DNA of 64,000 nt from Acidobacteria bacterium Ga0077534. GTDB taxonomy: Bacteria; Acidobacteriota; Blastocatellia; Pyrinomonadales; Pyrinomonadaceae. This document shows, one piece after another, positions 1 to 64,000 of the stretch. Below the pieces are notes generated by a model. That model saw nothing but the letters and a program-made list of their open reading frames with translations, did no database searches and had not been told where the DNA came from. The position numbers were made by a program, and so were the translations under genes. Numbering within the stretch: position 1 is the first letter of the stretch; each line of letters begins with the position of its first letter. The stretch covers positions 124,001-188,000 of the forward strand of contig LNEI01000027.1 in assembly GCA_001464455.1 (NCBI GenBank), in the 5' to 3' direction.

Positions 1-1
1 G

Positions 2-460
2 CTGCGAGGCATCGGCGAAGCGATGACCCCATTTTTACTGGATTCAAAGACTTTCCTTCGGTTTCGCATGCAGAGTACGCTCGCCGGGGCGAATCATCAC
101 TTGATAACAGACGACCGCATAGAATCGATCCGCCGCCCGCTCCACGCCGCAGACGGCCACCGCTCGGTCCTCGCCACATCGCGAAACTGGCACGCCGACC
201 GCCTCGAACAAGACGCGCACCTCATCAAACAGCCGACGCTGATAATCTGGGGCGACCAGGACACCGTCATCGATATCAAAAACGGCCACACGCTCCACCG
301 CGAGATCCTGAATTCCCGCTTCGTCATCTTCAAAGACTGCGGCCACGTCCCGCAGGAAGAAAGAAGCGAACTCTTCACCGAACTCGTCAGCGAATTCGCC
401 CATGACAAGAAAGGCAGGATCGAGGCAAGAGAAGGGGATGATGTGCGGTTGGAGATATGA
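2..460 (+). CDS. alpha/beta hydrolase, C-terminal part (5' end outside window)
   Basis: The frame is open to the window edge, so this is the C-terminal part of a longer protein. The end of an alpha/beta hydrolase is recognisable: PTLIIWGDQDTVI carries the acid residue of the catalytic triad, and DCGHVPQEE carries the catalytic histidine. The nucleophile Ser lies upstream of the window. The C-terminal tail after about residue 130 is charged and not conserved-looking. The next gene starts inside the stop codon (ATGA), which suggests translational coupling. Substrate cannot be inferred. Confidence 0.8.
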   Translation: MRGIGEAMTPFLLDSKTFLRFRMQSTLAGANHHLITDDRIESIRRPLHAADGHRSVLATSRNWHADRLEQDAHLIKQPTLIIWGDQDTVIDIKNGHTLHREILNSRFVIFKDCGHVPQEERSELFTELVSEFAHDKKGRIEAREGDDVRLEI

Positions 461-915
461 CTGATCAGATGCACATAGCCATACGGATTGTCGGAGGGTT
501 TGTTGGCATTACATACGCCGCCATCTTCTTTTTCCTTTCCATGATCTCCTTTGGCGGAGGTCATGGAACTGGGTTTTTCCTTTTGATGTGGTTGCCGTTC
601 CCATTTGGCCTACTGTTTTTTCCGGTGATAGCTGTTGTAGCAGCTGATTTGAGAACGAAACAGGCACGAATCTTGTTTTTAATTGTTCAAGGTGTCCATT
701 TCATTCTGGTTATGTGCGGATTTGCTCTCTACCTGCTTGGTAAAGGACAGAGTCTGTCGACCGTTTGGCCAATTGTTGGGGGCGAAATTTGCATTCTTTT
801 TGGGATGTATATTGTTGGTCAAATAGGGCTATGGTACACATTCGCGAAGTTTTATAACGGGGGCTTGAATAAACGTTTAAAATCTGCGAGCGGTTTTCTA
901 TCTATTGAATTGTGA
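457..915 (+). CDS. small four-helix membrane protein, unknown function
   Basis: A 152-residue hydrophobic protein with about four predicted membrane spans (roughly residues 9-28, 35-60, 70-92 and 102-128) and short loops. The ATG overlaps the stop of the preceding hydrolase in an ATGA arrangement, so the two are probably co-translated. I do not recognise a family. It is more AT-rich than the hydrolase, and a long inverted repeat follows it directly. Confidence 0.6.
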   Translation: MTDQMHIAIRIVGGFVGITYAAIFFFLSMISFGGGHGTGFFLLMWLPFPFGLLFFPVIAVVAADLRTKQARILFLIVQGVHFILVMCGFALYLLGKGQSLSTVWPIVGGEICILFGMYIVGQIGLWYTFAKFYNGGLNKRLKSASGFLSIEL

Positions 916-933
916 CCTTGGTTTCTGATTTCC

Positions 934-1152
934 GGTCGCTGAAGGCGACAAAGATAATAGCCTGGGGTGAAGCGAAGCTTTGCGAGCGTAACCCCAGGTA
1001 AATTAATGAAATGATCTTCCGACGCTGAAGGCGTCGAACAAAACGAGTGGAGGCGTTGCTCGCTTTCAGCGAGCGAATCTGGGCGTGATCCGAGTCCTGG
1101 GGTTCCGCAAAGCCTTCACCCCAGGCTATTATCTTAGTCGCCTTCAGCGACC
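934..1152. repeat. long inverted-repeat element
   Basis: The outer 16 bases (934-949 and 1137-1152) are perfect reverse complements containing GCTGAAGGCG. Complementarity continues inward with few mismatches for about 45 bases per side, through a GATAATAGCCTGGGGTGAAG block. An inner GAAGGCG/CGCTGAAGGCG repeat lies between. This fills the gap between two genes and resembles a non-autonomous palindromic element or a large transcribed hairpin. Confidence 0.7.
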
Positions 1153-1181
1153 GATAACCACAAGTCTATCTCCGAGAGCTG

Positions 1182-1943
1182 ATGGATAATCGCAAAAACT
1201 TCAAACTTTACGGCTCGGGGATATTTTCAACTATCGCGGTCAGCGAAGGCAGGCCTCTTCAATGGGAAAAGCACTGGAAACGGCTTCAGGCGAATGCTGC
1301 AACGGTCGGTATCGATATGCAGGCCTTCCAGCCTGACGCCGTACTCGCGAAACTCACCACGGCGATCAACGACAAAGGGTTGACCGATGGAAAAGCCCGG
1401 CTTACCTTTTACGATAACCGCGCCAGCGAGATCTGGCCGGACGATGCGGCGCCGGATGGTAGAACGGCTTTGGATATTCTGATCGGGGAACGCCGATCCT
1501 TGCCAAAAGACTTCCGGCTTTCCGTTTCTCCTTACCCGATCAATTCCCGCTCACCGCTCGTGGGGGTTAAATCCTGCAACTACCTCGAACCGATCCTGTC
1601 GCTCGAAGAAGCGAAGAAGCGCGGGTTTCATGAGTCGATAAGACTCAACGAACGCGGGCACGTGACGAGTGCTTGTATGGCGAATGTGTTTTGGGAAAAG
1701 GGCGGCGAGATATTTACGCCTGCCCTGTCGACCGGCTGCCTGGCGGGAACGACGCGGGAATATGTTCTCGAGAATATCGACTGCCGCGAGGTGGAGGCAG
1801 CGATCGGTGAGATCGAGTCGGCCGATGCGGTTTTTTTGACCTCGGCCGGGCTAGGCATAGTTCGCGTCGCTGAATTGAACTGCCGGAAACTGTCCGGACA
1901 ATCTCACCCGGTACTAGATCTCTGGCCGCCGAAGACGCTCTAG
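1182..1943 (+). CDS. class IV PLP-dependent aminotransferase / aminodeoxychorismate lyase-like
   Basis: The fold type IV pattern is visible. Lys130 in VGVKSCNYLEP is the likely PLP Schiff-base lysine, LNERGHVTSAC (about 155-165) supplies the conserved Glu, and the TGCLAGTTRE segment near residue 187 resembles the phosphate-binding loop. The 253-residue length and the N-terminal GSGIFSTIAV start resemble PabC (4-amino-4-deoxychorismate lyase, folate synthesis). Branched-chain or D-amino-acid aminotransferases share the fold, and no pabA/pabB neighbour is present to decide. A PabC-like role is therefore only the favoured guess. Confidence 0.8.
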   Translation: MDNRKNFKLYGSGIFSTIAVSEGRPLQWEKHWKRLQANAATVGIDMQAFQPDAVLAKLTTAINDKGLTDGKARLTFYDNRASEIWPDDAAPDGRTALDILIGERRSLPKDFRLSVSPYPINSRSPLVGVKSCNYLEPILSLEEAKKRGFHESIRLNERGHVTSACMANVFWEKGGEIFTPALSTGCLAGTTREYVLENIDCREVEAAIGEIESADAVFLTSAGLGIVRVAELNCRKLSGQSHPVLDLWPPKTL

Positions 1944-1981
1944 CGCTATCCATCAAAGCCACTACCAAGCGTCTCGTCGAC

Positions 1982-2010
1982 TTGACATTTGTGCAAATGT
2001 GTGCTATCCA
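1982..2010 (+). promoter_or_regulatory. sigma-70-like promoter with embedded operator palindrome
   Basis: TTGACA at 1982-1987, a 17-base spacer, and a weak -10 TATCCA at 2005-2010. Inside the promoter, ACATTTG (1985-1991) and CAAATGT (1994-2000) form a perfect palindrome with a 2-base centre. It overlaps the -35 and spacer, where a repressor would block polymerase. No plus-strand protein gene begins within the next 2.3 kb, so the product is probably an RNA. Confidence 0.5.
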
Positions 2011-2016
2011 TAAAAC

Positions 2017-2119
2017 ACGGCTGCATTAAAGAAGTGTAACCGCCGATCATCTAGCTTGATCTTTGACAACCGAAAAACGTCGTCGGAGGGCCCGCTGCCA
2101 CACGCGTGGCAATTTTTTT
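2017..2119 (+). ncRNA. candidate small RNA of about 100 nt
   Basis: The interval between the promoter at 1982-2010 and the intrinsic terminator at 2096-2119 would give a transcript of about 100 nt. It contains a small hairpin (GATCA / TGATC near 2045-2061) and then the terminator hairpin. I see no open reading frame with a ribosome binding site in it. It does not match an RNA family I can recognise by eye (not 6S, SRP, tmRNA or RNase P). The call rests only on promoter and terminator spacing. Confidence 0.35.
2096..2119 (+). terminator. intrinsic terminator of the candidate sRNA
   Basis: TGCCAC (2096-2101) and GTGGCA (2106-2111) form a 6-bp stem with a 4-base loop, followed by a run of seven T. 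Confidence 0.6.
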
Positions 2120-2174
2120 AAAAATTATGAAAAATGGACAACGATATTGCCGGAACTCATGTATTTGTAATAGT

Positions 2175-2246
2175 TTACAGCGTTCCACCTGGAGTGAAAC
2201 GGGGCTGAAACGGCGTGAAACGCCTGATACATAGAAAACGCTGTAA
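2175..2246. repeat. inverted repeat with 10-base arms
   Basis: TTACAGCGTT (2175-2184) and AACGCTGTAA (2237-2246) are perfect reverse complements. The 52 bases between them contain three GAAACG words (GTGAAACG, CTGAAACG, GTGAAACG). Function unknown. Confidence 0.55.
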
Positions 2247-2408
2247 GTGCATTAGATCACATAAACTTACAAGCATTTTTGCTCACTGCTCGTTCCACGG
2301 GAGTTTCTGAAAAATTGGGGATTTCAGTCGACGGACAGGTAGACGGCGAGCGCACGAAAACGAACGAGAGTTATCCCGTACGTTCGCGTAACCTGGAATT
2401 TTTGTGGA

Positions 2409-2603
2409 TTAGCCTGCGGTTTCGAAGAGGGCGAGGATCTGTTTGCCTTCGTTTGAACGCGGATCGATGGTGCGGAGGTGCTTTTGCCCCTGCATTTCCC
2501 AGATCGCGGTTACGTTCCCGTCCTTCTCAACCGCCTGATACGAAACATCTTCCGCATCGGCTGCTGCGGCCTCGGCCGCTGGCTGTACTGCTTCTTCTGA
2601 CAT
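2409..2603 (-). CDS. small hypothetical protein (64 aa)
   Basis: A small acidic protein with an Ala/Glu-rich N-terminus (about residues 1-20) and a compact beta-like part, VSYQAVEKDGNVTAIWEMQG, ending in a helix. AAGGAGA lies about 11 bases upstream of the ATG, which supports translation. The longer plus-strand frame across this region lacks such support. I do not recognise the family. It lies head to tail after no obvious partner, with the serine hydrolase gene downstream on the same strand. Confidence 0.6.
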   Translation of the reverse strand: MSEEAVQPAAEAAAADAEDVSYQAVEKDGNVTAIWEMQGQKHLRTIDPRSNEGKQILALFETAG

Positions 2604-2773
2604 TAAAAACTATCGTCTCCTTAGGTCTAAACAACTATTACTCTGATAATAGAAAGGAGATTCTTACATATCAGGGCTTAGCTTGTCGAGGATTGAGCCG
2701 ATACTTTGCAATTATCCGACTAGGCAGAGACGATGCCACCGAGATGCCGAACCTTGCGCGAAGGTGCGGTCTC

Positions 2774-4324
2774 CTACTTCACCCGCCTTGGATCCAGCTC
2801 ATAAAACCAAAAATCGTTATTCGGCTGGTCTATCTTCATTTGGTCGGGCTTGCCGTCTTTATCGAGGCTGAACGTGACGAAACCCCGTGGGAAGTTGTAT
2901 GCGACCGACGGACGCCATTTGATGCGGAACGTATCGTAATGCCAGTGCTCGAGATCCGCAACGAAGTTTGGCGAGGGCAGGAATTTCAGCACTAACCGTC
3001 CGTTCTCCTCGCTAACCGTCATGTTACCGTACATCTTGTCGGCATAGGTTCCTGAGTAACTCGCGAGCGGCAGCGAAGTTTTGGTGTTCGGAACTCGTTC
3101 GGCGTCGGATCTGGCATTTGCTTCATCCGCAGCCTTTTTCATCGCCGCTACCTGCGTTATCGCTTCCGCGTTCCAGTCCCGTTTTGGTGCGTCGGCAAAA
3201 ACGTCGCGCATCTTGTTCATCATTACGACGAAAGCGGGCGATTCGCTGTTGGTGAGGATAACGAAACCAACGTTTTTCTCGGGGATCAAGACAGTGTAAG
3301 AAAGCATTCCGTCGAGCCCGCCGCTGTGGTTTATGACCTTGACGCCGTAGTAATCGTAGACGAACCAGCCGCTCGCAACGCCCGAGAAGTGTCGCGTGGG
3401 ATTGCTTCGCGATGCCGCGAGCGATATCTGCTGTGAGAGATACGGCTGATGCAGATTCCAGGCCTGAGCCTCGCTAATTATCTGCTTTCCGTCAAATTTG
3501 CCACCTGCGAGCTGCAGCCGCAACCATTTCGATAGGTCGTTGACGGACGAGTTTAACGCGGCGGCAGCATAGGAACCATCGACATTTCCACGGTGTAACT
3601 TTCGCAGAGTTCCGCCCGATTCGTTGTGCGGCCAGGCGGCATTGTTTGGGAGATTGTTTACGGTGCACGAAGTTCGCGTCATGGCGAGCGGCGTGAGTAT
3701 GCGCTCTTTGACAAATGAACACCACGATCTAACCGAGGCTCTTTCGACGACCTTTCCGGCGGCGATGAACATAAGGTTCTGGTAACCGTAACGCGTGCGA
3801 AAACTAGAAACAGGCTTCAGGTGCTTAAGTCGCTGCAGGATCTCGTCGGGTGTGTAGGTTGTCTCATACCACAGCAGATCGCCGCTGAAAGTATCGAGGC
3901 CGACACGGTGCGTAACCAGATCGCGGATCGTCAATTCGCTCGTCACCCACGGGTCGTACATCTGAAACTCCGGCAGGTATTTCGAAACCTTGTCATCCCA
4001 GTCGAGCTTCTTTTCATCGACGAGGATCGCAAGGGCCGCCGTCGTGAACGCTTTCGAATTCGACGCGATCGCAAACACTGTATCTGCATCGACCGCGTCA
4101 GTCTTGCCTAACTCCCTGATGCCGTAGCCCTTCGCCGAGACAACCTTGTCATCCTTGACCACCGCGATCGCCATACCGGCTCCGGACTTTCCGGCCCATG
4201 TTTGAGTTACGGCATTCGCGTAATCATCGATCTCCTTTAGCTTTTCATCGACCGACGGTGCCTGGCCGAACGTAGGAAGAAAAAATACGAGACATACAAT
4301 TGAGATCCTGATCGTGTTTTTCAT
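2774..4324 (-). CDS. secreted beta-lactamase-family serine hydrolase
   Basis: A 516-residue protein with a signal peptide (residues 1-20, ending FLPTFGQ). The penicillin-binding/class C fold motifs are all present: SNSK at 88-91 (SxxK nucleophile and base), YQN at 181-183 (YxN), and HSGG near residue 333 (equivalent of KTG). The C-terminal hundred residues form a small beta domain of the DUF3471 kind (SGTYADKMYG onward). Such proteins are D-aminopeptidases, carboxypeptidases or esterases more often than true lactamases. The substrate is unknown. Three further members lie in this window. Confidence 0.88.
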   Translation of the reverse strand: MKNTIRISIVCLVFFLPTFGQAPSVDEKLKEIDDYANAVTQTWAGKSGAGMAIAVVKDDKVVSAKGYGIRELGKTDAVDADTVFAIASNSKAFTTAALAILVDEKKLDWDDKVSKYLPEFQMYDPWVTSELTIRDLVTHRVGLDTFSGDLLWYETTYTPDEILQRLKHLKPVSSFRTRYGYQNLMFIAAGKVVERASVRSWCSFVKERILTPLAMTRTSCTVNNLPNNAAWPHNESGGTLRKLHRGNVDGSYAAAALNSSVNDLSKWLRLQLAGGKFDGKQIISEAQAWNLHQPYLSQQISLAASRSNPTRHFSGVASGWFVYDYYGVKVINHSGGLDGMLSYTVLIPEKNVGFVILTNSESPAFVVMMNKMRDVFADAPKRDWNAEAITQVAAMKKAADEANARSDAERVPNTKTSLPLASYSGTYADKMYGNMTVSEENGRLVLKFLPSPNFVADLEHWHYDTFRIKWRPSVAYNFPRGFVTFSLDKDGKPDQMKIDQPNNDFWFYELDPRRVK

Positions 4325-4388
4325 AGGTTTTTCCTGAAGGAAAGAGTGTGCAAAAGGTAATTTTAGCGCAAAGTCAAGTTTCTCGTCG

Positions 4389-6230
4389 GTGACTGAGGTC
4401 TTTGCAACGGCGACGGATTCCTATATGCTTTTGCGCACGGTGACAGTCGACATTGCACTTACTTTAGGGCTTCTCATTGTGGCCATCGGCCTCTTCGCTC
4501 TCGAGCGCATACCGGTCGATATTATCGGCATTCTGCTGGTGATAACGATGGTAATGAGCGGCGTGCTGACCATTCAGGAAGGGCTTGCCGGGTTTGGAAA
4601 CGACATCATCATCACTATAGGCGGCCTTTTTATCCTCGTCGGAGGGCTGATCAAAACCGGCCTGATCGATAAGATCGGCCATCGGCTTCATAAGATCGCG
4701 GGCGACAATGAGTTTGTTCTGACGGCGCTGATAATGGGAGCTGCGGCTGTCTCTGCGTCCGTACTAAAGAATACGACCACGACGGCGATGTTTCTTCCGG
4801 TCGTCATCGGTATTGCGGCCAAAGCAAAGATACCGCCCTCGCGTCTGTTAATGCCTCTCGCATTCGGCGCGATCCTTGGCGGCAGCTGTACGCTGATCGG
4901 AACCTCAACGAACCTTGCCGTCAGCGGTGCTATTCAGCGCTACGGCATGGATGCGTTGTCGATGTTCGAGCTCACGCCGGTCGGCGTGGTGACCGTGGCG
5001 ATCGGCATGATCTACATGCTGTTTATCGGCCGCCGACTGCTTCCATCGCGCGGCGGCGAAGACTCGCTGACAGATCAGTACCAGATCCGCGAATACGTCT
5101 CGGAACTTATCGTACTTCCTGAATCGAGACTCGTCGGCAAGACGCTGAAAGAAGCGAACATCAGCAAAGAATTGGAACTGAATGTTCTCGGCATAGTCCG
5201 CACCGGCGAACGGATCAGTGCTCCCAGCCCCGATGAGCGAATACGGAGGCGCGATTCACTGATCGTCGAGGGCACGATGGCCGATATTCTTCGGATAAAA
5301 GAGGAAGCGGGACTCGAGATCAGACCGGATTTCTATCTCAATGACATGGACCTCGAAAGCGAAAGGGTCGAACTCTTCGAGATCATGGTCATGCGCGGCT
5401 CGAGATTTGTTGGCCGGACCCTAAAAGGGCTTGATTTTCGTAAAGTTCACGAACTGACAGTGCTCGCGATCAATCATCACGGCGAGACGTTCGTCAACAA
5501 ACTCGGTGACGTTCGAATGAAATTCGGTGACGTGCTGCTGGTCCAGGGCCCACGAGGAAGGGTCGAGGACCTCGTCGCTGATGAATCAGTTATCCTTCTC
5601 GAGGACGTTTCAGCTCGCGGAATGAGAACCGAAAAGCGGCACTGGGCAATCGCCGCATTCATTCTTTTCCTTTCGCTGTCTCTCTTTAAGATAGTAATCG
5701 GCTTCGATGTACCGCTGGCGATATGCGTGCTTTCAGGCGTGATGCTGTTGCTGGCGACGCGCACTGTTCGTTACAGCGAAATGTACTCGCTGATTGATTT
5801 TCGTCTGTTGGTTCTGATCGCCTGCATGATGAGCTTCGGCGTCGCGATGGAAAAAACCCACACTGACGTTTTCCTTTCGACCTATGTTCAGCAGTTCCTG
5901 GGGCAGTTTGGCCCGCTGGCGGTGCTTGGTGGTTTCTTCATTTTGACGGTTGCGCTGACACAGCCTATGTCCAACCAGGCAGCAGCACTTGTCGTCCTTC
6001 CAGTTGCGGTCAAGACTGCGATCGCCATGGGAGTTGATCCGCGAACATTTGCTGTCGGCATTACTTTCGCCGCGTCATTCTCATTCATTACACCGCTCGA
6101 ACCCGCATGTGTCCTGGTCTATACGCCAGGCCGCTACAAATTCATGGATTTTGTAAAGATAGGCTCCGTGCTTACGATCGCCGTCTTTGTCGTGAGCATG
6201 TGGTTGGTGCCGCTTTACTGGCCGTTCTAG
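4389..6230 (+). CDS. SLC13/DASS-type permease with two TrkA-C domains
   Basis: An inner-membrane transporter of 613 residues. The N-terminal half (about 15-210) and C-terminal part (about 415-610) are membrane-spanning. Each carries a re-entrant-loop signature (LKNTTTTAMFLPVV near 120-135, and TQPMSNQAAALVVLP near 520-535) typical of SLC13 / ArsB-NhaD carriers. Between them are two tandem RCK_C (TrkA-C) regulatory domains (about 225-300 and 308-392). Family members move dicarboxylates, sulfate or similar anions with Na+ or H+. The specific substrate is not inferable. The start is a GTG, and an ATG twelve codons in (4425) is an alternative. The stop codon shares CTAG with the stop of the convergent gene. 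Confidence 0.85.
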   Translation: MTEVFATATDSYMLLRTVTVDIALTLGLLIVAIGLFALERIPVDIIGILLVITMVMSGVLTIQEGLAGFGNDIIITIGGLFILVGGLIKTGLIDKIGHRLHKIAGDNEFVLTALIMGAAAVSASVLKNTTTTAMFLPVVIGIAAKAKIPPSRLLMPLAFGAILGGSCTLIGTSTNLAVSGAIQRYGMDALSMFELTPVGVVTVAIGMIYMLFIGRRLLPSRGGEDSLTDQYQIREYVSELIVLPESRLVGKTLKEANISKELELNVLGIVRTGERISAPSPDERIRRRDSLIVEGTMADILRIKEEAGLEIRPDFYLNDMDLESERVELFEIMVMRGSRFVGRTLKGLDFRKVHELTVLAINHHGETFVNKLGDVRMKFGDVLLVQGPRGRVEDLVADESVILLEDVSARGMRTEKRHWAIAAFILFLSLSLFKIVIGFDVPLAICVLSGVMLLLATRTVRYSEMYSLIDFRLLVLIACMMSFGVAMEKTHTDVFLSTYVQQFLGQFGPLAVLGGFFILTVALTQPMSNQAAALVVLPVAVKTAIAMGVDPRTFAVGITFAASFSFITPLEPACVLVYTPGRYKFMDFVKIGSVLTIAVFVVSMWLVPLYWPF

Positions 6231-8002
6231 ATCCGTTCGACGATCGAAAAGAGTCTCCATTCTCCCTCGATGTTTTCAAAAGTTCGGCGCCCGAATTCCT
6301 GAAACTCAATTCCGGATCCTGCGACCAGATCTTTGACCGTTCGCGAGACGAGAATGTTGCCGGTGGACAGCTCGGCCACTTCTTTTGCCAAATCAACGGC
6401 GAAACCGCTGTACCGGTCGCCCATTACATCACATTCGCCGGTGTGAAGGCCCGTCTTAACGTCGATGCCAATCCGTCGTGCAGATTGAGTGATGGCGATC
6501 GCACATCTGATCGCCCGGGCCGGCCCGTCAAAAGCTGCGAGCACTTTGCCGTTTCCGACGGAAAGTTCTTTTCCCTTGAAAACCTGCAGCTGCCTATGAA
6601 CAAACTCTCGCGCACGGGTCCGCAGGTCGGACCAACTGCGATCGCCGTGACGCAGGGCTTCGCCGTCGAGATCAGTGATTCGCAGGCTCATAACTGTCGC
6701 GAGAACGCGATCGTAGGTATCGCCGAACTGGACTCCCGCAACAAAGTCCTCTATCTCACGAACTACGGCTTCCTGATCTCCGACAAACGGCAGGTGATCG
6801 ATGCCATCGAGTTCAACATACTTGGAGCCTGGTATCTGCCTTGCCACAAACCGGCCCTCTTCCACCTTCAAACAGAGATCACCCGAACGATGGATAACAA
6901 GCGTCGGAACGCGGACCGATGGCAAAACACCGCGTACGTCGATCTCGGCGTTCATTTTTGTTAGTGCGACAGCGGCTCCAGGACTCGCACCCATTCGTAA
7001 ATAGGTCGCCCACCAATCGCGAAATTCTTCGTCCTCCGCCATCGATGGGGCTCGCTCGGCGATGCCGACCGGCTTTCCCCAGTCCCGCTTCATTAGTTCG
7101 AAAAAGGCTTCGCGTTGCTCCTCGGTCGGTGCCCATGGATAATCTTCGTCACGTATCCGCTTGGCGTACGTGCCGATCATCACCAGCCCGCTCGTACGTT
7201 CCGGATACGTCGCTGCAAAAAGAGCACACATAGGGCCGCCCTCAGAGACGCCGACCAGCACGGCACGCTCCGACCCGACCGCGTCCATTACCGCGTGAAC
7301 ATCCTCCATTCGCTGCTCGAGAGTTGGTAATTCCGACAACGGAACGCGATCCGACAGGCCGGTACCGCGTTTATCGAATAAGATCAACCTCGAAAACGAC
7401 GCCAGCCGCTCCAGAAACGACGCAAAAAGATGATGCTTCCAAAAATATTCGAGATGCGAGACCCAGCCCATGACAAAAACAATGTCGATCGGCCCATTGC
7501 CGACCACTTGATAGGCAATATTCACGTCGCCGTTTTGTACGTAGTGAGTCTCTGGCAGAGGCTTCGGATTTAACGGGCTTGATGTTGAGGTTTGGGTAGA
7601 ACGTTCAGACAAAGAACCATCGTCGACGAAGATGCGAGCCGTTGTTTTCTCGATAACCTCCGTTGTCACGGAACCGTCGACACTGCTGACCTCGGCGACG
7701 AACCGATAGCCGAACTTCGGCACAGTCTCGATGAACTTGCGATCAGAGCTCTCGCCCAACACCCGGCGGAGGTGGGAAATGTTCTGTGCAAGATTGTTCT
7801 CTTCGACAAAGCTGCCCTCCCAGACGTCTTTGAGCATTTTATCTTTGCTCAGAACGCGGCCTGAGTTCTCGACAAACATCACTAGTGTGTCGAAGACCTT
7901 AGGCGGAAGGGTCACGGGCGAATCTCCGTCAAACAGCAACCGTTCCGCAATATCAAGCCGGAACTGGGCGAAGCGATAGATTGTCGATCCGATCACGCTC
8001 AT
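6227..8002 (-). CDS. winged-helix / alpha-beta hydrolase / degenerate cyclase fusion protein
   Basis: Three modules in 591 residues. Residues 5-105 are an OmpR/PhoB-type winged helix ending in FIETVPKFGYRFV. Residues about 150-420 are an alpha/beta hydrolase with Ser253 (GVSEGG), Asp375 (SGDLC) and His403 (GIDHLPF). Residues about 430-591 align with class III nucleotide cyclases. The cyclase lacks both metal-binding aspartates: Arg441 stands where the first (FTD) is expected and Asn484 (SVGNG for TTGDG) replaces the second. The Asn/Arg of the usual NxAARV helix are also absent (VDLAKEVA). It is therefore probably a non-catalytic sensory or dimerisation domain attached to a DNA-binding hydrolase. 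The protein appears cytosolic, with no signal peptide. Confidence 0.85.
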   Translation of the reverse strand: MSVIGSTIYRFAQFRLDIAERLLFDGDSPVTLPPKVFDTLVMFVENSGRVLSKDKMLKDVWEGSFVEENNLAQNISHLRRVLGESSDRKFIETVPKFGYRFVAEVSSVDGSVTTEVIEKTTARIFVDDGSLSERSTQTSTSSPLNPKPLPETHYVQNGDVNIAYQVVGNGPIDIVFVMGWVSHLEYFWKHHLFASFLERLASFSRLILFDKRGTGLSDRVPLSELPTLEQRMEDVHAVMDAVGSERAVLVGVSEGGPMCALFAATYPERTSGLVMIGTYAKRIRDEDYPWAPTEEQREAFFELMKRDWGKPVGIAERAPSMAEDEEFRDWWATYLRMGASPGAAVALTKMNAEIDVRGVLPSVRVPTLVIHRSGDLCLKVEEGRFVARQIPGSKYVELDGIDHLPFVGDQEAVVREIEDFVAGVQFGDTYDRVLATVMSLRITDLDGEALRHGDRSWSDLRTRAREFVHRQLQVFKGKELSVGNGKVLAAFDGPARAIRCAIAITQSARRIGIDVKTGLHTGECDVMGDRYSGFAVDLAKEVAELSTGNILVSRTVKDLVAGSGIEFQEFGRRTFENIEGEWRLFSIVERI

Positions 8003-8191
8003 TAGCTGATGCTGAGTATCAGCGATTCTAGCGCAATCCGCTAACTGCGGACAGCAGAACTTTGTTACACCGGCCCATTCAGGCTGCCTTCAGAAAAACT
8101 TCAAAGCAAATTCAGGGAATCCTAAATATTTAAGAGCCTGTTTCGCCGCAAACTTGCAATGTATTAAAAACCCGGTCAAGAAACGGAGCAT

Positions 8192-8500
8192 ATGACAGCA
8201 CAGCGGCAGAGAGAGATGGTGATCGAGTACGAAAAGGTCCAGACCATTCGTAAACGCGCTAGAACGACACTTTCGACATGCGAGCACTGTTGTGACGAGA
8301 CGGATTCCATTTCGCTAGCTGAGGCGGCAGAGCTGTTTGAAACCGGACGTGAAGAACTGCTCCATTTTATCAGGGAAAACAACTGTCATTATCACGTCAA
8401 TGTCGACGCCAGAATGTATCTATGTGTGCGGTCGCTGCTCGATAAAATGCAGCAACTGATCAAAGTACGCCGTCTGCCGGCAAAGGGAGAAAAGCAATGA
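8192..8500 (+). CDS. small CxxC helix-turn-helix protein upstream of autotransporter-repeat gene
   Basis: A 102-residue protein with a Cys cluster (CEHCC near residue 30), then SLAEAAELFETGREELLHFI, which looks like an excisionase-type helix-turn-helix, and a second Cys in YLCVRSLL. I recall similar small proteins next to secreted-protein genes in Acidobacteriota, but have not checked this. The stop overlaps the ATG of the next gene (ATGA at 8497-8500), so the two are translationally coupled. A regulatory role for the downstream gene is an inference. Confidence 0.6.
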   Translation: MTAQRQREMVIEYEKVQTIRKRARTTLSTCEHCCDETDSISLAEAAELFETGREELLHFIRENNCHYHVNVDARMYLCVRSLLDKMQQLIKVRRLPAKGEKQ

Positions 8501-11500
8501 GGAATATTGGTGGAAACTCTTGGAGGGCAGCGGCCCGGATGATGTTTGTCAAGGGATCGGCCTTGACTGCGTTGCTGATCAGTCTGATCGCGCCAATGAG
8601 TGCACAGCAGCCAGGCCAGGATCTATACGACCGGCTTTTCGGTTCCAATGAACTCCTTAGGGTGATCTCATTACCGCGCGATGGCTTTGGAAGAGCACAA
8701 TCCAACGATAACCGCCCACAGGCAGTCGAAACTTGGTCGGGAGGCGATAATAATGATGCGCTTTGGACCAGTAACGACAACTGGGCCGGCATCGGCGGAG
8801 CCGGAGCGGGTGACGACCTGTTCTTCCCGACCGTTGCTGCACGGCTGACAAACACAAACGATTTTCCTGTCAACACTAGTTTTGCGTCGCTCAATTTTCA
8901 AGGGAACGCATACGTCATTAGCGGGAATCAGATCATTCTTACAGGGGGCATTGTCAACAACCCATCGGGCGGCGGTAGCCCTCCAGTGTTCAACCCAAAT
9001 ATCCTAATGACTGCGACCCAGACATTCAGCAGCGCCACGAGCCATGTGGAATTAAATGGCGTAGTCAATCTGCAAACTTTCGATCTAACGCTTACGGGTA
9101 ATGGCAATCATCGCTTTGATGGGCAGGTGATCGGCGGTATTGGAGCACGACTCACCAAGAATGGCAGCGGGACAGCACGCTTTTTCGGAAACAGTCCCAA
9201 TGCCCCTGATATCCATCTAAACGCGGGCACCGTAATACTAGAACCCGGCGGAATCTACAACAATGATTTTAGCGTGTTCGGCGGTACCGTGATCCTTAAC
9301 GGAACACAATCAGGAAGTGTGGGATTGAGCGGGGGGACGGTTCGTGGAACGGGTACGACCGGAGCTATCTCGACGGACACTGTAGATGACAGCGGGGGAA
9401 CCGTTTCACCTGGAAACACGGGTACGTCAACCGGCATTCTTACTTCGACTGGCAATGTAAACCTCAGTGTTGGTTCCTCCACGTTGGAAATCGATCTCAA
9501 CGGTGCCACAGTTGGGACGCAATACGACCGCCTTGCCTCCACCGGTGGAAACATCAATCTGACCGGTTCAACCCTAGATCTTAAACTTGGTTTTACTCCG
9601 ACGGTCGGACAGACATTCTCCATCGTCACCACAAACAGTTCAGTTATCGGTCAGTTTGCTCAGGGCACGAGCATCGTTAAGGAGGGCCAGGTCTTCTCGA
9701 TCACGTACAACCCAACCGGCGTCGTGCTCACGGCTCAAGGACCATTTGCGTCGCTGACTTGGGATGGCGGCGGCTCGACAAACAATTGGTCCGAGGCGGC
9801 TAACTGGAATCTGAACGTTGTACCCGTTGACGGCATCGATCTCATCTTTCCCGCGGGAGCTCCCGCGAACAGCTTGGAAAATAACAACAATATCGCAGGA
9901 TTAGATATTCGTTCGATCACCATCAGCGGTTCCGGCTACAATATCGCCGGTAATGGGATCACCCTTACAAACGGAGTTCAACGAACGACTGGCACGGGCA
10001 CGACGAGCCTCGCACTTGCGATCACTCTATTACAGCCTCAGACCTTTGACGGGGGTGATTCAAGTGACCCACTCGCCTTTTTTGGCGCGGTTAATCTTAA
10101 TGGGTTCGCTCTGACATTGGATATTGATGGCGGTGCTGGCGCGGGTCTCAGTTTAGTTGGAGTGGTCTCCGGCTCCGGAGGGCTGACGAAGACGGGCAGC
10201 GGCGGACTTCAAATCAGTGGAAACAATACGTATACAGGGGTGACGACAGTCAGCGCAGGAGCGATACAACTTTCTACCAATGGAGCATTCGGTGCGACAG
10301 GAGCAGGAAATAACACCGTTGTCGCCTCTGGTGCAGCCCTCAGGTTCGCCATCGTGACTTCATCAGAGCCTTTTACACTAAGCAACTCAACCATATCGAC
10401 CGTCGGAGGAGGGGGTACACGAATTCTTAGCGGGGCCATCACCCTCACCGGCAATCCGATCGTCGATCTATCCTCGCCTCTGACCATAAGTGGAGTCATC
10501 AGCGGCAACGGATTCGGTCTGACAAAAGTTGGTTCCGACGCGCTAACGCTTACGGCCAACAATTCATATACCGGAACTACGACCGTCAACGCTGGAACTC
10601 TATTTGTCAATGGAAATCAGCTGAACAGCAGTGTGAGCCTGACGGGGGGCACGCTAGGAGGAACCGGCTTGATCGGTAGTCTTAATGCCACCGGAGGTAC
10701 GATCGCACCAGGAAACAGTCCGGGAAGGCTCAATATCCGGCCCTCGGCGACACTTAATGCTGCGACGACTCTTCATTTTGAGATCGGCGGCCTAATCGCG
10801 GCTTCTGAGCACGATCATATTTTCGTAAATGATCCATCTACAGCGTCGCTGAATCTAGGCGGGGCCTCTTTCAGTGGGAGCTTGGTTAACGGTTTTACTC
10901 CTACAGTCGGCCAGCAGTTCTCGATCATACAGATCTCTTCGGGTTCGATCACCGGGCAGTTCGCTCAGGGAAATATCGTTAATATTGGTGGGGTACAATT
11001 CAGCGTTGCTTACCTTCAACTGGCGGTGGTTTTGACAGTGGTTCCTCCTACTTTCACGTGGGATGGTGGCGGCACGACCAACAACTGGTCCGAGGCCGCG
11101 AACTGGAGCCCTGACGCCGTTCCGGTGGACGGAGCGAACCTTATCTTTCCAACCGGTGCGCCGTTTGATAGCAAGAATATGACGAACAATATTCCGGGCC
11201 TGGATCTCCGCTCGATAGCTATTTCCGATGGCGAATACTTCATGGGCGGGAATGCTGTCACCCTGTCGCACGGGGTCGCCGTGAATATACCCCAAGGTGG
11301 GCAATCTTCCAGATTCGAGATCCCGCTGACTCTTACTCAGCCCCAGACGATCAGTTTCGATGGTTCAGGCTCGCTGATCTTCGACGATGCTTCGATAAAC
11401 CTGAACGGATCAACGCTGACCCTGGACTCGCAAGGTTCGATCGCGATACTAAGCACGATCTCTGGTGCCGGCGAGATTGTTAAGAGCGGTAGTGGGTTCT

Positions 11501-13419
11501 TAAGCTTCCAAGCTTCTAACATCTATACAGGGACAACTACGATCAATGCCGGCATATTAAGCGTCGGTACGACAAATTCACTTGGGGCCTCCGGACCTTC
11601 AAATAGTACGATCGTCGCTAATGGAGCGCAGCTTAGAACGAGCTTTAATACTTCCGGCCTTACCGAATCTATAACCCTAAATGGAAGCGGTCCAAATGGG
11701 AATGGGGCACTGGCGGCCAACCAATGCGGACAAGGGTGCTCAATTGCCGGCCCGATCACGCTTGGGAGCACTTCGACGATTCAAGCTCTCGGAGCCGACA
11801 TACTTTCTCTTACCGGTCCGATAAATGGCAGTGCCGGCCTGACAAAGGTCGGCGCCGGGACCCTGATACTCTCCGGCAACAACACGTACAGCGGTACGAC
11901 GACGATAAATAACGGAACACTCCTTATCAACGGCAGCCAGACATCCAGTAATGTAAATCTCACCGGCGGGACTCTGGGCGGTACCGGCACGATCCGCGAC
12001 CTGATAGCGACCGGCGGAACTGTTGCGCCCGGAAACAGTCCGGGAATTCTAACCGCCAGCCCAGCAACCCTGAATTCTTCACTAAATGCGGCAACGACTT
12101 TGAATATCGAGATCGGCGGAACGACGGCTGGTACACAGTACGACCGACTGACTTTTAGTCCAGTTGCAGGCGGTGGCGTTGATCTTGGTGGAGCCTCACT
12201 AACCGGTACGCTGATCAACGGCTTCAGTCCATCGCCTGGACAGCAGTTTGAAATATTGCAGGTAATAGGAACAACGCTGACCGGCCAGTTTGCCCAAGGG
12301 AGCTCCGTTACCATCGGCGGCATCGATTTTCTTATATCCTACACTAGCAACAGCGTTGTCCTTAGGGCGCCGGGCGGCAATCCAACCCCAACTCCGACCG
12401 CGACACCTACTCCGACGGCCACGCCGACCCCAACGGCAACCCCGACTCCAACGGCGACCCCGACCCCAACAGCAACGCCGACCCCAACGGCAACCCCTAC
12501 TCCAACAGCGACCCCGACCCCGACGCCAACGGCGACACCGACGCCAACGGCGACCCCGACGCCAACGGCCACGCCTACCCCGACGGCGACACCAACCCCA
12601 ACAGCAACTCCAACGCCGACGCCGACCGCGACGCCGACCCCAACTCCTACACCAACTCCGGGTTGCCAGCCGAGTTTGGATATTTTGCAGGACGGAGGTT
12701 TTGAGGCAAATACGCCGGCACGGACAAATCCGAACTGGACCTCGACCTCGACCACCTTTGGCAGTGCTCTTTGTAACAATGGGTTGTGCGGAGCGGCGGC
12801 GCGAACCGGGAACGGCTATGTTCTATTCGATGGCGGAGCGAACGGCAGTCCCAGCGAAACCGCGACGGTGGCCCAGGTCGTCAATATCCCGGCCGGTTCG
12901 GTCGCAACGTTGAACTACTTCCTGCGGGCAGTGAGTGTAAGTGCTCCGTCGACTACCACCATCACGGTTAGCGTTGACGGCGTGGTCGTTCAGACCATCA
13001 ACGAACCGGCGGCCGCAAGCGGTGATTACGCCCAACTCTCGACCGACCTGACCGCCTTTGCAGGAGGAACCCGGACGGTCACCTTTACCTATACGCGCCC
13101 TGCCGGATCGCCGAGCGATGAGTTTCTGCTCGACGATGTGTCGCTAGCGATATCCTGCGGCACGGCGGTGATCAATGTCGGCGGCCGCGTTTTCACTCCG
13201 TCCGGACTCGCCCTCAGAAACGCGATCGTCATCCTGACCGACAGCCAGAATGTGCGGCGAACGTCAACGACAAGTTCGTTCGGCATCTACTCGTTCGACA
13301 ACGTGAGGGTCGGTGAGCAGTACATCCTCAGCGTCTCGTCAAAACGCTTCCGCTTCACGCCGAAGATCGAGCTGTTCTCGGCAAGTATCACTAACTTAGA
13401 CTTCGTGGGATTGGAGTAG
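8497..13419 (+). CDS. giant secreted autotransporter-associated beta-strand repeat protein
   Basis: A 1640-residue exported protein with a signal peptide (about residues 15-36, ending PMSAQQ). The bulk is beta-helical PATR repeats, visible as recurring GLTKTGSGGLQISGNNTYTG-type units and FTPTVGQTFSI segments. The TWDGGG.TNNWSEAANW module occurs at about residues 422 and 852, and a related WSGGDNNDALWTSNDNW occurs near the N-terminus. A PTPTA low-complexity linker (about 1294-1388) separates this from a DGGFE-type jelly-roll-like domain (about 1390-1550). The protein ends in a carboxypeptidase-regulatory-like beta domain (about 1555-1640). No C-terminal beta-barrel is seen, so the family name is by repeat only. 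Probably cell-surface or extracellular; adhesin-like function is a guess. Confidence 0.85.
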   Translation: MRNIGGNSWRAAARMMFVKGSALTALLISLIAPMSAQQPGQDLYDRLFGSNELLRVISLPRDGFGRAQSNDNRPQAVETWSGGDNNDALWTSNDNWAGIGGAGAGDDLFFPTVAARLTNTNDFPVNTSFASLNFQGNAYVISGNQIILTGGIVNNPSGGGSPPVFNPNILMTATQTFSSATSHVELNGVVNLQTFDLTLTGNGNHRFDGQVIGGIGARLTKNGSGTARFFGNSPNAPDIHLNAGTVILEPGGIYNNDFSVFGGTVILNGTQSGSVGLSGGTVRGTGTTGAISTDTVDDSGGTVSPGNTGTSTGILTSTGNVNLSVGSSTLEIDLNGATVGTQYDRLASTGGNINLTGSTLDLKLGFTPTVGQTFSIVTTNSSVIGQFAQGTSIVKEGQVFSITYNPTGVVLTAQGPFASLTWDGGGSTNNWSEAANWNLNVVPVDGIDLIFPAGAPANSLENNNNIAGLDIRSITISGSGYNIAGNGITLTNGVQRTTGTGTTSLALAITLLQPQTFDGGDSSDPLAFFGAVNLNGFALTLDIDGGAGAGLSLVGVVSGSGGLTKTGSGGLQISGNNTYTGVTTVSAGAIQLSTNGAFGATGAGNNTVVASGAALRFAIVTSSEPFTLSNSTISTVGGGGTRILSGAITLTGNPIVDLSSPLTISGVISGNGFGLTKVGSDALTLTANNSYTGTTTVNAGTLFVNGNQLNSSVSLTGGTLGGTGLIGSLNATGGTIAPGNSPGRLNIRPSATLNAATTLHFEIGGLIAASEHDHIFVNDPSTASLNLGGASFSGSLVNGFTPTVGQQFSIIQISSGSITGQFAQGNIVNIGGVQFSVAYLQLAVVLTVVPPTFTWDGGGTTNNWSEAANWSPDAVPVDGANLIFPTGAPFDSKNMTNNIPGLDLRSIAISDGEYFMGGNAVTLSHGVAVNIPQGGQSSRFEIPLTLTQPQTISFDGSGSLIFDDASINLNGSTLTLDSQGSIAILSTISGAGEIVKSGSGFLSFQASNIYTGTTTINAGILSVGTTNSLGASGPSNSTIVANGAQLRTSFNTSGLTESITLNGSGPNGNGALAANQCGQGCSIAGPITLGSTSTIQALGADILSLTGPINGSAGLTKVGAGTLILSGNNTYSGTTTINNGTLLINGSQTSSNVNLTGGTLGGTGTIRDLIATGGTVAPGNSPGILTASPATLNSSLNAATTLNIEIGGTTAGTQYDRLTFSPVAGGGVDLGGASLTGTLINGFSPSPGQQFEILQVIGTTLTGQFAQGSSVTIGGIDFLISYTSNSVVLRAPGGNPTPTPTATPTPTATPTPTATPTPTATPTPTATPTPTATPTPTATPTPTPTATPTPTATPTPTATPTPTATPTPTATPTPTPTATPTPTPTPTPGCQPSLDILQDGGFEANTPARTNPNWTSTSTTFGSALCNNGLCGAAARTGNGYVLFDGGANGSPSETATVAQVVNIPAGSVATLNYFLRAVSVSAPSTTTITVSVDGVVVQTINEPAAASGDYAQLSTDLTAFAGGTRTVTFTYTRPAGSPSDEFLLDDVSLAISCGTAVINVGGRVFTPSGLALRNAIVILTDSQNVRRTSTTSSFGIYSFDNVRVGEQYILSVSSKRFRFTPKIELFSASITNLDFVGLE
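12387..12660. repeat. hexanucleotide-type tandem repeat encoding the PTPTA linker
   Basis: Degenerate repeats of ACNCCNAC-type units encode PTPTATPTP for about 90 codons inside the autotransporter-repeat gene. Units are multiples of three bases, so slippage would change linker length without a frameshift. A shorter version occurs in the subtilase gene near 19.8 kb. Confidence 0.85.
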
Positions 13420-13439
13420 GCCTTCAGTCGATACACGGC

Positions 13440-13468
13440 GGCGGTTCGTTGCTACGGACCGCCTTTTT
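13440..13468 (+). terminator. intrinsic terminator after autotransporter-repeat gene
   Basis: GGCGGT (13440-13445) pairs with ACCGCC (13458-13463), with an inner CGT/ACG pairing, followed by TTTTT. Confidence 0.75.
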
Positions 13469-13482
13469 CCTTTAGAAGAAGG

Positions 13483-13712
13483 CCGTTCCACTTCGGTGCT
13501 GACGTGGAACGGGCTAAATCTCTGAGATTCAAGCGGTTACGGCAAAAAATCGTTCCACTTGCAAAAAAAGCCATGCCCGCAAGTGGAACGCCCGCGGGCG
13601 AAATCGTCTCACCTGCTTGCCGCACGTGAGACGGATTAACAGTCCTGTTTCCAACGTTTACAGCTAAAAATCGTCTCACCACCAAAAAAGACCAACCCCA
13701 ATGTGAGACGAT
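13483..13712. repeat. array of four palindromes, GTTCCAC and GTCTCAC types
   Basis: Four hairpin-forming units follow each other. Unit 1: CCGTTCCAC 13483-13491 with GTGGAACGG 13504-13512. Unit 2: CGTTCCACTTGC 13551-13562 with GCAAGTGGAACG 13579-13590. Unit 3: CGTCTCAC 13605-13612 with GTGAGACG 13626-13633. Unit 4: ATCGTCTCAC 13670-13679 with GTGAGACGAT 13703-13712. Unit starts are 54-68 bases apart, and units 2-4 are preceded by an A-rich AAAT(C) word. Arms are perfect while loops are unrelated. Confidence 0.75.
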
Positions 13713-13883
13713 GTCCTAAAGCTCGCCAAAACGTGTCCATTTTAGCTAGACCTATCCCGAGCGCGGACCATGATTTTCAAATATCTCACGAGCAAAACTA
13801 AAACAACGCTCATGTATGTTGCAAAGATAACACAAGATTGCAACAATGTCAAGGCCGGCTATTTGGAAAGTGATCGTGTCGTG

Positions 13884-14044
13884 AGCTCCGTAGGAGCGGA
13901 CTGTTTGTAGCGAACAGTCAAGATACAAGATCCCCTGCAGGGGCGGCATGGGAACATCTCACAACGAAAGGGCGGCCGCACCTACGGAGCTTGAGACATT
14001 TTATACGGGCCTCGGTTCTACAGACAGTCCGCTCCTACGGAGCT
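13884..14044. repeat. inverted repeat with 21-base arms
   Basis: Arms at 13884-13904 and 14024-14044 are perfect reverse complements built on AGCTCCGTAGGAGCGGACTG. A partial third copy (CTACGGAGCT) lies at 13982-13991. The right arm supplies the stop codon and last residues of the small minus-strand gene that ends at 14035. Confidence 0.75.
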
Positions 14045-14391
14045 GGATCCAAGAGCTCGGCCTCACGCTGACGATCGCGTTCGGCGTTCTGAGCGAGCAG
14101 GCGTTTGTCGGCCTTGTCGCGCTCGGCGGCGAGGTCTTCGTTTTGCTTTTTGAGGAGATCGTTGATGCCGGCGAGGCGCTGTTGTTCGGCCTCGGCTTTT
14201 GTGGCCCGGATCAGGTTTTCGTCACGTTGTTTGAGGTATTTTGATTCGGCCCAAGTGTCGCCCTTGGTTACGCCGAGATAGAAGACAATGCCCAGAACCG
14301 CGATGATCACAGCACCAAACGCCAGAAACGACGCCACCCGCGTGCGCGGCGACTGACTGCCAAAACGATCTATTAGCTCATGCAAATTCAC
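14035..14391 (-). CDS. membrane-anchored coiled-coil small protein
   Basis: A 118-residue protein with a short cytosolic N-terminus, one membrane span (about residues 19-43, VASFLAFGAVIIAVLGIVFY), then a charged heptad-like coiled coil (about 50-110). The start is a GTG that is itself the end of an 8-base palindrome arm, so the true start is uncertain. The C-terminus is encoded inside a palindromic repeat arm. No family recognised; the topology resembles small envelope-anchored scaffold proteins. Confidence 0.55.
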   Translation of the reverse strand: MNLHELIDRFGSQSPRTRVASFLAFGAVIIAVLGIVFYLGVTKGDTWAESKYLKQRDENLIRATKAEAEQQRLAGINDLLKKQNEDLAAERDKADKRLLAQNAERDRQREAELLDPAP

Positions 14392-14411
14392 GGTATATAG
14401 AAATACCGTGA
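14389..14411 (-). promoter_or_regulatory. palindrome overlapping the start codon
   Basis: On the minus strand, CACGGTAT, a 6-base loop, and ATACCGTG form an 8-bp perfect hairpin. Its last three bases are the GTG start codon of the coiled-coil gene. Either a hairpin controls initiation or the real start is further in. Confidence 0.4.
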
Positions 14412-14540
14412 GGGAGTGATTTATTGTGGAGGGAGCTTAAAACTCCGTGCATCTCGAGCTCTGTACTTGTCTCATTCTTAAACTCATTTCATTTTTTCGT
14501 TTTCTAATCCTAAGCTCGCTAAGAATCGGCTCGCCCCCGC

Positions 14541-15212
14541 TCACTCATTATCATCGGCTCCTTTTATGCAATCAACGGAAATATTCAAGTGCTTTTGAAG
14601 GTCTGTACAAAATCTAAGTGCGTTTTTCCCATTTGAATCGCGCGTAAAAGCTCGATAGCCGACATAATCGTAGTAGCCGCCCTCGCGAAGTTGAATAAAT
14701 ACCTGTCCTTCATCAGGGATAGGATCATTCAAGTCTCTCTGTAAATTGTTGCTTACAGGATTCTTTATGTTGCGGAGGAGCATTGTTTCATCCAAGAAAT
14801 TCCAGCCAGCCTTGGGGGTAATAGAAGATTTGACGATTTTAGCCCCGTTTTTATGAGTCTCGGCCCGAAGCTGAGTACCGGTCCAAGTCCCATTGGACTT
14901 TACTAATATGATACATTCCGGCTGCTTCAAGCCATAATACAACCACAGGCGAAGCTCAATCTCTGCATCCGATCGCGGCTCGTTAGGCAACCCGTAGAAC
15001 TGACTTAACTTGTTCAAGGTTTCACGCGTCTCAACTCGTTCTCGGCTTTCGTTTTTATGTGGCATCGGCGGTGTCTGCCCAGATTGCACCAAAACATCAT
15101 CATTATTAACCACCCGCATCTGTTCACTGCTAGAGCAACCCGTTGGTAAAGAAAACAGACTTAGAAGGAATAAAACGAGTCGCAGGGCTCGCTCACTTTT
15201 CAAATGACTCAT
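14541..15212 (-). CDS. putative lipoprotein, candidate immunity/partner of the upstream RHS tip
   Basis: A 223-residue protein with a lipoprotein signal peptide (LFSLPTGC, Cys about residue 26), and so probably membrane-anchored outside the cytoplasm. No enzymatic motif is visible. It begins 15 bases after the end of the RHS tip gene at 15228-16289, and is relatively AT-rich. The position, immediately downstream of a variable RHS C-terminus, is that of an immunity gene. The evidence for that role is position only. Confidence 0.55.
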   Translation of the reverse strand: MSHLKSERALRLVLFLLSLFSLPTGCSSSEQMRVVNNDDVLVQSGQTPPMPHKNESRERVETRETLNKLSQFYGLPNEPRSDAEIELRLWLYYGLKQPECIILVKSNGTWTGTQLRAETHKNGAKIVKSSITPKAGWNFLDETMLLRNIKNPVSNNLQRDLNDPIPDEGQVFIQLREGGYYDYVGYRAFTRDSNGKNALRFCTDLQKHLNISVDCIKGADDNE

Positions 15213-15227
15213 AATTTTACCCTACAA

Positions 15228-16289
15228 CTATTTCGCAGGAGTCAATGCAATTCCTGTCCTGCTGAATAGGCAGTAGTTGCCGGCCTCATTAAAAACTCCG
15301 AGTTTGTTTGCTGCAATCAGTATCCCGTCAATCCCTAGAGAGGAGACAGAAGGCTTATCACCAGATTTACCGCTGAAATTGTCCAGGGGGCTAGGCAAGC
15401 TAGTTCCACTCGGGTGAGTGTGCACCCAAAAAAGTATCTCCATCGCATTTGCTTGCCCCCTAACCCAAGGTAAAAAATCAGGGCCCATGCTACCCTCGAA
15501 CGTCTTGCCGGCGAACGTTGCAAATACTGGGACCTGGCGTCCACCCGGTTGCACCTCCCCAAGCCCAACAACCCCGCCTCTCTCGAGCTTTCTATTAGTT
15601 CCCGACCCCGATGCCTTCCATAGGTCCTCAAAGAAACCAAGAAAAGGTTTTAGTATTTGGGATACCCGATCACACCGTTTCTTAAGTGTAGCCATCGTAT
15701 TTGCTAGTGGGAAGGCACCCCCTAGGCCATCGCCACCGCTACCTCCGTCCATAGGTTCCCAGCCGCTAGTTCCACCACCATAGCCGGTTCCATCATCGTA
15801 CCAGTAGCGATCTATGTATTCGATACAGTGCCACTTGCCATCAGATCCTGGAGAACATCCAAGACCTCGTCGGACATCGATATACCGCATCTGCAAACCA
15901 CTCGGATCAACAAAATCCGTCGGCATGTTTTGCGTGTACGCGTACATGTTGTTCGACTGCGGGTTTCCGATCGAGGCGGCGGACATGCCTATTGGGTCGA
16001 CCTGGGTGAATCGCCCCTGGCCGCTGGAGTAGGTGCGGTTGTTGGCGTAGTCGAGGCCCGTCGTGGAGCTTCGGTCGTAGCTCGTGAAGACCTGATTCGA
16101 GTACCCCGAACTCTCCGCACCGAAAGCCGTCCCAAACGGCAGCGTCGATTGTTCGAACGTTGCCCCCGAATCTACATTCGTCACTATCTTGGTACCAAGC
16201 CGATCAGGATGGTGCGTCTCCTTTTTCTCGGTCGTACTGTTCACCCTGGAAGTTGTACCCGTGCGCTTGACACCAAGGGGTAACTTCAT
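15228..16289 (-). CDS. orphan RHS tip with JAB/DUF4329-like C-terminal domain
   Basis: Residues about 12-132 are an RHS repeat-associated core ending in the PSGL hallmark (TGLDYANNRTYSSGQGRFTQ, then VDPIG, then FVDPSGL). This segment is nearly identical to that of the gene at 17100-18308. The C-terminal 220 residues are unrelated to the other tip. They contain WVHTHPSG followed by SVSSLGID, which resembles the HxHP...SxxD metal-binding pattern of JAB/MPN or DUF4329 domains. There is no signal peptide and no large RHS shell, and the first 11 residues are not RHS-like. It is best read as a detached tip cassette, which may need recombination to be used. Confidence 0.7.
   Translation of the reverse strand: MKLPLGVKRTGTTSRVNSTTEKKETHHPDRLGTKIVTNVDSGATFEQSTLPFGTAFGAESSGYSNQVFTSYDRSSTTGLDYANNRTYSSGQGRFTQVDPIGMSAASIGNPQSNNMYAYTQNMPTDFVDPSGLQMRYIDVRRGLGCSPGSDGKWHCIEYIDRYWYDDGTGYGGGTSGWEPMDGGSGGDGLGGAFPLANTMATLKKRCDRVSQILKPFLGFFEDLWKASGSGTNRKLERGGVVGLGEVQPGGRQVPVFATFAGKTFEGSMGPDFLPWVRGQANAMEILFWVHTHPSGTSLPSPLDNFSGKSGDKPSVSSLGIDGILIAANKLGVFNEAGNYCLFSRTGIALTPAK
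15894..16257 (-). repeat. RHS core duplication, copy 1
   Basis: 364 bp that is almost identical to 17727-18090. Homology begins at TACAACTTCCAGGGTGAAC on the minus strand and stops within the PSGL codons, after which the two genes are unrelated. Confidence 0.85.
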
Positions 16290-16325
16290 AGACGACTGAC
16301 CCCGTTTCCTTACATTGTCAGCCAG

Positions 16326-16967
16326 TTACCATCGGTAGAAACAACAGTCTGTTTCTCGAATTCTGTACTTGGTTGAGTCAATCGCAGTACCTGTATTGGA
16401 GATTCGAACGAGAAACACCGTTTTTTCAGGTTTATCTTTCTCATCGCCGGTAACCGCCTTTCCAAATTTTTCGCCTGTAGAACTCCTGCTTTGCACCGAT
16501 AGTACCCCATCGTAATTAAACTGAATACGGCGTTTTGCTTTTGGTTGAAGATCGAAAATTATGAACCGATCATTTTGCGTTTGGATGAAAACATAATCCA
16601 AAACATTATGTCCCATGTTTTCAATTTCAAGGCTGTCAATCCCCGATTCACGAAAGCTTCCAAAAGCAAAAATATCCGGGCGTAGCCAGAATTTTTGTGG
16701 CTGGCGGTCATCGAAAGTGTCGTCAAAAGTGTCGCCGGAAAAAATCAAACCACTGTCAATAATTGATCGATTTTCTGTGTTAGCGTTCACGTAGACTTCA
16801 CGCCGACTCGGGATATTTGCGCGATTCTGGTACATCTTAACTACATATCCGTCCTCTGAAATTTCGGACGAATAGACCATATGACTGGCCGTAACAATCC
16901 TGAGAACACCAATTGTGACAACCAGCGTGCCAATCAAGCCCAACACAATAATTTTGCCGTATTTCAT
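16326..16967 (-). CDS. membrane-anchored hypothetical, candidate immunity/partner of RHS tip
   Basis: A 213-residue protein with an N-terminal hydrophobic segment (about residues 6-27) that anchors or exports it, followed by a mostly beta extracytoplasmic region. No recognised domain. It begins 132 bases downstream of the RHS tip gene 17100-18308 and has the lower GC of the neighbouring cassette genes. The role as immunity protein is suggested by position only. Confidence 0.5.
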   Translation of the reverse strand: MKYGKIIVLGLIGTLVVTIGVLRIVTASHMVYSSEISEDGYVVKMYQNRANIPSRREVYVNANTENRSIIDSGLIFSGDTFDDTFDDRQPQKFWLRPDIFAFGSFRESGIDSLEIENMGHNVLDYVFIQTQNDRFIIFDLQPKAKRRIQFNYDGVLSVQSRSSTGEKFGKAVTGDEKDKPEKTVFLVRISNTGTAIDSTKYRIRETDCCFYRW

Positions 16968-17099
16968 CTGTTCCTCGTCTGATCAGATAGCCTCTGATTG
17001 AATTGAAATCGGGGATTAGATCAACCCCGATTATCTTCTTCCTAACTCTACGGTAGTAAAATGCTCTTTTAAGAAAAAATTTCACGCCCCGCACGTCAT

Positions 17100-18308
17100 T
17101 TACTTATTTGGATCACACAGTATGTTTTCTATCGTCCCTCGCACCGTTGCTGCATTGTGTCCCGCCTTCCAGCCATCATGGAGAGCCTGTCCGATTGCAG
17201 TACCCGCCTGATCATCACGCAGCTCAGTTTGATGTTGGGGATTATTAACGTCCGTTTTATCCAACCACTTCAGACCTAAATCTGCCAGCTCCACGGGTAT
17301 TCCCCCTCCCCCTATTGCTATCAATTTTAGCCCGGCAAAAACAAGAAAGTGCGCATAGGCGTCGCCGCCTTGTCCTGCATTGATTAGTTCGTCTCTAAAA
17401 CCGCCAGACGCAGAGCCGCCATCGCCACGTACCTTCGGTAGCGCGTAGCTATGCATCATGTCGTATCCTTGCTTTAATAGATATGTTCCGGCGCCTGCGT
17501 TGGTTCCAGCAAACCAATATTTATCTACAAGCCACTTAACAAAATCCTTACACTTTTGTCCGATCTTTCTATCCTGCGGATTAGTGGAAGCTCCAAACGA
17601 ACCACCATCCTCCTGCCCCGGATAGGGAAAGAAGTGTTCCCAGTATCCCACCACACTACCGTCTCGGATTTGCCAAATCCGAGTTAGCCAGCCAGTCTGC
17701 CCGCCCGCTCCCGGATTCTGCATGTTGAGCCCTGACGGGTCTACAAAATCCGTCGGCATATTCTGCACGTAGGCGTACATGTTGTTAGACTGCGGGTTAC
17801 CGATCGAGGCGGCGGACATTCCTATTGGGTCGACCTGGGTGAATCGGCCCTGGCCGCTGGAGTACGTGCGGTTGTTGGCGTAGTCGAGGCCCGTCGTGGA
17901 GCTTCGGTCGTAGCTCGTGAAGACCTGATTCGAGTACCCCGAACTCTCCGCCCCGAAAGCCGTTCCAAACGGCAGCGTCGATTGTTCGAACGCTGCCCCC
18001 GAATCCACATTCGTCACTATCTTGGTACCAAGCCGATCGGGATGGTGCGTCTCCTTTTTCTCGGTCGTGCTGTTCACCCTGGAAGTTGTAAATATCAAAC
18101 GCGAACCCGCGTAGAAATAGGACTTTGTCCACCTCGGCCCCGGACTCCCGCGGTCGAGATACTCGGCCATGATCGACCCGTTTCCCCAGAAGTAGTAATA
18201 CGTGTCGAGCCCGTCGTACATCGACAGCTTCTGACGGTCGGCCCCGTACGTGTAGGTCTCAAGGTCGACATGAAAGCCCGGCGGTGTATTGTTTAAACTC
18301 AAAGACAT
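17100..18308 (-). CDS. RHS repeat-associated core protein fragment with variable C-terminus
   Basis: 402 residues. Residues 10-75 hold YD-type repeats (YTYGADRQKLSMYD, YFYAGSRL), 76-196 hold the RHS core to PSGL, and 197-402 form the variable tip. The tip contains a conserved-looking segment, AGQGGDAYAHFLVFAGL, followed by NPQHQTELRDDQAGTAIG. I cannot assign it an activity. Full RHS proteins exceed 1000 residues. Here an in-frame stop lies four codons upstream of the ATG, so the shell-forming part is absent. No signal peptide. Probably a displaced or decaying tip. Confidence 0.7.
   Translation of the reverse strand: MSLSLNNTPPGFHVDLETYTYGADRQKLSMYDGLDTYYYFWGNGSIMAEYLDRGSPGPRWTKSYFYAGSRLIFTTSRVNSTTEKKETHHPDRLGTKIVTNVDSGAAFEQSTLPFGTAFGAESSGYSNQVFTSYDRSSTTGLDYANNRTYSSGQGRFTQVDPIGMSAASIGNPQSNNMYAYVQNMPTDFVDPSGLNMQNPGAGGQTGWLTRIWQIRDGSVVGYWEHFFPYPGQEDGGSFGASTNPQDRKIGQKCKDFVKWLVDKYWFAGTNAGAGTYLLKQGYDMMHSYALPKVRGDGGSASGGFRDELINAGQGGDAYAHFLVFAGLKLIAIGGGGIPVELADLGLKWLDKTDVNNPQHQTELRDDQAGTAIGQALHDGWKAGHNAATVRGTIENILCDPNK
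17727..18090 (-). repeat. RHS core duplication, copy 2
   Basis: 364 bp partner of 15894-16257. The copies differ mostly by single-base substitutions, which implies recent duplication or gene conversion. Confidence 0.85.
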
Positions 18309-18404
18309 TCGATCTTAGCCTACGACCTTAGAATGGTTTCACGAAGATTAGAGTGCGAAAGATGCAAAAATGTTGCAAAACGGCCCCCTGGATAGCTGTT
18401 TGTC

Positions 18405-18433
18405 TTGACAGCGGCGCCGGGCGGGAATACAAT
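18405..18433 (+). promoter_or_regulatory. sigma-70 promoter of the subtilase gene
   Basis: TTGACA at 18405-18410, a 17-base GC-rich spacer, and TACAAT at 18428-18433: 11 of 12 consensus bases at optimal spacing. The 5' untranslated region to the ATG at 18599 would be about 160 bases. Confidence 0.75.
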
Positions 18434-18598
18434 TCTCGCAGTTTTTTTCGAAACCCCTTTTTTCACAATTCGTGCCTGAAACACCGTGTTTGGGCGTTAC
18501 CTTGACTAGAAACAGTGCAGCTCCTGACTTTGAACCCCTCGTCTAGCTCCATCTGCGGCGGCCGTGCTGATTCCTGATATTTCATCTAGGAGGACGTT

Positions 18599-20323
18599 AT
18601 GAAGAAATTGTTGCTTTTCGGCGTGGTAGCAGCGATCTGCCTCGTCGGTTTTGGTGTGTTTACCGCTGGAAGCAGCGGGCAGGAACGCAAGTTTCGCCGC
18701 GTGGCCGAGCCTGTTCCGAATCGTTACATCGTGGTGCTGGAAGATTGGGCCGCGGGAGAACTTGGCGATCAAGCCCGGACGGTGCAGCTCGCGGATGAAC
18801 TCGGGACAGCATACCGCATTAAGGTCGATAAGACCTTTACACACGCTTTGCGCGGCTTTTCGGTAGAGATGTCAGAGAAAGAAGCAAAGGAGCTGGCAAA
18901 TGACGTTCGCGTCAAATACATAGAAGAGGACGGCGTAGTTTACGCTAACGCAACTCAGACCGGTGCGACCTGGGGCCTCGACCGCATCGATCAGCGAGAC
19001 CGGCCGCTCAGCACCACTTACAATTACGACGCGACCGGCAGCGGCGTTAATGCATACATAATCGACACCGGCATCCGCCGTACCCACAATGACTTCGGTG
19101 GAAGGGCTTTTGTCGGCTTTGACGCATTCACGGACGGGCAGAATTCGAACGACTGTAACGGCCACGGTACTCACGTGGCCGGAACCGTCGGCGGGACGAC
19201 TTATGGCGTCGCGAAGGATGTCAGGCTTTACGCGGTACGTGTTCTGAATTGTTCCGGGTCAGGAACAAACTCAGGCGTGATCGCCGGCGTGGATTGGGTA
19301 ACCGCAAATCATGTCAAACCCGCAGTCGCAAATATGAGCCTCGGCGGCGGAGCTTCGACGGCACTCGACACGGCGGTCAACAATTCGATCGCCGCCGGTG
19401 TCAGCTACGCCGTTGCCGCCGGCAATAGCAATGTAAACGCGTGCAATTCGTCACCAGCAAGGGCACCAAACGCGATAACCGTCGGTTCGACGACGAGCAG
19501 CGACGCCCGATCGTCATTCTCGAATTTTGGAACATGTCTCGACATATTCGCTCCGGGTTCGTCGATCACCTCGGCATGGTACACATCAAATACGGCGACG
19601 AATACGATATCGGGAACCTCGATGGCATCGCCTCATGTCGCGGGTGTCGCGGCTCTTTACCTTGAAACCGATCCGACAGCATCGCCGGCAGCCGTTACTT
19701 CGGCGATCGTGGGCAACGCCACTTCGGGAAGACTGACGAGCATCGGAACCGGTTCGCCCAATCTGCTTCTTTATTCGCTCTTCGGCGGCGGCGGCGGTGG
19801 TCCGACGCCGACCCCGACGCCAACCGCGACACCGACACCGAGCCCCTCACCTACGCCGTCGGGCAACTTCCTTGTAAACGGCGGGTTTGAAGGCAGCGTT
19901 TCGCCGTGGGTCGGATCCGGCAGCGGGTATTTCTACACCGCGAACGGAAACTTTCCGCAGAACGGCACGGGTTATATCTACTTCGGTGTGAACAACAGCG
20001 TCAGCGGACAGGCCTATCAGACCGTGACAATACCGTCAACGGCAACCGGAGCACTGACGTTCTGGCTAAACGTGACGTCGAGCGAAACCACTACGACCAC
20101 GGCGTACGATCGACTCTTTGTCGAAGTCCGCAGCACGTCAGGGGCATTGCTGAGCACGCTGGGCACCTATAGTAATCTGAACAAGACAACCTCAGGAAAC
20201 TACACACTGAGATCATTCAGCGTGGCGGCGTATCGAGGTCAGACCGTCCGGATACAGTTCCGAAGTACGATGGACAGTTCGATAACTTCGACCTTCAGGG
20301 TAGATAATGTAACTCTGCAATAG
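18599..20323 (+). CDS. secreted S8 subtilisin/proteinase K-like peptidase
   Basis: 574 residues with a signal peptide (about 1-27), an I9 inhibitor propeptide (about 38-115, RYIVVLEDW start), and a peptidase domain. The catalytic Asp lies in YIIDTG (about 156), the His in GHGTHVAG (about 190), and the Ser in SGTSMASPHVAG (about 343). A G6 plus PTPTPTATP linker (about 400-425) joins an NGGFE-type C-terminal beta domain like the one in the autotransporter-repeat protein. A strong AGGAGGA ribosome binding site precedes the ATG. The enzyme is probably exported as a zymogen that self-processes, with the C-terminal domain used for surface attachment or substrate binding. Confidence 0.93.
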   Translation: MKKLLLFGVVAAICLVGFGVFTAGSSGQERKFRRVAEPVPNRYIVVLEDWAAGELGDQARTVQLADELGTAYRIKVDKTFTHALRGFSVEMSEKEAKELANDVRVKYIEEDGVVYANATQTGATWGLDRIDQRDRPLSTTYNYDATGSGVNAYIIDTGIRRTHNDFGGRAFVGFDAFTDGQNSNDCNGHGTHVAGTVGGTTYGVAKDVRLYAVRVLNCSGSGTNSGVIAGVDWVTANHVKPAVANMSLGGGASTALDTAVNNSIAAGVSYAVAAGNSNVNACNSSPARAPNAITVGSTTSSDARSSFSNFGTCLDIFAPGSSITSAWYTSNTATNTISGTSMASPHVAGVAALYLETDPTASPAAVTSAIVGNATSGRLTSIGTGSPNLLLYSLFGGGGGGPTPTPTPTATPTPSPSPTPSGNFLVNGGFEGSVSPWVGSGSGYFYTANGNFPQNGTGYIYFGVNNSVSGQAYQTVTIPSTATGALTFWLNVTSSETTTTTAYDRLFVEVRSTSGALLSTLGTYSNLNKTTSGNYTLRSFSVAAYRGQTVRIQFRSTMDSSITSTFRVDNVTLQ

Positions 20324-20349
20324 GCAATACGGCGACTCCAAAAGCAGAA

Positions 20350-20378
20350 GGGGAGCGGTTTTGGCCGTTCCCCTTTTT
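20350..20378 (+). terminator. intrinsic terminator after subtilase gene
   Basis: GGGGAGCGG (20350-20358) pairs with CCGTTCCCC (20365-20373) with one mismatch, followed by TTTTT. Confidence 0.8.
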
Positions 20379-20405
20379 CTAGTTTTGTTGTGCGGTCGTA
20401 TGACG

Positions 20406-20825
20406 TTACTTAGCTTTCAGGATGTCGCGTATCTCGGTCAGCAGCGCTTCCTGTGGAGGTGGCTCGGCCGCGGCGGCGAGTTTCTTGAAGTAGTCCATTG
20501 CGACTTTCGCGATGATGAACATGATGAAGCCAACGATCAGAAACGTGAGCACGTCACTGATCAACTGGCCATAACGGATCAGCGGAGCACCGCCCTTGAT
20601 CGCTGCGTCGATCTGTTCAGGAGTCGCTCCTGGCTGGAGCTTTCCGCTTAGATCATAGAACTTTGTCTTAAAATCGATGCCCCCGGTCAGGATTCCGACG
20701 AAGGGCATGATGATGCCCTCGGTGAAAGTAGTTATGATCTTTCCGAAGGCGGCCCCGATGATGACACCGATGGCCAGGTCGAGCACGTTGCCGCGTGCTA
20801 TGAATGCTTTGAATTCATTTAACAT
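20406..20825 (-). CDS. mscL: large-conductance mechanosensitive channel MscL
   Basis: 139 residues matching MscL along its whole length. It has an N-terminal amphipathic helix (MLNEFKAFIARGNVLDLA), TM1 with the GVIIGAAFGKI gate segment, a periplasmic loop, TM2 (LTFLIVGFIMFIIAKVAM), and the C-terminal helical bundle ending EALLTEIRDIL. MscL is a homopentameric inner-membrane channel that opens under hypo-osmotic tension to release solutes. It sits alone, convergent with the subtilase gene. Confidence 0.97.
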   Translation of the reverse strand: MLNEFKAFIARGNVLDLAIGVIIGAAFGKIITTFTEGIIMPFVGILTGGIDFKTKFYDLSGKLQPGATPEQIDAAIKGGAPLIRYGQLISDVLTFLIVGFIMFIIAKVAMDYFKKLAAAAEPPPQEALLTEIRDILKAK

Positions 20826-20873
20826 AGTTAGATCCTCTCAGAATGTGATTGTTTAGACGGTTGATGTATAAAA

Positions 20874-20896
20874 AAAGGCGGGTCGCCCCGCCTTTA
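20874..20896 (-). terminator. terminator of the bactofilin gene
   Basis: AAAGGCGGG and CCCGCCTTT flank a short loop. Read on the minus strand, the stem is followed by a T-run, so it ends the bactofilin transcript before mscL. Confidence 0.75.
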
Positions 20897-20915
20897 ACTC
20901 TTGGAAAATCAGGGT

Positions 20916-21539
20916 TTAAACGGAAGCGGCTTTGACTTCGTCGAGATCGTCATCGTCATCGGCGAAAAGGTCAGGAGCATCGTCGTCGGTTGTTTGGGCA
21001 GGCGGCGCTGGCTGCTCGTAATGGACGGCGGCGGCCACTGCCTCTTCTTCCTGTGTTTCGCGGGCCTTGAGCATCGAACAGCTGCCTTCGAGAATGGCGC
21101 CTTCCTCGACGATGAGACGAGGGCTATGGATATTGCCGAGCACGCGTGCCGTCCGGCCGAGCTGGAGCTTCTCGGTGGCATAAACGTCCCCGTTTACGGT
21201 ACCGTTTATCATCGCGGCGGCGACCGTTATGTTAGCGTCCACTTGACCGTTCGTGCCGATTATCAGGGTGCCGGAATCAGATGTTACGGTCCCGATCAGA
21301 TGGCCGTCAACGCGGAGCATGGCGTGAAATTGCGTTTCGCCGGTCAGCGTTGTGCCGTGCCCGACGAATCCGCTCAGGCGGCCTTCTTTGATGTCGCGGG
21401 CCATCGAATCGCTCTCGGAAATTGCCCCGCGTCCGGTCGAAGCGGCGGCTTGTTCGGCGTAGCGGTAAGCCTGTTCCTGCGTCGGTTGTTCGTTGCTTTC
21501 GGGTTGGTCTGTTCGGCTGCCTCGGCCCATTCTGATCAT
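20916..21539 (-). CDS. bactofilin-family cytoskeletal protein
   Basis: 207 residues. The central 105 residues (about 57-165) show the short beta-helix repeats of bactofilins (LRVDGHLIGTVTSDSG, TLIIGTNGQVDANI, MINGTVNGDVYATEKLQL, RVLGNIHSPRLIVEEGAILEG). Charged, disordered termini flank them. Bactofilins self-polymerise without nucleotide into membrane-associated filaments that help localise envelope enzymes. The long N-terminal Gln/Glu-rich tail is unusual but not unique. Downstream is mscL; no peptidase gene is coupled to it. Confidence 0.9.
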   Translation of the reverse strand: MIRMGRGSRTDQPESNEQPTQEQAYRYAEQAAASTGRGAISESDSMARDIKEGRLSGFVGHGTTLTGETQFHAMLRVDGHLIGTVTSDSGTLIIGTNGQVDANITVAAAMINGTVNGDVYATEKLQLGRTARVLGNIHSPRLIVEEGAILEGSCSMLKARETQEEEAVAAAVHYEQPAPPAQTTDDDAPDLFADDDDDLDEVKAASV

Positions 21540-21768
21540 GATTATGTAACCTCTCTTAGATAAATTTTGGCGGGAAACTAGGACAACACGCCTCTGATGA
21601 AAAGACGTTTATGGCACCGGCACGCGACCCTTTTGATTACCTGATATTCCCTAAGCATAGATAATAGTTAGGTTTTGCACTGGTGTCTAGTCATTTGTTG
21701 GGGTTGTCAAACCTTGCGGCGCGTGTCAGAATCTAACTTTTTCCGGTGCGGGCCGGACTTATAGTTAA

Positions 21769-22668
21769 GTGAAAGCGGAAACGAAGACAAAAGGTAAGCT
21801 GCTAAAGAAGATCGGGCGTGCGATCGCTGATTTCTCGATGATCGAGGAGGGCGACCGGATAATGGTCTGTCTCTCGGGCGGCAAAGACAGCTACACGCTG
21901 CTCGACCTGCTGCTCGACGTGCAGAAGCGTGCACCCGTAAACTTTGAAATACTTGCAGTTAACCTCGATCAGAAGCAGCCGGATTTCCCGGAACACGTGC
22001 TGCCGGATTACCTTTCCGAGCGAAATGTACCGTTCCGGATCGTCGAAGAAGACACCTATTCGATCGTCACGAAGCACATCCCCGAGGGCGATACTTATTG
22101 CTCGCTATGCTCGAGGCTTCGCCGCGGGATCCTCTACACGACCGCCGTTGAGGAACGCTGTACCAAGATCGCACTCGGCCACCACGCGGACGATATCATC
22201 GCGACATTTTTGCTCAATCTCTTCTACGTCGGCCAGCTAAAGGCAATGCCGCCAATACTTAGGAGCGACGACGGCCGAAATACGATCATCCGCCCGCTGG
22301 CCTATTGCCAGGAAAAAGAGATCGCCGAATACGCCGCCGAGCAGCAATTCCCAATCATCCCATGCAATCTCTGCGGTTCGCAGCCAAATCTCAAGCGTGC
22401 GCGTGTCAAACGCCTCATCAACGAGCTCGAAAAGGAAACGCCTTTCATCCGAAGCTCGATGATGACCGCCCTGACAAACGTCACCGGCTCGCACCTGCTC
22501 GACAATAAACTCTATGATTTCAAGAGTTTCGAGCCGATGATCAAACAGATCCCCGCCGGCCACGGCTCGGTCGAAAAAGAACTCGACGAGATCTTTGACC
22601 ACTCAGATTCCAACTACACCCCAAACCTAATGGCCGCCGCCGGCCTGCCGATCTCCCCTCCTGCCTGA
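21769..22668 (+). CDS. ttcA: tRNA 2-thiocytidine(32) synthetase TtcA
   Basis: 299 residues. The PP-loop SGGKDS is at 36-41 (ATP pyrophosphatase). Cys111 and Cys114 (CSLC) plus the IPCNLCGS motif near residue 198 supply the [4Fe-4S] ligands typical of TtcA, and GHHADD is the second conserved motif. TtcA uses ATP and sulfide to thiolate C32 in tRNA anticodon loops. The start is taken as GTG, since no better ATG fits the family N-terminus. The last residues are encoded by a dispersed repeat (22653-22699). Confidence 0.93.
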
Positions 22669-22699
22669 GGAGGGGTGGCCGAAGGCCGGGGCAGTGGGA
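22653..22699 (+). repeat. dispersed GC-rich repeat, copy 1
   Basis: A CTCCCCTCCTGCC / GAGGAGGGG hairpin followed by TGGCCGAAGGCCGGGG. A direct copy with a few substitutions lies at 24131-24176. This copy overlaps the last codons of ttcA. Confidence 0.75.
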
Positions 22700-22718
22700 G
22701 CCGACGCGCGACGCATTT

Positions 22719-22781
22719 CCGAACCGTTCCCGCCCGATCCCGAACCGTTTCGAGCCGATCCCGAACCGTTTTTCGCCCCCG
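22719..22781 (+). repeat. 21-bp tandem repeat, three units
   Basis: CCGAACCGTT recurs at 22719, 22740 and 22761 with a period of exactly 21 bases, and GAT(C)CC precedes the second and third units. Intergenic, between ttcA and higB. Confidence 0.75.
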
Positions 22782-22935
22782 CGACGCAAAATTTAACCCC
22801 ACCATTAATATCCCCGCCGACAGCGTTCATATTTTCCGTTAATAGCGGCATTTATAAGATTTTCAGAAGGGCCGTTTTCGCCGGGTTGAACCTTTCTGGA
22901 ATTAAGCATGATAACCGTGCTAGTATGCTAGTCAG

Positions 22936-23229
22936 ATGATCGGTTCGTTTGCCAATCAGGCGACAGAAGATATCTTCGATGGCCGGAACTCGGCCGAGGC
23001 GAGACGGGCTCTGCCAAGAGAGTTGTGGAAGTTGGCGGCAAGAAAACTTGACCAGGTAAACGCCGCGACCGAGATCGACGACCTGAAGGTTCCGCCCGGC
23101 AACCGTTTAGAAGCCCTTCGCGGCGACAGGCGAGGCCAGTACAGTATTCGGATCAACGATCAATACCGAATATGCTTTGTGTGGAAGGGTGAAGAGGCCT
23201 ATTCCGTCGAGATCGTCGACTATCATTGA
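22936..23229 (+). CDS. higB: HigB-type RelE/ParE-superfamily toxin
   Basis: 97 residues with the small RelE-fold core. LWKLAARKLDQVNAATEIDDL leads to a LKVPPGNRLEALRGDRRGQYSIRINDQYRICF beta-sheet segment and a C-terminal VEIVDYH. The toxin is expected to cleave mRNA at the ribosome. The order toxin-then-antitoxin, with the antitoxin 7 bases downstream, is typical of higBA. Autoregulation by HigA is likely. Confidence 0.92.
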   Translation: MIGSFANQATEDIFDGRNSAEARRALPRELWKLAARKLDQVNAATEIDDLKVPPGNRLEALRGDRRGQYSIRINDQYRICFVWKGEEAYSVEIVDYH

Positions 23230-23236
23230 GGTAAAT

Positions 23237-23551
23237 ATGATAAGGATCCCCAAAAACCGCCGTTCGACCCATCCGGGCGAGATGCTTCGCGAGGAATTCC
23301 TCGACCCGATGGGCCTCACTCAGCAGGCCCTGGCCGACGCGATACGCGTTCCGTTTCAGCGTGTCAATGAGATCGTCACCGGCCGCCGCGGCCTTAGCCC
23401 GAGCACCGCCCTGCGGCTCGCCAAATTCTTCGGCACGTCAGCGGGCTTCTGGCTCAACCTGCAGATGATCTACGACCTCCAGCAAGCCGAACAAAAAGAA
23501 GCCGCTGTTTTAAAAACGATCCACAAGATCAAAACAACCCAAACCGCTTGA
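23237..23551 (+). CDS. higA: HigA-type antitoxin
   Basis: 104 residues. The N-terminal HPGEMLREEFLDPMGLTQQ signature and an XRE helix-turn-helix (about residues 25-60, VPFQRVNEIVTGRRGLS) identify HigA. The C-terminal half holds AEQKEAAVLKTIHKIK. TGAGG a few bases before the ATG at 23237 supports this start over an upstream in-frame one inside higB. The antitoxin binds and neutralises HigB and represses the operon. Confidence 0.92.
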   Translation: MIRIPKNRRSTHPGEMLREEFLDPMGLTQQALADAIRVPFQRVNEIVTGRRGLSPSTALRLAKFFGTSAGFWLNLQMIYDLQQAEQKEAAVLKTIHKIKTTQTA

Positions 23552-23700
23552 CAGACGACTCAACGAGGCAGGAAGCGAAATACAGCGGCAAACTGAATGT
23601 CCGCATGTCAAAAGAACTCCACCGCCGCCTCGCCCTCGAATCCACGACCGAAGGCATATCGCTTAACGCGTTGATAAATATGAAGCTTACCGGATCGTAA
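23548..23700 (+). CDS. HicB-like ribbon-helix-helix mini-protein (50 aa)
   Basis: The frame begins with TTG overlapping the higA stop (TTGA) and encodes 50 residues. YSGKLNVRMSKELHRRLALE, followed by GISLNALINMKL, is the C-terminal ribbon-helix-helix of HicB/Arc-like antitoxins. The usual HicB N-terminal RNase-H-like domain is absent. It may be a stand-alone DNA-binding antitoxin co-translated with higBA, or a remnant of a hicB. Too short for routine ORF cut-offs. Confidence 0.55.
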   Translation: MTDDSTRQEAKYSGKLNVRMSKELHRRLALESTTEGISLNALINMKLTGS

Positions 23701-23773
23701 AGAGCGGCGACTTTTTTGATACGGGCCGGGATCATCAGTCTTCTGGGGGTCGATCGTCGAGAGGTAAAACATT

Positions 23774-24076
23774 ATGTCGAAAACTTCTAAGAGGCCAAAC
23801 ATCAAGATGCCAAGCGTTGCCGAGGATCGGGTAATAACGCAAGCCGCGAAGAGCGACCCTGACGCCCGGCCGCTCACAAAAGCCCAGCTGCATGCAATGG
23901 TGCCGATGCGTGTCCTGCGCGGCCGCCCAAGATCGGCCGAAACAAAACAACTGGTCTCGATCCGCTACAGCCGCGAGGTCCTCGACTACTTCCGCTCGAC
24001 CGACGAAGGCTGGCAATCCCGCATGGACAGCGCACTGAAGCAATACGTCTCAAAAGAAGCCAAAAACACCCGCTGA
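23774..24076 (+). CDS. orphan BrnA/DUF4415-family antitoxin
   Basis: 100 residues. The C-terminal part, LVSIRYSREVLDYFRSTDEG followed by WQSRMDSALKQYV, is the BrnA-type ribbon-helix-helix. The N-terminal 50 residues are basic and flexible. BrnA antitoxins normally follow a BrnT RNase gene; none is found on either side. A GAGAGG ribosome binding site precedes the ATG. It probably regulates itself or a distant toxin, or remains from a lost pair. Confidence 0.8.
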   Translation: MSKTSKRPNIKMPSVAEDRVITQAAKSDPDARPLTKAQLHAMVPMRVLRGRPRSAETKQLVSIRYSREVLDYFRSTDEGWQSRMDSALKQYVSKEAKNTR

Positions 24077-24507
24077 TCGGTCTCGCCTGCCCCTCGCATC
24101 TATCGCCGCCGCCCTCGCCACGATCCAAAGCTCCCCTCCTGCCCGAGGAGGGGTGGCCAAAGGCCGGGGTGGTGGGTGCGGTCCTGCTCACAGGCGGCCG
24201 AGAGTTCAAACGCGTCGAAGACGAAATCACGATCACCTGGCTATAGATAGTTCCTTTCCTAATTCGTTATTCGAAGTTCATTATTCAAGATTCCGGGTTT
24301 TTTTTCTATCCTGATCCAAGAACTGCGTGTGCGTGAGGTGCCGAGCGCCGCGAATTAAACCTGACGTACATATTTCGATTTGTTAGTAACTTTACGAAGG
24401 GTTCAATTTTCAGTAATGAGCTCAAAGTTCTGAAGAATCTGCTCCATTAATTTTGAAGTAGTCCTAATCACGTGGATTTCCGACCCTGCCTAGCGCGGTC
24501 AATAGGT
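24077..24507. other. 431-bp gene-poor stretch
   Basis: Holds a second copy of the GC-rich repeat (24131-24176) and then an AT-rich stretch (24246-24480). No gene is supported. A short open tail (VLLTGGREFKRVEDEITITW) directly after the repeat ends at 24246 and might be the end of a disrupted gene. Confidence 0.5.
24131..24176 (+). repeat. dispersed GC-rich repeat, copy 2
   Basis: Direct copy of the element at 22653-22699, with the same CTCCCCTCCTGCC / GAGGAGGGG hairpin and GGCCAAAGGCCGGGG tail. Confidence 0.75.
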
Positions 24508-24783
24508 CTAGGGAGTAATTGCGCCGTGAGATAGAATTCTTTGAACACAAGCCTCGAAATCTTTCTTAATCTCATTTTCCCAAAATCTCAAAACCATCCA
24601 TCCGGGTATTTCGTTACATGATTTGTCTCGTGCAATAGTCCTTTCTGTTTTGGGAATGTTCTCCTTGCCCGCAGATACATTTTTGTAGTAAGTAAATAAA
24701 GTCATCGGGGAACGGTTGGATGCGAACAGATTCATCACACTCAAGGAACTAAGGAGTTCGGACACGTATGCGGAAGCCCGCAC
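24508..24783 (-). pseudogene. Vsr-like endonuclease remnant (C-terminal part)
   Basis: The 91-residue frame ends with GWMVLRFWENEIKKDFEACV, which closely resembles the C-terminus of very-short-patch-repair (Vsr)/DUF559-type endonucleases, and TERTIARDKSCNEIPGW fits the segment before it. The N-terminal catalytic part (the usual FVDGCFWHGC region) is absent. The 5' end of the frame runs into the left inverted repeat of the REP transposase element at 24770. Probably a truncated gene. Confidence 0.5.
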
Positions 24784-25402
24784 GAAGTAAGGGCGTTCTT
24801 AGCCTTTGCATAGTTCGTAAAAACAAAGTATGCAAGACGATTACGGAATCGAAATTTCTGAGGAGAACGAGTTTCCGCTCGCTTATCTTTTGACCTTTCG
24901 AACTTTCGGAACCTGGCTCCACGGTGACGAACGCGAGTCGATCGGGCGGAACGGGACAAATCATTTCGGGACGCCTCGAATCCAGCCCAATCCCGAATTA
25001 AAATCAGCGATGAAGGAGCAAATGAAACAGCCTCCTTTAATTCTTACAAAACCGATGCGTCGCATTGTCGAGTTGGCTTTTAAGGAGCTTTGCCAACGAC
25101 GCGGATATGGTCTGGCAGCCGTTAATGTAAGGACCAATCATGCACACGCGGTCGTATCTGCTCAAATGAAGCCAGAACGAGTGGCGGATGCGATGAAAGC
25201 AAATGCGACGAAGATGTTGCGGGAGGAATTGCTGATTACTGCGGATACAAAAGTGTGGTCACGAGGGCGTAGCCGTAGATACCTGTGGAAGCCGAGACAT
25301 GTTAGCGGAGCGATAGATTATGTACTTTACTGCCAGAGTGACCTTCCCTTCGACCTAATTGATTGATAAATAAGAACGCCCTTACTTCGTGCGGGCTTCC
25401 GC
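24770..25402. mobile_element. REP-flanked transposase unit with perfect 32-bp inverted ends
   Basis: The left end 24770-24801 and right end 25371-25402 are exact reverse complements over 32 bases, each containing a GCCCGCAC...GGGCG REP-like hairpin. They enclose the HUH transposase gene (24830-25366) and almost nothing else. The total is 633 bp. A diverged single REP of the same family lies at 28100-28128. Confidence 0.85.
24830..25366 (+). CDS. REP-associated tyrosine (IS200-like Y1) transposase
   Basis: 178 residues. The HUH metal-binding motif appears as RTNHAHAVVS (His-Ala-His, about residue 103), and the single catalytic tyrosine is probably in SGAIDYVLYCQ (about residue 166). YLLTFRTFGTWLHGDERESI at the N-terminus is characteristic of a transposase group I recall from Acidobacteriota. 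RAYTs nick and rejoin single-stranded REP DNA, and the flanking inverted REPs are the expected substrate. GC is lower than that of the neighbours. Confidence 0.85.
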   Translation: MQDDYGIEISEENEFPLAYLLTFRTFGTWLHGDERESIGRNGTNHFGTPRIQPNPELKSAMKEQMKQPPLILTKPMRRIVELAFKELCQRRGYGLAAVNVRTNHAHAVVSAQMKPERVADAMKANATKMLREELLITADTKVWSRGRSRRYLWKPRHVSGAIDYVLYCQSDLPFDLID

Positions 25403-25457
25403 TTTCGTCGCAGGCCAAATTTCGAATTCGGCTAATAGCCGATAAGGAGTATCCCGT

Positions 25458-25940
25458 TTAACGGCAAGGTGTGATTCGACTGCTAATGTACATTGTTTCA
25501 AGAAAAGTGTAAATCTTTTGAAAATCGTCCCCTCCGCGATAATCATTCCTAACCGCAATTACTAGATACTCAACACCAAACATCATCGAGGCTTGAAATA
25601 TATCTTTCAAAAACTGGTTGTTATCGACGGCTCTTCCTGCCTCAACTTCAATTACAATTTTGCCGTCAGCGGAAAGAGCATCCGCATTAAAAGATTTATC
25701 TATCCTGTTATTTAACCCAAAAAGAACAGGAACTTTTATTTTATTTTCATCCTTCTTACCGACCTCAACTGTAAAGTTTATCTCAGATAAATCAGCTCTA
25801 AGAACCTCTAACACGTCGTTACTAGAGTAGTTATTTTCGTTCGAGTTAATCTTTTCAAAATTTCTTTGAAAACACTCGATAACCGATCCTATATCCTGGG
25901 TCACAGCAATAGACCTTGGGAAAAATTGATACCTAAGCAT
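25458..25940 (-). CDS. PD-(D/E)XK nuclease-like hypothetical
   Basis: 160 residues. The segment FNADALSADGKIVIEVEAGRA (about 88-108) has an acid residue, then a hydrophobic strand with E-V-E. This resembles the core of PD-(D/E)XK nucleases, although the Lys of ExK is replaced by Glu. The following FLKDIFQASMMFGVEYLVIAV fits the next helix and strand. The gene overlaps the end of the upstream 86-residue gene by 8 bases. A restriction-like or other defence role is inferred from the fold hint and the island context only. Confidence 0.5.
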   Translation of the reverse strand: MLRYQFFPRSIAVTQDIGSVIECFQRNFEKINSNENNYSSNDVLEVLRADLSEINFTVEVGKKDENKIKVPVLFGLNNRIDKSFNADALSADGKIVIEVEAGRAVDNNQFLKDIFQASMMFGVEYLVIAVRNDYRGGDDFQKIYTFLETMYISSRITPCR

Positions 25941-26193
25941 GTTCGTTAGTATATCTGCTGGTCGTAAAATGTCTATGATTCACTGCTTCCTTGATCCCTA
26001 ATATTATTTCTGAAAGAAGGATCTTGTCATCACCGACGAGCTCAAAATTGGAATCCGTAAAGATGTGTATCGAATCCCCGTAGCCTGCCATTTTTTCGAA
26101 GATACATGTTTCGTCGGATATCAAATCCGCTACACGTTTTGCGAAACCTTTCTTACAATGTACGACTGTAACCAGGTAGAAATCTGTCTTCAT
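25933..26193 (-). CDS. small hypothetical protein coupled to nuclease-like gene
   Basis: 86 residues with alternating strands and helices (DFYLVTVVHCKKGFAKRVADLI, SIHIFTDSNFELVGDD). It looks like a small alpha/beta domain, perhaps of the ferredoxin-like (Lrp-ligand or ACT-like) type. No motif identifies it. Its stop overlaps the next gene by 8 bases, so the two are probably made together. It is low in GC relative to the core genome. Confidence 0.5.
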   Translation of the reverse strand: MKTDFYLVTVVHCKKGFAKRVADLISDETCIFEKMAGYGDSIHIFTDSNFELVGDDKILLSEIILGIKEAVNHRHFTTSRYTNEHA

Positions 26194-26362
26194 AAAGTTC
26201 TAATCTACAACGAATCCGCGTGTGTTTTCAGCGCTGTTTTCTAACACGCTCGATCAATAACGCCCAAATGAGCGAGCCTCCTAACTTATTCCCTATCCGT
26301 AGCCTCCTAACTCGCTCTCCCAATTTGGTGTTTATCGGCATCGCGTAATTATGGTGTCGGGA

Positions 26363-26390
26363 TGACGTAAAGGCAACGGACTATACGTCA
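26363..26390. promoter_or_regulatory. inverted repeat upstream of the Cys/Gly-rich small ORF
   Basis: TGACGTA (26363-26369) and TACGTCA (26384-26390) are perfect reverse complements with a 14-base spacer, 43 bases before the ATG at 26434. Candidate operator. Confidence 0.4.
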
Positions 26391-26433
26391 CGTGCCCACC
26401 TTCGAGCTGTCGAAACCTGTTGGAGGAATTGTT

Positions 26434-26655
26434 ATGAAACCAATGCTTAACGGGTTTAAGGGCTCTAACAGTTCGAGCTTGTTTGGGTCGGGGCGTAGAT
26501 ATCGATTAAGCCTTAATTCAATTAAGCGTTTGGCTCGAGCCACATGCGGCTGTGGGGCAGGTCAAGGCTTAGGGTGTATTGCGGCTGAGGGTCTCGAGGC
26601 TTACCGATCACAGCAGGCTTGCTCGGGGGGCTTTTATGATGAGCATCATGGTTAG
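26434..26655 (+). CDS. Cys/Gly-rich small protein with strong RBS
   Basis: 73 residues from an ATG with GGAGG exactly 7 bases upstream. The N-terminal half is basic and Ser/Asn-rich (leader-like). The C-terminal half is Cys/Gly-rich (TCGCGAGQGLGCIAAEG, then QQACSGGF). Four Cys in a glycine-rich tail recall RiPP precursors or small metal-binding proteins, but no modifying enzyme is adjacent. It overlaps the end of the convergent acetyltransferase gene by 48 bases, which argues for caution. Confidence 0.35.
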   Translation: MKPMLNGFKGSNSSSLFGSGRRYRLSLNSIKRLARATCGCGAGQGLGCIAAEGLEAYRSQQACSGGFYDEHHG

Positions 26656-27120
26656 CGGGTGGATCGGGGATTGTTCGAAGCCGTATCCTTGGTAGAAGGT
26701 TTTGGCTTCGTCGTCTTTGGCGTGGGTGAGGATGGCGCGGAGGCCGGCGATGTCGGCGGCTTGGGCGGTGCGGAGGAGGGCGTCTTTTAACAGGCCGCGG
26801 CCGAGGCCTTTACCGGCTTCGCGGTTGTCGACGGCTAGACGGGCGAGGAGCATGATCGGGATCGGGTATTGGGGCAGTTGGGCCTTGATCTTTGGCGCTG
26901 CTTCTTCGTGAGAAACTGAGCCGAATGCGAGCGAGTAGTAGCCGACGACACGGCCTTCGCGGGTGGTGACATAGGTCCGCGAGATCTCGTTCTGCTGATT
27001 GAGCAGGGCGTATTTTTTTATGTACTGATTGAGCGGCGGTTTGCCGCAGGCGAAGCCGGAGCAGTCGTGCGCGGCGGTCAGGACTTCGGGTGGGCTGTAG
27101 ATAAGCTTACTCTTCATCAA
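26608..27120 (-). CDS. TacT/AtaT-like GNAT acetyltransferase toxin
   Basis: 170 residues with the GNAT fold. The acetyl-CoA loop is NREAGKGLGRGLL (about 98-110), and the catalytic-type Tyr is in KTFYQGYGFEQS (about 143-154). The N-terminal HDCSGFACGKPPLNQYIKKYA segment is characteristic of toxins that acetylate aminoacyl-tRNA and stop translation. It overlaps the upstream DUF1778 antitoxin gene by 14 bases, the standard arrangement for this type II system. Confidence 0.9.
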   Translation of the reverse strand: MMKSKLIYSPPEVLTAAHDCSGFACGKPPLNQYIKKYALLNQQNEISRTYVTTREGRVVGYYSLAFGSVSHEEAAPKIKAQLPQYPIPIMLLARLAVDNREAGKGLGRGLLKDALLRTAQAADIAGLRAILTHAKDDEAKTFYQGYGFEQSPIHPLTMMLIIKAPRASLL

Positions 27121-27391
27121 AGACGGCCGGTTCGGTCAGGAGTTTTCTAAGTGCCTCGATTTTTCGCGGCGGAGCGTCCAGAGCGGCAACGAACTTTTTC
27201 CACTGTCTGCCGTCGAGGCTGAAATTCGCATCGTCGGCGACGATCGCTTCGGCGGCCGAGAGGGCGTTTTCCAGAACAAAATCGCTGACGTTCTTATTCG
27301 CCTTATTCGCCGCACGTTCGAGCAGCCTCTTGCTCTCAACGCTGGCACGAATGCTGAGTCTTGCTTCTTTTCGCGATACCGTCGTTATCAT
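27107..27391 (-). CDS. TacA-like DUF1778 antitoxin
   Basis: 94 residues. The N-terminal ribbon-helix-helix (EARLSIRASVESKRLLERAA) binds the operator. The C-terminal tail (DGRQWKKFVAALDAPPRKIEAL) is the part that wraps the GNAT toxin in this family. It is the first gene of the pair and is preceded by repeated TACACC/GGTGTA half-sites. Confidence 0.92.
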   Translation of the reverse strand: MITTVSRKEARLSIRASVESKRLLERAANKANKNVSDFVLENALSAAEAIVADDANFSLDGRQWKKFVAALDAPPRKIEALRKLLTEPAVFDEE

Positions 27392-27394
27392 CTA

Positions 27395-27428
27395 TACACC
27401 TCGGTGTACACACACTGTGAGTACACCG
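27395..27428 (-). promoter_or_regulatory. operator with three alternating half-sites
   Basis: TACACC (27395-27400) and GGTGTA (27403-27408) form one inverted pair. CGGTGTAC (27402-27409) and GTACACCG (27421-27428) form a second with an 11-base spacer. The cluster begins 4 bases upstream of the antitoxin ATG, as expected for RHH autorepression. Confidence 0.65.
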
Positions 27429-27544
27429 TTATGATGCACTTTCTTTAGCAGGATTGCAATTTATTTTGCCTAATTCGCTGTTTCACACTTGCAAACTGCA
27501 TTCGTATATGCTACGTTTGTTGTAAATGGAGGAATGGATGTTTT

Positions 27545-27955
27545 ATGCAAGCGGACTGGATAGAGATCAAGCGTGGGGATGTGATGCCGCAGTACTCGGG
27601 GATCCATGTGACGATCAACTCGAAGGGGGTTATTGCTATGAACGCGTTTGCGTATAAGATGCTGGGCTCGCCGCCGGCGTTTTTGCTGCTTTATGATGCT
27701 GCGAATCATCGCATCGGGCTGAAACCGGCCGAGAAATCTACGCCGAACGCTTACCCGGCCCTGAAGAGCAACCGGACAGGGATAATGGTGCGGGCTCATC
27801 GTCTGCTTCGCGAGCAGCGGATCATTTTGCCGCTGACGATGCAGTTCGACGAGGCCGAGATCGACACCGACGGCATCCTCGTCCTCGACCTAAGGATCGC
27901 CCGCCCCAGCCGCCGAGCACTGGGCCGCGAGAAGAAGATGTTTAGCCACGAATGA
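27545..27955 (+). CDS. hypothetical protein, paralogue A of a small beta-rich family
   Basis: 136 residues, no recognised domain. The pattern HVTINSKGVIAMNAFAYKML, then a strand pair (FLLLYDAANHRIGLKPA), a linker, a basic helix (VRAHRLLREQRI) and a C-terminal GILVLDL strand is repeated in the gene at 28138. The two are diverged paralogues. The last codons and stop lie in a CACGAATGAACACGAATG repeat. It may be a DNA- or RNA-binding beta-barrel fold by analogy with AbrB-like layouts, but that is a guess. Confidence 0.55.
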   Translation: MQADWIEIKRGDVMPQYSGIHVTINSKGVIAMNAFAYKMLGSPPAFLLLYDAANHRIGLKPAEKSTPNAYPALKSNRTGIMVRAHRLLREQRIILPLTMQFDEAEIDTDGILVLDLRIARPSRRALGREKKMFSHE

Positions 27956-28073
27956 ACACGAATGACACGAATTGGGATCGAGCGGTTCCGTTTTACATTC
28001 GTGAAATTCGTGCCAATTCGTGGCTAACTCTGAGTCTTTATCTTTAGCCACGAATGAACACGAATGACACGAA
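27941..28073. repeat. CACGAATGA palindromic repeat, two direct and one inverted copy
   Basis: TTAGCCACGAATGAACACGA followed by ATGACACGAATT occurs at 27941-27972 and again at 28042-28073. An inverted counterpart (ending AATTCGTGGCTAA) lies at 27994-28026. The first copy contains the stop codon of the upstream gene. Confidence 0.85.
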
Positions 28074-28099
28074 TTAGGACTGAATTATCCCGTGCGCGG

Positions 28100-28128
28100 A
28101 ACGCCCTTGCTAACGCGCGGGCTTTTGC
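28100..28128. repeat. solitary REP related to the transposase ends
   Basis: AACGCCCTT, then a short variable loop, then CGCGGGCTT, matching the right end of the transposase unit (25375-25402) except in the loop and a few bases. It lies 10 bases before the start of the paralogue B gene. Confidence 0.7.
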
Positions 28129-28137
28129 AATAGGACG

Positions 28138-28587
28138 ATGTGGCAAGAACTGAAAACACGGCCGCGGCCGAAGCGTCAACTGCCGGCGTACGCGTCGATC
28201 AATCGGCGGGGTGAGATCGTGCTGAATCCGACCGTCTATGCCTATCTGAAAGGCCTGTACTACGTCTCGCTGCACTACGACGAACGAACCCGGCAGCTTG
28301 CGATCACCCGTCCGGCCCGTAACGGCGGCCGCGTCTACAACGTCCGCCGATTTGGCCGCAAAGGCCGCCTCCGCGTCATCCGGGCCACGCGCTTCCTAAA
28401 ACACTTCGGCATCGAGGTCACTGGAACCTGCGTCTTCACCGACATCCGATACTATCCTGACCCCGACACGGTGATCCTTAACCTCCGCAACGTGGTAACT
28501 CGTGCTCCGTCCACCAGCGAGGCCACGGGACACAAAAAAGGCGGCTTTCGCCGCCTTGAAATATTACACGAGAAGCTAGTTCCCTAA
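28138..28587 (+). CDS. hypothetical protein, paralogue B of a small beta-rich family
   Basis: 149 residues. YASINRRGEIVLNPTVYAYL, YYVSLHYDERTRQLAITRPA, the basic helix (RVIRATRFLKHFGI) and VILNLRNV line up in order with paralogue A, with about a quarter of the residues alike. The C-terminal 35 residues have no counterpart and run through the terminator of the convergent gene, so they may be non-functional read-through. The start has TAGGACG directly upstream. Confidence 0.55.
   Translation: MWQELKTRPRPKRQLPAYASINRRGEIVLNPTVYAYLKGLYYVSLHYDERTRQLAITRPARNGGRVYNVRRFGRKGRLRVIRATRFLKHFGIEVTGTCVFTDIRYYPDPDTVILNLRNVVTRAPSTSEATGHKKGGFRRLEILHEKLVP
28534..28557 (-). terminator. terminator of the convergent serine hydrolase gene
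   Basis: AAGGCGGC (28538-28545) pairs with GCCGCCTT (28550-28557). On the minus strand it is followed by six T. It lies inside the 3' end of the opposing gene. Confidence 0.75.
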
Positions 28588-31025
28588 TTCAACTTCTTCG
28601 GGGCGAAGATCTTGTCGTCGACCGGGACGTTGTGTTTTACCGATTTGGTGACGGTGACTATGTCGCCGTTGGTTATGGTGTTGTTGACGGAGCGGAAGGG
28701 GAGTTTTACGCCGTCGACGTCACGGTAATCGGAGAAGACCATCGAGTACGGGAGCTGCATCGAGCTGGTGCTCGACGGGATGACGCCGTCGTGTTTTAGG
28801 AGCAGGAAGCTCTTGGTCGAGTAGTACTGTTTGAACGGCGTTCCGGCTTTGGGCTCGAAGGAGACGACGTAGCATTCTTCTCCGTCGACCTTGGCGGTGC
28901 CGGTCACCTCGACCTTGGTATACGGTGTGACCCAGTCGAGTGTCTGATAGAGGTCGGAGCTGCGGCGGATGTCGTCGAGGCGTTTGCCCGCGTAGGTCTC
29001 GTCAGGTGCGAAAGTATACGAGCCCTGGCCGGTCGTTCCGTCGAAAAACTCCCAGACGCCGCCGATCTTCTTGCCGAGGGCGATGATCGTCGTTTCGCTC
29101 GCGTTCTTGTTCGGGGCTTTTGTCCACGAAATGCTCTTGCCCTGAACGCCCTGGTGGACGAGATCGACATCGGCTTCGGTGACGCGGGTTGTGATCTTTC
29201 TGATGGCCGCCTCGCCACCGACGGCATTGACTGCCTTATCGCGGAGCTCGGCGACGGTTATCGCGGGCTTTGCATCGGCTGACGCGTCGGCACGTTTGAA
29301 TTCGAAAGTGCCTTCGGGCTGCGTAACCGAGAAGGACACGACCTTGCCGCCTTCGCGTTTGACGTTGAGGAAATAGGTTTCCGGCAGCGGCGAGAGGCCA
29401 AAGCTGCCGTCAGCCTTCGGCGTCAGAGCGTACGGCTGCTGGCCCGGCAGGTTGAGCGTGATCTTGCCGTCGGTTTCCTTCAACTCGATAACCGCGTCGT
29501 TCGAGCCCGGCGGCGTGTATTTGCCGACGAGGTCTTTTGGCACGGCGGCTGTGTCGGTCGAGGGTTTCGCGGCCGCACCGGTTCGAGCAAATTTTCGCGG
29601 CGTCCCGGTCGGCTGCAGAAGCTCGACCTCGGCAACGTATCCCGTTTCGGGATAGAATTTGAGTCCAAAGCCATCGGGCAGTCCGAGCGCGCGATAGGTT
29701 CGGCCCGAGGTAAGCTCGAGCTTGTAGGGCGGCTGGCCCGGAACTACCAGAAAGAGATCAGTGCCTTCGAGTTTGACCTCGAGTGGACGATCAGCCGGAC
29801 CATACTTTCCGGCGAAAGACTGAAGCGATGCCGCCGACGGCTGAGCTGTCGCGGGTTTTGGCTCGTCGAGCAGGGTCGAAAATATCATCGGCATTATGTC
29901 ATTGCCGAGGCTCGAGTTAGATACGTTTGTCAGCATTACAAAGCCGACTTTTTTATCGGGCACCATTGCGACGAGCGAATTAAATCCGTCGATGTTGCCG
30001 CCGTGTTCGACCACTTTGTGGCCGCCGACGGTCCGCAAAAACCAGCCGAGGCCGTAATTTTGCGTGCCCGACGGGTTCATCTTCATTTGCGGTTTGATCC
30101 ACTCGGCATAGCCCTTTTCTGAAAGCAGACGCTTACCGTCGATCGTGCCGCCGCCGAGGGTGAAACGCAGCCACTGAGCCATATCGCGGGCACTCGACGC
30201 GATCGAACCGGCCGGGGCGGTCTCGGCGATCTCACGAAACGGGCGGCGTTTCGTTTCTTTTGTATCGAAATTGTAGTCGTAGCCGAATGAGAAATCTTTT
30301 GCCTTTTCCATCTGGCTGATGAACATCGAGCTGTTGTTCATCCCAAGCGGCTTGAAGATGCGTTCGGGGACAAATTTTTCCCAGGGCATCTTTTGTGCTT
30401 GAGCGACGGCTTCGCCGGCGGCGGTGTACATCAGGTTTTGGTACTGGAATCTTTCGCGGAGTTTCGCAGTTGGCTTTGCCTGAGCGGCGACCTGGATCAG
30501 TTCGGCGCGGTTTAGCTTGCCGGTGATCATAGCGAGGTCGGTTCGGTTTAGGCCGGACGAATGGCTGAGCAGGTCACGTATCGTGATCGCCTTGTCCGTT
30601 TCGGGGTCGAACATCTTGAAGTAAGGCATGAATCGCTTTGGCGGATCGTCGAGCGACATCTTGCCTTCATCCTGAGTCATCAGAACGCTGAGGCCGGTAA
30701 AGGCTTTGGTCGCCGATGCGATCGGGAACTGTGTATCAGGCGTGACTGCCACCTTTTTCTCGAAATCCTTGTAGCCGAGGCCTTTCATGAAGATGACCTG
30801 GTCGTCTTTGACGATGACGAGCGACATTCCGGGAATACCGAGCTCCTTTCGGCGAGCCTCGACTTTTGATTCGATCTCGGCCAGCGCTTTCGCGTACGGA
30901 CCGACGGACTGTTCAGTCGCAGCCGGTGCCGCCATTTGTGCATGACCGGAGACCGGAAGCGATGAAACGACGAAGGAGAGGACGAAGAGTATCGAAAGAT
31001 AAGTTTGCAGTATTCTATTTTTCAT
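28584..31025 (-). CDS. multidomain secreted beta-lactamase-family serine hydrolase
   Basis: 813 residues with a signal peptide (about 1-29, SLPVSGHAQ). The hydrolase domain has SATK (SxxK, about 104-107), YQN (about 200) and HGGNIDGF (about 345). Two beta-domains of the DUF3471 kind follow (SFAGKYGPADRPLEV and DLVGKYTPPGSNDAV). The last 225 residues resemble the outer-membrane lipoprotein-sorting (LolA-like) fold (AVGGEAAIRKITTRVTEADV, GEECYVVSFEP). The unusually long tail suggests an envelope-associated enzyme. Substrate unknown. It ends at the terminator at 28534-28557. Confidence 0.88.
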   Translation of the reverse strand: MKNRILQTYLSILFVLSFVVSSLPVSGHAQMAAPAATEQSVGPYAKALAEIESKVEARRKELGIPGMSLVIVKDDQVIFMKGLGYKDFEKKVAVTPDTQFPIASATKAFTGLSVLMTQDEGKMSLDDPPKRFMPYFKMFDPETDKAITIRDLLSHSSGLNRTDLAMITGKLNRAELIQVAAQAKPTAKLRERFQYQNLMYTAAGEAVAQAQKMPWEKFVPERIFKPLGMNNSSMFISQMEKAKDFSFGYDYNFDTKETKRRPFREIAETAPAGSIASSARDMAQWLRFTLGGGTIDGKRLLSEKGYAEWIKPQMKMNPSGTQNYGLGWFLRTVGGHKVVEHGGNIDGFNSLVAMVPDKKVGFVMLTNVSNSSLGNDIMPMIFSTLLDEPKPATAQPSAASLQSFAGKYGPADRPLEVKLEGTDLFLVVPGQPPYKLELTSGRTYRALGLPDGFGLKFYPETGYVAEVELLQPTGTPRKFARTGAAAKPSTDTAAVPKDLVGKYTPPGSNDAVIELKETDGKITLNLPGQQPYALTPKADGSFGLSPLPETYFLNVKREGGKVVSFSVTQPEGTFEFKRADASADAKPAITVAELRDKAVNAVGGEAAIRKITTRVTEADVDLVHQGVQGKSISWTKAPNKNASETTIIALGKKIGGVWEFFDGTTGQGSYTFAPDETYAGKRLDDIRRSSDLYQTLDWVTPYTKVEVTGTAKVDGEECYVVSFEPKAGTPFKQYYSTKSFLLLKHDGVIPSSTSSMQLPYSMVFSDYRDVDGVKLPFRSVNNTITNGDIVTVTKSVKHNVPVDDKIFAPKKLN

Positions 31026-31177
31026 AGTTTTTACTTCTGAAGTAAACGATACGGCAAAAAAGGGCGCAATGTTCGATCTGTTAACCGAAAGTTAACACGT
31101 AGACCAGGAGAGCGATAATTCTTCGTCCCCGTGCGTTACGCTTGAACCGTGGGTAAAATCTAAGGGAGAACATTAAA

Positions 31178-31864
31178 ATGCAAAGCCCTCAAACCGACCT
31201 CTCCGTCACCGCCCAGATCGAGCTGTACTACGATCTCTACGTTCCCGAAAACCTCGCGGTGCCAGCGCCGCTTCTGATCGCAGTGCACGGTTATGGAGCG
31301 CACAAGCGGTACATGATGCGCGAGGCTCGGGCGGTCGCGGGTGATGCTTATGTCATCGCCGCGATCGAGGCGCCGCATCCGCATTACCGCCGGACCGAGG
31401 ATGGTTATCGCATCGGCTACGGCTGGCTTTCAGATCAACGGCCCGAGCAGCATATCAGGCTGCATCATCAGTTTATCCTCGATGTGATCGAGCGTTTGGC
31501 AGGCGATGGGCTGGTCGAGCGGAGTCGTGTATTTTTGTACGGATTTTCGCAGGCTTGTGCGTTGAACTTCCGCTTCGCATTTACATATCCGGAAGTTCTG
31601 GCCGGGATCCTCGGAGTCTGCGGCGGCATTCCGGGCGATCTCGAAACGAATGAGAAGTATCAAACGTTTTCGGCCGATACATTTTATTTGTACGGCGATG
31701 ACGACGAGTTTTACACGCAGGAGCAGTTTGCGGCTTTCAACGAGAAGCTTCGGGAAAAGGTCAAGAATTACAGTTCGAAACACTACTCGGCAAAGCACGA
31801 GATCACGGAAGAGATGCGTGAGGACATGCGGGATTGGCTAGGGAGTCAGAACCGGGAACGATAG
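31178..31864 (+). CDS. alpha/beta hydrolase, carboxylesterase/phospholipase type
   Basis: 228 residues. The nucleophile is in YGFSQACALN (GxSxx, about residue 127), the acid is in LYGDDDEFYTQEQF (about 170), and the His is probably in SAKHEI (about 205). PLLIAVHGYGAHKR is the oxyanion-hole strand. This is the small cytosolic carboxylesterase layout. No signal peptide. An AAGGGAGAA sequence lies before the ATG. Substrate unknown. Confidence 0.85.
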   Translation: MQSPQTDLSVTAQIELYYDLYVPENLAVPAPLLIAVHGYGAHKRYMMREARAVAGDAYVIAAIEAPHPHYRRTEDGYRIGYGWLSDQRPEQHIRLHHQFILDVIERLAGDGLVERSRVFLYGFSQACALNFRFAFTYPEVLAGILGVCGGIPGDLETNEKYQTFSADTFYLYGDDDEFYTQEQFAAFNEKLREKVKNYSSKHYSAKHEITEEMREDMRDWLGSQNRER

Positions 31865-31883
31865 TGACCGGGGGGCTCTTAAA

Positions 31884-32021
31884 GCCGGGAACGCGGGCGC
31901 CCTCGCCTGCAACGCCGGTTCCTCCGGCGTAATGTTTATCGGTATTATGCAGTTTTCCGGGCATCGCTCGTCAGCGTCCCGAAGCGGAACGCTTGCAGGC
32001 GAGGGCGCCTGCGTTCCCGGC
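31884..32021. repeat. inverted repeat with 29-base arms
   Basis: Arms at 31884-31912 and 31993-32021 pair with few mismatches around GCAGGCGAGGGCGCC. It lies between the esterase and metalloprotease genes. Confidence 0.75.
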
Positions 32022-32080
32022 GTAACCTTCTTGAAATCCCATACGTATCAATGTTAAGTTCGCGCAAACAAAATAACTTT

Positions 32081-34561
32081 ATGAAACGAATTCTCGTCGC
32101 TTTGTTTTTCCTCGTCCTTTTGTCCTCGATAGCTTTTTCACAGGCTCCGCCGCGCAAGACTATCTCCTCGGTTACCGAGAAGCTCCAGAAGATCGATGGC
32201 TATGTGCCGTTTTACTTCGACGCGGACGCGGGCAAGATCTACATGGAGATCACGCGTTGGGATAAGGAGTTTCTTTATCTTGTGAGTCTTCCGACCGGCG
32301 TCGGGTCTAATCCGATCGGGCTTGATCGCAATCAGTTAGGTACGACGAAGGTTGTGAAATTCGAGCGATCGGGCAACAAGGTCTTGCTGGTGCAGCCGAA
32401 TTACGATTTTCGTGCGTCGGGGAATGTACTGCAGAAGAAGTCGGTCGAGGAATCTTTTGCACGCTCGGTCATTTGGGGATTTCGTGTAGAGGCCGCGGAT
32501 GGGGATCGAGTACTGGTCGATGCGACGAGTTTTATTGTTCGAGATGCACACGGTGTTGGCGAGCGAATAGCTCAGGCTCGTCAGGGAAATTATACTTTCG
32601 ATGAGAGCCGCAGTGCTCTGTACCTTCCGAATACGAAGGGCTTTCCAAAGAACACTGAGGTCGAGGCGACTGTCACGCTCTCGACCAGCGGCGACCCAGG
32701 TAATCTGATCAACCAGGTGACGCCGACGGGTAAGCATGTGACCGTCCGGCAGCGGCATTCGTTTGTCGAACTTCCTGACGACAAATACCGGCCCCGTAAA
32801 TTTGACCCACGCACCGCCGGCATCCCCATCAGCTTTTACGACTACGGCACGGACATCAATGAGGACCTTGAAAAACGCTGGATCCAGCGTTTTCGGCTCG
32901 AAAAGAAGGATCCGAACGCTGCCGTCAGCGAAGCCGTAAAGCCGATCATTTTCTATGTAGATAACGGTGCGCCGAAAGCCATTCAGGACGCTCTGATAGA
33001 AGGTGCGGCGTGGTGGGATCAGGCCTTTGAGGCGGCGGGTTTTCGCAATGCATTTCAGGTTCGCGTGCTGCCGCCCGATGCCGACCCGATGGACATTCGC
33101 TACAACGTCATCAACTGGGTGCACCGTGCGACACGCGGTTGGTCGATCGGCGACTCGGTCGTTGACCCCCGAACCGGCGAGGTCTTAAAAGCCGATGTCA
33201 CGCTCGACTCGCAGCGTGCGCGGCAGGATTTCCTGCTCGGTGCCGGAATGGCTCCGCAATATCGTGCGGGCATCGCCGGGTGCGATTTTGCTGCGATGCC
33301 CGATGTCGATTACCTAAACCCGCAGACGCAAACGGGCGAGGTTACGGCGATGTCATACGCCCGAATCCGCCAGCTCTCGGCACACGAGGTCGGGCATCCT
33401 CTCGGGTTTACGCATAATTTTGCGGCCAGCACGTATGGACGGGCTTCGGTCATGGATTATCCGGCTCCATTTGTCGATATAAAGAATGGAAAACTCGATC
33501 TTTCAAACGCCTACGCAGTCGGCATCGGGGCTTTTGATAAGTTCGCAACGCGTTATGCATACACCCAGTTTCCGGATGGAGCAAATGAGGAAGCCGAGCT
33601 TGAAAAGATCGTCCGTCAGGGCGTCGCCGACGGGATGCTATTTCTCGGCGATCAGGATGCTCGCCCCGCAGGTGCGGCAAATCCGCTGGCCAATCTATGG
33701 GATAACGGCCCGGATCCGGTCGCTATGCTGAAGCATGAAATGCAGGTGCGGCGAATCGGCATCGATCAATTTGGGATCCAGAATATCCCAAACGGAGCAC
33801 CGATGTCCGAGCTTGAGAATAAATTTCTACCGCTTTATCTACATCATCGCTATCAGGTGACGGCGGCGGTCAAAACCATCGGCGGTGTTTACTACACGTT
33901 CGCGGTTCGCACCCCGACCGGGCCGGTGCCCGCAAACGTCAATGATATCGTCCCGGCCGGCAAACAGCGCGAAGCTCTCGCTGCCGTGCTCGAGACGATC
34001 AAGCCCGAAGAGCTCGCGATCCCGGAACGGATATTAAAGCTAATACCACCGGTCGCGGCCGGTTACCGCTCGGGCCGCTCGGAACTTTTTCAGAAGCGGA
34101 CGAGTCCAAACTTCGACCCGATAGGTGCGGCTGAGATCGCGGCCGATCTCACGATCAGCGGCCTGCTCGAGCCGAACCGGGCGGCCAGGCTAGTCGATTT
34201 TAATTCGCGAAACAAGACGAATCCGCATTTTCACGAGGTCGTCGATGCTCTCGTAAAAACTGCCTGGAGGCCGGTCGCCGACGCTCATCACGCTGCGATC
34301 CAGCGCTCCGTACAGAGCATGACCGCGATGCGGCTAATGGACCTCGCCGCAAACGCAAGCGCCCAAGCGCAGGTTCGTGCGGTCGCGACCGAGGCCTTGA
34401 GGAATATCGCTGTGTCCATCAAACGTCCGACGGCCGCTGGTGACAGGGCGTTCAACCGTTCGCTCGCTGATGACATCACTCGTTTCCTCGAACGTCCTGA
34501 CGCTCCGCGACGGCAAACGACACCTCTCGCGACACCGCCGGGCGATCCGATCGGGAATTGA
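32081..34561 (+). CDS. secreted zinc metalloprotease (DUF5117/DUF5118 type)
   Basis: About 826 residues from the ATG that gives a clean signal peptide (MKRILVALFFLVLLSS, then IAFSQ); an ATG 30 bases earlier is in frame. The metzincin-like zinc site is HEVGHPLGFTH, with His435, Glu436, His439 and His445. The N-terminal part (about 60-290) matches the beta-rich DUF5117 region, and DYLNPQTQTGEVTAMSYARI precedes the active site. The C-terminal third is helical. Family members are exported, but their substrates are poorly known. Not clustered with an obvious partner. Confidence 0.88.
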   Translation: MKRILVALFFLVLLSSIAFSQAPPRKTISSVTEKLQKIDGYVPFYFDADAGKIYMEITRWDKEFLYLVSLPTGVGSNPIGLDRNQLGTTKVVKFERSGNKVLLVQPNYDFRASGNVLQKKSVEESFARSVIWGFRVEAADGDRVLVDATSFIVRDAHGVGERIAQARQGNYTFDESRSALYLPNTKGFPKNTEVEATVTLSTSGDPGNLINQVTPTGKHVTVRQRHSFVELPDDKYRPRKFDPRTAGIPISFYDYGTDINEDLEKRWIQRFRLEKKDPNAAVSEAVKPIIFYVDNGAPKAIQDALIEGAAWWDQAFEAAGFRNAFQVRVLPPDADPMDIRYNVINWVHRATRGWSIGDSVVDPRTGEVLKADVTLDSQRARQDFLLGAGMAPQYRAGIAGCDFAAMPDVDYLNPQTQTGEVTAMSYARIRQLSAHEVGHPLGFTHNFAASTYGRASVMDYPAPFVDIKNGKLDLSNAYAVGIGAFDKFATRYAYTQFPDGANEEAELEKIVRQGVADGMLFLGDQDARPAGAANPLANLWDNGPDPVAMLKHEMQVRRIGIDQFGIQNIPNGAPMSELENKFLPLYLHHRYQVTAAVKTIGGVYYTFAVRTPTGPVPANVNDIVPAGKQREALAAVLETIKPEELAIPERILKLIPPVAAGYRSGRSELFQKRTSPNFDPIGAAEIAADLTISGLLEPNRAARLVDFNSRNKTNPHFHEVVDALVKTAWRPVADAHHAAIQRSVQSMTAMRLMDLAANASAQAQVRAVATEALRNIAVSIKRPTAAGDRAFNRSLADDITRFLERPDAPRRQTTPLATPPGDPIGN

Positions 34562-34576
34562 CCATTATCAAAAAGG

Positions 34577-34680
34577 TTTTAACGCAAAGTCGCTAAGATG
34601 CAGAACGCAAAGGTTTAGGGATCTTGTAGAAAGAATAAATTACCGTCGCGTCATTGCTCCTTTGCGTCTTTGCGTTAAAA
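34577..34680. repeat. inverted repeat TTTTAACGCAAAG
   Basis: TTTTAACGCAAAG (34577-34589) and CTTTGCGTTAAAA (34668-34680) are perfect reverse complements. Inner GAACGCAAAGG and CCTTTGCGTC extend the pairing. The right arm ends 13 bases before the next ATG. Confidence 0.8.
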
Positions 34681-34693
34681 ATCTCGTCTATAT

Positions 34694-36091
34694 ATGTTAA
34701 AGATACTGATTCAACGGAACTTACTTGCTTTCGCGATCCTCGCTGTCTTCACGTCATCTGTATTTGCCGACAAGGTCGACGACTACGTGCTTTCGCGGAT
34801 GGTCGAGCGAAATGTGCCGGGAGCGGCGGTGGCGGTGATCCAGAAAGGCCGTGTCGTCAAGATGAAAGGCTATGGGCTCGCGAGTGTCGAGTTTGAAGTG
34901 CCTGTTTCGGCGGATACCGTTTTCGAGATCGGTTCTGTCTCTAAGCAGATGACGGCGGCGGCGATAATGCTGCTGGTCGAGGACGGCAAGGTCTCGCTCG
35001 ATGAACGGATATCGGCGTATTTGCCGAACACGCCGGAGTCGTGGAAGGATGTGACGGTCAGACATCTGCTGACGCATTCTTCAGGGGTTAAAAGCTACAC
35101 GAGCCTCGAGGGGTTTGAGCTTTCGAGGCGGATGAACGTAAACCAGTTCATCGCAAAACTAGCACCGCACCCGCTCGAATTCACGCCTGGCGAACGAAAT
35201 ATTTACAGCAACAGCGGCTTTAATCTGCTTGCGTTGATAGTCGAATCGCGTTCGGGGATGAAGTATCTCGATTTTATGAAGAAACGGATCTTCGAGCCGC
35301 TCGGTATGACGAAGACGACCGACCGCGATCCGAAGATCATCGTCAAAAAACGCGTTACCGGCTACGAATGGGAAGGCGGACGCCTCGTCGGCCGCGACGG
35401 CAGTTTGACCGACCTGACCGGTGCGGGTTCGATCGTCTCGACCATCGGCGACATGGTCAAATGGGCGAATGCCGTCGGCGGAAACACATTTTTGAAACCT
35501 ACGAGCAAGTCCGAATGGTGGAAAAAGTTCGTTTTTAACGACGGTAAGGAGTCGATCTACGGTTTTGGCTGGAGGATCGGCGAAACGCGTGGACACAAGA
35601 CCGTCGGCCACACCGGCCAGACCGCAGGATTTGGAGCGGCACATTTTCGCTATCCTGATCCCGATATAGTCGTGGTCGTTTTAACGAACATCGGCGAGCT
35701 CGGCGTTGGCGGGGCGATCGCCACCGGCGTTGCCAAACTGTACATACCGACATTGTCGCTAAAAGCGATGAAACCGATCGCGGATAGTTCTTCTGCTCGA
35801 TCACAGACTTTTACAAAGGCCCTTGCCTCGCGGCTCGCCAATTCGCCCGATGCTTCGGTGATATCGGCGTCGCTCGTGCGATCAATATCTACGCCGCGAG
35901 CGAAGGAGAATAACGCAAGACTTGCGGCACATGGTTCGCCGAAAAAGATAGATCTGGTCGGAACGGAGTCGGCTGATACACGTCAGCGCTTTCTGTATCG
36001 GGTAGACACAGGCAAACGGCTGCATCTGTGGCGGGTCGCTTTCGATGCCGATGGCAAGGCGGTCGAAATGACGCTCGACGAGGAGGAGTAG
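34694..36091 (+). CDS. secreted beta-lactamase-family serine hydrolase
   Basis: 465 residues with a signal peptide (about 1-24, TSSVFADK). Motifs: SVSK (about 79-82, in EIGSVSKQMTAAA), YSNSG (YxN, about 174-178) and GHTGQTAGF (about 308). The C-terminal 100 residues form a small extra domain (KKIDLVGTESADTRQRFLYR) that is probably beta-rich. It is 7 bases from the following TPR-CHAT frame, and only about 60 bases from that gene's likely ATG, so the two may form one transcript. Confidence 0.88.
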   Translation: MLKILIQRNLLAFAILAVFTSSVFADKVDDYVLSRMVERNVPGAAVAVIQKGRVVKMKGYGLASVEFEVPVSADTVFEIGSVSKQMTAAAIMLLVEDGKVSLDERISAYLPNTPESWKDVTVRHLLTHSSGVKSYTSLEGFELSRRMNVNQFIAKLAPHPLEFTPGERNIYSNSGFNLLALIVESRSGMKYLDFMKKRIFEPLGMTKTTDRDPKIIVKKRVTGYEWEGGRLVGRDGSLTDLTGAGSIVSTIGDMVKWANAVGGNTFLKPTSKSEWWKKFVFNDGKESIYGFGWRIGETRGHKTVGHTGQTAGFGAAHFRYPDPDIVVVVLTNIGELGVGGAIATGVAKLYIPTLSLKAMKPIADSSSARSQTFTKALASRLANSPDASVISASLVRSISTPRAKENNARLAAHGSPKKIDLVGTESADTRQRFLYRVDTGKRLHLWRVAFDADGKAVEMTLDEEE

Positions 36092-36152
36092 ACGACATTT
36101 GTTGACTATTTTGACGGGTTTCCGCAATCTATTGGGGAACCCGTTTTCGTTT

Positions 36153-38963
36153 ATGCCGCTGGTGTTGATCAGATACTTGTTTGCTTTCGCGATCGTCATT
36201 CTGTCGATCGACAGCTACGCGCAAGGCCCTGATCTTCCATTAACCCTGGGCTCAACATCCGAACACCAGATCAAGGGCGGCGATACCCATTCTTTTAGGG
36301 TTGAGATAACGGCGGGAAATACCGCGCGGATCGAGATCGAGCAGAAAGGCGTCGATGTCGCGTTGGCTGCGACCGGGCCGGATGGCAAGCAGTTTCTCAC
36401 GAGCGAATCTCCGAGCGGCGTACTCGGTAGCGACCTGATCCTAGTAACGGCCGCGGCGAGCGGCGTTTATCGAATAAACGTCACTCCCTCGGATCCGAGA
36501 GCAGCAATGGGTAAGTACCTGATCCGCCTCGCTGATATACGACCGACCACCAGCGAAGACGCATCGATAAACGAAGCCGCGATGAAGATCACACGCGTAG
36601 CGGAGGAGGCGACCGTGCTCCGTCAAAACGGTACCCGCGAGGGACGCCGTGGAGCGATCGGCAAGTTTAACGAGGTCATTGAGCTGTCGCGGCAGAAGCG
36701 GGACAAGGTTTGGGAGACGGTCGCATTGATAACGATCGGGCTGCTCTATGACCAACTCGGAGAGGTGCAGCGATCGCTCGAGTTCTATAGCAAAGGGCTG
36801 GACCTAGCACGTGAGATCAAGAACAAGCAATACGAAGGTTCTGCGATCAATAATCTGGCGGTCGGATACCTGACGCTTGCCGAATACGAGACCTCGGCTT
36901 CCTATCTCGCGCAGGCGCTTACTCTCCAGACCGAGGCTGGTAACCGCCGCGGCCAGGGCGTCGTCTATAACAATCTTGGCACTGCCTATCTGATGCTCGG
37001 CGACCCTGCTCGTTCGGAAGGCTATTACCGTCAGGCACTCGCGATCAGGCGTGAGGTCAAGGACGAACGAGGCGAAGGATTTGCACTCAATAACCTCGGT
37101 CAGGTGTTTCTTGAATCCGGCGAATGGGCAAAGGCCCGCGATCTTCTCGATCAGGCTCTCGCTCTCAGAAAACGGATCGGCGACAAACAAGGCGAAGCTG
37201 TAACCGAGCGAAATCTCGGAAAACTGCTCGTCAAACAGAAGCAGGACAGCGAGGCTCTGCCGCATCTAGATCGGGCGAATAAACTTGCGAACGAGATCGG
37301 CGACCGCCGCGTCGAGGCCGACTCTTTCTATTGGCTGGCCTCGATAAACGCCCGGTCGGGTGACATTTCAAACGGTATCGAATTTATCGAAAAAGGCCTC
37401 GGGATCATTGAGCAGATACGCGGTGAGATCATCAACCCGCAGCTGCGGACCGGCTACTTTTCAACGGTGCCGCAATATTACGAGCTTTACGCCGACCTTC
37501 TGGTCTCACGCGGCCAGAAACGGAATGACGAAAAGGACATCGAGCTAGCCCTTCAAGTCAGTGAGCGGGCACGTGCCAGAACTCTCGTCGAGCTGCTGCA
37601 GGAGGCTCGGATCGATATCAAGAGAGGCGTCGACGAGCAAAGTCTCGACGAATTGCAGGAAACGCTGAATGCAAAATACCGCGAACGTACGACGCTGCTT
37701 TCCGGTAAACCGACCGCGGCTCAGATAAGCAAAATAACCGCCGAAATCAATGATCTGAATGCAGATGTCGAGTCTCTTCAGGTAAAGGTCCGTCGCGAAA
37801 ATCCCGCTTATGCCGATCTCACTTACGGTTCGGCGCTCTCGGCGAGCGAGATCCGTGAGCTACTTGACGACAAGACGGTTCTGCTCGAATACAAGCTCGG
37901 CGCCACGCGATCGCATTTGTGGCTCGTCACCAAAGACAAAGTTCGTGTCTTTAGCCTACCGTCCAGAAAGGAGATCGAGCCGATCGCAAACGCATATTAC
38001 AAAGCCGTCGCCGGCGGCCGGGCAGGTAATGGTGATGTCACGCGGCTCGAAAAGGAACTTGACCGAGCACTGCTCGGACCAGTATCTGGTCTTCTCGGAC
38101 GGAACAGAGTCGCGATAGTCTCGGATGGGATACTTCAGTTGGTGCCTTTTTCGGCATTGCCCGGACTCGCGGCAAATGAGACCGTGGGGCTGCCGTCGGC
38201 AGGAGTTCTTGCGGAGCTACGCCGGACCGCGAAAGGGCGTAAAAAAGGAGAGCAGAAGGTCGCGATCTTTGCCGATCCGGTCTTCGAATCCAACGATTCC
38301 CGGCTCGCTGCAGCCAAGGAAGTTTCAAGGGAAAGGCCCGCGGCTATTGGCCGTGTGCTGCGGGACTTCGATCTCGGGGCGGAATTGCCGCGACTGATCG
38401 CATCGCGGACAGAGGCGCGAGAGATCGCCGCACTTTTCCCGGCCGGCAGCGTCAAAACGAATCTCGATTTCGATGCGAGCCTCGATGCCGCCACGGATGA
38501 AAGCCTGCGCGATTACAGCATCATTCACTTTGCCACGCACGGATTGCTCGATACCCAGCGGCCTGAATCATCGAGCCTCGTCTTTTCGCTCTTTGATAGG
38601 GCAGGCAAGCAGCGTGACGGGTTTATGCGGCTAAGAGATGTTTATGACCTTGAGCTTTCGAGCGATCTGGTTGTCCTCTCGGCATGTCAGACCGCACTGG
38701 GTAAGGATATCCGCGGCGAGGGGCTGATCGGGCTGACGCGTGGATTTATGTTTGCCGGAGCTCCCCGCGTTGTTGCAAGCCTTTGGAAGGTAGACGACGC
38801 TGCGACCGCGGAATTCATGAAGCGCTTTTACCGCGGGATGATCAAGGACGGTCTCTCACCCGCCGCTTCGTTAAAAAGGGCACAGAATGAACTCAAGGCT
38901 ATCTCCCGGTTTCGCTACCCGTATTATTGGGCTGGATTTACGCTTCAGGGCGATTGGCGTTAG
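36153..38963 (+). CDS. exported TPR-CHAT caspase-like protein
   Basis: About 936 residues from the ATG that gives a signal peptide (MPLVLIRYLFAFAIV, then ILSIDSYAQ); the frame is open further up to a TTG at 36099. Residues about 25-110 look like a PPC (pre-peptidase) beta domain. TPR repeats (about 180-390, for example YNNLGTAYLMLGDPARSEGY) and a coiled-coil region (about 460-560) follow. The C-terminal CHAT protease domain has His796 (HFATHGLLD) and Cys845 (LSACQTALG), the expected catalytic dyad. YYWAGFTLQGDW ends the domain in the canonical way. The substrate is unknown. It sits with sigma and anti-sigma genes. Confidence 0.9.
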   Translation: MPLVLIRYLFAFAIVILSIDSYAQGPDLPLTLGSTSEHQIKGGDTHSFRVEITAGNTARIEIEQKGVDVALAATGPDGKQFLTSESPSGVLGSDLILVTAAASGVYRINVTPSDPRAAMGKYLIRLADIRPTTSEDASINEAAMKITRVAEEATVLRQNGTREGRRGAIGKFNEVIELSRQKRDKVWETVALITIGLLYDQLGEVQRSLEFYSKGLDLAREIKNKQYEGSAINNLAVGYLTLAEYETSASYLAQALTLQTEAGNRRGQGVVYNNLGTAYLMLGDPARSEGYYRQALAIRREVKDERGEGFALNNLGQVFLESGEWAKARDLLDQALALRKRIGDKQGEAVTERNLGKLLVKQKQDSEALPHLDRANKLANEIGDRRVEADSFYWLASINARSGDISNGIEFIEKGLGIIEQIRGEIINPQLRTGYFSTVPQYYELYADLLVSRGQKRNDEKDIELALQVSERARARTLVELLQEARIDIKRGVDEQSLDELQETLNAKYRERTTLLSGKPTAAQISKITAEINDLNADVESLQVKVRRENPAYADLTYGSALSASEIRELLDDKTVLLEYKLGATRSHLWLVTKDKVRVFSLPSRKEIEPIANAYYKAVAGGRAGNGDVTRLEKELDRALLGPVSGLLGRNRVAIVSDGILQLVPFSALPGLAANETVGLPSAGVLAELRRTAKGRKKGEQKVAIFADPVFESNDSRLAAAKEVSRERPAAIGRVLRDFDLGAELPRLIASRTEAREIAALFPAGSVKTNLDFDASLDAATDESLRDYSIIHFATHGLLDTQRPESSSLVFSLFDRAGKQRDGFMRLRDVYDLELSSDLVVLSACQTALGKDIRGEGLIGLTRGFMFAGAPRVVASLWKVDDAATAEFMKRFYRGMIKDGLSPAASLKRAQNELKAISRFRYPYYWAGFTLQGDWR

Positions 38964-39004
38964 TGCCTTCAACATTCACGGAAACTCTCATAAAATAGCG
39001 TTGA

Positions 39005-39568
39005 TTGAACGACGTTTCAGCTCGAACCAATTTCGACAGATTCTTAACCTTGCTTGACGCCGACCGTGATGCGGCTGGAGCGAGGTACGAGGAGTTGCGC
39101 GTGCGCCTTGTCAGATTTTTCGAGTGGCGGGGCTCGTCTAACGGCGATGATCTGGCAGACGTCTGTTTTGACCGCGTCCTGAGAAAGATCGGTGGAGGCG
39201 AGCAGATCGAGAACGTAGCGGCCTATGCCGCGACGGTCGCGCAGTTTGTCTATAAAGAGAGCCTTCGATCGAAGGAGCGAGTTACGGATTCGCTCGACGC
39301 CGATGATGCCCGCGATGTGGCGGCCGCCGGTGACGCAGCGTCGGAAGACCCACGCATGGCGTGCCTCGACCGATGCCTGGGCGAGTTTCAAGCGGATGAC
39401 CGCAACCTCGTCGTCGCGTACTACGACACGGAGGAAAAGACCATGATCGCTTCGCGCAAGCGGTTGGCAGATTCGCTGGCAATGTCCATGAACACGCTGC
39501 GGATCAAGGTATGCCGGCTAAAGGCAAAGCTCGAAAAATGCACAAAGGACTGCTGCAAAAGCGGCTAA
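39005..39568 (+). CDS. ECF-like sigma factor
   Basis: 187 residues. Region 2-like sequence (DDLADVCFDRVLRKI, about 48-62) and region 4 helix-turn-helix (LADSLAMSMNTLRIKVCRLK, about 153-172) are recognisable, separated by an acidic linker. Cysteines cluster at the C-terminus (CTKDCC). The start is a TTG. It lies 41 bases after the CHAT gene and 71 bases before the putative anti-sigma gene. It probably controls this locus in response to envelope signals. Confidence 0.75.
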   Translation: MNDVSARTNFDRFLTLLDADRDAAGARYEELRVRLVRFFEWRGSSNGDDLADVCFDRVLRKIGGGEQIENVAAYAATVAQFVYKESLRSKERVTDSLDADDARDVAAAGDAASEDPRMACLDRCLGEFQADDRNLVVAYYDTEEKTMIASRKRLADSLAMSMNTLRIKVCRLKAKLEKCTKDCCKSG

Positions 39569-39639
39569 GTGAAATGTTTTTAACGATTTCTGCACTAGGG
39601 ATAGGTTAAATAGTTGTGCACCTGAAGGAAGAGAAGACA

Positions 39640-40530
39640 ATGTCGGACGCCAGACGATTCTTCCTCGGCAAAATGGCCGAGGGCGAACGTGCGGCTTTCG
39701 AGGCCCAATTCGTCGCTGACGGCGAAATGTTTGAGCTTATCCGCGTGTGCGAAGATGAGCTGGTCGAGGAGTACGTCCGCGGGCTTCTATCTCGAAGCGA
39801 ACGACACGCGTTCGAAAACGACTACCTAACCACCGCAGCAAATCAGCAGAAAGTCGAATTTACGCGAGCGTTGATCGCCAAGGTAACGACGCCGGCCGTA
39901 GCCATCGACGAGACGCCGTGGCTCGAATCCATATCGGCCTTTTTCCTGAAGCATAGACTCGTCGTCGGTTCTGTGTTGGGGATCTTATTGATACTGGTCG
40001 GGGTCTGGCTATTCCTGCCGCGAAGCTCCGGTCCAGAGATCGCTAAAACTATCCCGCCGGTCGATATTTCACCGACAGTCGCAACTCCGCCGGCAGCAAA
40101 CACGCAGGACTATGCCAATAGCGAAGCTGTGATCCCAACCCCGACAGCGTCGCCAAGGGATGTTAACCGCCCGACAGAAAAGCCGCGTGAAACTACGTCA
40201 ACTACCCCGTTTCTTGCCCTCTTTGCCGGAAGCGTGCGTGGCGGTGGCAGCATGCCGACGCTCGCCCTCGACAACAGCGATCGCAAAGCTAACCTCTCGC
40301 TGAATTTGGAATCCCGCGACTACGACCGCTATCGTGCCGAGATCGTCGACCCGGATGGCAATGTTATCTATCGGAGCGGGATCCTCAGGCCAAGCGGAAA
40401 ACGTATCGGATTGTTGTTCCCCATTACCAACGTAAAAAGCGGTGAATACTCCGTCCGTCTCTTAGGCGTCACGAGGGAGAACACCACCGAATCGGCGGCA
40501 GATCTTTCATTTCGCGTCATCAGAAAGTAA
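39640..40530 (+). CDS. putative membrane anti-sigma factor
   Basis: 296 residues from the ATG with GGAAGAG upstream; a GTG 24 bases earlier is in frame. The cytosolic N-terminal domain (FFLGKMAEGERAAFEAQFVA, then CEDELVEEYVRGLLSRSERH) resembles anti-sigma-like domains without the zinc motif. One membrane span is at about 109-132 (VVGSVLGILLILVGVWLFL). A Pro/Thr linker and an extracytoplasmic beta domain (about 190-296) follow. The arrangement just after an ECF sigma gene supports the role. Confidence 0.7.
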   Translation: MSDARRFFLGKMAEGERAAFEAQFVADGEMFELIRVCEDELVEEYVRGLLSRSERHAFENDYLTTAANQQKVEFTRALIAKVTTPAVAIDETPWLESISAFFLKHRLVVGSVLGILLILVGVWLFLPRSSGPEIAKTIPPVDISPTVATPPAANTQDYANSEAVIPTPTASPRDVNRPTEKPRETTSTTPFLALFAGSVRGGGSMPTLALDNSDRKANLSLNLESRDYDRYRAEIVDPDGNVIYRSGILRPSGKRIGLLFPITNVKSGEYSVRLLGVTRENTTESAADLSFRVIRK

Positions 40531-40682
40531 AAGTTACGGATCGAAGGTTTGGTCGGGGCCGCTGAAGACAGTGGTCCCTTTATTGTTTTCCCGCAGATCT
40601 TTTGAGCTCGGTGAAATGTTTTCTCCGTCATCGTCACTACCAATGAACGAGTTGAAATCAAGCAAAGTTTAGGGGAGAAAAA

Positions 40683-41339
40683 ATGAGAAAAGTATCATTT
40701 CTGTTCGGTTGGGTGTTGGCGGTGATGGTTTTGGGCCTTGCAGCCGCGTCGGTAAATGCCCAGCCATCAGCAGCACAGGTAAAGAGGGATGTTTCCGGCC
40801 CAAAGACGATCTCGGTTACGGTCCTCGGACGCGGTACGCGAGTTTGGAGCAAAGGCTATTCAAAATGGGTTTGGGATGTTCCCTTTTCCGCTAAGGTCAA
40901 AAGCGAAGAGCCTGGCGTAAATATCCTAGTCGAGGCTACTGCTTCGTACGACATCGTGGGCGGACGTTATGTCTATTGGAGATCTTTCGTGGGCTCAAAC
41001 ATCTACGAAGGCATCCCGAATCCCACTGATTCTGAGGTCGCATCGTTGCTGAACCAATTCGGCCCGCAAAAGGTGATGATGGGAGACTTCTACAACGCAG
41101 TTGGTGGGATCGAGAGCATCAAGCTCGCCGCAAAACCGCGTTTCGAATGGCACACGCTGAATTCCGTTTCTTTCACAGTCGTAGTAACGTTCAAGGAAAA
41201 GGTCGATTACACAACAACACGCCGCGTAGCAAAGCCATACCGGGCAAGGCTATATCGCGACGGTAAATCGATGCCGTGGAGGAACATCCTCGGTACCGGT
41301 GAACTGAACGACGATGAAGTAATTGTCGTTCTGAAATAA
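40683..41339 (+). CDS. secreted hypothetical protein
   Basis: 218 residues with a signal peptide (about 1-26, AAASVNAQ). The mature part is beta-rich with many aromatic residues (RVWSKGYSKWVWDVPFSAKV) and no known domain. It has GGGAG before the ATG. It is the first of four closely spaced genes for exported proteins (40683-43504) with 10-25 bases between them, so they are probably one operon. Confidence 0.65.
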   Translation: MRKVSFLFGWVLAVMVLGLAAASVNAQPSAAQVKRDVSGPKTISVTVLGRGTRVWSKGYSKWVWDVPFSAKVKSEEPGVNILVEATASYDIVGGRYVYWRSFVGSNIYEGIPNPTDSEVASLLNQFGPQKVMMGDFYNAVGGIESIKLAAKPRFEWHTLNSVSFTVVVTFKEKVDYTTTRRVAKPYRARLYRDGKSMPWRNILGTGELNDDEVIVVLK

Positions 41340-41360
41340 CTGCTGAAAGGAGCGAGGAAG

Positions 41361-42074
41361 ATGCGACATATTTTGACGATAGCGTTTTTGACATTCATCG
41401 GCATCGGCGGTGTTACGGCACAGAACAAGTGCTTTGAGAATAACGGACTCAAGGATGCTCATTCGATCGAGATGTCGATAAATGGCAAGTCTGTCACCGG
41501 CAGTTTCGGGATCGCTATTGAATACGACGAGGATCGCGTAAAGCGTTACGATTTTGCAGGAACGATCGCTGGTAGCGTCATATCGGTCAAATTTCCCGAT
41601 GGGACGCCTGTTGAGTTACCATCGTCGCCGTCAACCAAGCGTTGGACGCTGATACGATCGGCGAGCGGCGAAAAACTGCGCGTCACGTTGTACGGCAAAA
41701 ATTACAACAGTAACAGGTGGGGTAATTACACAGTCGACTACACATCGTGCAAAGACCCCTACGACGAGGCTGCCTCGAGCGCGAAGCGGATCACCTTTGC
41801 TAAAGGAACGAACTCATTGACCGCAGACGTAAGCTTTGCAAGAAGAGGAGAAAAGAAGAGCTACAAGCTCGGGTTTCGAGCGGGTCAGAGTGTTTCAGTT
41901 TCGGCTCCGGGGTGTGGTATCTCATTCTTCTATCCGGACAAAACGCCCTATGAAGAAGGAACCGCGATAGACACGTGGGGCAGCGACAAGCTGCCGCAGT
42001 CCGGGGACTATCTATTTGTCATCTCCCCGGCTGGCCAGCCTAGCGTGTGCAAGTTGAGATTCGAAGCAAAATAG
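41361..42074 (+). CDS. secreted hypothetical protein
   Basis: 237 residues with a signal peptide (about 1-20, GGVTAQ). The mature part contains about four Cys and two beta-like halves. The second half (TADVSFARRGEKKSYKLGFR) resembles inhibitor- or PPC-like beta sandwiches, without a confident match. Preceded by GGAGCGAGG. Second gene of the four-gene exported-protein run. Confidence 0.6.
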   Translation: MRHILTIAFLTFIGIGGVTAQNKCFENNGLKDAHSIEMSINGKSVTGSFGIAIEYDEDRVKRYDFAGTIAGSVISVKFPDGTPVELPSSPSTKRWTLIRSASGEKLRVTLYGKNYNSNRWGNYTVDYTSCKDPYDEAASSAKRITFAKGTNSLTADVSFARRGEKKSYKLGFRAGQSVSVSAPGCGISFFYPDKTPYEEGTAIDTWGSDKLPQSGDYLFVISPAGQPSVCKLRFEAK

Positions 42075-42096
42075 AACAGAGGAAAAGGAGATTCAA

Positions 42097-42603
42097 GTGA
42101 AAAAGCTAATAGTTTTAGTCGTTGCCGCTCTGTTTGCGGCAGGATGCGGCGGCGGCTCGTCGAGTTGGACCGTAAAGTACAAAGGCAAGGACGTTAAATT
42201 CGATAAGACAATAGGCAACGCCAATTTCAGGCCGGATCTGCAGCAGGGGCAGATCGTCATCTCAAATTTCGAGCCCGCGATCAAGAACGATTCAGTAATG
42301 GGAATTGCGGACACGCGAAATCCTGGCGAGGCGTTCGTGGGCATCTACTTCAAGACAAACAATCAGGCGGACTACAACAACTCGGTCAAGGCCGGTGACG
42401 TTTCCGAAAATATTACGAGTCTTTGGATATCCAACGGCGATGACAAACAACGTGTGAGTTTTGCTGAGGGTGGCAAGGTCGCCGGAACGCTCGAGATCAC
42501 CGAGGTCACTGAAACGACGATCAAAGGCAAGATCAACGTTACAAAGGGCGATTCATCTGTCAGCGGCCCGTTTGAGGCAAAGATACTCAAGAAGACACCA
42601 TAG
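42097..42603 (+). CDS. putative lipoprotein
   Basis: 168 residues with a lipobox (ALFAAGC, Cys17). The mature protein is a compact beta domain (WTVKYKGKDVKFDKTIGNA, FAEGGKVAGTLEITEVTETT). No family recognised. AAGGAGA precedes the start. Third gene of the run. Confidence 0.65.
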   Translation: MKKLIVLVVAALFAAGCGGGSSSWTVKYKGKDVKFDKTIGNANFRPDLQQGQIVISNFEPAIKNDSVMGIADTRNPGEAFVGIYFKTNNQADYNNSVKAGDVSENITSLWISNGDDKQRVSFAEGGKVAGTLEITEVTETTIKGKINVTKGDSSVSGPFEAKILKKTP

Positions 42604-42613
42604 GAGAATCAAA

Positions 42614-43504
42614 ATGAAACCATCACTAGTATTAGCAGCCCTTGCCTCGGCTGTGCTTATCTCGGCGTGCGGAGGAGTTCCGACGAACACCGCAAATTCT
42701 TCAGCAAACAACTTGGCGGTCGCCAAAGCACCGGAGAAGAAAGAAGAGAAGCCGGCCGTAACGCTAAAACCCGGCGAGGTTCCCTTTGAAGGAATGTCGA
42801 ATGTCCCGACGACCGCAAAAGCCGGTGACATCGTCCTGACCATTGACGAAGCTAAGATCGCCGAGATCGCAGGCGGTGCAAAAGATCCGACAGCGATCTT
42901 TAACAATCGTGTAATGGTCACGCCGGGCGAACTCGAATCTGAGGTCGAAGACAGCTTTAAGAAGAAATACAAGGTGGCGAACGCCTACATTATCGCTATT
43001 CCAAAAGGCCAAAAAGCCAAAGTGGGCGATGTGGTGCTGACCTGGTGGCAATCCGGCGGCGGCATGATGCGTGGTTATGTGACCGATGCCGCCAACCCAG
43101 CCGAACCGACGGTTCGATATCTCGGAATGTCCCCGCGAGAGGACAAGAGTGACAAGCTTAAGCCTGATTCGTTCATCGTTGTGAATAACGAATGGGCTCC
43201 CGGAGCTGCGGTCGTCTCGAAAGACGCCAATGGAACTGAGTTCGCCTACGTACTTCGCGTCAACGGCGACAAAGTCCTGCTTTCAGGATTTGCCCGAAAG
43301 CTAAGGTTAAGGTCAAAGGCCGATCTTACGCCGATCTCATACAAGCCGACCTTCAAAGTCGGTGATGAAGTGAAAGCGTCGTTCATGTCTTCGTTCGACC
43401 CCGCAACCGTTGTTGCGATCGATCCCAAAGCAGGAAAAGTAAAGGTAAAGCGTGTCCGTCCTGACGAGGAGAAAGATCTCGATTTTGGTGAGGTGACGAA
43501 GTAA
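42614..43504 (+). CDS. putative lipoprotein
   Basis: 296 residues from the ATG with AGGAGAA upstream; the frame is open further, inside the previous gene. The lipobox is VLISAC (Cys20). The Ala/Lys/Glu-rich stretch after it is a linker. The remaining part has repeated short beta segments (AKVGDVVLTWWQSGGGMMRG, TFKVGDEVKASFMSSFDP) that resemble SH3/Tudor-like barrels. Last gene of the exported-protein run, followed by a terminator. Confidence 0.7.
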   Translation: MKPSLVLAALASAVLISACGGVPTNTANSSANNLAVAKAPEKKEEKPAVTLKPGEVPFEGMSNVPTTAKAGDIVLTIDEAKIAEIAGGAKDPTAIFNNRVMVTPGELESEVEDSFKKKYKVANAYIIAIPKGQKAKVGDVVLTWWQSGGGMMRGYVTDAANPAEPTVRYLGMSPREDKSDKLKPDSFIVVNNEWAPGAAVVSKDANGTEFAYVLRVNGDKVLLSGFARKLRLRSKADLTPISYKPTFKVGDEVKASFMSSFDPATVVAIDPKAGKVKVKRVRPDEEKDLDFGEVTK

Positions 43505-43526
43505 AGAAACTTTGCTGAACAACGGG

Positions 43527-43557
43527 AAGCCGCTTGAACGATTCAAGCGGCTTTTTG
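43527..43557 (+). terminator. intrinsic terminator of the exported-protein run
   Basis: AAGCCGCTTGAA (43527-43538) pairs perfectly with TTCAAGCGGCTT (43542-43553), followed by TTTT. Confidence 0.9.
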
Positions 43558-43575
43558 TCAATGAGGATCTCAATA

Positions 43576-45825
43576 TCAAAACTCGAGTTTCAGTATGTCA
43601 TCAAAAACATCGACCTGAACGCTGCCGCCATCGGTTAGCTTACCAAACAGGACCTCGCTTGCGAGCGGCTGTTTGATCTTGTCGTGGATCAGCCGCGACA
43701 TTGGCCTCGCTCCATAACGGGCGTCGAAGCCGTTTTTGGCGAGCCACTCACGGGCTTCTTCGGTTAGTTTTACGAGAACGCGCTTTTCTGCGAGCTGGCC
43801 GTTTAGTTCCTTGATAAATTTGTCGACGATCAGTTTGATGACGTCGATATCGAGAGCCTTGAATGGTACCCACGCGTCGAGGCGGTTGCGGAATTCGGGT
43901 GTGAACGTGCGTTCGATCGCGCCTTTAGCATTTCCTTTTGTATCGGAGCCGTTACGGAAACCCATACCGCCGCTTGAGAGTTCGCGGGCTCCGGCGTTCG
44001 TGGTCATGATGAGGATGACGTTGCGAAAATCGGCCTTTTTGCCGTTGTTGTCCGTAAGCGTCGCGCTGTCCATTACCTGGAGCAGCAGGTTAAAGAGATT
44101 CGGATGAGCCTTTTCGATCTCGTCGAGCACCAGAACAGCATGCGGCGTTCGCATTATCGCCTCGGTCAGCAATCCGCCTTGGTCAAAGCCCACGTATCCC
44201 GGCGGTGCACCGATCAGGCGTGAGACGGTGTGCGGCTCGGCGTACTCGGACATGTCGAATCTTAGAAACTCGATACCCAGCTGTTCAGCGAGCTGCTTTG
44301 AGACCTCGGTCTTACCGACGCCGGTCGGGCCAGAAAATAGGAACGAACCGACCGGCTTCGTCTGAGCCCCAAGCCCTGCACGCGAGATCTGGATCGCGTC
44401 GACGATCTTGTCGATCGCCTCGTCCTGCCCAAAAATCGCCTTCTTGATGTCTTCGCGGAGCGTCTTGAGCCGCACTTTTTCATCCGCGACGACCGTCTTG
44501 GGCGGGATCTTGGCCATGCGGGCGATAGTGTTCTCGACCATCTGAACGGTCACTTTCTTTGGCCGTTTGCTGGCCGGAAGCAGTTTTACGGAAGCTCCCA
44601 CCTCATCGATCACGTCGATCGCCTTGTCGGGCAAAAAGCGGTCGTTTATGTACTTTCCGGCAAGTTCAGACGCGGTCTTAAGCGATTCGTTTGAGTATTT
44701 GACACCGTGGTGTGCCTCGTAGAATTTCTTAAGGCCTTTCAAGATCTGATATGTTTCGTCAACCGTCGGCTCATTGATGTCGATCCGCTGAAAGCGTCTC
44801 GCCAGGGCACGGTCGCGGTCGAAAGCTGCCTTGTATTCCGCATGGGTCGTCGAGCCAATACATCGCAGTTCACCGGCCGCGAGGGCAGGTTTCAGAATGT
44901 TCGAAGCATCCATCGAGCCGCCCGAAACGGCTCCGGCTCCGACTATTGTATGTATCTCATCGATGAAGAGGATCGCGTTCTCTTCCTGCTTGATCTCGTT
45001 AACGATGGCCTTGAACCGCTGTTCGAAATCGCCGCGGTACCGAGTACCGGCCAGCACCGCGCCCATATCGAGCGAGAAAACCTTCGCCCCCTGAAGCACC
45101 TCAGGCACGTCGCCTTCGCTGATCTTTAGCGCGAGGCCTTCGGCTAGCGCTGTTTTGCCGACTCCGGGCTCGCCCACGTACAAGGGATTGTTTTTCTTGC
45201 GGCGACACAGCACCTGGATCGTGCGTTCGATCTCGGCGGCACGGCCGACGATCGGGTCGATCTGCCCGGCGGCGGCACGAGCGACCAGCTCGACCGTGAA
45301 GCTCTCGAGCGGATTCTTGCGCGGCGGCATCATCCCTTCGTCGCCGTCGAAATCGTCCTCGTCGATGCCGTCCGGCAGCATGTCGCCGTAGTCGACCTTC
45401 GAAATGCCGTGGGCGATGTAATTTAGAATGTCGAGCCGCGATACGTTTTGCTGGAGCAGAAGGTAAACGGCGTACGATTGCTCGTTTTGATACATCGAGG
45501 CGAGGATGTTGCCGCCGTCGACAGCGGGTTGGCCGCTGCCCTCGGCCTGCAGAACGGCGTACTGTATTGTCGACTGAAACGTCGGCGTCAGCTCAGGCAT
45601 GTGCTTGGCGTCCGGCGGCATCTTATCGAGCATGTTGTCAAAATACTCCTGCAGGGCCCGCCCAAGTTCGTCGATCTGTGCACCGCAGTTAAACAGGATC
45701 TCGCGCGCCGCTCCGTCTTCGAGCAAAGCAAACAGCAAGTGTTCAAGCGTCACATACTCATGCCGGTGCCTGACGGCCTCGTCAACGGCAAAACTCAATG
45801 TCTCTTCCAGCTCGCGTGTCAGCAT
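43576..45825 (-). CDS. clpA: ATP-dependent Clp protease ATP-binding subunit ClpA
   Basis: 749 residues with an N-domain (1-145), an acidic linker (about 150-168), and two AAA+ modules. The first has Walker A GEPGVGKT at 218-225 and Walker B FIDE at 287-290. The second has GPTGVGKT at 499-506. There is no ClpB-type middle coiled coil. SGGMGF near residue 610 sits where ClpA carries its ClpP-binding loop (IGL/IGF type). ClpA unfolds substrates and feeds them to ClpP. No clpS adaptor gene is adjacent, unlike the arrangement in many proteobacteria. Confidence 0.95.
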
Positions 45826-46153
45826 CTATCTACTATTCTAACAGCCAATCTCTCGATTCAACCATTTTCGCGTTTTAGCCCGCCGATTTCAATCATCATC
45901 TGCATCCGCTGACTCAAAGCTACCTCTAACCTTGTCCAACATGGGACAAGAACGGGACACGTCAGTGCGGCCCGTAACTAATTGTCAAAGAACCACTTAG
46001 CGTCGTCCCGCCGGCTTGTCCCACTGTCTCACCTAAATAAAACTCGCCCGACACGGGACACGGCCTCGCAAACGGCAATTTTGGCGTCCGCGTGAACCAC
46101 GCCGATCCCAAATGCCACTCCTATTAGAAAGCCTAACCGGAAGGATTTACTTT
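45826..46153. other. 328-bp intergenic region with TGTCCC/GGGACA palindromes
   Basis: No gene is supported. Contains CTTGTCC (45931-45937) / GGACAAG (45944-45950), GGGACACG, TTGTCCCAC and GTCTCACC words between 45930 and 46065. These recall the GTTCCAC/GTCTCAC palindromes at 13.5 kb. Confidence 0.5.
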
Positions 46154-46960
46154 TCATTTCTTAGCCGCCCCTGTCACCGTAAACTTCATATCCTGTGACG
46201 TTTGTGTGAGTTTTCGATCATTTGCGTTAAAGGCCTCGATCTTGGCGGTGTAGTTGCCGGGAACCAAGGGTTTATCAAGACTTACGGACGTGCCATCCAC
46301 GCGTTTGTTTATGTAATCAAAATTGGTCTCAGCTCCGCTGGAGCTGTCCCCGTGAATGCTGTATTTGTAGTAGGCAGCATCCGGGTAGGCGTCCCATTTG
46401 ACCTCAATACCGGCGGCTGCGACCTTTGAACCAGCTTTGGGGCTTACCAGCTTTAGATCATTTTTGAAGAGGTGCGTGTCCGGGGCAAAATAGGTTTTGC
46501 CGTCCTCGATATTGTATTTCGCGGCAGAAATGATGCCTGAGGTAGCGAAAACGGAATACGGCGTATCGAAAACCTTGATCGTAAGGCCCTCGTAAATGCC
46601 AGGGGGCACGTCTTTGATTAAATACTCTCCTGAATCATCCGTTTTAGTTGTCAGTGCGTCTGCTCCACAGCCGCCCATATACTGGTTGAATGTTTTGCAA
46701 AGCTTGACCTCAACGCCAGCCGCCGGCTTTTCGTTAAAGAATGCCTTACCTTGAACGTTTGCTTTACCGGCAGCAGGCTTTTCCTTTTCGACTCCGGTAC
46801 CTGATGGAATAGTGCCGTCTTTGTTAGGCTGGACGGCCGCCGTATTCGCCTTGGCCGGCCCGCTGCTGTTATCTGCCTGATTCGCACCAGAGCCGCAACC
46901 GCCTGTGATAAAGGAAACTAAAACAACTGCTACAAAGGTGGACTTAAATACGATCGACAT
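46154..46960 (-). CDS. lipoprotein with carboxypeptidase-regulatory-like domain
   Basis: 268 residues with a lipobox (SFITGGC, Cys about 22). A low-complexity linker rich in Ala/Asn/Lys follows to about residue 68. Next comes a beta-sandwich domain (VQGKAFFNEKPAAGVEVKLC, then DDSGEYLIKDVPPGIYEGLT) of the carboxypeptidase-regulatory type, and a fibronectin-like domain (about 170-268). Probably surface-anchored. No partner gene is obvious. Confidence 0.75.
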   Translation of the reverse strand: MSIVFKSTFVAVVLVSFITGGCGSGANQADNSSGPAKANTAAVQPNKDGTIPSGTGVEKEKPAAGKANVQGKAFFNEKPAAGVEVKLCKTFNQYMGGCGADALTTKTDDSGEYLIKDVPPGIYEGLTIKVFDTPYSVFATSGIISAAKYNIEDGKTYFAPDTHLFKNDLKLVSPKAGSKVAAAGIEVKWDAYPDAAYYKYSIHGDSSSGAETNFDYINKRVDGTSVSLDKPLVPGNYTAKIEAFNANDRKLTQTSQDMKFTVTGAAKK

Positions 46961-47171
46961 AGAACAATGCTCCTCGAAAATAAAAAGATAGGCTAAACTA
47001 GCTCGCCATTAATTCTAAGAATTATAGGTTTGAACGGAGGTAACGCCAACCTCTTGCATGGGAATGGGTAGAAAAGAGATGATCCGGGCGTCGGGGCTAA
47101 ATATGGTATTCTTTGGCTGATTCATTCGTTCTCAAACTCAGAAATAATCTACCGGTTCTGTTCTTAGTTCT

Positions 47172-49076
47172 ATGACCTACATCAAGATCTTCCTCGCAGT
47201 GGCATTTGTCGTTTCTGCCCAAGCTACACTTGCGTCCGCTCAGAGTACCGCCAAGCCCAGCGAACTAAATAGAACCGACGATTTCGCTTATCTCGGCAAT
47301 CCGTTCGCCGATCTATGCGTATCGGGCAACTGCGCTGACGGCATAGGCAAAAAAGAATATGACAATGGCGACACTTACGAAGGCAGTTTCGTGGGCGGTA
47401 AAAGAAAAGGTCAAGGGATCTATACATTCAAAAACGGCCAGGTTTATGTCGGCGGGTTTTCGGACAATCTGCGCAATGGCAAAGGCAAATTCATATTTTC
47501 GGACGGCAGTATTTATGACGGTACTTTCATAAATGACAACTTTATCGGACACGGAACTTACATCTCCAAAAGCGGCAGTGATCAAACCGGGAAATTTACC
47601 GTGGGTCAAATTGTTGACCTTCGATCAAGCCTCGTTGATACCTATTGGGGAAAGGCAGAAATTCTCGAAATACTGGGCCATAAATATAGGGTTCGTGACT
47701 TATGGTTTAGAACTACTGAAGTAGTTAACGCACAAAGAATTCGCCCCTTTACCGCACCTGTTAAATACGAGATCGGACAAAAAGTAGAGGTAATGGATAA
47801 AGGTGTTTGGTACAAAGGCGAGATCATCGGCAATGAAGTTGCATACAATGACCATTACCGAATTCGTTTTGAACGCGCGACTGGCCGTCCGGATCTGTCG
47901 GAGAGTGTGCGGTATCTCCGTCAGGGGATCGCTTCGTCAAATGCACAAACTCCGTCAACCAGCAAATGCCTTTCCGGCAATTGCCTTAACGGTTTTGGCA
48001 AATACCTCTTTGCCAACGGAAACACCTACGAAGGCAATTTTGTTAATGGACGCAGCAACGGCAAAGGCAAGGTCGTCAATACTGATGGTTCGTCTTAAGT
48101 CGGCGATTTCGTCAACGGCAAAATGGAAGGCAGAGGCATTTTTCTGTTCGCCAATGGAAATACCTACGACGGACTTTGGGCTAACAACGTGCGGTCTGGA
48201 CTAGGCAAAGAGACAATACAGAAAGCTGGCGAATTCTACAACGGCCAGTTTGCGAATGACAAACGCAATGGCAAAGGTATAGTTAAATACCAAAACGGCG
48301 ACATATACGATGGCGACTGGGTCAACGGTCTTCGCGAAGGCCAGGCGACGTATACATTTAAGAACGGCAGCTATTACATCGGCGGTTTTGTAAAAGATAA
48401 ACAGGAAGGGTTCGGCAAACAGTTCAACAAGCTGACCAATAACACGACCGAAGGCACATGGAAGAACGGTTCGGTCGTTAACGTCGCCGGTGCGGTCAAA
48501 ATAGTTCCCGCTGATAGCGGTCCAAAATCACCAGTCGTCGAAACTAAAACGCTTTTACGCGAAACGTTAAACGGAAAGTTCGACTATTTCAATCGAGCGC
48601 CGCTCAAATATATCTATACCAACAAAAAAACCGGCGAGGTGCTTCGCTACCAGATCGAATTTATCGAAGACGGCGGCAAATTCGCGTTCCGTTGGAAGGA
48701 AAGCACGAAGAACGAGCAGTCCGACAAGCTTGTGATCACCGACGAAGCGATCAGAACGGCGACGAAGTACATCAATTTCTTCTCGACCAAAACGGCGATC
48801 GCTGCGGACAAAGAGATCGCGTTCATCCTTAGCCAAAACCTACACAAAGCTGTAAAAAATAAGGACGAGATAAGTCTCGACCTCGGCAGCGGCGTCAAAC
48901 GCCTGTTTTATATCATGCAATTTACCGCTTCGAGCGGTACATACACCGACAAGAATATTAAGGTGCTCCATTACAAAGCCAACGACGACGTTACCAAAGT
49001 TCAGATCCTCGACGACCCGATCTCCCCCCTCATCATCAAGATCGAAACATCGGAGTACACGTTGTCTCTGGTTTGA
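47172..49076 (+). pseudogene. MORN-repeat protein interrupted by one in-frame TAA
   Basis: Two frames in the same phase (47172-48098 and 48123-49076) are separated only by TAA at 48096-48098. MORN repeats run through the junction: TDGSS, the stop, then VGDFVNGKMEGRGIFLF, where a Tyr codon is expected. Without the stop the protein would have 634 residues: signal peptide (about 1-23), MORN repeats (about 55-130), a Tudor/Agenet-like segment (GQKVEVMDKGVWYKGEII), MORN repeats (about 270-435), and a C-terminal beta domain. It is either a very recent pseudogene, a sequencing error, or a stop-codon read-through case. Confidence 0.8.
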
Positions 49077-49121
49077 GGCTGATCACGCCATGAAAAAGGG
49101 GGTCTGAAAAACGAAAAATCG

Positions 49122-49186
49122 GGTCAGGCCTGGAATACTGCAATTCTAAAATTCTCGTCGCGAATTCACCTTACGCAGGCTTGACC
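49122..49186. repeat. inverted repeat GGTCAGGCCTG
   Basis: GGTCAGGCCTG (49122-49132) and CAGGCTTGACC (49176-49186) are reverse complements except one base. It lies between the convergent MORN and thrB genes. Confidence 0.6.
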
Positions 49187-49219
49187 CCATTCTTCCGTAA
49201 AAGACTATCTCTTTTATCG

Positions 49220-50140
49220 TCATTGATGCACCCTTACTCCTGAATCGGCGATCTTGGAGACGTGGACGTTGAAGTTCATGTTGGTGCCTTCGAAGACGCG
49301 GGCCATTTCAGTGGCGACGGTTTGGGAGGTGGCTTCGTTGTCGCTGAGCATGAAGATCGACGGGCCGGAGCCGGAGATGCCGCCGCCCAGGGCACCGGCG
49401 AAGAGGGCGGCGGACTTTACTTCGTCGAATTTTGGGATCAGCGATTTGCGGACGGGTTCGACGATGGTGTCCTCGAGCGAGCGGGCGATGAGGTCGTAGT
49501 CGCCCTTGGCGAGGGCGGCGACGAGCGAGCCGAGGTTGCTCCAGTTGCGGATCGCGCTTTTTAGGGGGACATCCTTTGGCAACATCGCACGGGCTTCGCT
49601 GGTCTTAATCTCGATCTGCGGATGAATGACCGTGGCGAACAGTGGCGGGAAATCTATCTCGACTATATCGAGCGGCTCGGTCGAGCGGACAAGGGTAAAA
49701 CCGCCATAGATGCAAGGAGCCAGATTGTCAGCGTGTCGCGAACCCGAGGCGAGGGCTTCGCCTGCCATCGCGATCTCGACGAGTTCGAGCTTGGTAAAGC
49801 GTTCACCTGTAAGGGCGTTCGCCGCGACCACCGCTCCGCACGCACTCGCGGCAGACGATCCGATGCCGCTGCCGGGCATGATCTGTTTATTGCTGACGAT
49901 CTCGAAACCGTGATCTAAACGCGCCGCTTCGATGAACGCCTGCAGGGCTACTCCCGCGACGTTTCGCTCAGGTTCGGTCGGCAGGCCGAAATCATCGACA
50001 TTGACGATACGCACAACGGGTTCGTCGATGCGTCGCACGATCATCTCGTCGAAAGGCTCGCCGAGGGCAAAACCAAGACAGTCAAAACCGCAGACGACAT
50101 TGGCAACGGTTGCCGGTGCGAGTACGCTCACTTCATCCAT
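49220..50140 (-). CDS. thrB: homoserine kinase ThrB
   Basis: 306 residues of the GHMP kinase fold. The N-terminal LAPATVANVVCGFDCLGFAL, the ATP-binding loop PGSGIGSSAASACG (about 88-101), and the C-terminal motif GGGISGSGPSIFML (about 253-266) are all present. The enzyme phosphorylates homoserine with ATP, the step before threonine synthase. It diverges from thrC with 114 bases between the ATGs, so a shared regulatory region is likely. Confidence 0.95.
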   Translation of the reverse strand: MDEVSVLAPATVANVVCGFDCLGFALGEPFDEMIVRRIDEPVVRIVNVDDFGLPTEPERNVAGVALQAFIEAARLDHGFEIVSNKQIMPGSGIGSSAASACGAVVAANALTGERFTKLELVEIAMAGEALASGSRHADNLAPCIYGGFTLVRSTEPLDIVEIDFPPLFATVIHPQIEIKTSEARAMLPKDVPLKSAIRNWSNLGSLVAALAKGDYDLIARSLEDTIVEPVRKSLIPKFDEVKSAALFAGALGGGISGSGPSIFMLSDNEATSQTVATEMARVFEGTNMNFNVHVSKIADSGVRVHQ

Positions 50141-50254
50141 ACTTTAGAAAACACGCCCGCCGTATTATCATTACGTTTTGCTTATGCTGACGGCAAAAAG
50201 ATAACTTAGATGTTTAAGCCGCTTTTAGGGAAAGCGGGACGTTCGTTCTGATAG

Positions 50255-51544
50255 ATGCAATACTTTAGCACAAACCGTGTTTCTCCTCACGTCTCGTTCC
50301 GCGACGCCGTTCTGGCCGGGCAACCCGCGGACAAGGGTTTGTATTTTCCGACGGAATTGCCGCGGCTGACGCCCGACTGGCTCGCGAGCTTTCGCTCTCT
50401 TTCGAATGAGCAGATCGCCTTCGACGTGATCCGCCCGTATGTAGGCGGCGATATCGATGACGAGAGTCTGTACGAGATCGCCCGCGAGACGGTCAACTTT
50501 AGTTTTCCGCTGGTAGCGGTGACGGAGACTATCGCGGCACTAGAGCTGTTTCACGGGCCGACGCTTGCTTTTAAGGATGTAGGTGCGAGGTTCATGAGCC
50601 GATGCCTGCGGCATTTTTCACGTAACCGGGCCGAGAAAACCATCGTGCTTGTCGCGACTTCGGGCGACACGGGCGGGGCGGTTGCGGCGGGTTTTCATGG
50701 CGTTGAGAATATCGAGGTCGTCATTCTCTACCCGAAGGGCAAGGTCAGCAAGGTGCAGGAACTGCAGTTGACAACGCTTGGTGGGAATGTAACTACATTG
50801 GAATTACACGGCACTTTCGACGACTGTCAGGCACTCGCCAAACGTGCTCTTGCCGATACTGATATCATGTCCCGAGTTCATCTGACTTCCGCAAATTCGA
50901 TAAACGTCGCCCGCTGGCTGCCGCAGCAATTCTATTACTTTTACGCCTTGAAGCAATGGGAAGGCGATGAGCCGGTCGTGTGCGTACCGAGCGGAAATTT
51001 TGGCAATCTGGCGTCGGGCATCCTCGCTCATATTTCGGGTTTGCCGGTTAGGAAGTTTATCGCGGCGTGCAATGCCAACGATGTCGTACCGCGATTTATG
51101 GATTCGCAGACTTACGAGCCAAGAGATTCGGTTTCAACGCTTTCAAATGCGATGGACGTCGGAAGCCCGAGCAATTTTGTGCGAATTCTCGAGATCTTCG
51201 GCCATCGTTTTGCCGATCTCAAGGAAAAACTCGAGGCGGTGAGCGTCTCAGACGAGGCGACGACAGCCACAATGCGGGATGTGTTCTCACGATGTAATTA
51301 CATTTTGGATCCACACGGGGCAGTCGGTTTTCGTGCACTGGAAGATCATTTGAATGAAAGCGGCGGACGCGGAATCTTTCTCGAAACCGCGCACCCCGTC
51401 AAGTTTGACAGCGTCAGCGACATACTCGGAACTCAGGGCGACGTTCCACCAGGCGTTCTGGAACTGTTTGATAAGGAAAGGGTCAGCATCGAGGTCGATA
51501 ATGATTACGGCCAGTTGAAGGACGTTTTAGTGAGCAAGATATGA
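50255..51544 (+). CDS. thrC: threonine synthase ThrC
   Basis: 429 residues. FHGPTLAFKDVGARF (about 99-113) holds the PLP lysine, TSGDTGGAVAAGFHG (about 135-149) is the phosphate-binding loop, and the N-terminal FSTNRVSPHVSFRDAVLAGQ is the long-type (E. coli-like) ThrC start. It converts O-phosphohomoserine to threonine. The stop overlaps the thrA start by 4 bases (ATGA). Confidence 0.95.
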   Translation: MQYFSTNRVSPHVSFRDAVLAGQPADKGLYFPTELPRLTPDWLASFRSLSNEQIAFDVIRPYVGGDIDDESLYEIARETVNFSFPLVAVTETIAALELFHGPTLAFKDVGARFMSRCLRHFSRNRAEKTIVLVATSGDTGGAVAAGFHGVENIEVVILYPKGKVSKVQELQLTTLGGNVTTLELHGTFDDCQALAKRALADTDIMSRVHLTSANSINVARWLPQQFYYFYALKQWEGDEPVVCVPSGNFGNLASGILAHISGLPVRKFIAACNANDVVPRFMDSQTYEPRDSVSTLSNAMDVGSPSNFVRILEIFGHRFADLKEKLEAVSVSDEATTATMRDVFSRCNYILDPHGAVGFRALEDHLNESGGRGIFLETAHPVKFDSVSDILGTQGDVPPGVLELFDKERVSIEVDNDYGQLKDVLVSKI

Positions 51545-53985
51545 AGGTAATGAAGTTCGGCGGTTCGTCGGTCGGGTCGGCTGAAACGATGGAAAAGGTT
51601 ATCGAGATCGTCCGCGAAGCGCTCGAAGGCGGGCCGTGTGCGGTTGTCCTTTCGGCGATGCAGGGCACGACCGATCAGCTTATCGAAGCCGGTCGCTCGG
51701 CCGAGCGTGGCGACGATGGATACATCGAGATCCTCAGCAATATTGCTGAAAAGCACGCGGTGGCTCTCAAGAAATTGTTTGGCGACGACGAGCAGGCGGC
51801 GATCACGGATTTTGTCGACATGACGGTCGGCGAACTCGAAAACCTGTGCGAAGGCGTTCGTCTAGTCCGCGAGTTGTCGCCAAAAACGCTCGACAGGATA
51901 CTGAGTTTTGGCGAACTCGTCTCAACCAAGATAGTTGCGGCCAAGCTAGCCGCCGAAGGCATCGACAACGAATGGCTCGACAGCCGGAATTTTATCAGAA
52001 CCAATTCTAATCACGGTTTCGCCGCCGTAGACTTCGCTGAGACGAATGAGTTACTTCGTAATCACTTTGTAGATACATCGGTAAAGCTCCAAATTTTTCC
52101 TGGCTTTATCGCATCCGACAGCAACGGAGCGACCACCACGCTGGGCCGCGGCGGCAGCGATTACACGGCAGCGATAATTGCCGCGGCGGTCGATGCCGGC
52201 ATCCTTGAGATATGGACGGACGTTTCGGGAATGATGACCGCCGACCCGCGTTTTGTACGAAATGTAAGGCAGATACCGCGCATCACTTATCGCGAGGCGA
52301 TGGAGCTTTCGCATTTCGGGGCAAAGGTCATCTATCCGCCCACGATCCAGCCGGTGATGGTCAAGGGCATTCCGCTACTCGTCAAAAATACATTCGCACC
52401 GCGAGATGCGGGCACGCTCGTCGAGGCGGAATCGCAGGCCGAAGGTGACATCATTCGCGGGATCACGAGCATCGATAAGATAACAGTCGTGAGCCTCGAA
52501 GGAAGCGGGATGATCGGCATCCCCGGTTTTTCAAAGCGGCTTTTCGACGCGCTTTCGCGGGCTGAGATCAACGTAATTCTGATCACGCAGTCTTCGTCCG
52601 AACATTCGATCTGCGTCGCGATCGAAGAACGAAATGCTGAGATGGCAAAACGCGTGGTCGACCGCGAGTTTGAATACGAGATCAATGTTGGCCGCATCGA
52701 CCCGCTCAGGGTCGAGAATGGGTTTTCGATACTTGCCCTTGTCGGCGACAACATGAAGGAACACACCGGAATTTCCGGCAAGATGTTCACGACTCTTGGG
52801 CAAAACGGCATTAACATCCACGCTATCGCTCAAGGGTCGAGCGAGAGAAATATCTCGGCGATCATTTCGTCAAAAAACGTTCGAAAGGCGGTAAACACTC
52901 TGCACGAGGCGTTTTTCTCGGATGGAAATAAGCAGATCAACGTTTACGTAGCTGGTGTCGGAACGGTCGGCAGCCGCTTGCTCGAACAGCTTCGAACGCA
53001 GGCGGATCATCTGGCCGAGGAGCTTCGGCTCAACATTCGGGTGGTCGGCGTCGCGAACAGCCGGCGCGCATTGATCGACGAGGAAGGTGTCGACCTCGAA
53101 GGGTATCGCGAAACACTTCCAAACGCCTCGGAGACCGATGTCGTCGCATTTACCGATGCGATCCTCGAAGAAAACCTGCGAAATTCGATCTTCGTTGACG
53201 TTACCGCGAGCCCGCAGGTAGTTGAGAATTATCCGAAACTGCTCCAAAAAAGCGTTTCGGTGATCGCCTGCAATAAGATCGCGGCTTCGTCCGAGTACGA
53301 GCGGTACTCATTATATAAGGACCTCGCGCGCGAGTTTGGTACGAACTTCTTTTTCGAGACAAATGTCGGTGCGGGGCTGCCGATAATTAACACTCTAAAT
53401 GACCTGGTCCGGAGCGGCGACCGTGTCGACCGGATCGAAGGCGTGCTGTCGGGGACGCTGAATTTCGTATTTAATAACTACGACGGAACGCGGACATTTG
53501 CCGAGGTCGTCCGACAGGCTCAGGACGAGGGCTACACCGAACCTGACCCGCGTCTCGACCTATCGGGAACGGATGTAGCAAGAAAGATCCTTATCCTCGC
53601 TCGCGAATCCGGTACGCGCATCGAAATGAACGAGATCGAGAACAGCGGGTTTCTGCCGGAGTCGTGCTTGTCTGGCAGCGTCGACGATTTCTACGTTGAA
53701 CTCGACCGTCACGAACCGCATTTCCGCCGACTGCTCGACAACGCCCGCGATAATGGCCTGAAACTAAAGTACATCGCCTCGTTCAACGACGGCCAGGCGT
53801 CCGTCGGGCTGCAGTCGATCGGGCCGGATCATAACTTTGCCAATCTGTCCGGAAAAGACAACGCCGTTCTCTTCTACACAAAACGTTATTCCGAGCAGCC
53901 GCTGGTTATCAAGGGTGCAGGTGCGGGTGCGGATGTTACTGCGGCAGGCGTCTTCGCTGACATCATTCGTGCGGCCCGAGGCTAG
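51541..53985 (+). CDS. thrA: bifunctional aspartokinase / homoserine dehydrogenase ThrA
   Basis: 814 residues. Residues 1-290 are aspartokinase (MKVMKFGGSSVGSAETM; GRGGSDYTAAIIAAAVDA). About 300-460 contain paired ACT regulatory domains (SLEGSGMIGIPGFSKRLFDA). About 470-814 are homoserine dehydrogenase, with an NAD(P) loop VAGVGTVGSRLLEQL and the catalytic region GVLSGTLNFVFNNY and DLSGTDVARKI. With thrC and the divergent thrB it covers aspartate to threonine except aspartate-semialdehyde dehydrogenase. Feedback inhibition by threonine through the ACT domains is usual in this family. Confidence 0.96.
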   Translation: MKVMKFGGSSVGSAETMEKVIEIVREALEGGPCAVVLSAMQGTTDQLIEAGRSAERGDDGYIEILSNIAEKHAVALKKLFGDDEQAAITDFVDMTVGELENLCEGVRLVRELSPKTLDRILSFGELVSTKIVAAKLAAEGIDNEWLDSRNFIRTNSNHGFAAVDFAETNELLRNHFVDTSVKLQIFPGFIASDSNGATTTLGRGGSDYTAAIIAAAVDAGILEIWTDVSGMMTADPRFVRNVRQIPRITYREAMELSHFGAKVIYPPTIQPVMVKGIPLLVKNTFAPRDAGTLVEAESQAEGDIIRGITSIDKITVVSLEGSGMIGIPGFSKRLFDALSRAEINVILITQSSSEHSICVAIEERNAEMAKRVVDREFEYEINVGRIDPLRVENGFSILALVGDNMKEHTGISGKMFTTLGQNGINIHAIAQGSSERNISAIISSKNVRKAVNTLHEAFFSDGNKQINVYVAGVGTVGSRLLEQLRTQADHLAEELRLNIRVVGVANSRRALIDEEGVDLEGYRETLPNASETDVVAFTDAILEENLRNSIFVDVTASPQVVENYPKLLQKSVSVIACNKIAASSEYERYSLYKDLAREFGTNFFFETNVGAGLPIINTLNDLVRSGDRVDRIEGVLSGTLNFVFNNYDGTRTFAEVVRQAQDEGYTEPDPRLDLSGTDVARKILILARESGTRIEMNEIENSGFLPESCLSGSVDDFYVELDRHEPHFRRLLDNARDNGLKLKYIASFNDGQASVGLQSIGPDHNFANLSGKDNAVLFYTKRYSEQPLVIKGAGAGADVTAAGVFADIIRAARG

Positions 53986-54002
53986 GTTTAGTTTTTCGAA
54001 AT

Positions 54003-54074
54003 CGCCGAAAGCTGATAACTTGTAACTGATAATTCGAACTATCAGGTATAAGTTCTTAGCTTTCAGTTATTTCG
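54003..54074. repeat. AT-rich inverted repeat
   Basis: CGAAAGCTGATAACTTGTAA and the region TATAAGTTCTTAGCTTTCAG pair with some mismatches around a small loop. It lies just upstream of the next gene and may act as a thrA terminator-like hairpin. Confidence 0.5.
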
Positions 54075-54083
54075 GAGAAACAA

Positions 54084-55307
54084 ATGAAGTTATTTTCCGC
54101 CTTCCTGTCGTTATCCTTCGTTTTTCTAGCCTTCACTCCGGCGTATGCTCAAAGTAATTACACGCCACCTGCGGGCAATTGGGAACGCCGTACGCCGGAA
54201 CAGGAAAAGATCGACCCGGTGAAACTCAAGGAGGCGATCGACTTTGCGATGGCGAGCGAATCGGGGGCGCCTCGAAACCAGGAACTAATGCAGACGCAGT
54301 CGTTCGGCCAAGCACCGTTTGGCGAGATCGTAGGGCCGTTGAAAGACCGCGGGCCGGTGACCGGCGTTATCATTCGTAATGGCTACATCGTCGCCGAGTT
54401 TGGCGAGCCTACGCGGGTCGATATTACGCACAGCGTTACGAAGAGTTTTCTCTCCGCCGCGGTCGGCCTCGCCTTTGATCGCAAGCTGATCCGCAGTTTG
54501 CAGGATAAGGCCATAGATTACAACGCACCGACCGAACCGTATGTGCCGGGTAGACGATATGACGACGCCGAGAATTTTGGTACCTCGCGGATGATCGACC
54601 TTTTTTCGACCGTGCACAATCGGAAGATCACCTGGGAGCATTTATTAAGACAAACGAGCGATTGGGAAGGAACGCTTTGGGGCAAGCCTGACTGGGCAGA
54701 CCGGCCGGACCGCGATTCGAGCAAGTGGCTAAATCGCCCTCGCACGAATGAGCCCGGCACCGCTTATGAGTACAATGACGTACGCGTCAACGTGCTCGCC
54801 CTGGCCGCTCTAAACGTCTGGCGTCGCCCTTTACCGCAAGTTGTAAAAGAGCAGTTAATGGATGAGATCGGCGCGTCGAACACATGGCGGTGGTACGGGT
54901 ATGAGAACAGCTATGTCGTGATCGACGGGCAGATCGTTCAGTCCGTGAGCGGCGGCGGGCATTGGGGCGGAGGTTTGTTTATTAACGCCTACGACATGGC
55001 GAGGTTTGGTCTGCTGACGACCCGAAATGGGAAGTGGGGCGCCAAACAACTGCTGTCGCAGGAATTCATCCGCCAGGCAAGAACCCCGACAGGCCCTCAG
55101 CCGACGTACGGCTTTATGAACTGGTATCTCAATACCGATAAAAAGCTCTACTCAAATGCTCCCGCCGGGATCGTCGTTCACACGGGCAACGGAACGAACA
55201 TCATCTACTGCGATCCTGAAAATGATCTGGTCGTGGTCGTTCGCTGGATCGAGAATGGAAAGATAAACGAGTTCTTAGGGAAATTGCTAGCTAGTTTGCA
55301 GAAATGA
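54084..55307 (+). CDS. secreted beta-lactamase-family serine hydrolase
   Basis: 407 residues with a signal peptide (about 1-22, TPAYAQ). Motifs: SVTK (in ITHSVTKSFLSAAV, about 116-119), YEYNDVRVN (YxN, about 229-231) and VHTGNGTN (about 367-374). It is compact, with no DUF3471-type tail. A GGAG ribosome binding site precedes the ATG. The 3' end overlaps the convergent four-helix-bundle gene by 17 bases. Confidence 0.88.
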   Translation: MKLFSAFLSLSFVFLAFTPAYAQSNYTPPAGNWERRTPEQEKIDPVKLKEAIDFAMASESGAPRNQELMQTQSFGQAPFGEIVGPLKDRGPVTGVIIRNGYIVAEFGEPTRVDITHSVTKSFLSAAVGLAFDRKLIRSLQDKAIDYNAPTEPYVPGRRYDDAENFGTSRMIDLFSTVHNRKITWEHLLRQTSDWEGTLWGKPDWADRPDRDSSKWLNRPRTNEPGTAYEYNDVRVNVLALAALNVWRRPLPQVVKEQLMDEIGASNTWRWYGYENSYVVIDGQIVQSVSGGGHWGGGLFINAYDMARFGLLTTRNGKWGAKQLLSQEFIRQARTPTGPQPTYGFMNWYLNTDKKLYSNAPAGIVVHTGNGTNIIYCDPENDLVVVVRWIENGKINEFLGKLLASLQK

Positions 55308-55650
55308 GCCGACGACGAAAGCCCTGCATCATCTTTTTAAGTTCAACGATCTCTTTCTCATAGTTTCCATGAGCTTCCCGACCCATGAATTCAAGATCAG
55401 CGGCAACCACTGCGTAATACTCGAGTTTTGAAGCGAGAGCGATCGAGCCGCCGATCGATCTCGCAAACTCGACATCATCGCCTTTCGAGGAACCTTCCGC
55501 GATAAAGCCCGCAACATCGACCGCCGTCTTTCGCATCGAATGCCGAAGGCCAAAGATCTCATCCTTTGGGAATTCGGCCGTGATGCGGTAAGTCAGCAAA
55601 ACAAGCTGGTGAGCCCGTTTCCATATTATTAGATTTCGGAAGTCTTGCAT
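55291..55650 (-). CDS. four-helix bundle protein (23S intervening-sequence type)
   Basis: 119 residues. FRNLIIWKRAHQLVLLTYRI, GLRHSMRKTAVDVAGFIAEG and EFARSIGGSIALASKLEYYA are the hallmark helices of the small family first seen in 23S rRNA intervening sequences and common in genomes with many mobile repeats. It self-associates; function unknown. A palindromic repeat lies directly upstream. Confidence 0.9.
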   Translation of the reverse strand: MQDFRNLIIWKRAHQLVLLTYRITAEFPKDEIFGLRHSMRKTAVDVAGFIAEGSSKGDDVEFARSIGGSIALASKLEYYAVVAADLEFMGREAHGNYEKEIVELKKMMQGFRRRLISAN

Positions 55651-55654
55651 ATGA

Positions 55655-55763
55655 GAATATTAGCTGTTAGCCGATAGCTGGTTAGCTGTTAGTTTTTCGG
55701 AAGTTTAAACCAAAAATGCCGTTAACTAAAAGCTGAACAGCTAATAGCTAACGGCTAATATTC
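55655..55763. repeat. inverted repeat around TTAGCTGTTAGC
   Basis: Arms 55655-55679 and 55739-55763 pair at about 22 of 25 positions, with extra TAGCTGTTAG-like words inside. AT-rich, and unlike the GC-rich elements elsewhere in the window. Confidence 0.7.
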
Positions 55764-55773
55764 TTTGAAATAC

Positions 55774-56472
55774 TTACCTAAGATCGAACAACAAAAACTC
55801 CACATCATCCGACATCGCCCTGATCTTTAACTCATTTTCCTCGCTGATCGCCGCTCCGTCGCCGGCGTCTAAGGTTGTGTCGTTTACGTAGATCGAACCG
55901 CTGATGAGCTGTATCCATGCGTGGCGTTTTTCGTCTAGATCGTATTCGACCGTTTCGCCTTCGTTTAGGACCGAAGCGTAAAGCCTTACGTCTTGGTTGA
56001 TATGGACCGAACCGTCGTCACCGCCGCGTGATGCTATCAGACGTAGCTTTCCTTGCTTCTCTTCGCGGGTGAAAACCTTTTGCTCATAGCTCGGCATTAG
56101 GCGTTCTTTTTCCGGTAGGATCCATATCTGCAGCAGGTGCGTTTTCTCGGTTGGCGAGCTGTATTCGCTGTGCAGTACGCCAGTTCCGGCGGTCATTCGC
56201 TGGACCTCGTTGGTTTTAACGGTTTCGCCGTTTCCCATCGAATCGCGGTGCGAGATCTCGCCGTTTATCACGTACGTGACGATCTCCATGTCTCGATGGC
56301 CGTGTTTCGGAAAGCCCTGATCGGCCTCGATAAAGTCCTCGTTTATCACCCGCAGATCGCGAAAACCCATAAACCGCGGATCGTAATAATCCGAAAATGA
56401 AAATGAGTAGCGTGTGTCGAGCCACCCGTAATTCGCGTGGCCGCGTTCTTTAGATCTTCTTACCTTGATCAT
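55774..56472 (-). CDS. pirin-family protein
   Basis: 232 residues forming a double cupin. FPKHGHRDMEIVTYV gives the first two His ligands, and TAGTGVLHSEYSS gives the third His and the Glu. These are the four metal ligands of pirin. NYGWLDTRYSFSFSDYYDPR is the typical N-terminus. Bacterial pirins bind Fe and some act as quercetin 2,3-dioxygenases or redox sensors. No partner gene is adjacent. Confidence 0.93.
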   Translation of the reverse strand: MIKVRRSKERGHANYGWLDTRYSFSFSDYYDPRFMGFRDLRVINEDFIEADQGFPKHGHRDMEIVTYVINGEISHRDSMGNGETVKTNEVQRMTAGTGVLHSEYSSPTEKTHLLQIWILPEKERLMPSYEQKVFTREEKQGKLRLIASRGGDDGSVHINQDVRLYASVLNEGETVEYDLDEKRHAWIQLISGSIYVNDTTLDAGDGAAISEENELKIRAMSDDVEFLLFDLR

Positions 56473-56564
56473 GTCGTAATCTCCTTGTTACTAAGACTAC
56501 AAGGAAAAGCTGTTCATTGAACCATCATTTGCGGTGACGTTGATCTAGTACTTTTGGGTGAGGG

Positions 56565-57206
56565 CTATTTCTTTCTTGCCACCATCAGCCCATCACGAAC
56601 CGGAAGAAGAATATTCTCGATCCGCTCGTCGGCGAGGATCTTCTGGTTGTAGTCGTGCAGTGCCTGCGTGTTCTCGTCCTTCTCGGCCTCTAGCACCTTT
56701 CCGCTCCACAGGACGTTGTCAGCAATGATAAAACCGCCTGGTCGGACTTTGTCGAAAACGAGATCATAATAGTTTAAGTAGTTCGGCTTGTCGGCGTCGA
56801 TGAAGACCAGGTCGAATGTTTCCGTGAGATTGGGGATGATGTCGATGCCAGTGCCGAGAATAAACTCGATCTGCCGGCGGTATTCGGTCTTTTCGACGAA
56901 CGAGCGCGCGACAGCGTTGGTATCTTCCTGTATGTCTAAAGTAATTACCTTACCACCATCGGCCAAACCTTCGGCAAAACACAGGGCGGAATAGCCGAGA
57001 TATGTCCCGATCTCAAGCACGAACTTTGGCCGGATCATGTGTGAGAACATCGACAGTAGCCGGCCCTGAACAAAGCCAGACAACATAGCCTTGTCCTCAA
57101 AATTGGCGTAACAATGTTCGCGAAGCTGACGAAGGACGTCGCTTTCGTCTGAGGTGAACGATTCCGCGTAATTGACAATATTTTCTGTGAATATCATAAA
57201 TATCAA
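56565..57206 (-). CDS. class I SAM-dependent O-methyltransferase (family 3)
   Basis: 213 residues. VLEIGTYLGYSALCFAEGL is the SAM-binding motif I, DLVFIDADKPNYLNYYD is the metal-binding acidic motif, and GGFIIADNVLWSGKV follows it, as in catechol/caffeoyl-CoA-type O-methyltransferases. Metal-dependent methylation of a small phenol is likely; the substrate is not known. It overlaps the preceding regulator gene by 4 bases and is part of the minus-strand run ending here. Confidence 0.9.
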   Translation of the reverse strand: MIFMIFTENIVNYAESFTSDESDVLRQLREHCYANFEDKAMLSGFVQGRLLSMFSHMIRPKFVLEIGTYLGYSALCFAEGLADGGKVITLDIQEDTNAVARSFVEKTEYRRQIEFILGTGIDIIPNLTETFDLVFIDADKPNYLNYYDLVFDKVRPGGFIIADNVLWSGKVLEAEKDENTQALHDYNQKILADERIENILLPVRDGLMVARKK

Positions 57207-57832
57207 AGATCAACCCTCACCAAACCTCGCTTGATCGCGGTTGTCGCGGCCGATGTGCGGTCCGAAACGCCGATCTTTCCGAAGATATTCTGGATGTGCG
57301 ACTTGATCGTATTCTCCGAAACATCGAGAGCGAAGGCGATCTCTTTATTAGACATTCCGCCGACGATCATTCGGAGCACATTTGTCTCGGTCGGCGTCAG
57401 CTCTTCGCGACCAAGGTTTTCGCTTAGGATCTGGGCGATATCATTAGGGATGAACTTTCTTCCTGCGCTCACCGTTCGAACTGCCGCTACGAGGTCCTCG
57501 GCCGTGACATCTTTACAGATGTATCCGGCGACGCCTTTTTTGAGTGCCCGCGATATCTCAGAATCGCCGGCGTGTTCGGCGAGGACGATGATCTTTGGTT
57601 TAGGAGTAATTACAAAGTAGCTATCCAGGTCATCGATGGAACAGGAATCAGGGAAATGCAGCCCGAGTATCGTGACATCCGGCTTAAGTTCGCGAAACAT
57701 TGATCGGCCATCCGCTGCATTGTCCGCCTCGCCGATGAGTTCAATACCTGTCTCTTCGCCAAGCACCGCCCCCACGCCAAGGCGTGTCAGAGGCTGGTGT
57801 TCGATCAATAGAACCCTTATCGGCGCTTCCAT
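57203..57832 (-). CDS. LuxR/NarL-type regulator with receiver lacking the phospho-Asp
   Basis: 209 residues. The N-terminal receiver-like domain (1-118) keeps LIEHQPLTRLGVGAVL, but the phosphoacceptor position in KPDVTILGLHFPD is Gly instead of Asp. The C-terminal LuxR helix-turn-helix (LTPTETNVLRMIVGGMSNKE, then SENTIKSHIQNIFGKI) is intact. It probably works independently of phosphorylation. No kinase gene is adjacent. It overlaps both neighbours (TAATG with the TPR gene, ATGA with the methyltransferase), so they form one operon. Confidence 0.88.
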   Translation of the reverse strand: MEAPIRVLLIEHQPLTRLGVGAVLGEETGIELIGEADNAADGRSMFRELKPDVTILGLHFPDSCSIDDLDSYFVITPKPKIIVLAEHAGDSEISRALKKGVAGYICKDVTAEDLVAAVRTVSAGRKFIPNDIAQILSENLGREELTPTETNVLRMIVGGMSNKEIAFALDVSENTIKSHIQNIFGKIGVSDRTSAATTAIKRGLVRVDL

Positions 57833-58866
57833 TACGGCTTTTGACTCTCCTTTAGGCGATCCTTGAGCTGCTGGGCTGTGTCGCGCAATTTCTTTTCGTC
57901 AGCCGGTTTTGTGTCGGCGGCGAGATAGGCTTCGATCTCGTCGAGAGCCTTTTTCTCTTCGCCGCGTTGCAGGTAGATGTTTGCGAGCGACCGGCGAGCT
58001 TCGACCATGTCTTTTCCACCGATGTTGATAGCGGCACGAAATTCGCCCTCGGCATCGTCGAACCTCTTTTGGCTCAGCAGCGACCTGCCCAGGTAAAAGC
58101 GAACGATTGCAGAGTCGTCCTTGATCTTTAGTGCTTCGCGAAGCGAGGCCTCAGCATCGGCGTGTTTGCCTAACCGGACTAACGCAACGCCGAGACTTGC
58201 GAGCGGGGCATACGCGTTAGGCTTCAGTTTCAGCGCTATTCGTAGATGCTTTTCGGAGTTTTCAAATTGATTCAGCTTCTGATACTGCGTGCCGAGTTCC
58301 GTGTGAGCGTTAGTGAAGTCAGGGTACACGGCAACGGCCAGCAGCAGTTCGGTTATCCCGCCCTGCGGGTTTCCCTTGGCAATCGCGGCGAGGGCATCGC
58401 GATAGTGTTGCTCCGCCTTCTTTGGAACGCTCGCCATGGCTGCATCGATGACGCCGGGCCTTGGTTTGACCTCGAACCTCCGTCGCAGCCGCATGTCAAA
58501 ATTAAAGATCTGCACCGGCGCATTTCGGGGCAGCGCGATCTCGAGCCGCTCTCTCAGCGGTTCAAATTCGTCTCCTGCCATCACGGATAACGTGTAGGTG
58601 CCGTTACCGACACCGACGATGAGGAATTTCCCGTCCTGATCGGTCCACGCCACGAAGTCGTTCATTCCCTTCGAAAGCCTTATCTGGATCCCCCGATTGG
58701 CGGACACACCCTCGGGCGAAAATACTGTGCCGGAAACGGTGTGTCGGCCCGGAAGATTTGCTGCCGGCGGGTCGCCCGGAGCTTGCGCACGGACTACCAA
58801 GGGCATCGAAAAGAAGAACAGGAGCAGAGCTCCTAAGCAACGAGTGGTTCTAAATCTCACGGTCAC
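57832..58866 (-). CDS. exported TPR protein with carboxypeptidase-regulatory-like domain
   Basis: 344 residues with a signal peptide (about 8-28, FSMPLVVRAQ), then a beta-sandwich domain (about 42-130, HTVSGTVFSPEGVSANRGIQ). Four to five TPRs follow (about 150-335, for example AHTELGTQYQKLNQFENSEK). It probably lies in the periplasm or envelope as a protein-interaction module. The start is a GTG. First gene of the three-gene run ending with the O-methyltransferase. Confidence 0.8.
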   Translation of the reverse strand: MTVRFRTTRCLGALLLFFFSMPLVVRAQAPGDPPAANLPGRHTVSGTVFSPEGVSANRGIQIRLSKGMNDFVAWTDQDGKFLIVGVGNGTYTLSVMAGDEFEPLRERLEIALPRNAPVQIFNFDMRLRRRFEVKPRPGVIDAAMASVPKKAEQHYRDALAAIAKGNPQGGITELLLAVAVYPDFTNAHTELGTQYQKLNQFENSEKHLRIALKLKPNAYAPLASLGVALVRLGKHADAEASLREALKIKDDSAIVRFYLGRSLLSQKRFDDAEGEFRAAINIGGKDMVEARRSLANIYLQRGEEKKALDEIEAYLAADTKPADEKKLRDTAQQLKDRLKESQKP

Positions 58867-58906
58867 CCCCTTTTAGTTAAGGTCAAGAGATCGAGGCCGG
58901 TCGATC

Positions 58907-59749
<843 letters not shown>

Positions 59750-59806
59750 TTATACTACAATTAGTTACAGTGCTGTTTATTCTTGCCTGTATCTAATAGC
59801 GTAACA

Positions 59807-60850
59807 TCATCCCGCCTTTCGGCTCATTTTTTCCATCAACTGGATCGCATTCGCTTTGCGCTCCTCGGACGGGTGACAGTATCGCATCACCATCTTTAGG
59901 CTGCTATGTCCTAGCAACTCAGCAAGCGTCAATAAGTCGATACCAGCTTCTAACGCTCTCGTCGCAAATGTATGGCGACAATCGTAGAGCCGAAATTGAA
60001 AACCTAGCTTTTTGATCGTGGATCGATGCCAGTAATCAAGCGTTTTAGTCGCTGGGTTTCCGTCAATATCATCTTGCGGAAAAAGGAACTGTCCGTCAAA
60101 GCGCCGCATACGGGCATCGACGATCTTTCTTATTCGATCAGTGAAATATATCCTTCGCCGGGCCTTAGCAGTTTTTCCCTTTACGATTTGTAAATAGTCG
60201 GCGTGAACATCTTGACGCCGAATTCTATAAACTTCGTCGGGCCTCATACCAGAATCCAGAATGATCGTGGCGATATCCTGAAGCTGCGGAGGGCTGGCAA
60301 GCAAATACGCCCGCTCCTCTTCGCGAGTGATAACGTGAAACGATAGCTCATTAGGATCGAGCCTTTCGACATCTTTTAAGGGATCGCTCTTTATTACGTT
60401 GCCAACAAGCGGACGCAGCAGCCGCGAGAGCATCGTTAATTCGCGATTAATTGTATCGGACGTTATCGGCTTCTTGGTTTTGCGGGAAACACTGCCCTTT
60501 CTCCATGCGACATATTTTTCAATTGATTTACTGTCAATCCTATCGACGGGAAAACTTCTGCCAAAGTGTCTGAGCAAGGGATTGCACTCGAACGTGTACT
60601 TCATGTAGCTGCTCGTAGTTTTTCGGAGCTTGATCTTCTCAAGAAACGCATCAACGACTTCACCGAAAGTCGGTGGTTCGGGAGGGATTTCCGCATCGAT
60701 CTTTTTCATTAGCAAGGCCCGGCGAAACGCGGCCTCATAGTCAGCAGCCTTTTCCTTGTTCCTTAGCCCGGTCGAACGTTGATACAGTTTCCCGTTCAGA
60801 GTGAACTTGAACCAATAGTTTTTCGATTCCTTTCTTTTATATAGGCTCAC
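59807..60850 (-). CDS. tyrosine recombinase / integrase
   Basis: 347 residues. An N-terminal arm/core-binding domain (about 1-170, including a basic YKRKESKNYWFKFTLNGKLY start) is followed by the catalytic domain with Arg in SGMRPDEVYR, YDCRHTFATRALEAG (the usual first His of HxxRH is Tyr here), LGHSSLKMV, and the nucleophile Tyr in MRYCHPSEE. It would integrate and excise the element to its right. It overlaps the upstream CGNR-like gene by 4 bases. Lower GC than the core genes. Confidence 0.92.
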   Translation of the reverse strand: MSLYKRKESKNYWFKFTLNGKLYQRSTGLRNKEKAADYEAAFRRALLMKKIDAEIPPEPPTFGEVVDAFLEKIKLRKTTSSYMKYTFECNPLLRHFGRSFPVDRIDSKSIEKYVAWRKGSVSRKTKKPITSDTINRELTMLSRLLRPLVGNVIKSDPLKDVERLDPNELSFHVITREEERAYLLASPPQLQDIATIILDSGMRPDEVYRIRRQDVHADYLQIVKGKTAKARRRIYFTDRIRKIVDARMRRFDGQFLFPQDDIDGNPATKTLDYWHRSTIKKLGFQFRLYDCRHTFATRALEAGIDLLTLAELLGHSSLKMVMRYCHPSEERKANAIQLMEKMSRKAG

Positions 60851-61506
60851 TTCTTAGACTCCTTCTTCGTTCTAAGAGCAGCTTGCCGTACTGAGGTTCC
60901 GCAAGTCTCAGAGCAGTATTTAGCGTCGGTACGCAGGGCGAGAAAATAGTTAGAGCAGACAGGGCATTTCCGCACTCGCTTAAAGTCGCGGAAGCCATAG
61001 AAGACGGCGTTCTCATTTACGACTAAGCGCACGTTTCTGTCTGAATCTAAATGCAGCGATACCGGCATTTCAGGTAGTAGGGTTTGAGCCGACCATTTTG
61101 CGCCGGTAACTCTATTGGATTCAAATGCGTGCAGGGTGTCGTGGAATATCCTCAAATTAACGTAAAACGAATTATAAATTCGCTCAGCCTGGAACAGATC
61201 AATCTCGCTAGAATCAACGGCAATTCCGTATACCAGATCGTTTATTTTATCGACACCAGATTTCTGGAAAAGGAATCGGCAAAACATTTCTACATCTTCA
61301 GCTCGGTTAAACGGCGAATTAACTGCCTTAACGAGTAGCTCGCGCAATATTCTGTTCTGCAAGTCAATGGGGGGATCGTCGCCTAGTTTTTTAAATGCCT
61401 GCTCAACCTCAGACCTCAGGTCGATAGGCTCTGACTCTCCAAGCAAGTTGACGACCTGTAAGAAGTGAATGAACTTTTCTTCGATTGAATTGAGTTTCTT
61501 TTTCAA
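60847..61506 (-). CDS. CGNR-type zinc-finger protein
   Basis: 219 residues. The C-terminal KCPVCSNYFLALRTDAKYCSE, then TCGTSVRQAALR (about 178-212), matches the four-Cys CGNR/ABATE-like zinc finger that ends many small stress-related regulators. The N-terminal 170 residues are helical and unrecognised. It is co-transcribed with the integrase (4-base overlap), so it probably regulates or assists integration. Confidence 0.75.
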   Translation of the reverse strand: MKKKLNSIEEKFIHFLQVVNLLGESEPIDLRSEVEQAFKKLGDDPPIDLQNRILRELLVKAVNSPFNRAEDVEMFCRFLFQKSGVDKINDLVYGIAVDSSEIDLFQAERIYNSFYVNLRIFHDTLHAFESNRVTGAKWSAQTLLPEMPVSLHLDSDRNVRLVVNENAVFYGFRDFKRVRKCPVCSNYFLALRTDAKYCSETCGTSVRQAALRTKKESKK

Positions 61507-61660
61507 CGGAATATTACCTCGATAGCCCTAATAGTAAAATATTTAAGACGTGCTGTCAATTTATTTTGCAATCAGTAACGGTATGTGGTAACTTTGAAAT
61601 TGTAACGGACTATTAGAACGATAAGCCGTCACTATCGAAACTCCGAACGAGGTATAACTT
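61507..61660. promoter_or_regulatory. divergent promoter region of the mobile element
   Basis: 154 bp, AT-rich, between the integrase operon and the excisionase-like gene. Contains repeated GTAACG/GTAACT words (near 61575, 61593 and 61605) that could be excisionase or regulator binding sites. The promoters themselves cannot be assigned confidently. Confidence 0.35.
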
Positions 61661-61885
61661 ATGGAATTTAGGCAAAATAAAATATCCCTATCTCTCGAAG
61701 AGCTTAGCGGCGAAACATCGCTGTCTGTTCCGTTCTGGCGTAAGGAAATCGCGGGCGGGAGGCTGCGGGCGAAAAAGGTCGGACGCCGCGTGTGTGTACT
61801 AATGCGTGACGCGGAGATTTATTTTGAATCCCAGCCCGACTGGACGCCATCGGGCGAGAGAGTGAACGCGGCATTAGCCGCATAG
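61661..61885 (+). CDS. excisionase/AlpA-like DNA-binding protein
   Basis: 74 residues. SLEELSGETSLSVPFWRKEI, then GGRLRAKKVGRRVCVLMRDA, is the MerR-like winged helix found in phage excisionases and helix-turn-helix 17 proteins. It is transcribed divergently from the integrase operon, which is the usual location for a directionality factor. An AGGT-type Shine-Dalgarno is close to the ATG. Confidence 0.75.
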   Translation: MEFRQNKISLSLEELSGETSLSVPFWRKEIAGGRLRAKKVGRRVCVLMRDAEIYFESQPDWTPSGERVNAALAA

Positions 61886-62198
61886 AAAAGCCGCTGACCT
61901 TTTGGCGAGGTCAAACGGCTTAGAACTTAATCAGGCACGACCAAGTATGAAAATAAGTATAAATCAAACGGCGGTAAAACCGCAACCCCATTTGAGCCTA
62001 CAACAGTCAGCACGGCTGGCCTCAATTCGGCATTTATCGCTTACCAGCTTTGAACGTCGAAAACGACATAGATGCTCGCTTTGCTTCCGCTTCATTCCAA
62101 CCAATACGCGAACGCTTATAACGGGCGTTCGCCCCTGTTCACTTTGCCGACCGATGGCGTACTCAGTCGCGGAAATCGTAGCGGGGGAGGGGTAACTT
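61886..62198. other. 313-bp region with hairpins, no supported gene
   Basis: A hairpin (AAGCCG...TGACC / GGTCA...CGGCTT, 61888-61922) follows the excisionase-like gene, and CGAACGC/GCGTTCG (62108-62131) forms another. Short frames here have no ribosome binding site or family resemblance. The ribosome binding site of the primase-helicase (GGGGGAGGGG) lies at 62182-62191. Confidence 0.55.
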
Positions 62199-64000
62199 AT
62201 GATGGGAAATACTCAAACATCCACATTAACCCCTGCGGACGTAGCCGGACTTCGTTCGAGCTTTATTAACGACGAACTTATAAAGCAGGCCAACATCTAC
62301 CGCGTCGATGAGCAGGAAGGCTCTGAGATCGTCGTTCAAAAGAGAGCGAATGGGCGTAGTTTCTCTGGCATCGTCTTTGAGTATCGCAACCCCGGCGACC
62401 CGTATCCTTGTAAGAAAAGGCTTAGACGGGATAAGCCCGACATGGAACGTGTTGGCGGAGAGCTGAAAGAAAAGGGTAAGTATCTAAGCCCAGCAGGGGA
62501 GCGGCAAAGATTTTACTGGCCGCCGAATACACTGAAAAGCTCGCTAAAAGACAGTTCAATTCCCGTCGTCTTTGTCGAGGGCGAGAAAAAGGCCCTTGCA
62601 TTATCTAGGTGGGCTGAGATTGCAGGCGTTCGACTGGTCGTTATCGGCCTCGCGGGTGTTTGGAGCTTCAAAGGCACCATCGCCAAGAATGTAAAGGGAT
62701 TACTTCCTGATTTTGAATGGCTGACTTGGCAAGGCCGTGAGGTTTACATTCTCTTTGATTCAAATGTTCTAACGAACCTGCAAGTTGCTGGAGCAAGATC
62801 CGCCCTTGCCCACGAATTGAACCGGATGAAAGCCGAGGTTTTCACCATCGACCTTCCGAAAGAATGTGACGTCAACGGCGTAGACGATTATCTCGGAGCA
62901 ATCGAGCAGCGAGACGGCCTAGAGTCCGCAATTGAAGCTGGCCACCGTCTATTCGCATCTAAGAAGCCCGCAAAGATAGCAAAAGTAAATCAGTCTGAAC
63001 AGATTCTTGGCTTCGCTTCCGACATCGAAGTATTTCACACGCCCGATCAGGAATGCTACGCGTTTCTTCCGGTTGATGGCCACATGGAAACGCGAAGGCT
63101 CTCTGAGAAGGCTTGTCGGATGCGTCTTGCCCAGAAGTTCTTTGAATCCGAGGGAAAGCCTCCGGGGTCGCAAGCCGTTCAAGACGCTATTGACGTTCTC
63201 AAAGGGCAAGCACTGTTTGAAGGTAAAGAGATTGAAGTGCATCTCGGCGTTGCAAAACACGATGGATGTATCTATGTAGACCTACGCAATGACGCTTGGC
63301 AGATCATCAAGATCGACACTTCGGGCTACTCGATCATTGAAAGTAAAGACGCTCCAGTGCGGTTTCGTAGAAGTAAAGGCATGAGGGCATTGCCCACGCC
63401 TTCAGGTAAGGGTGACATTTCACTGCTGCGGCGTTTTCTGAACATCCGTGACGGTGGTGACGAATGTGACGGTTGTGACGGTGGTTTCCTACTCATTCTA
63501 AGTTGGCTTGTCACATGCTTTCGCCCTGACATGCCTTTCCCGATTCTTGTTATAACAGGCCCGCCAGGAACCGCAAAGAGTACGACGGCAAAGGTTCTAA
63601 AAGAGCTTACAGACCCTAGCGTCCCATCTCACCGATCTTGTCCGCGTGACGTGCAAGACTTGATGATTGCGGCTAATAACGGCTGGGTAAATTCCTACGA
63701 CAACATCTCCAACATCCCTGACTGGCTGTCTGACGCTCTATGCCGTATAGCGACCGGAGGCGGATTTTCAACACGGACTCTGTATGAGAATGATGAGGAA
63801 ACGCTCTTCGACGCCAAGCGGCCCATTCTATTGAATGGTATCGGCAACTTCGCGAGCCGTTCTGATCTTATAGATAGGTCTGTGACCGTCCAGCTTAGTC
63901 CAATAACGAAAGAGGCTCGCCAATCAGAGCGACAGTTTTGGGCCGAGTTTGATGAACATCGAACGGCGATCTTCACCGGCCTAGTAATGGCGGTGTCGGC
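62199..64000 (+). CDS. mobile-element primase-helicase (TOPRIM/DUF3854 plus P-loop ATPase), 3' end outside window
   Basis: The frame is open from ATG at 62199 to the window end (about 600 residues). IPVVFVEGEKKALALSRW (about 124-141) is a TOPRIM-like Glu motif, and CDVNGVDDYLGA (about 226-237) fits the acidic pair, as in DUF3854 primases. A P-loop GPPGTAKSTT (about 453-462) starts a D5/SF3-like helicase module, and RPILLNGIGNFASRSDLIDR (about 544-563) resembles its sensor region. A short GD-rich insert (DGGDECDGCDGG, about 428) precedes the helicase. This is the likely replication protein of the integrated element. Confidence 0.85.
   Translation, partial: MMGNTQTSTLTPADVAGLRSSFINDELIKQANIYRVDEQEGSEIVVQKRANGRSFSGIVFEYRNPGDPYPCKKRLRRDKPDMERVGGELKEKGKYLSPAGERQRFYWPPNTLKSSLKDSSIPVVFVEGEKKALALSRWAEIAGVRLVVIGLAGVWSFKGTIAKNVKGLLPDFEWLTWQGREVYILFDSNVLTNLQVAGARSALAHELNRMKAEVFTIDLPKECDVNGVDDYLGAIEQRDGLESAIEAGHRLFASKKPAKIAKVNQSEQILGFASDIEVFHTPDQECYAFLPVDGHMETRRLSEKACRMRLAQKFFESEGKPPGSQAVQDAIDVLKGQALFEGKEIEVHLGVAKHDGCIYVDLRNDAWQIIKIDTSGYSIIESKDAPVRFRRSKGMRALPTPSGKGDISLLRRFLNIRDGGDECDGCDGGFLLILSWLVTCFRPDMPFPILVITGPPGTAKSTTAKVLKELTDPSVPSHRSCPRDVQDLMIAANNGWVNSYDNISNIPDWLSDALCRIATGGGFSTRTLYENDEETLFDAKRPILLNGIGNFASRSDLIDRSVTVQLSPITKEARQSERQFWAEFDEHRTAIFTGLVMAVS

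What the first reader, a model, noticed from the sequence alone, without database searches (positions are those of the whole stretch)
14541..18308. RHS tip cassette array: same core, different C-termini, different partner genes
Two RHS tips share a 364-bp nearly identical core that ends exactly at PSGL, then diverge completely. Each is followed by an unrelated small exported or membrane gene. This is the layout of orphan polymorphic-toxin cassettes, where a donor tip can recombine into a full RHS gene. No full-length shell gene is present here. Both partner proteins appear membrane-anchored or lipidated, which would suit protection in the envelope.
Basis: partly seen in the sequence, partly recalled or inferred. 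Interest (0 to 1): 0.65.

Follow-up and report, generated by a model that had tools for sequence, protein, structure and literature searches.

The report
Two spare toxin tips with guards
This stretch holds two detached, interchangeable tail ends of a large surface toxin, each followed by its probable protective gene; such spare cassettes are known from other bacteria, but these two toxin-and-guard pairs match no named family well and the guards appear to sit in the cell envelope.

Summary
Two minus-strand RHS 3' fragments (17100-18308, 15228-16289) share 364 nt at 93.4% identity, ending exactly at DPSGL, then diverge. Each is followed by an unrelated gene with an export- or anchor-like start. 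They are orphan Rhs-CT/immunity modules, a known kind. New support comes from relatives. Tip A's end is a JAB/JAMM-type domain (HTHPSGTSLPSPLD). Partner-A relatives directly follow 7 of 9 JAB-profile matches in 162 genomes, and, among loci fetched by core alone, 4 of 4 JAB tips against 0 of 36 others (the two sets share 2 loci). Tip B's end is an unnamed family; partner-B relatives follow it at 6 of 7 loci. In other species these tips sit on 1,494-2,118-residue RHS/YD-type frames. No shell with this core was found in this 97.9%-complete genome; its one other RHS locus has 36-39% identity, so the donor step is unsupported here. The envelope idea is supported: beside 40 full-length RHS tips, 36 next genes start with an export-like segment, against 45 of 221 control ORFs; 10 of 40 tips carry HExxH. 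Structure models were too poor to use. Toxicity, protection and exchange are inferred.

The parts
17100..18308 (-). tip B: 402-aa 3' fragment of an RHS gene, ATG start
   Evidence: (Rhs_assc_core 1.8e-13)
18091..18308 (-). tip B 5' part: remaining YD-repeat-like sequence upstream of the shared core
   Evidence: aligns to full-length RHS proteins of relatives
17727..18090 (-). shared core, copy B, 364 nt, ending in PTDFVDPSGL
   Evidence: 93.4% identical to copy A
17100..17726 (-). tip B variable C-terminus: unnamed family, probably helical
   Evidence: 7 members; 7 of 162 genomes; no Pfam family over cut-off; low-confidence all-helix model
16326..16967 (-). partner B: 213 aa, N-terminal hydrophobic segment; probable immunity protein of tip B
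   Evidence: relatives directly behind tip B relatives at 6 of 7 loci, window included
15228..16289 (-). tip A: 353-aa 3' fragment of an RHS gene, ATG start 36 nt after partner B
   Evidence: (Rhs_assc_core 2.7e-13)
15894..16257 (-). shared core, copy A, 364 nt, ending in PTDFVDPSGL
15228..15893 (-). tip A variable C-terminus: JAB/JAMM-type domain
   Evidence: Prok-JAB E 0.033 for this protein, below cut-off; 3.8e-5 for the best family member
15381..15422 (-). JAMM-type motif HTHPSGTSLPSPLD (H-x-H-x7-S-x2-D)
   Evidence: the spaced consensus is recalled, the residues E, H[ST]H, S, D are listed for Tox-JAB-2 in PMC3482391
14541..15212 (-). partner A: 223 aa, signal-like N-terminus with imperfect lipobox; probable immunity protein of tip A

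Best explanation
These are two orphan Rhs-CT/immunity modules of a polymorphic toxin system, in a bacterium that is probably of the Pyrinomonadaceae (Acidobacteriota). Shown: a shared, conserved end-of-shell core, two unrelated C-termini, two unrelated partner genes, and tip-partner linkage kept across species, including on full-length RHS/YD-type frames. Inferred: tip A is a metal-dependent JAB enzyme and tip B a helical toxin of unknown activity; each acts in or from the envelope of a rival when carried by an exported RHS shell; each anchored partner neutralises its own tip outside the cytoplasm. In this genome the shell with this core is gone or was never there, so the modules most likely persist as immunity genes against shell-bearing relatives and as a cassette reservoir. 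The 364-nt repeated core would allow exchange with an incoming shell of the same class, or deletion of one module.
For: Core boundary at PxxxxDPxGL (motif in PMC3150448). Core copies differ by 18 silent against 2 replacement codons. JAMM-type motif plus Prok-JAB match in family members. Of 9 JAB-profile matches in 162 genomes, 7 have a partner-A relative directly behind. In loci fetched by core alone, 4 of 4 JAB tips but 0 of 36 other core-bearing frames are followed by it (Fisher 1.1e-5); two of those four loci (G007, G053) are also among the seven. At 6 of 7 tip-B loci a partner-B relative follows. The same tips sit on long frames: tip A type in L076, L081, L111; tip B type in L077, L082, L116, L117 (RHS or YD-repeat models over cut-off in L076, L111, L116, L117). 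G+C steps down from cores (0.57-0.58) to C-termini (0.51-0.52) to partners (0.42-0.45). Next genes of 40 full-length RHS tips are export-like in 36.
Against: No same-core shell found in the genome, so no present delivery route for these tips is known. One JAB tip (L228) is followed by a different lipobox gene that the partner-A profile does not match. One tip-B relative (L085) has no partner-B relative behind it. Ten of 20 partner-A profile hits and 8 of 15 partner-B hits in the held loci are not next to such a tip. Two of the seven linked JAB frames (L112, L113) show no RHS core in the held stretch. Structure models had mean pLDDT 41.2 and 44.7 and no fold match with E below 0.001. The partner profiles were iterated on loci partly fetched for their tips or partners, which can inflate hits; the core-fetched set avoids this for the choice of loci, but holds only one tip-B case.
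Confidence: 0.72

Rival explanations
1. Remnants: the locus is the 3' stump of a lost full-length RHS gene plus its former downstream orphan. Nothing is expressed or selected now; the constraint seen in the cores dates from before the loss.
For: No shell with this core found here or elsewhere in the genome. The locus is not conserved: in 20 same-genus regions the neighbouring TtcA-bactofilin block is kept without the array, and in the nearest species (G073) similarity stops at window 20414. Tip B keeps shell sequence upstream of the core, as a stump would.
Against: Both tips and both partner genes are intact open frames with ATG starts. Frame-broken relatives exist elsewhere (L075/L177, L079/L165), so decay shows when it happens.
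Confidence: 0.3
2. Tip A's JAB domain acts as a cytoplasmic nuclease, as PMC3482391 proposed for toxin JAB domains, and the anchored partner blocks entry rather than activity.
For: PMC3482391 (passages) argues that toxin JABs resemble RadC and may be nucleases; one of 8 family members here matches RadC weakly (E 0.0064).
Against: A loose lipobox pattern is in 14 of 19 partner-A proteins, the window's own not among them. Next genes behind 40 RHS tips of this bacterial family are export-like in 36, whereas the full-length gene on contig C8 has a partner without such a segment.
Confidence: 0.2
3. The C-termini are not toxins but surface-processing or adhesion domains of RHS proteins, and the partners are cognate envelope factors.
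For: No toxicity data exist for them. Metallopeptidase motifs (HExxH in 10 of 40 tips) could serve self-processing.
Against: Sharp tip polymorphism behind a constant core, linked polymorphic partners and detached tips are the layout of tested toxin/immunity systems (PMC3150448, PMC3967940, PMC13018210; passages).
Confidence: 0.1

Closest known systems
Orphan rhs-CT/rhsI modules of Enterobacteriaceae (PMC3150448, Poole 2011; PMC3967940, Koskiniemi 2014; passages seen)
   Same: Detached 3' fragments with a core ending at PxxxxDPxGL, a variable C-terminus, a cognate gene downstream, and recurrence on full-length rhs genes elsewhere.
   Different: Salmonella LT2 keeps a main rhs gene sharing 522 bp at 95% with its orphan; here no shell with this core was found, and the near-identical copies are two orphans. 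Partners here are envelope-type.
Tox-JAB-1 with Imm65 (PMC3482391, passages)
   Same: JAB domain at the end of an RHS protein and a lipoprotein-type partner.
   Different: That pair is listed for Bacteroidetes only, with NxxxE in the toxin and YxC in Imm65. NxxxExGG occurs in 1 of 8 members here (the window's tip A) and YxC in 0 of 19 partner proteins; Pfam scans list no toxin-JAB or Imm family.
Tox-JAB-2 / DUF4329 (PF14220)
   Same: E, HTH, S, D residues; one of 8 family members scores E 0.025.
   Different: Weak; the listed partner is Imm-NTF2 family 2, not listed for the partners here.
Bacterial Teneurin-like proteins (PMC13018210, passages)
   Same: YD-shell proteins with variable C-terminal toxins and a downstream immunity gene; reported in six phyla, Acidobacteriota among them.
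   Different: [quoted passage not shown] Whether the shells of the relatives used here have it was not tested.
DUF6973 (PF22322)
   Same: By eye, GDAFRH...DLxNNxxGRxI resembles tip B's GDAYAH...RDDQAGTAIG; DUF6973 also sits behind an RHS-like core in L189.
   Different: Profile-profile comparison is no better than shuffled or reversed controls.

Membership tests
Orphan rhs-CT/rhsI module | Core fragment ending at PxxxxDPxGL, then variable sequence | tested here: met
   PTDFVDPSGL in both; 364 nt at 93.4%, then near-chance identity
Orphan rhs-CT/rhsI module | No N-terminal export part; much shorter than a full rhs gene | tested here: met
   353 and 402 aa against 1,494-2,202 aa in relatives
Orphan rhs-CT/rhsI module | Cognate gene directly downstream, linkage kept across species | tested here: met
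   7 of 9 (JAB, with 16, 31, 64), 6 of 7 (tip B), 4 of 4 against 0 of 36; exceptions L228 and L085
Orphan rhs-CT/rhsI module | Near-identical core in a main rhs gene of the same genome | tested here: not met
   a usual, not an obligatory, feature (my judgement)
Orphan rhs-CT/rhsI module | Growth inhibition neutralised by the cognate gene | not testable with these tools
   needs an experiment
JAB/JAMM superfamily | E ... HxH-x7-S-x2-D | tested here: met
   E105 and HTHPSGTSLPSPLD in tip A; a spaced S-x2-D was found in 4 of 8 members only
JAB/JAMM superfamily | Profile match above curated cut-off | tested here: inconclusive
   Prok-JAB 14.5 bits against cut-off 25; one family member reaches E 3.8e-5
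JAB/JAMM superfamily | JAB fold | tested here: inconclusive
   mean pLDDT 44.7, no Foldseek match with E below 0.001
Tox-JAB-1 / Imm65 | NxxxE in the toxin family and YxC in the partner | tested here: not met
   NxxxExGG in 1 of 8, YxC in 0 of 19
DUF6973 | Profile similarity | tested here: not met
   hhalign E 0.56 against 0.51 for the reversed and 0.096-0.89 for five shuffled profiles
Bacterial Teneurin-like proteins | FN-plug, NHL and YD-shell superfold in the parent protein | not tested
   shells of relatives were not scanned for FN-plug or NHL

The most novel reading that the evidence does not exclude
Rhs systems of this bacterial family (Pyrinomonadaceae) form an arsenal aimed mainly at the cell envelope: tips are often metal-dependent enzymes (JAB or HExxH), immunity proteins are nearly always exported or anchored, and JAB tips with their lipoprotein-type partner are an envelope-acting pair outside Tox-JAB-1/Imm65, against the earlier nuclease proposal.
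Probability: 0.45. Interest if true: 0.6.

Novelty: new member of a known kind. Interest (0 to 1): 0.4.

Why it matters
It adds two linked toxin-partner families, neither matching a named Pfam or NCBIfam family over its cut-off, to the Rhs repertoire. Text searches for Rhs with Pyrinomonadaceae, and for Rhs, orphan, Acidobacteria and toxin, gave no paper; one for Acidobacteriota with polymorphic toxin gave three, of which PMC13018210 treats RHS/YD-type Teneurin-like toxins in six phyla including Acidobacteriota (passages). The finding also gives a testable rule: if partner genes are anchored, the toxin site is the envelope. That bears on what toxin JAB domains do, since most of the bacteria that carry them are said to lack ubiquitin-like conjugation systems (PMC3482391).

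Tried and rejected
Same-genome donor shell: searched with the core protein, the RHS family model and a shell from a relative; found only the contig C8 locus and a weak 29% match on C17. Rejected for this genome, with the caveat that the assembly is 97.9% complete in 32 contigs.

Named families: Pfam, NCBIfam and PADLOC give no family over cut-off for tip B's C-terminus or for either partner; weak matches such as DUF5412 (2 of 14 partner-B proteins, best E 0.075) and TipAS (1 of 19 partner-A proteins, E 0.016) were not followed. PHROGs was not searched. PDB sequence searches of the two C-termini gave three hits at E 0.73-0.81 and none.

DUF6973 for tip B: looked similar by eye, failed against shuffled and reversed profiles.

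Structure: two AlphaFold2 models at mean pLDDT 41.2 and 44.7; the Foldseek lists had no E below 0.001 and are not used.

Shell class explains partner anchoring: tested on 20 plus 20 loci and rejected, 17 of 20 against 19 of 20 (Fisher 0.60).

Site comparison: of 40 same-genus genomes with a TtcA match I read 20 regions. TtcA and bactofilin are together in all 20 and MscL in 18 (not found in L133, L148); no match at E 1e-8 to the tips, the partners or the neighbouring S8 peptidase gene lies there. No clean empty site could be read: in the nearest species (G073) similarity stops at window 20414, and the only other DNA match of that 15-kb region is 451 nt at window 8-458 in the opposite orientation, so the region is rearranged.

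The single-sequence search with tip A's C-terminus gave 5 of 119 genomes, but two of these (G061, G071) match only its first 60-71 residues, in front of HExxH tips; they are not JAB relatives.

The glutamate aligned in L075 in alignments A2 and A4 is out of frame there (frame break); a comparable KEAGG lies in the other frame. It is not counted as support.

Corrections made on rechecking: the core is 364 nt, not the 361 nt that I first computed, which stopped at the G of DPSGL; the G073 match at window 8-458 is inverted; PMC13018210 was at first passed over.
Full report
What is there. On the minus strand between 18308 and 14541 lie four genes in the order tip B, partner B, tip A, partner A, with gaps of 132, 36 and 15 nt. 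The two tips share an ungapped 364-nt stretch at 93.4% identity that stops at the last codon of PTDFVDPSGL. Past that point identity is 5-13 of 30 per block, and before it 8 of 32. Of 20 differing codons 18 are silent (dN 0.024, dS 0.239), so the shared part diverged mostly under protein-level constraint; gene conversion between the copies cannot be excluded. The cores pass the curated cut-off of the Rhs_assc_core model. Tip B keeps about 70 further residues of YD-repeat-like sequence upstream; tip A starts 32 nt before the core. G+C falls from cores (0.57-0.58) to C-termini (0.51-0.52) to partners (0.42-0.45).

The genome. The window lies in a 4.2-Mb, 32-contig genome rated 97.9% complete. 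Four RHS cores are found in it: the two here, and a full-length 1,844-aa RHS gene with one orphan tip on contig C8, whose cores are only 36-39% identical in protein to those here. A shell from the relative G073 finds no further shell with this core, only C8 and a weak match on C17. So the array has no matching main gene. Relatives fetched by the core from named genomes are mostly Pyrinomonadaceae, Blastocatellia and other Acidobacteria records (33 loci). The contig that holds the full-length tip-B gene of G073 (same genus as the window) has the length, 139,400 nt, of record JAJTWY010000010.1, titled Pyrinomonadaceae bacterium. That the window's genome belongs to this family is an inference from that.

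Relatives. In 119 genomes of the family, 84 carry a match to the tip B protein at E 0.001. The listing was cut; among the listed matches at least 20 with about 45-63% core identity lie on open frames of 1,900-2,750 residues. The two C-termini are much rarer: 5 of 119 (tip A, of which two match only a linker) and 3 of 119 (tip B) by single-sequence search, and 8 and 7 of 162 genomes by profile.

Tip A. Its C-terminus contains HTHPSGTSLPSPLD, with a conserved glutamate 54 residues upstream. The spaced JAMM consensus is recalled; its residues are listed for toxin JABs in PMC3482391. Pfam Prok-JAB scores it below cut-off (E 0.033), but another family member reaches 3.8e-5. Of nine profile matches in eight genomes, seven are followed directly by a relative of partner A: G000, G053, G118, G007, G044, G067 and G043. 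The other two are weak: G025 has no such gene in the stretch held, and G000 contig C10 has none by the genome search with partner A. In G067 and G043 the JAB frame has no RHS core in the held stretch. At least three more held loci have an HTHP frame before a partner-A relative: L079, L084 and L121, the last on a 1,217-aa frame with YD repeats.

A less biased count. In 33 loci fetched only by the core, 43 core-bearing frames, fragments included, were found; 3 cut by contig ends were dropped. Of the 40 kept, 4 of 4 with an HTHP frame within 2.5 kb downstream are followed by a partner-A relative, and 0 of 36 others are (Fisher 1.1e-5). Two of these four loci (G007, G053) are also among the seven above. 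Against a strict pairing, one JAB tip (L228) has a different, 117-aa lipobox partner, and 10 of 20 partner-A profile hits are not behind a JAB frame.

Tip B. Seven loci in seven genomes, the window included, carry this C-terminus. They share twelve invariant columns, among them GF, L, Q, H, G and AG...G, match no Pfam family over cut-off, and are modelled as helical at low confidence. Six of seven have a partner-B relative directly behind, one of them two in tandem (L117); the seventh (L085) does not. In G073, G039, G153 and G146 the tip sits on a frame of 1,494-1,980 aa; the G153 frame has a YD-repeat match but no Rhs_assc_core match. I compared the family with DUF6973, which it resembles by eye; profile comparison was no better than controls, so that link is dropped.

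Envelope question. From the list I chose 40 long-frame RHS genes (1,278 aa or more), 20 per core class, and read the next gene. In 36 of 40 it begins with a strongly hydrophobic stretch (15-residue mean hydropathy at least 1.9 within 60 residues), against 45 of 221 control ORFs of 115-451 aa from 20 same-genus regions (Fisher 2e-17). The controls are long ORFs, not verified genes, the next gene was taken as the longest ORF near the tip's stop, and the test is crude. One of the four exceptions is this genome's own C8 gene, whose tip looks to me like a restriction-endonuclease-type domain (recalled, not tested). HExxH occurs in 10 of 40 tips against a mean of 0.13, maximum 3, in 500 shuffles. 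The difference between core classes was not significant.

Mechanism. The layout, the DPxGL boundary and the linked partner are those of tested Rhs and CDI toxin/immunity modules. PMC3150448 and PMC3967940 (passages) report that such orphan tips inhibit growth, that the cognate gene protects, and give evidence that a main gene can pick up an orphan tip by recombination over 522 bp at 95% identity. Here the substrate for such exchange would be the 364-nt core, but only with a shell from another strain or species; between the two orphans it could delete one module. The best reading is therefore an immunity and cassette reservoir without a shell of its own. That these genes are expressed, toxic or protective is inferred.

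Known or new. The kind of system is known. The nearest named pair, Tox-JAB-1 with Imm65, is described as having the only lipoprotein immunity protein in that survey and is listed for Bacteroidetes (PMC3482391, passages); listed sequence marks of that pair are not met by the families here, so I do not file these as members. Teneurin-like toxins with downstream immunity genes are reported from six phyla, Acidobacteriota among them (PMC13018210, passages); whether the shells here belong to that group was not tested. Text searches are listed under Why it matters; the library lacks most subscription papers.

Noticed in passing
L129 (G000 contig C8:90000-106000), 5251-13345: The genome's one full-length RHS gene (1,844 aa), a partner without a hydrophobic start, one orphan tip whose core looks near-identical by eye to that of the full gene, and a further small gene behind it: a main-plus-orphan locus of a different core class.
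   Followed up: partly
L192-L231 (40 loci): Ten of 40 full-length RHS tips carry HExxH, and 36 of 40 have an export-like gene next to them.
   Followed up: partly
L117 163-1685: Two different partner-B relatives in tandem behind one tip-B relative.
   Followed up: no
L228 (G066 contig C5): A JAB tip followed by a 117-aa lipobox gene that the partner-A profile does not match.
   Followed up: no
L080 6656-8087: A partner-B relative beside a partner-A relative with no RHS core in the fetched stretch: possible immunity-only array.
   Followed up: no
window 8497-20323: The array, a 1,640-aa surface-type protein with PTPTA repeats and an S8 peptidase gene are absent beside the conserved TtcA-bactofilin block in the 20 same-genus regions read; in the nearest species the region is rearranged.
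   Followed up: partly
window 13884-14044: A perfect inverted pair of 21 nt with a 119-nt spacer, just downstream of the array.
   Followed up: no
window 22653-22701 and 24131-24179: A 49-nt direct repeat, 90% identical, possibly an interspersed repeat of this genome.
   Followed up: no
L185 (G000 contig C17:133362-134879): A 2,155-aa frame weakly matching (29%) the N-terminal half of an RHS shell, on a contig without an RHS core match.
   Followed up: no
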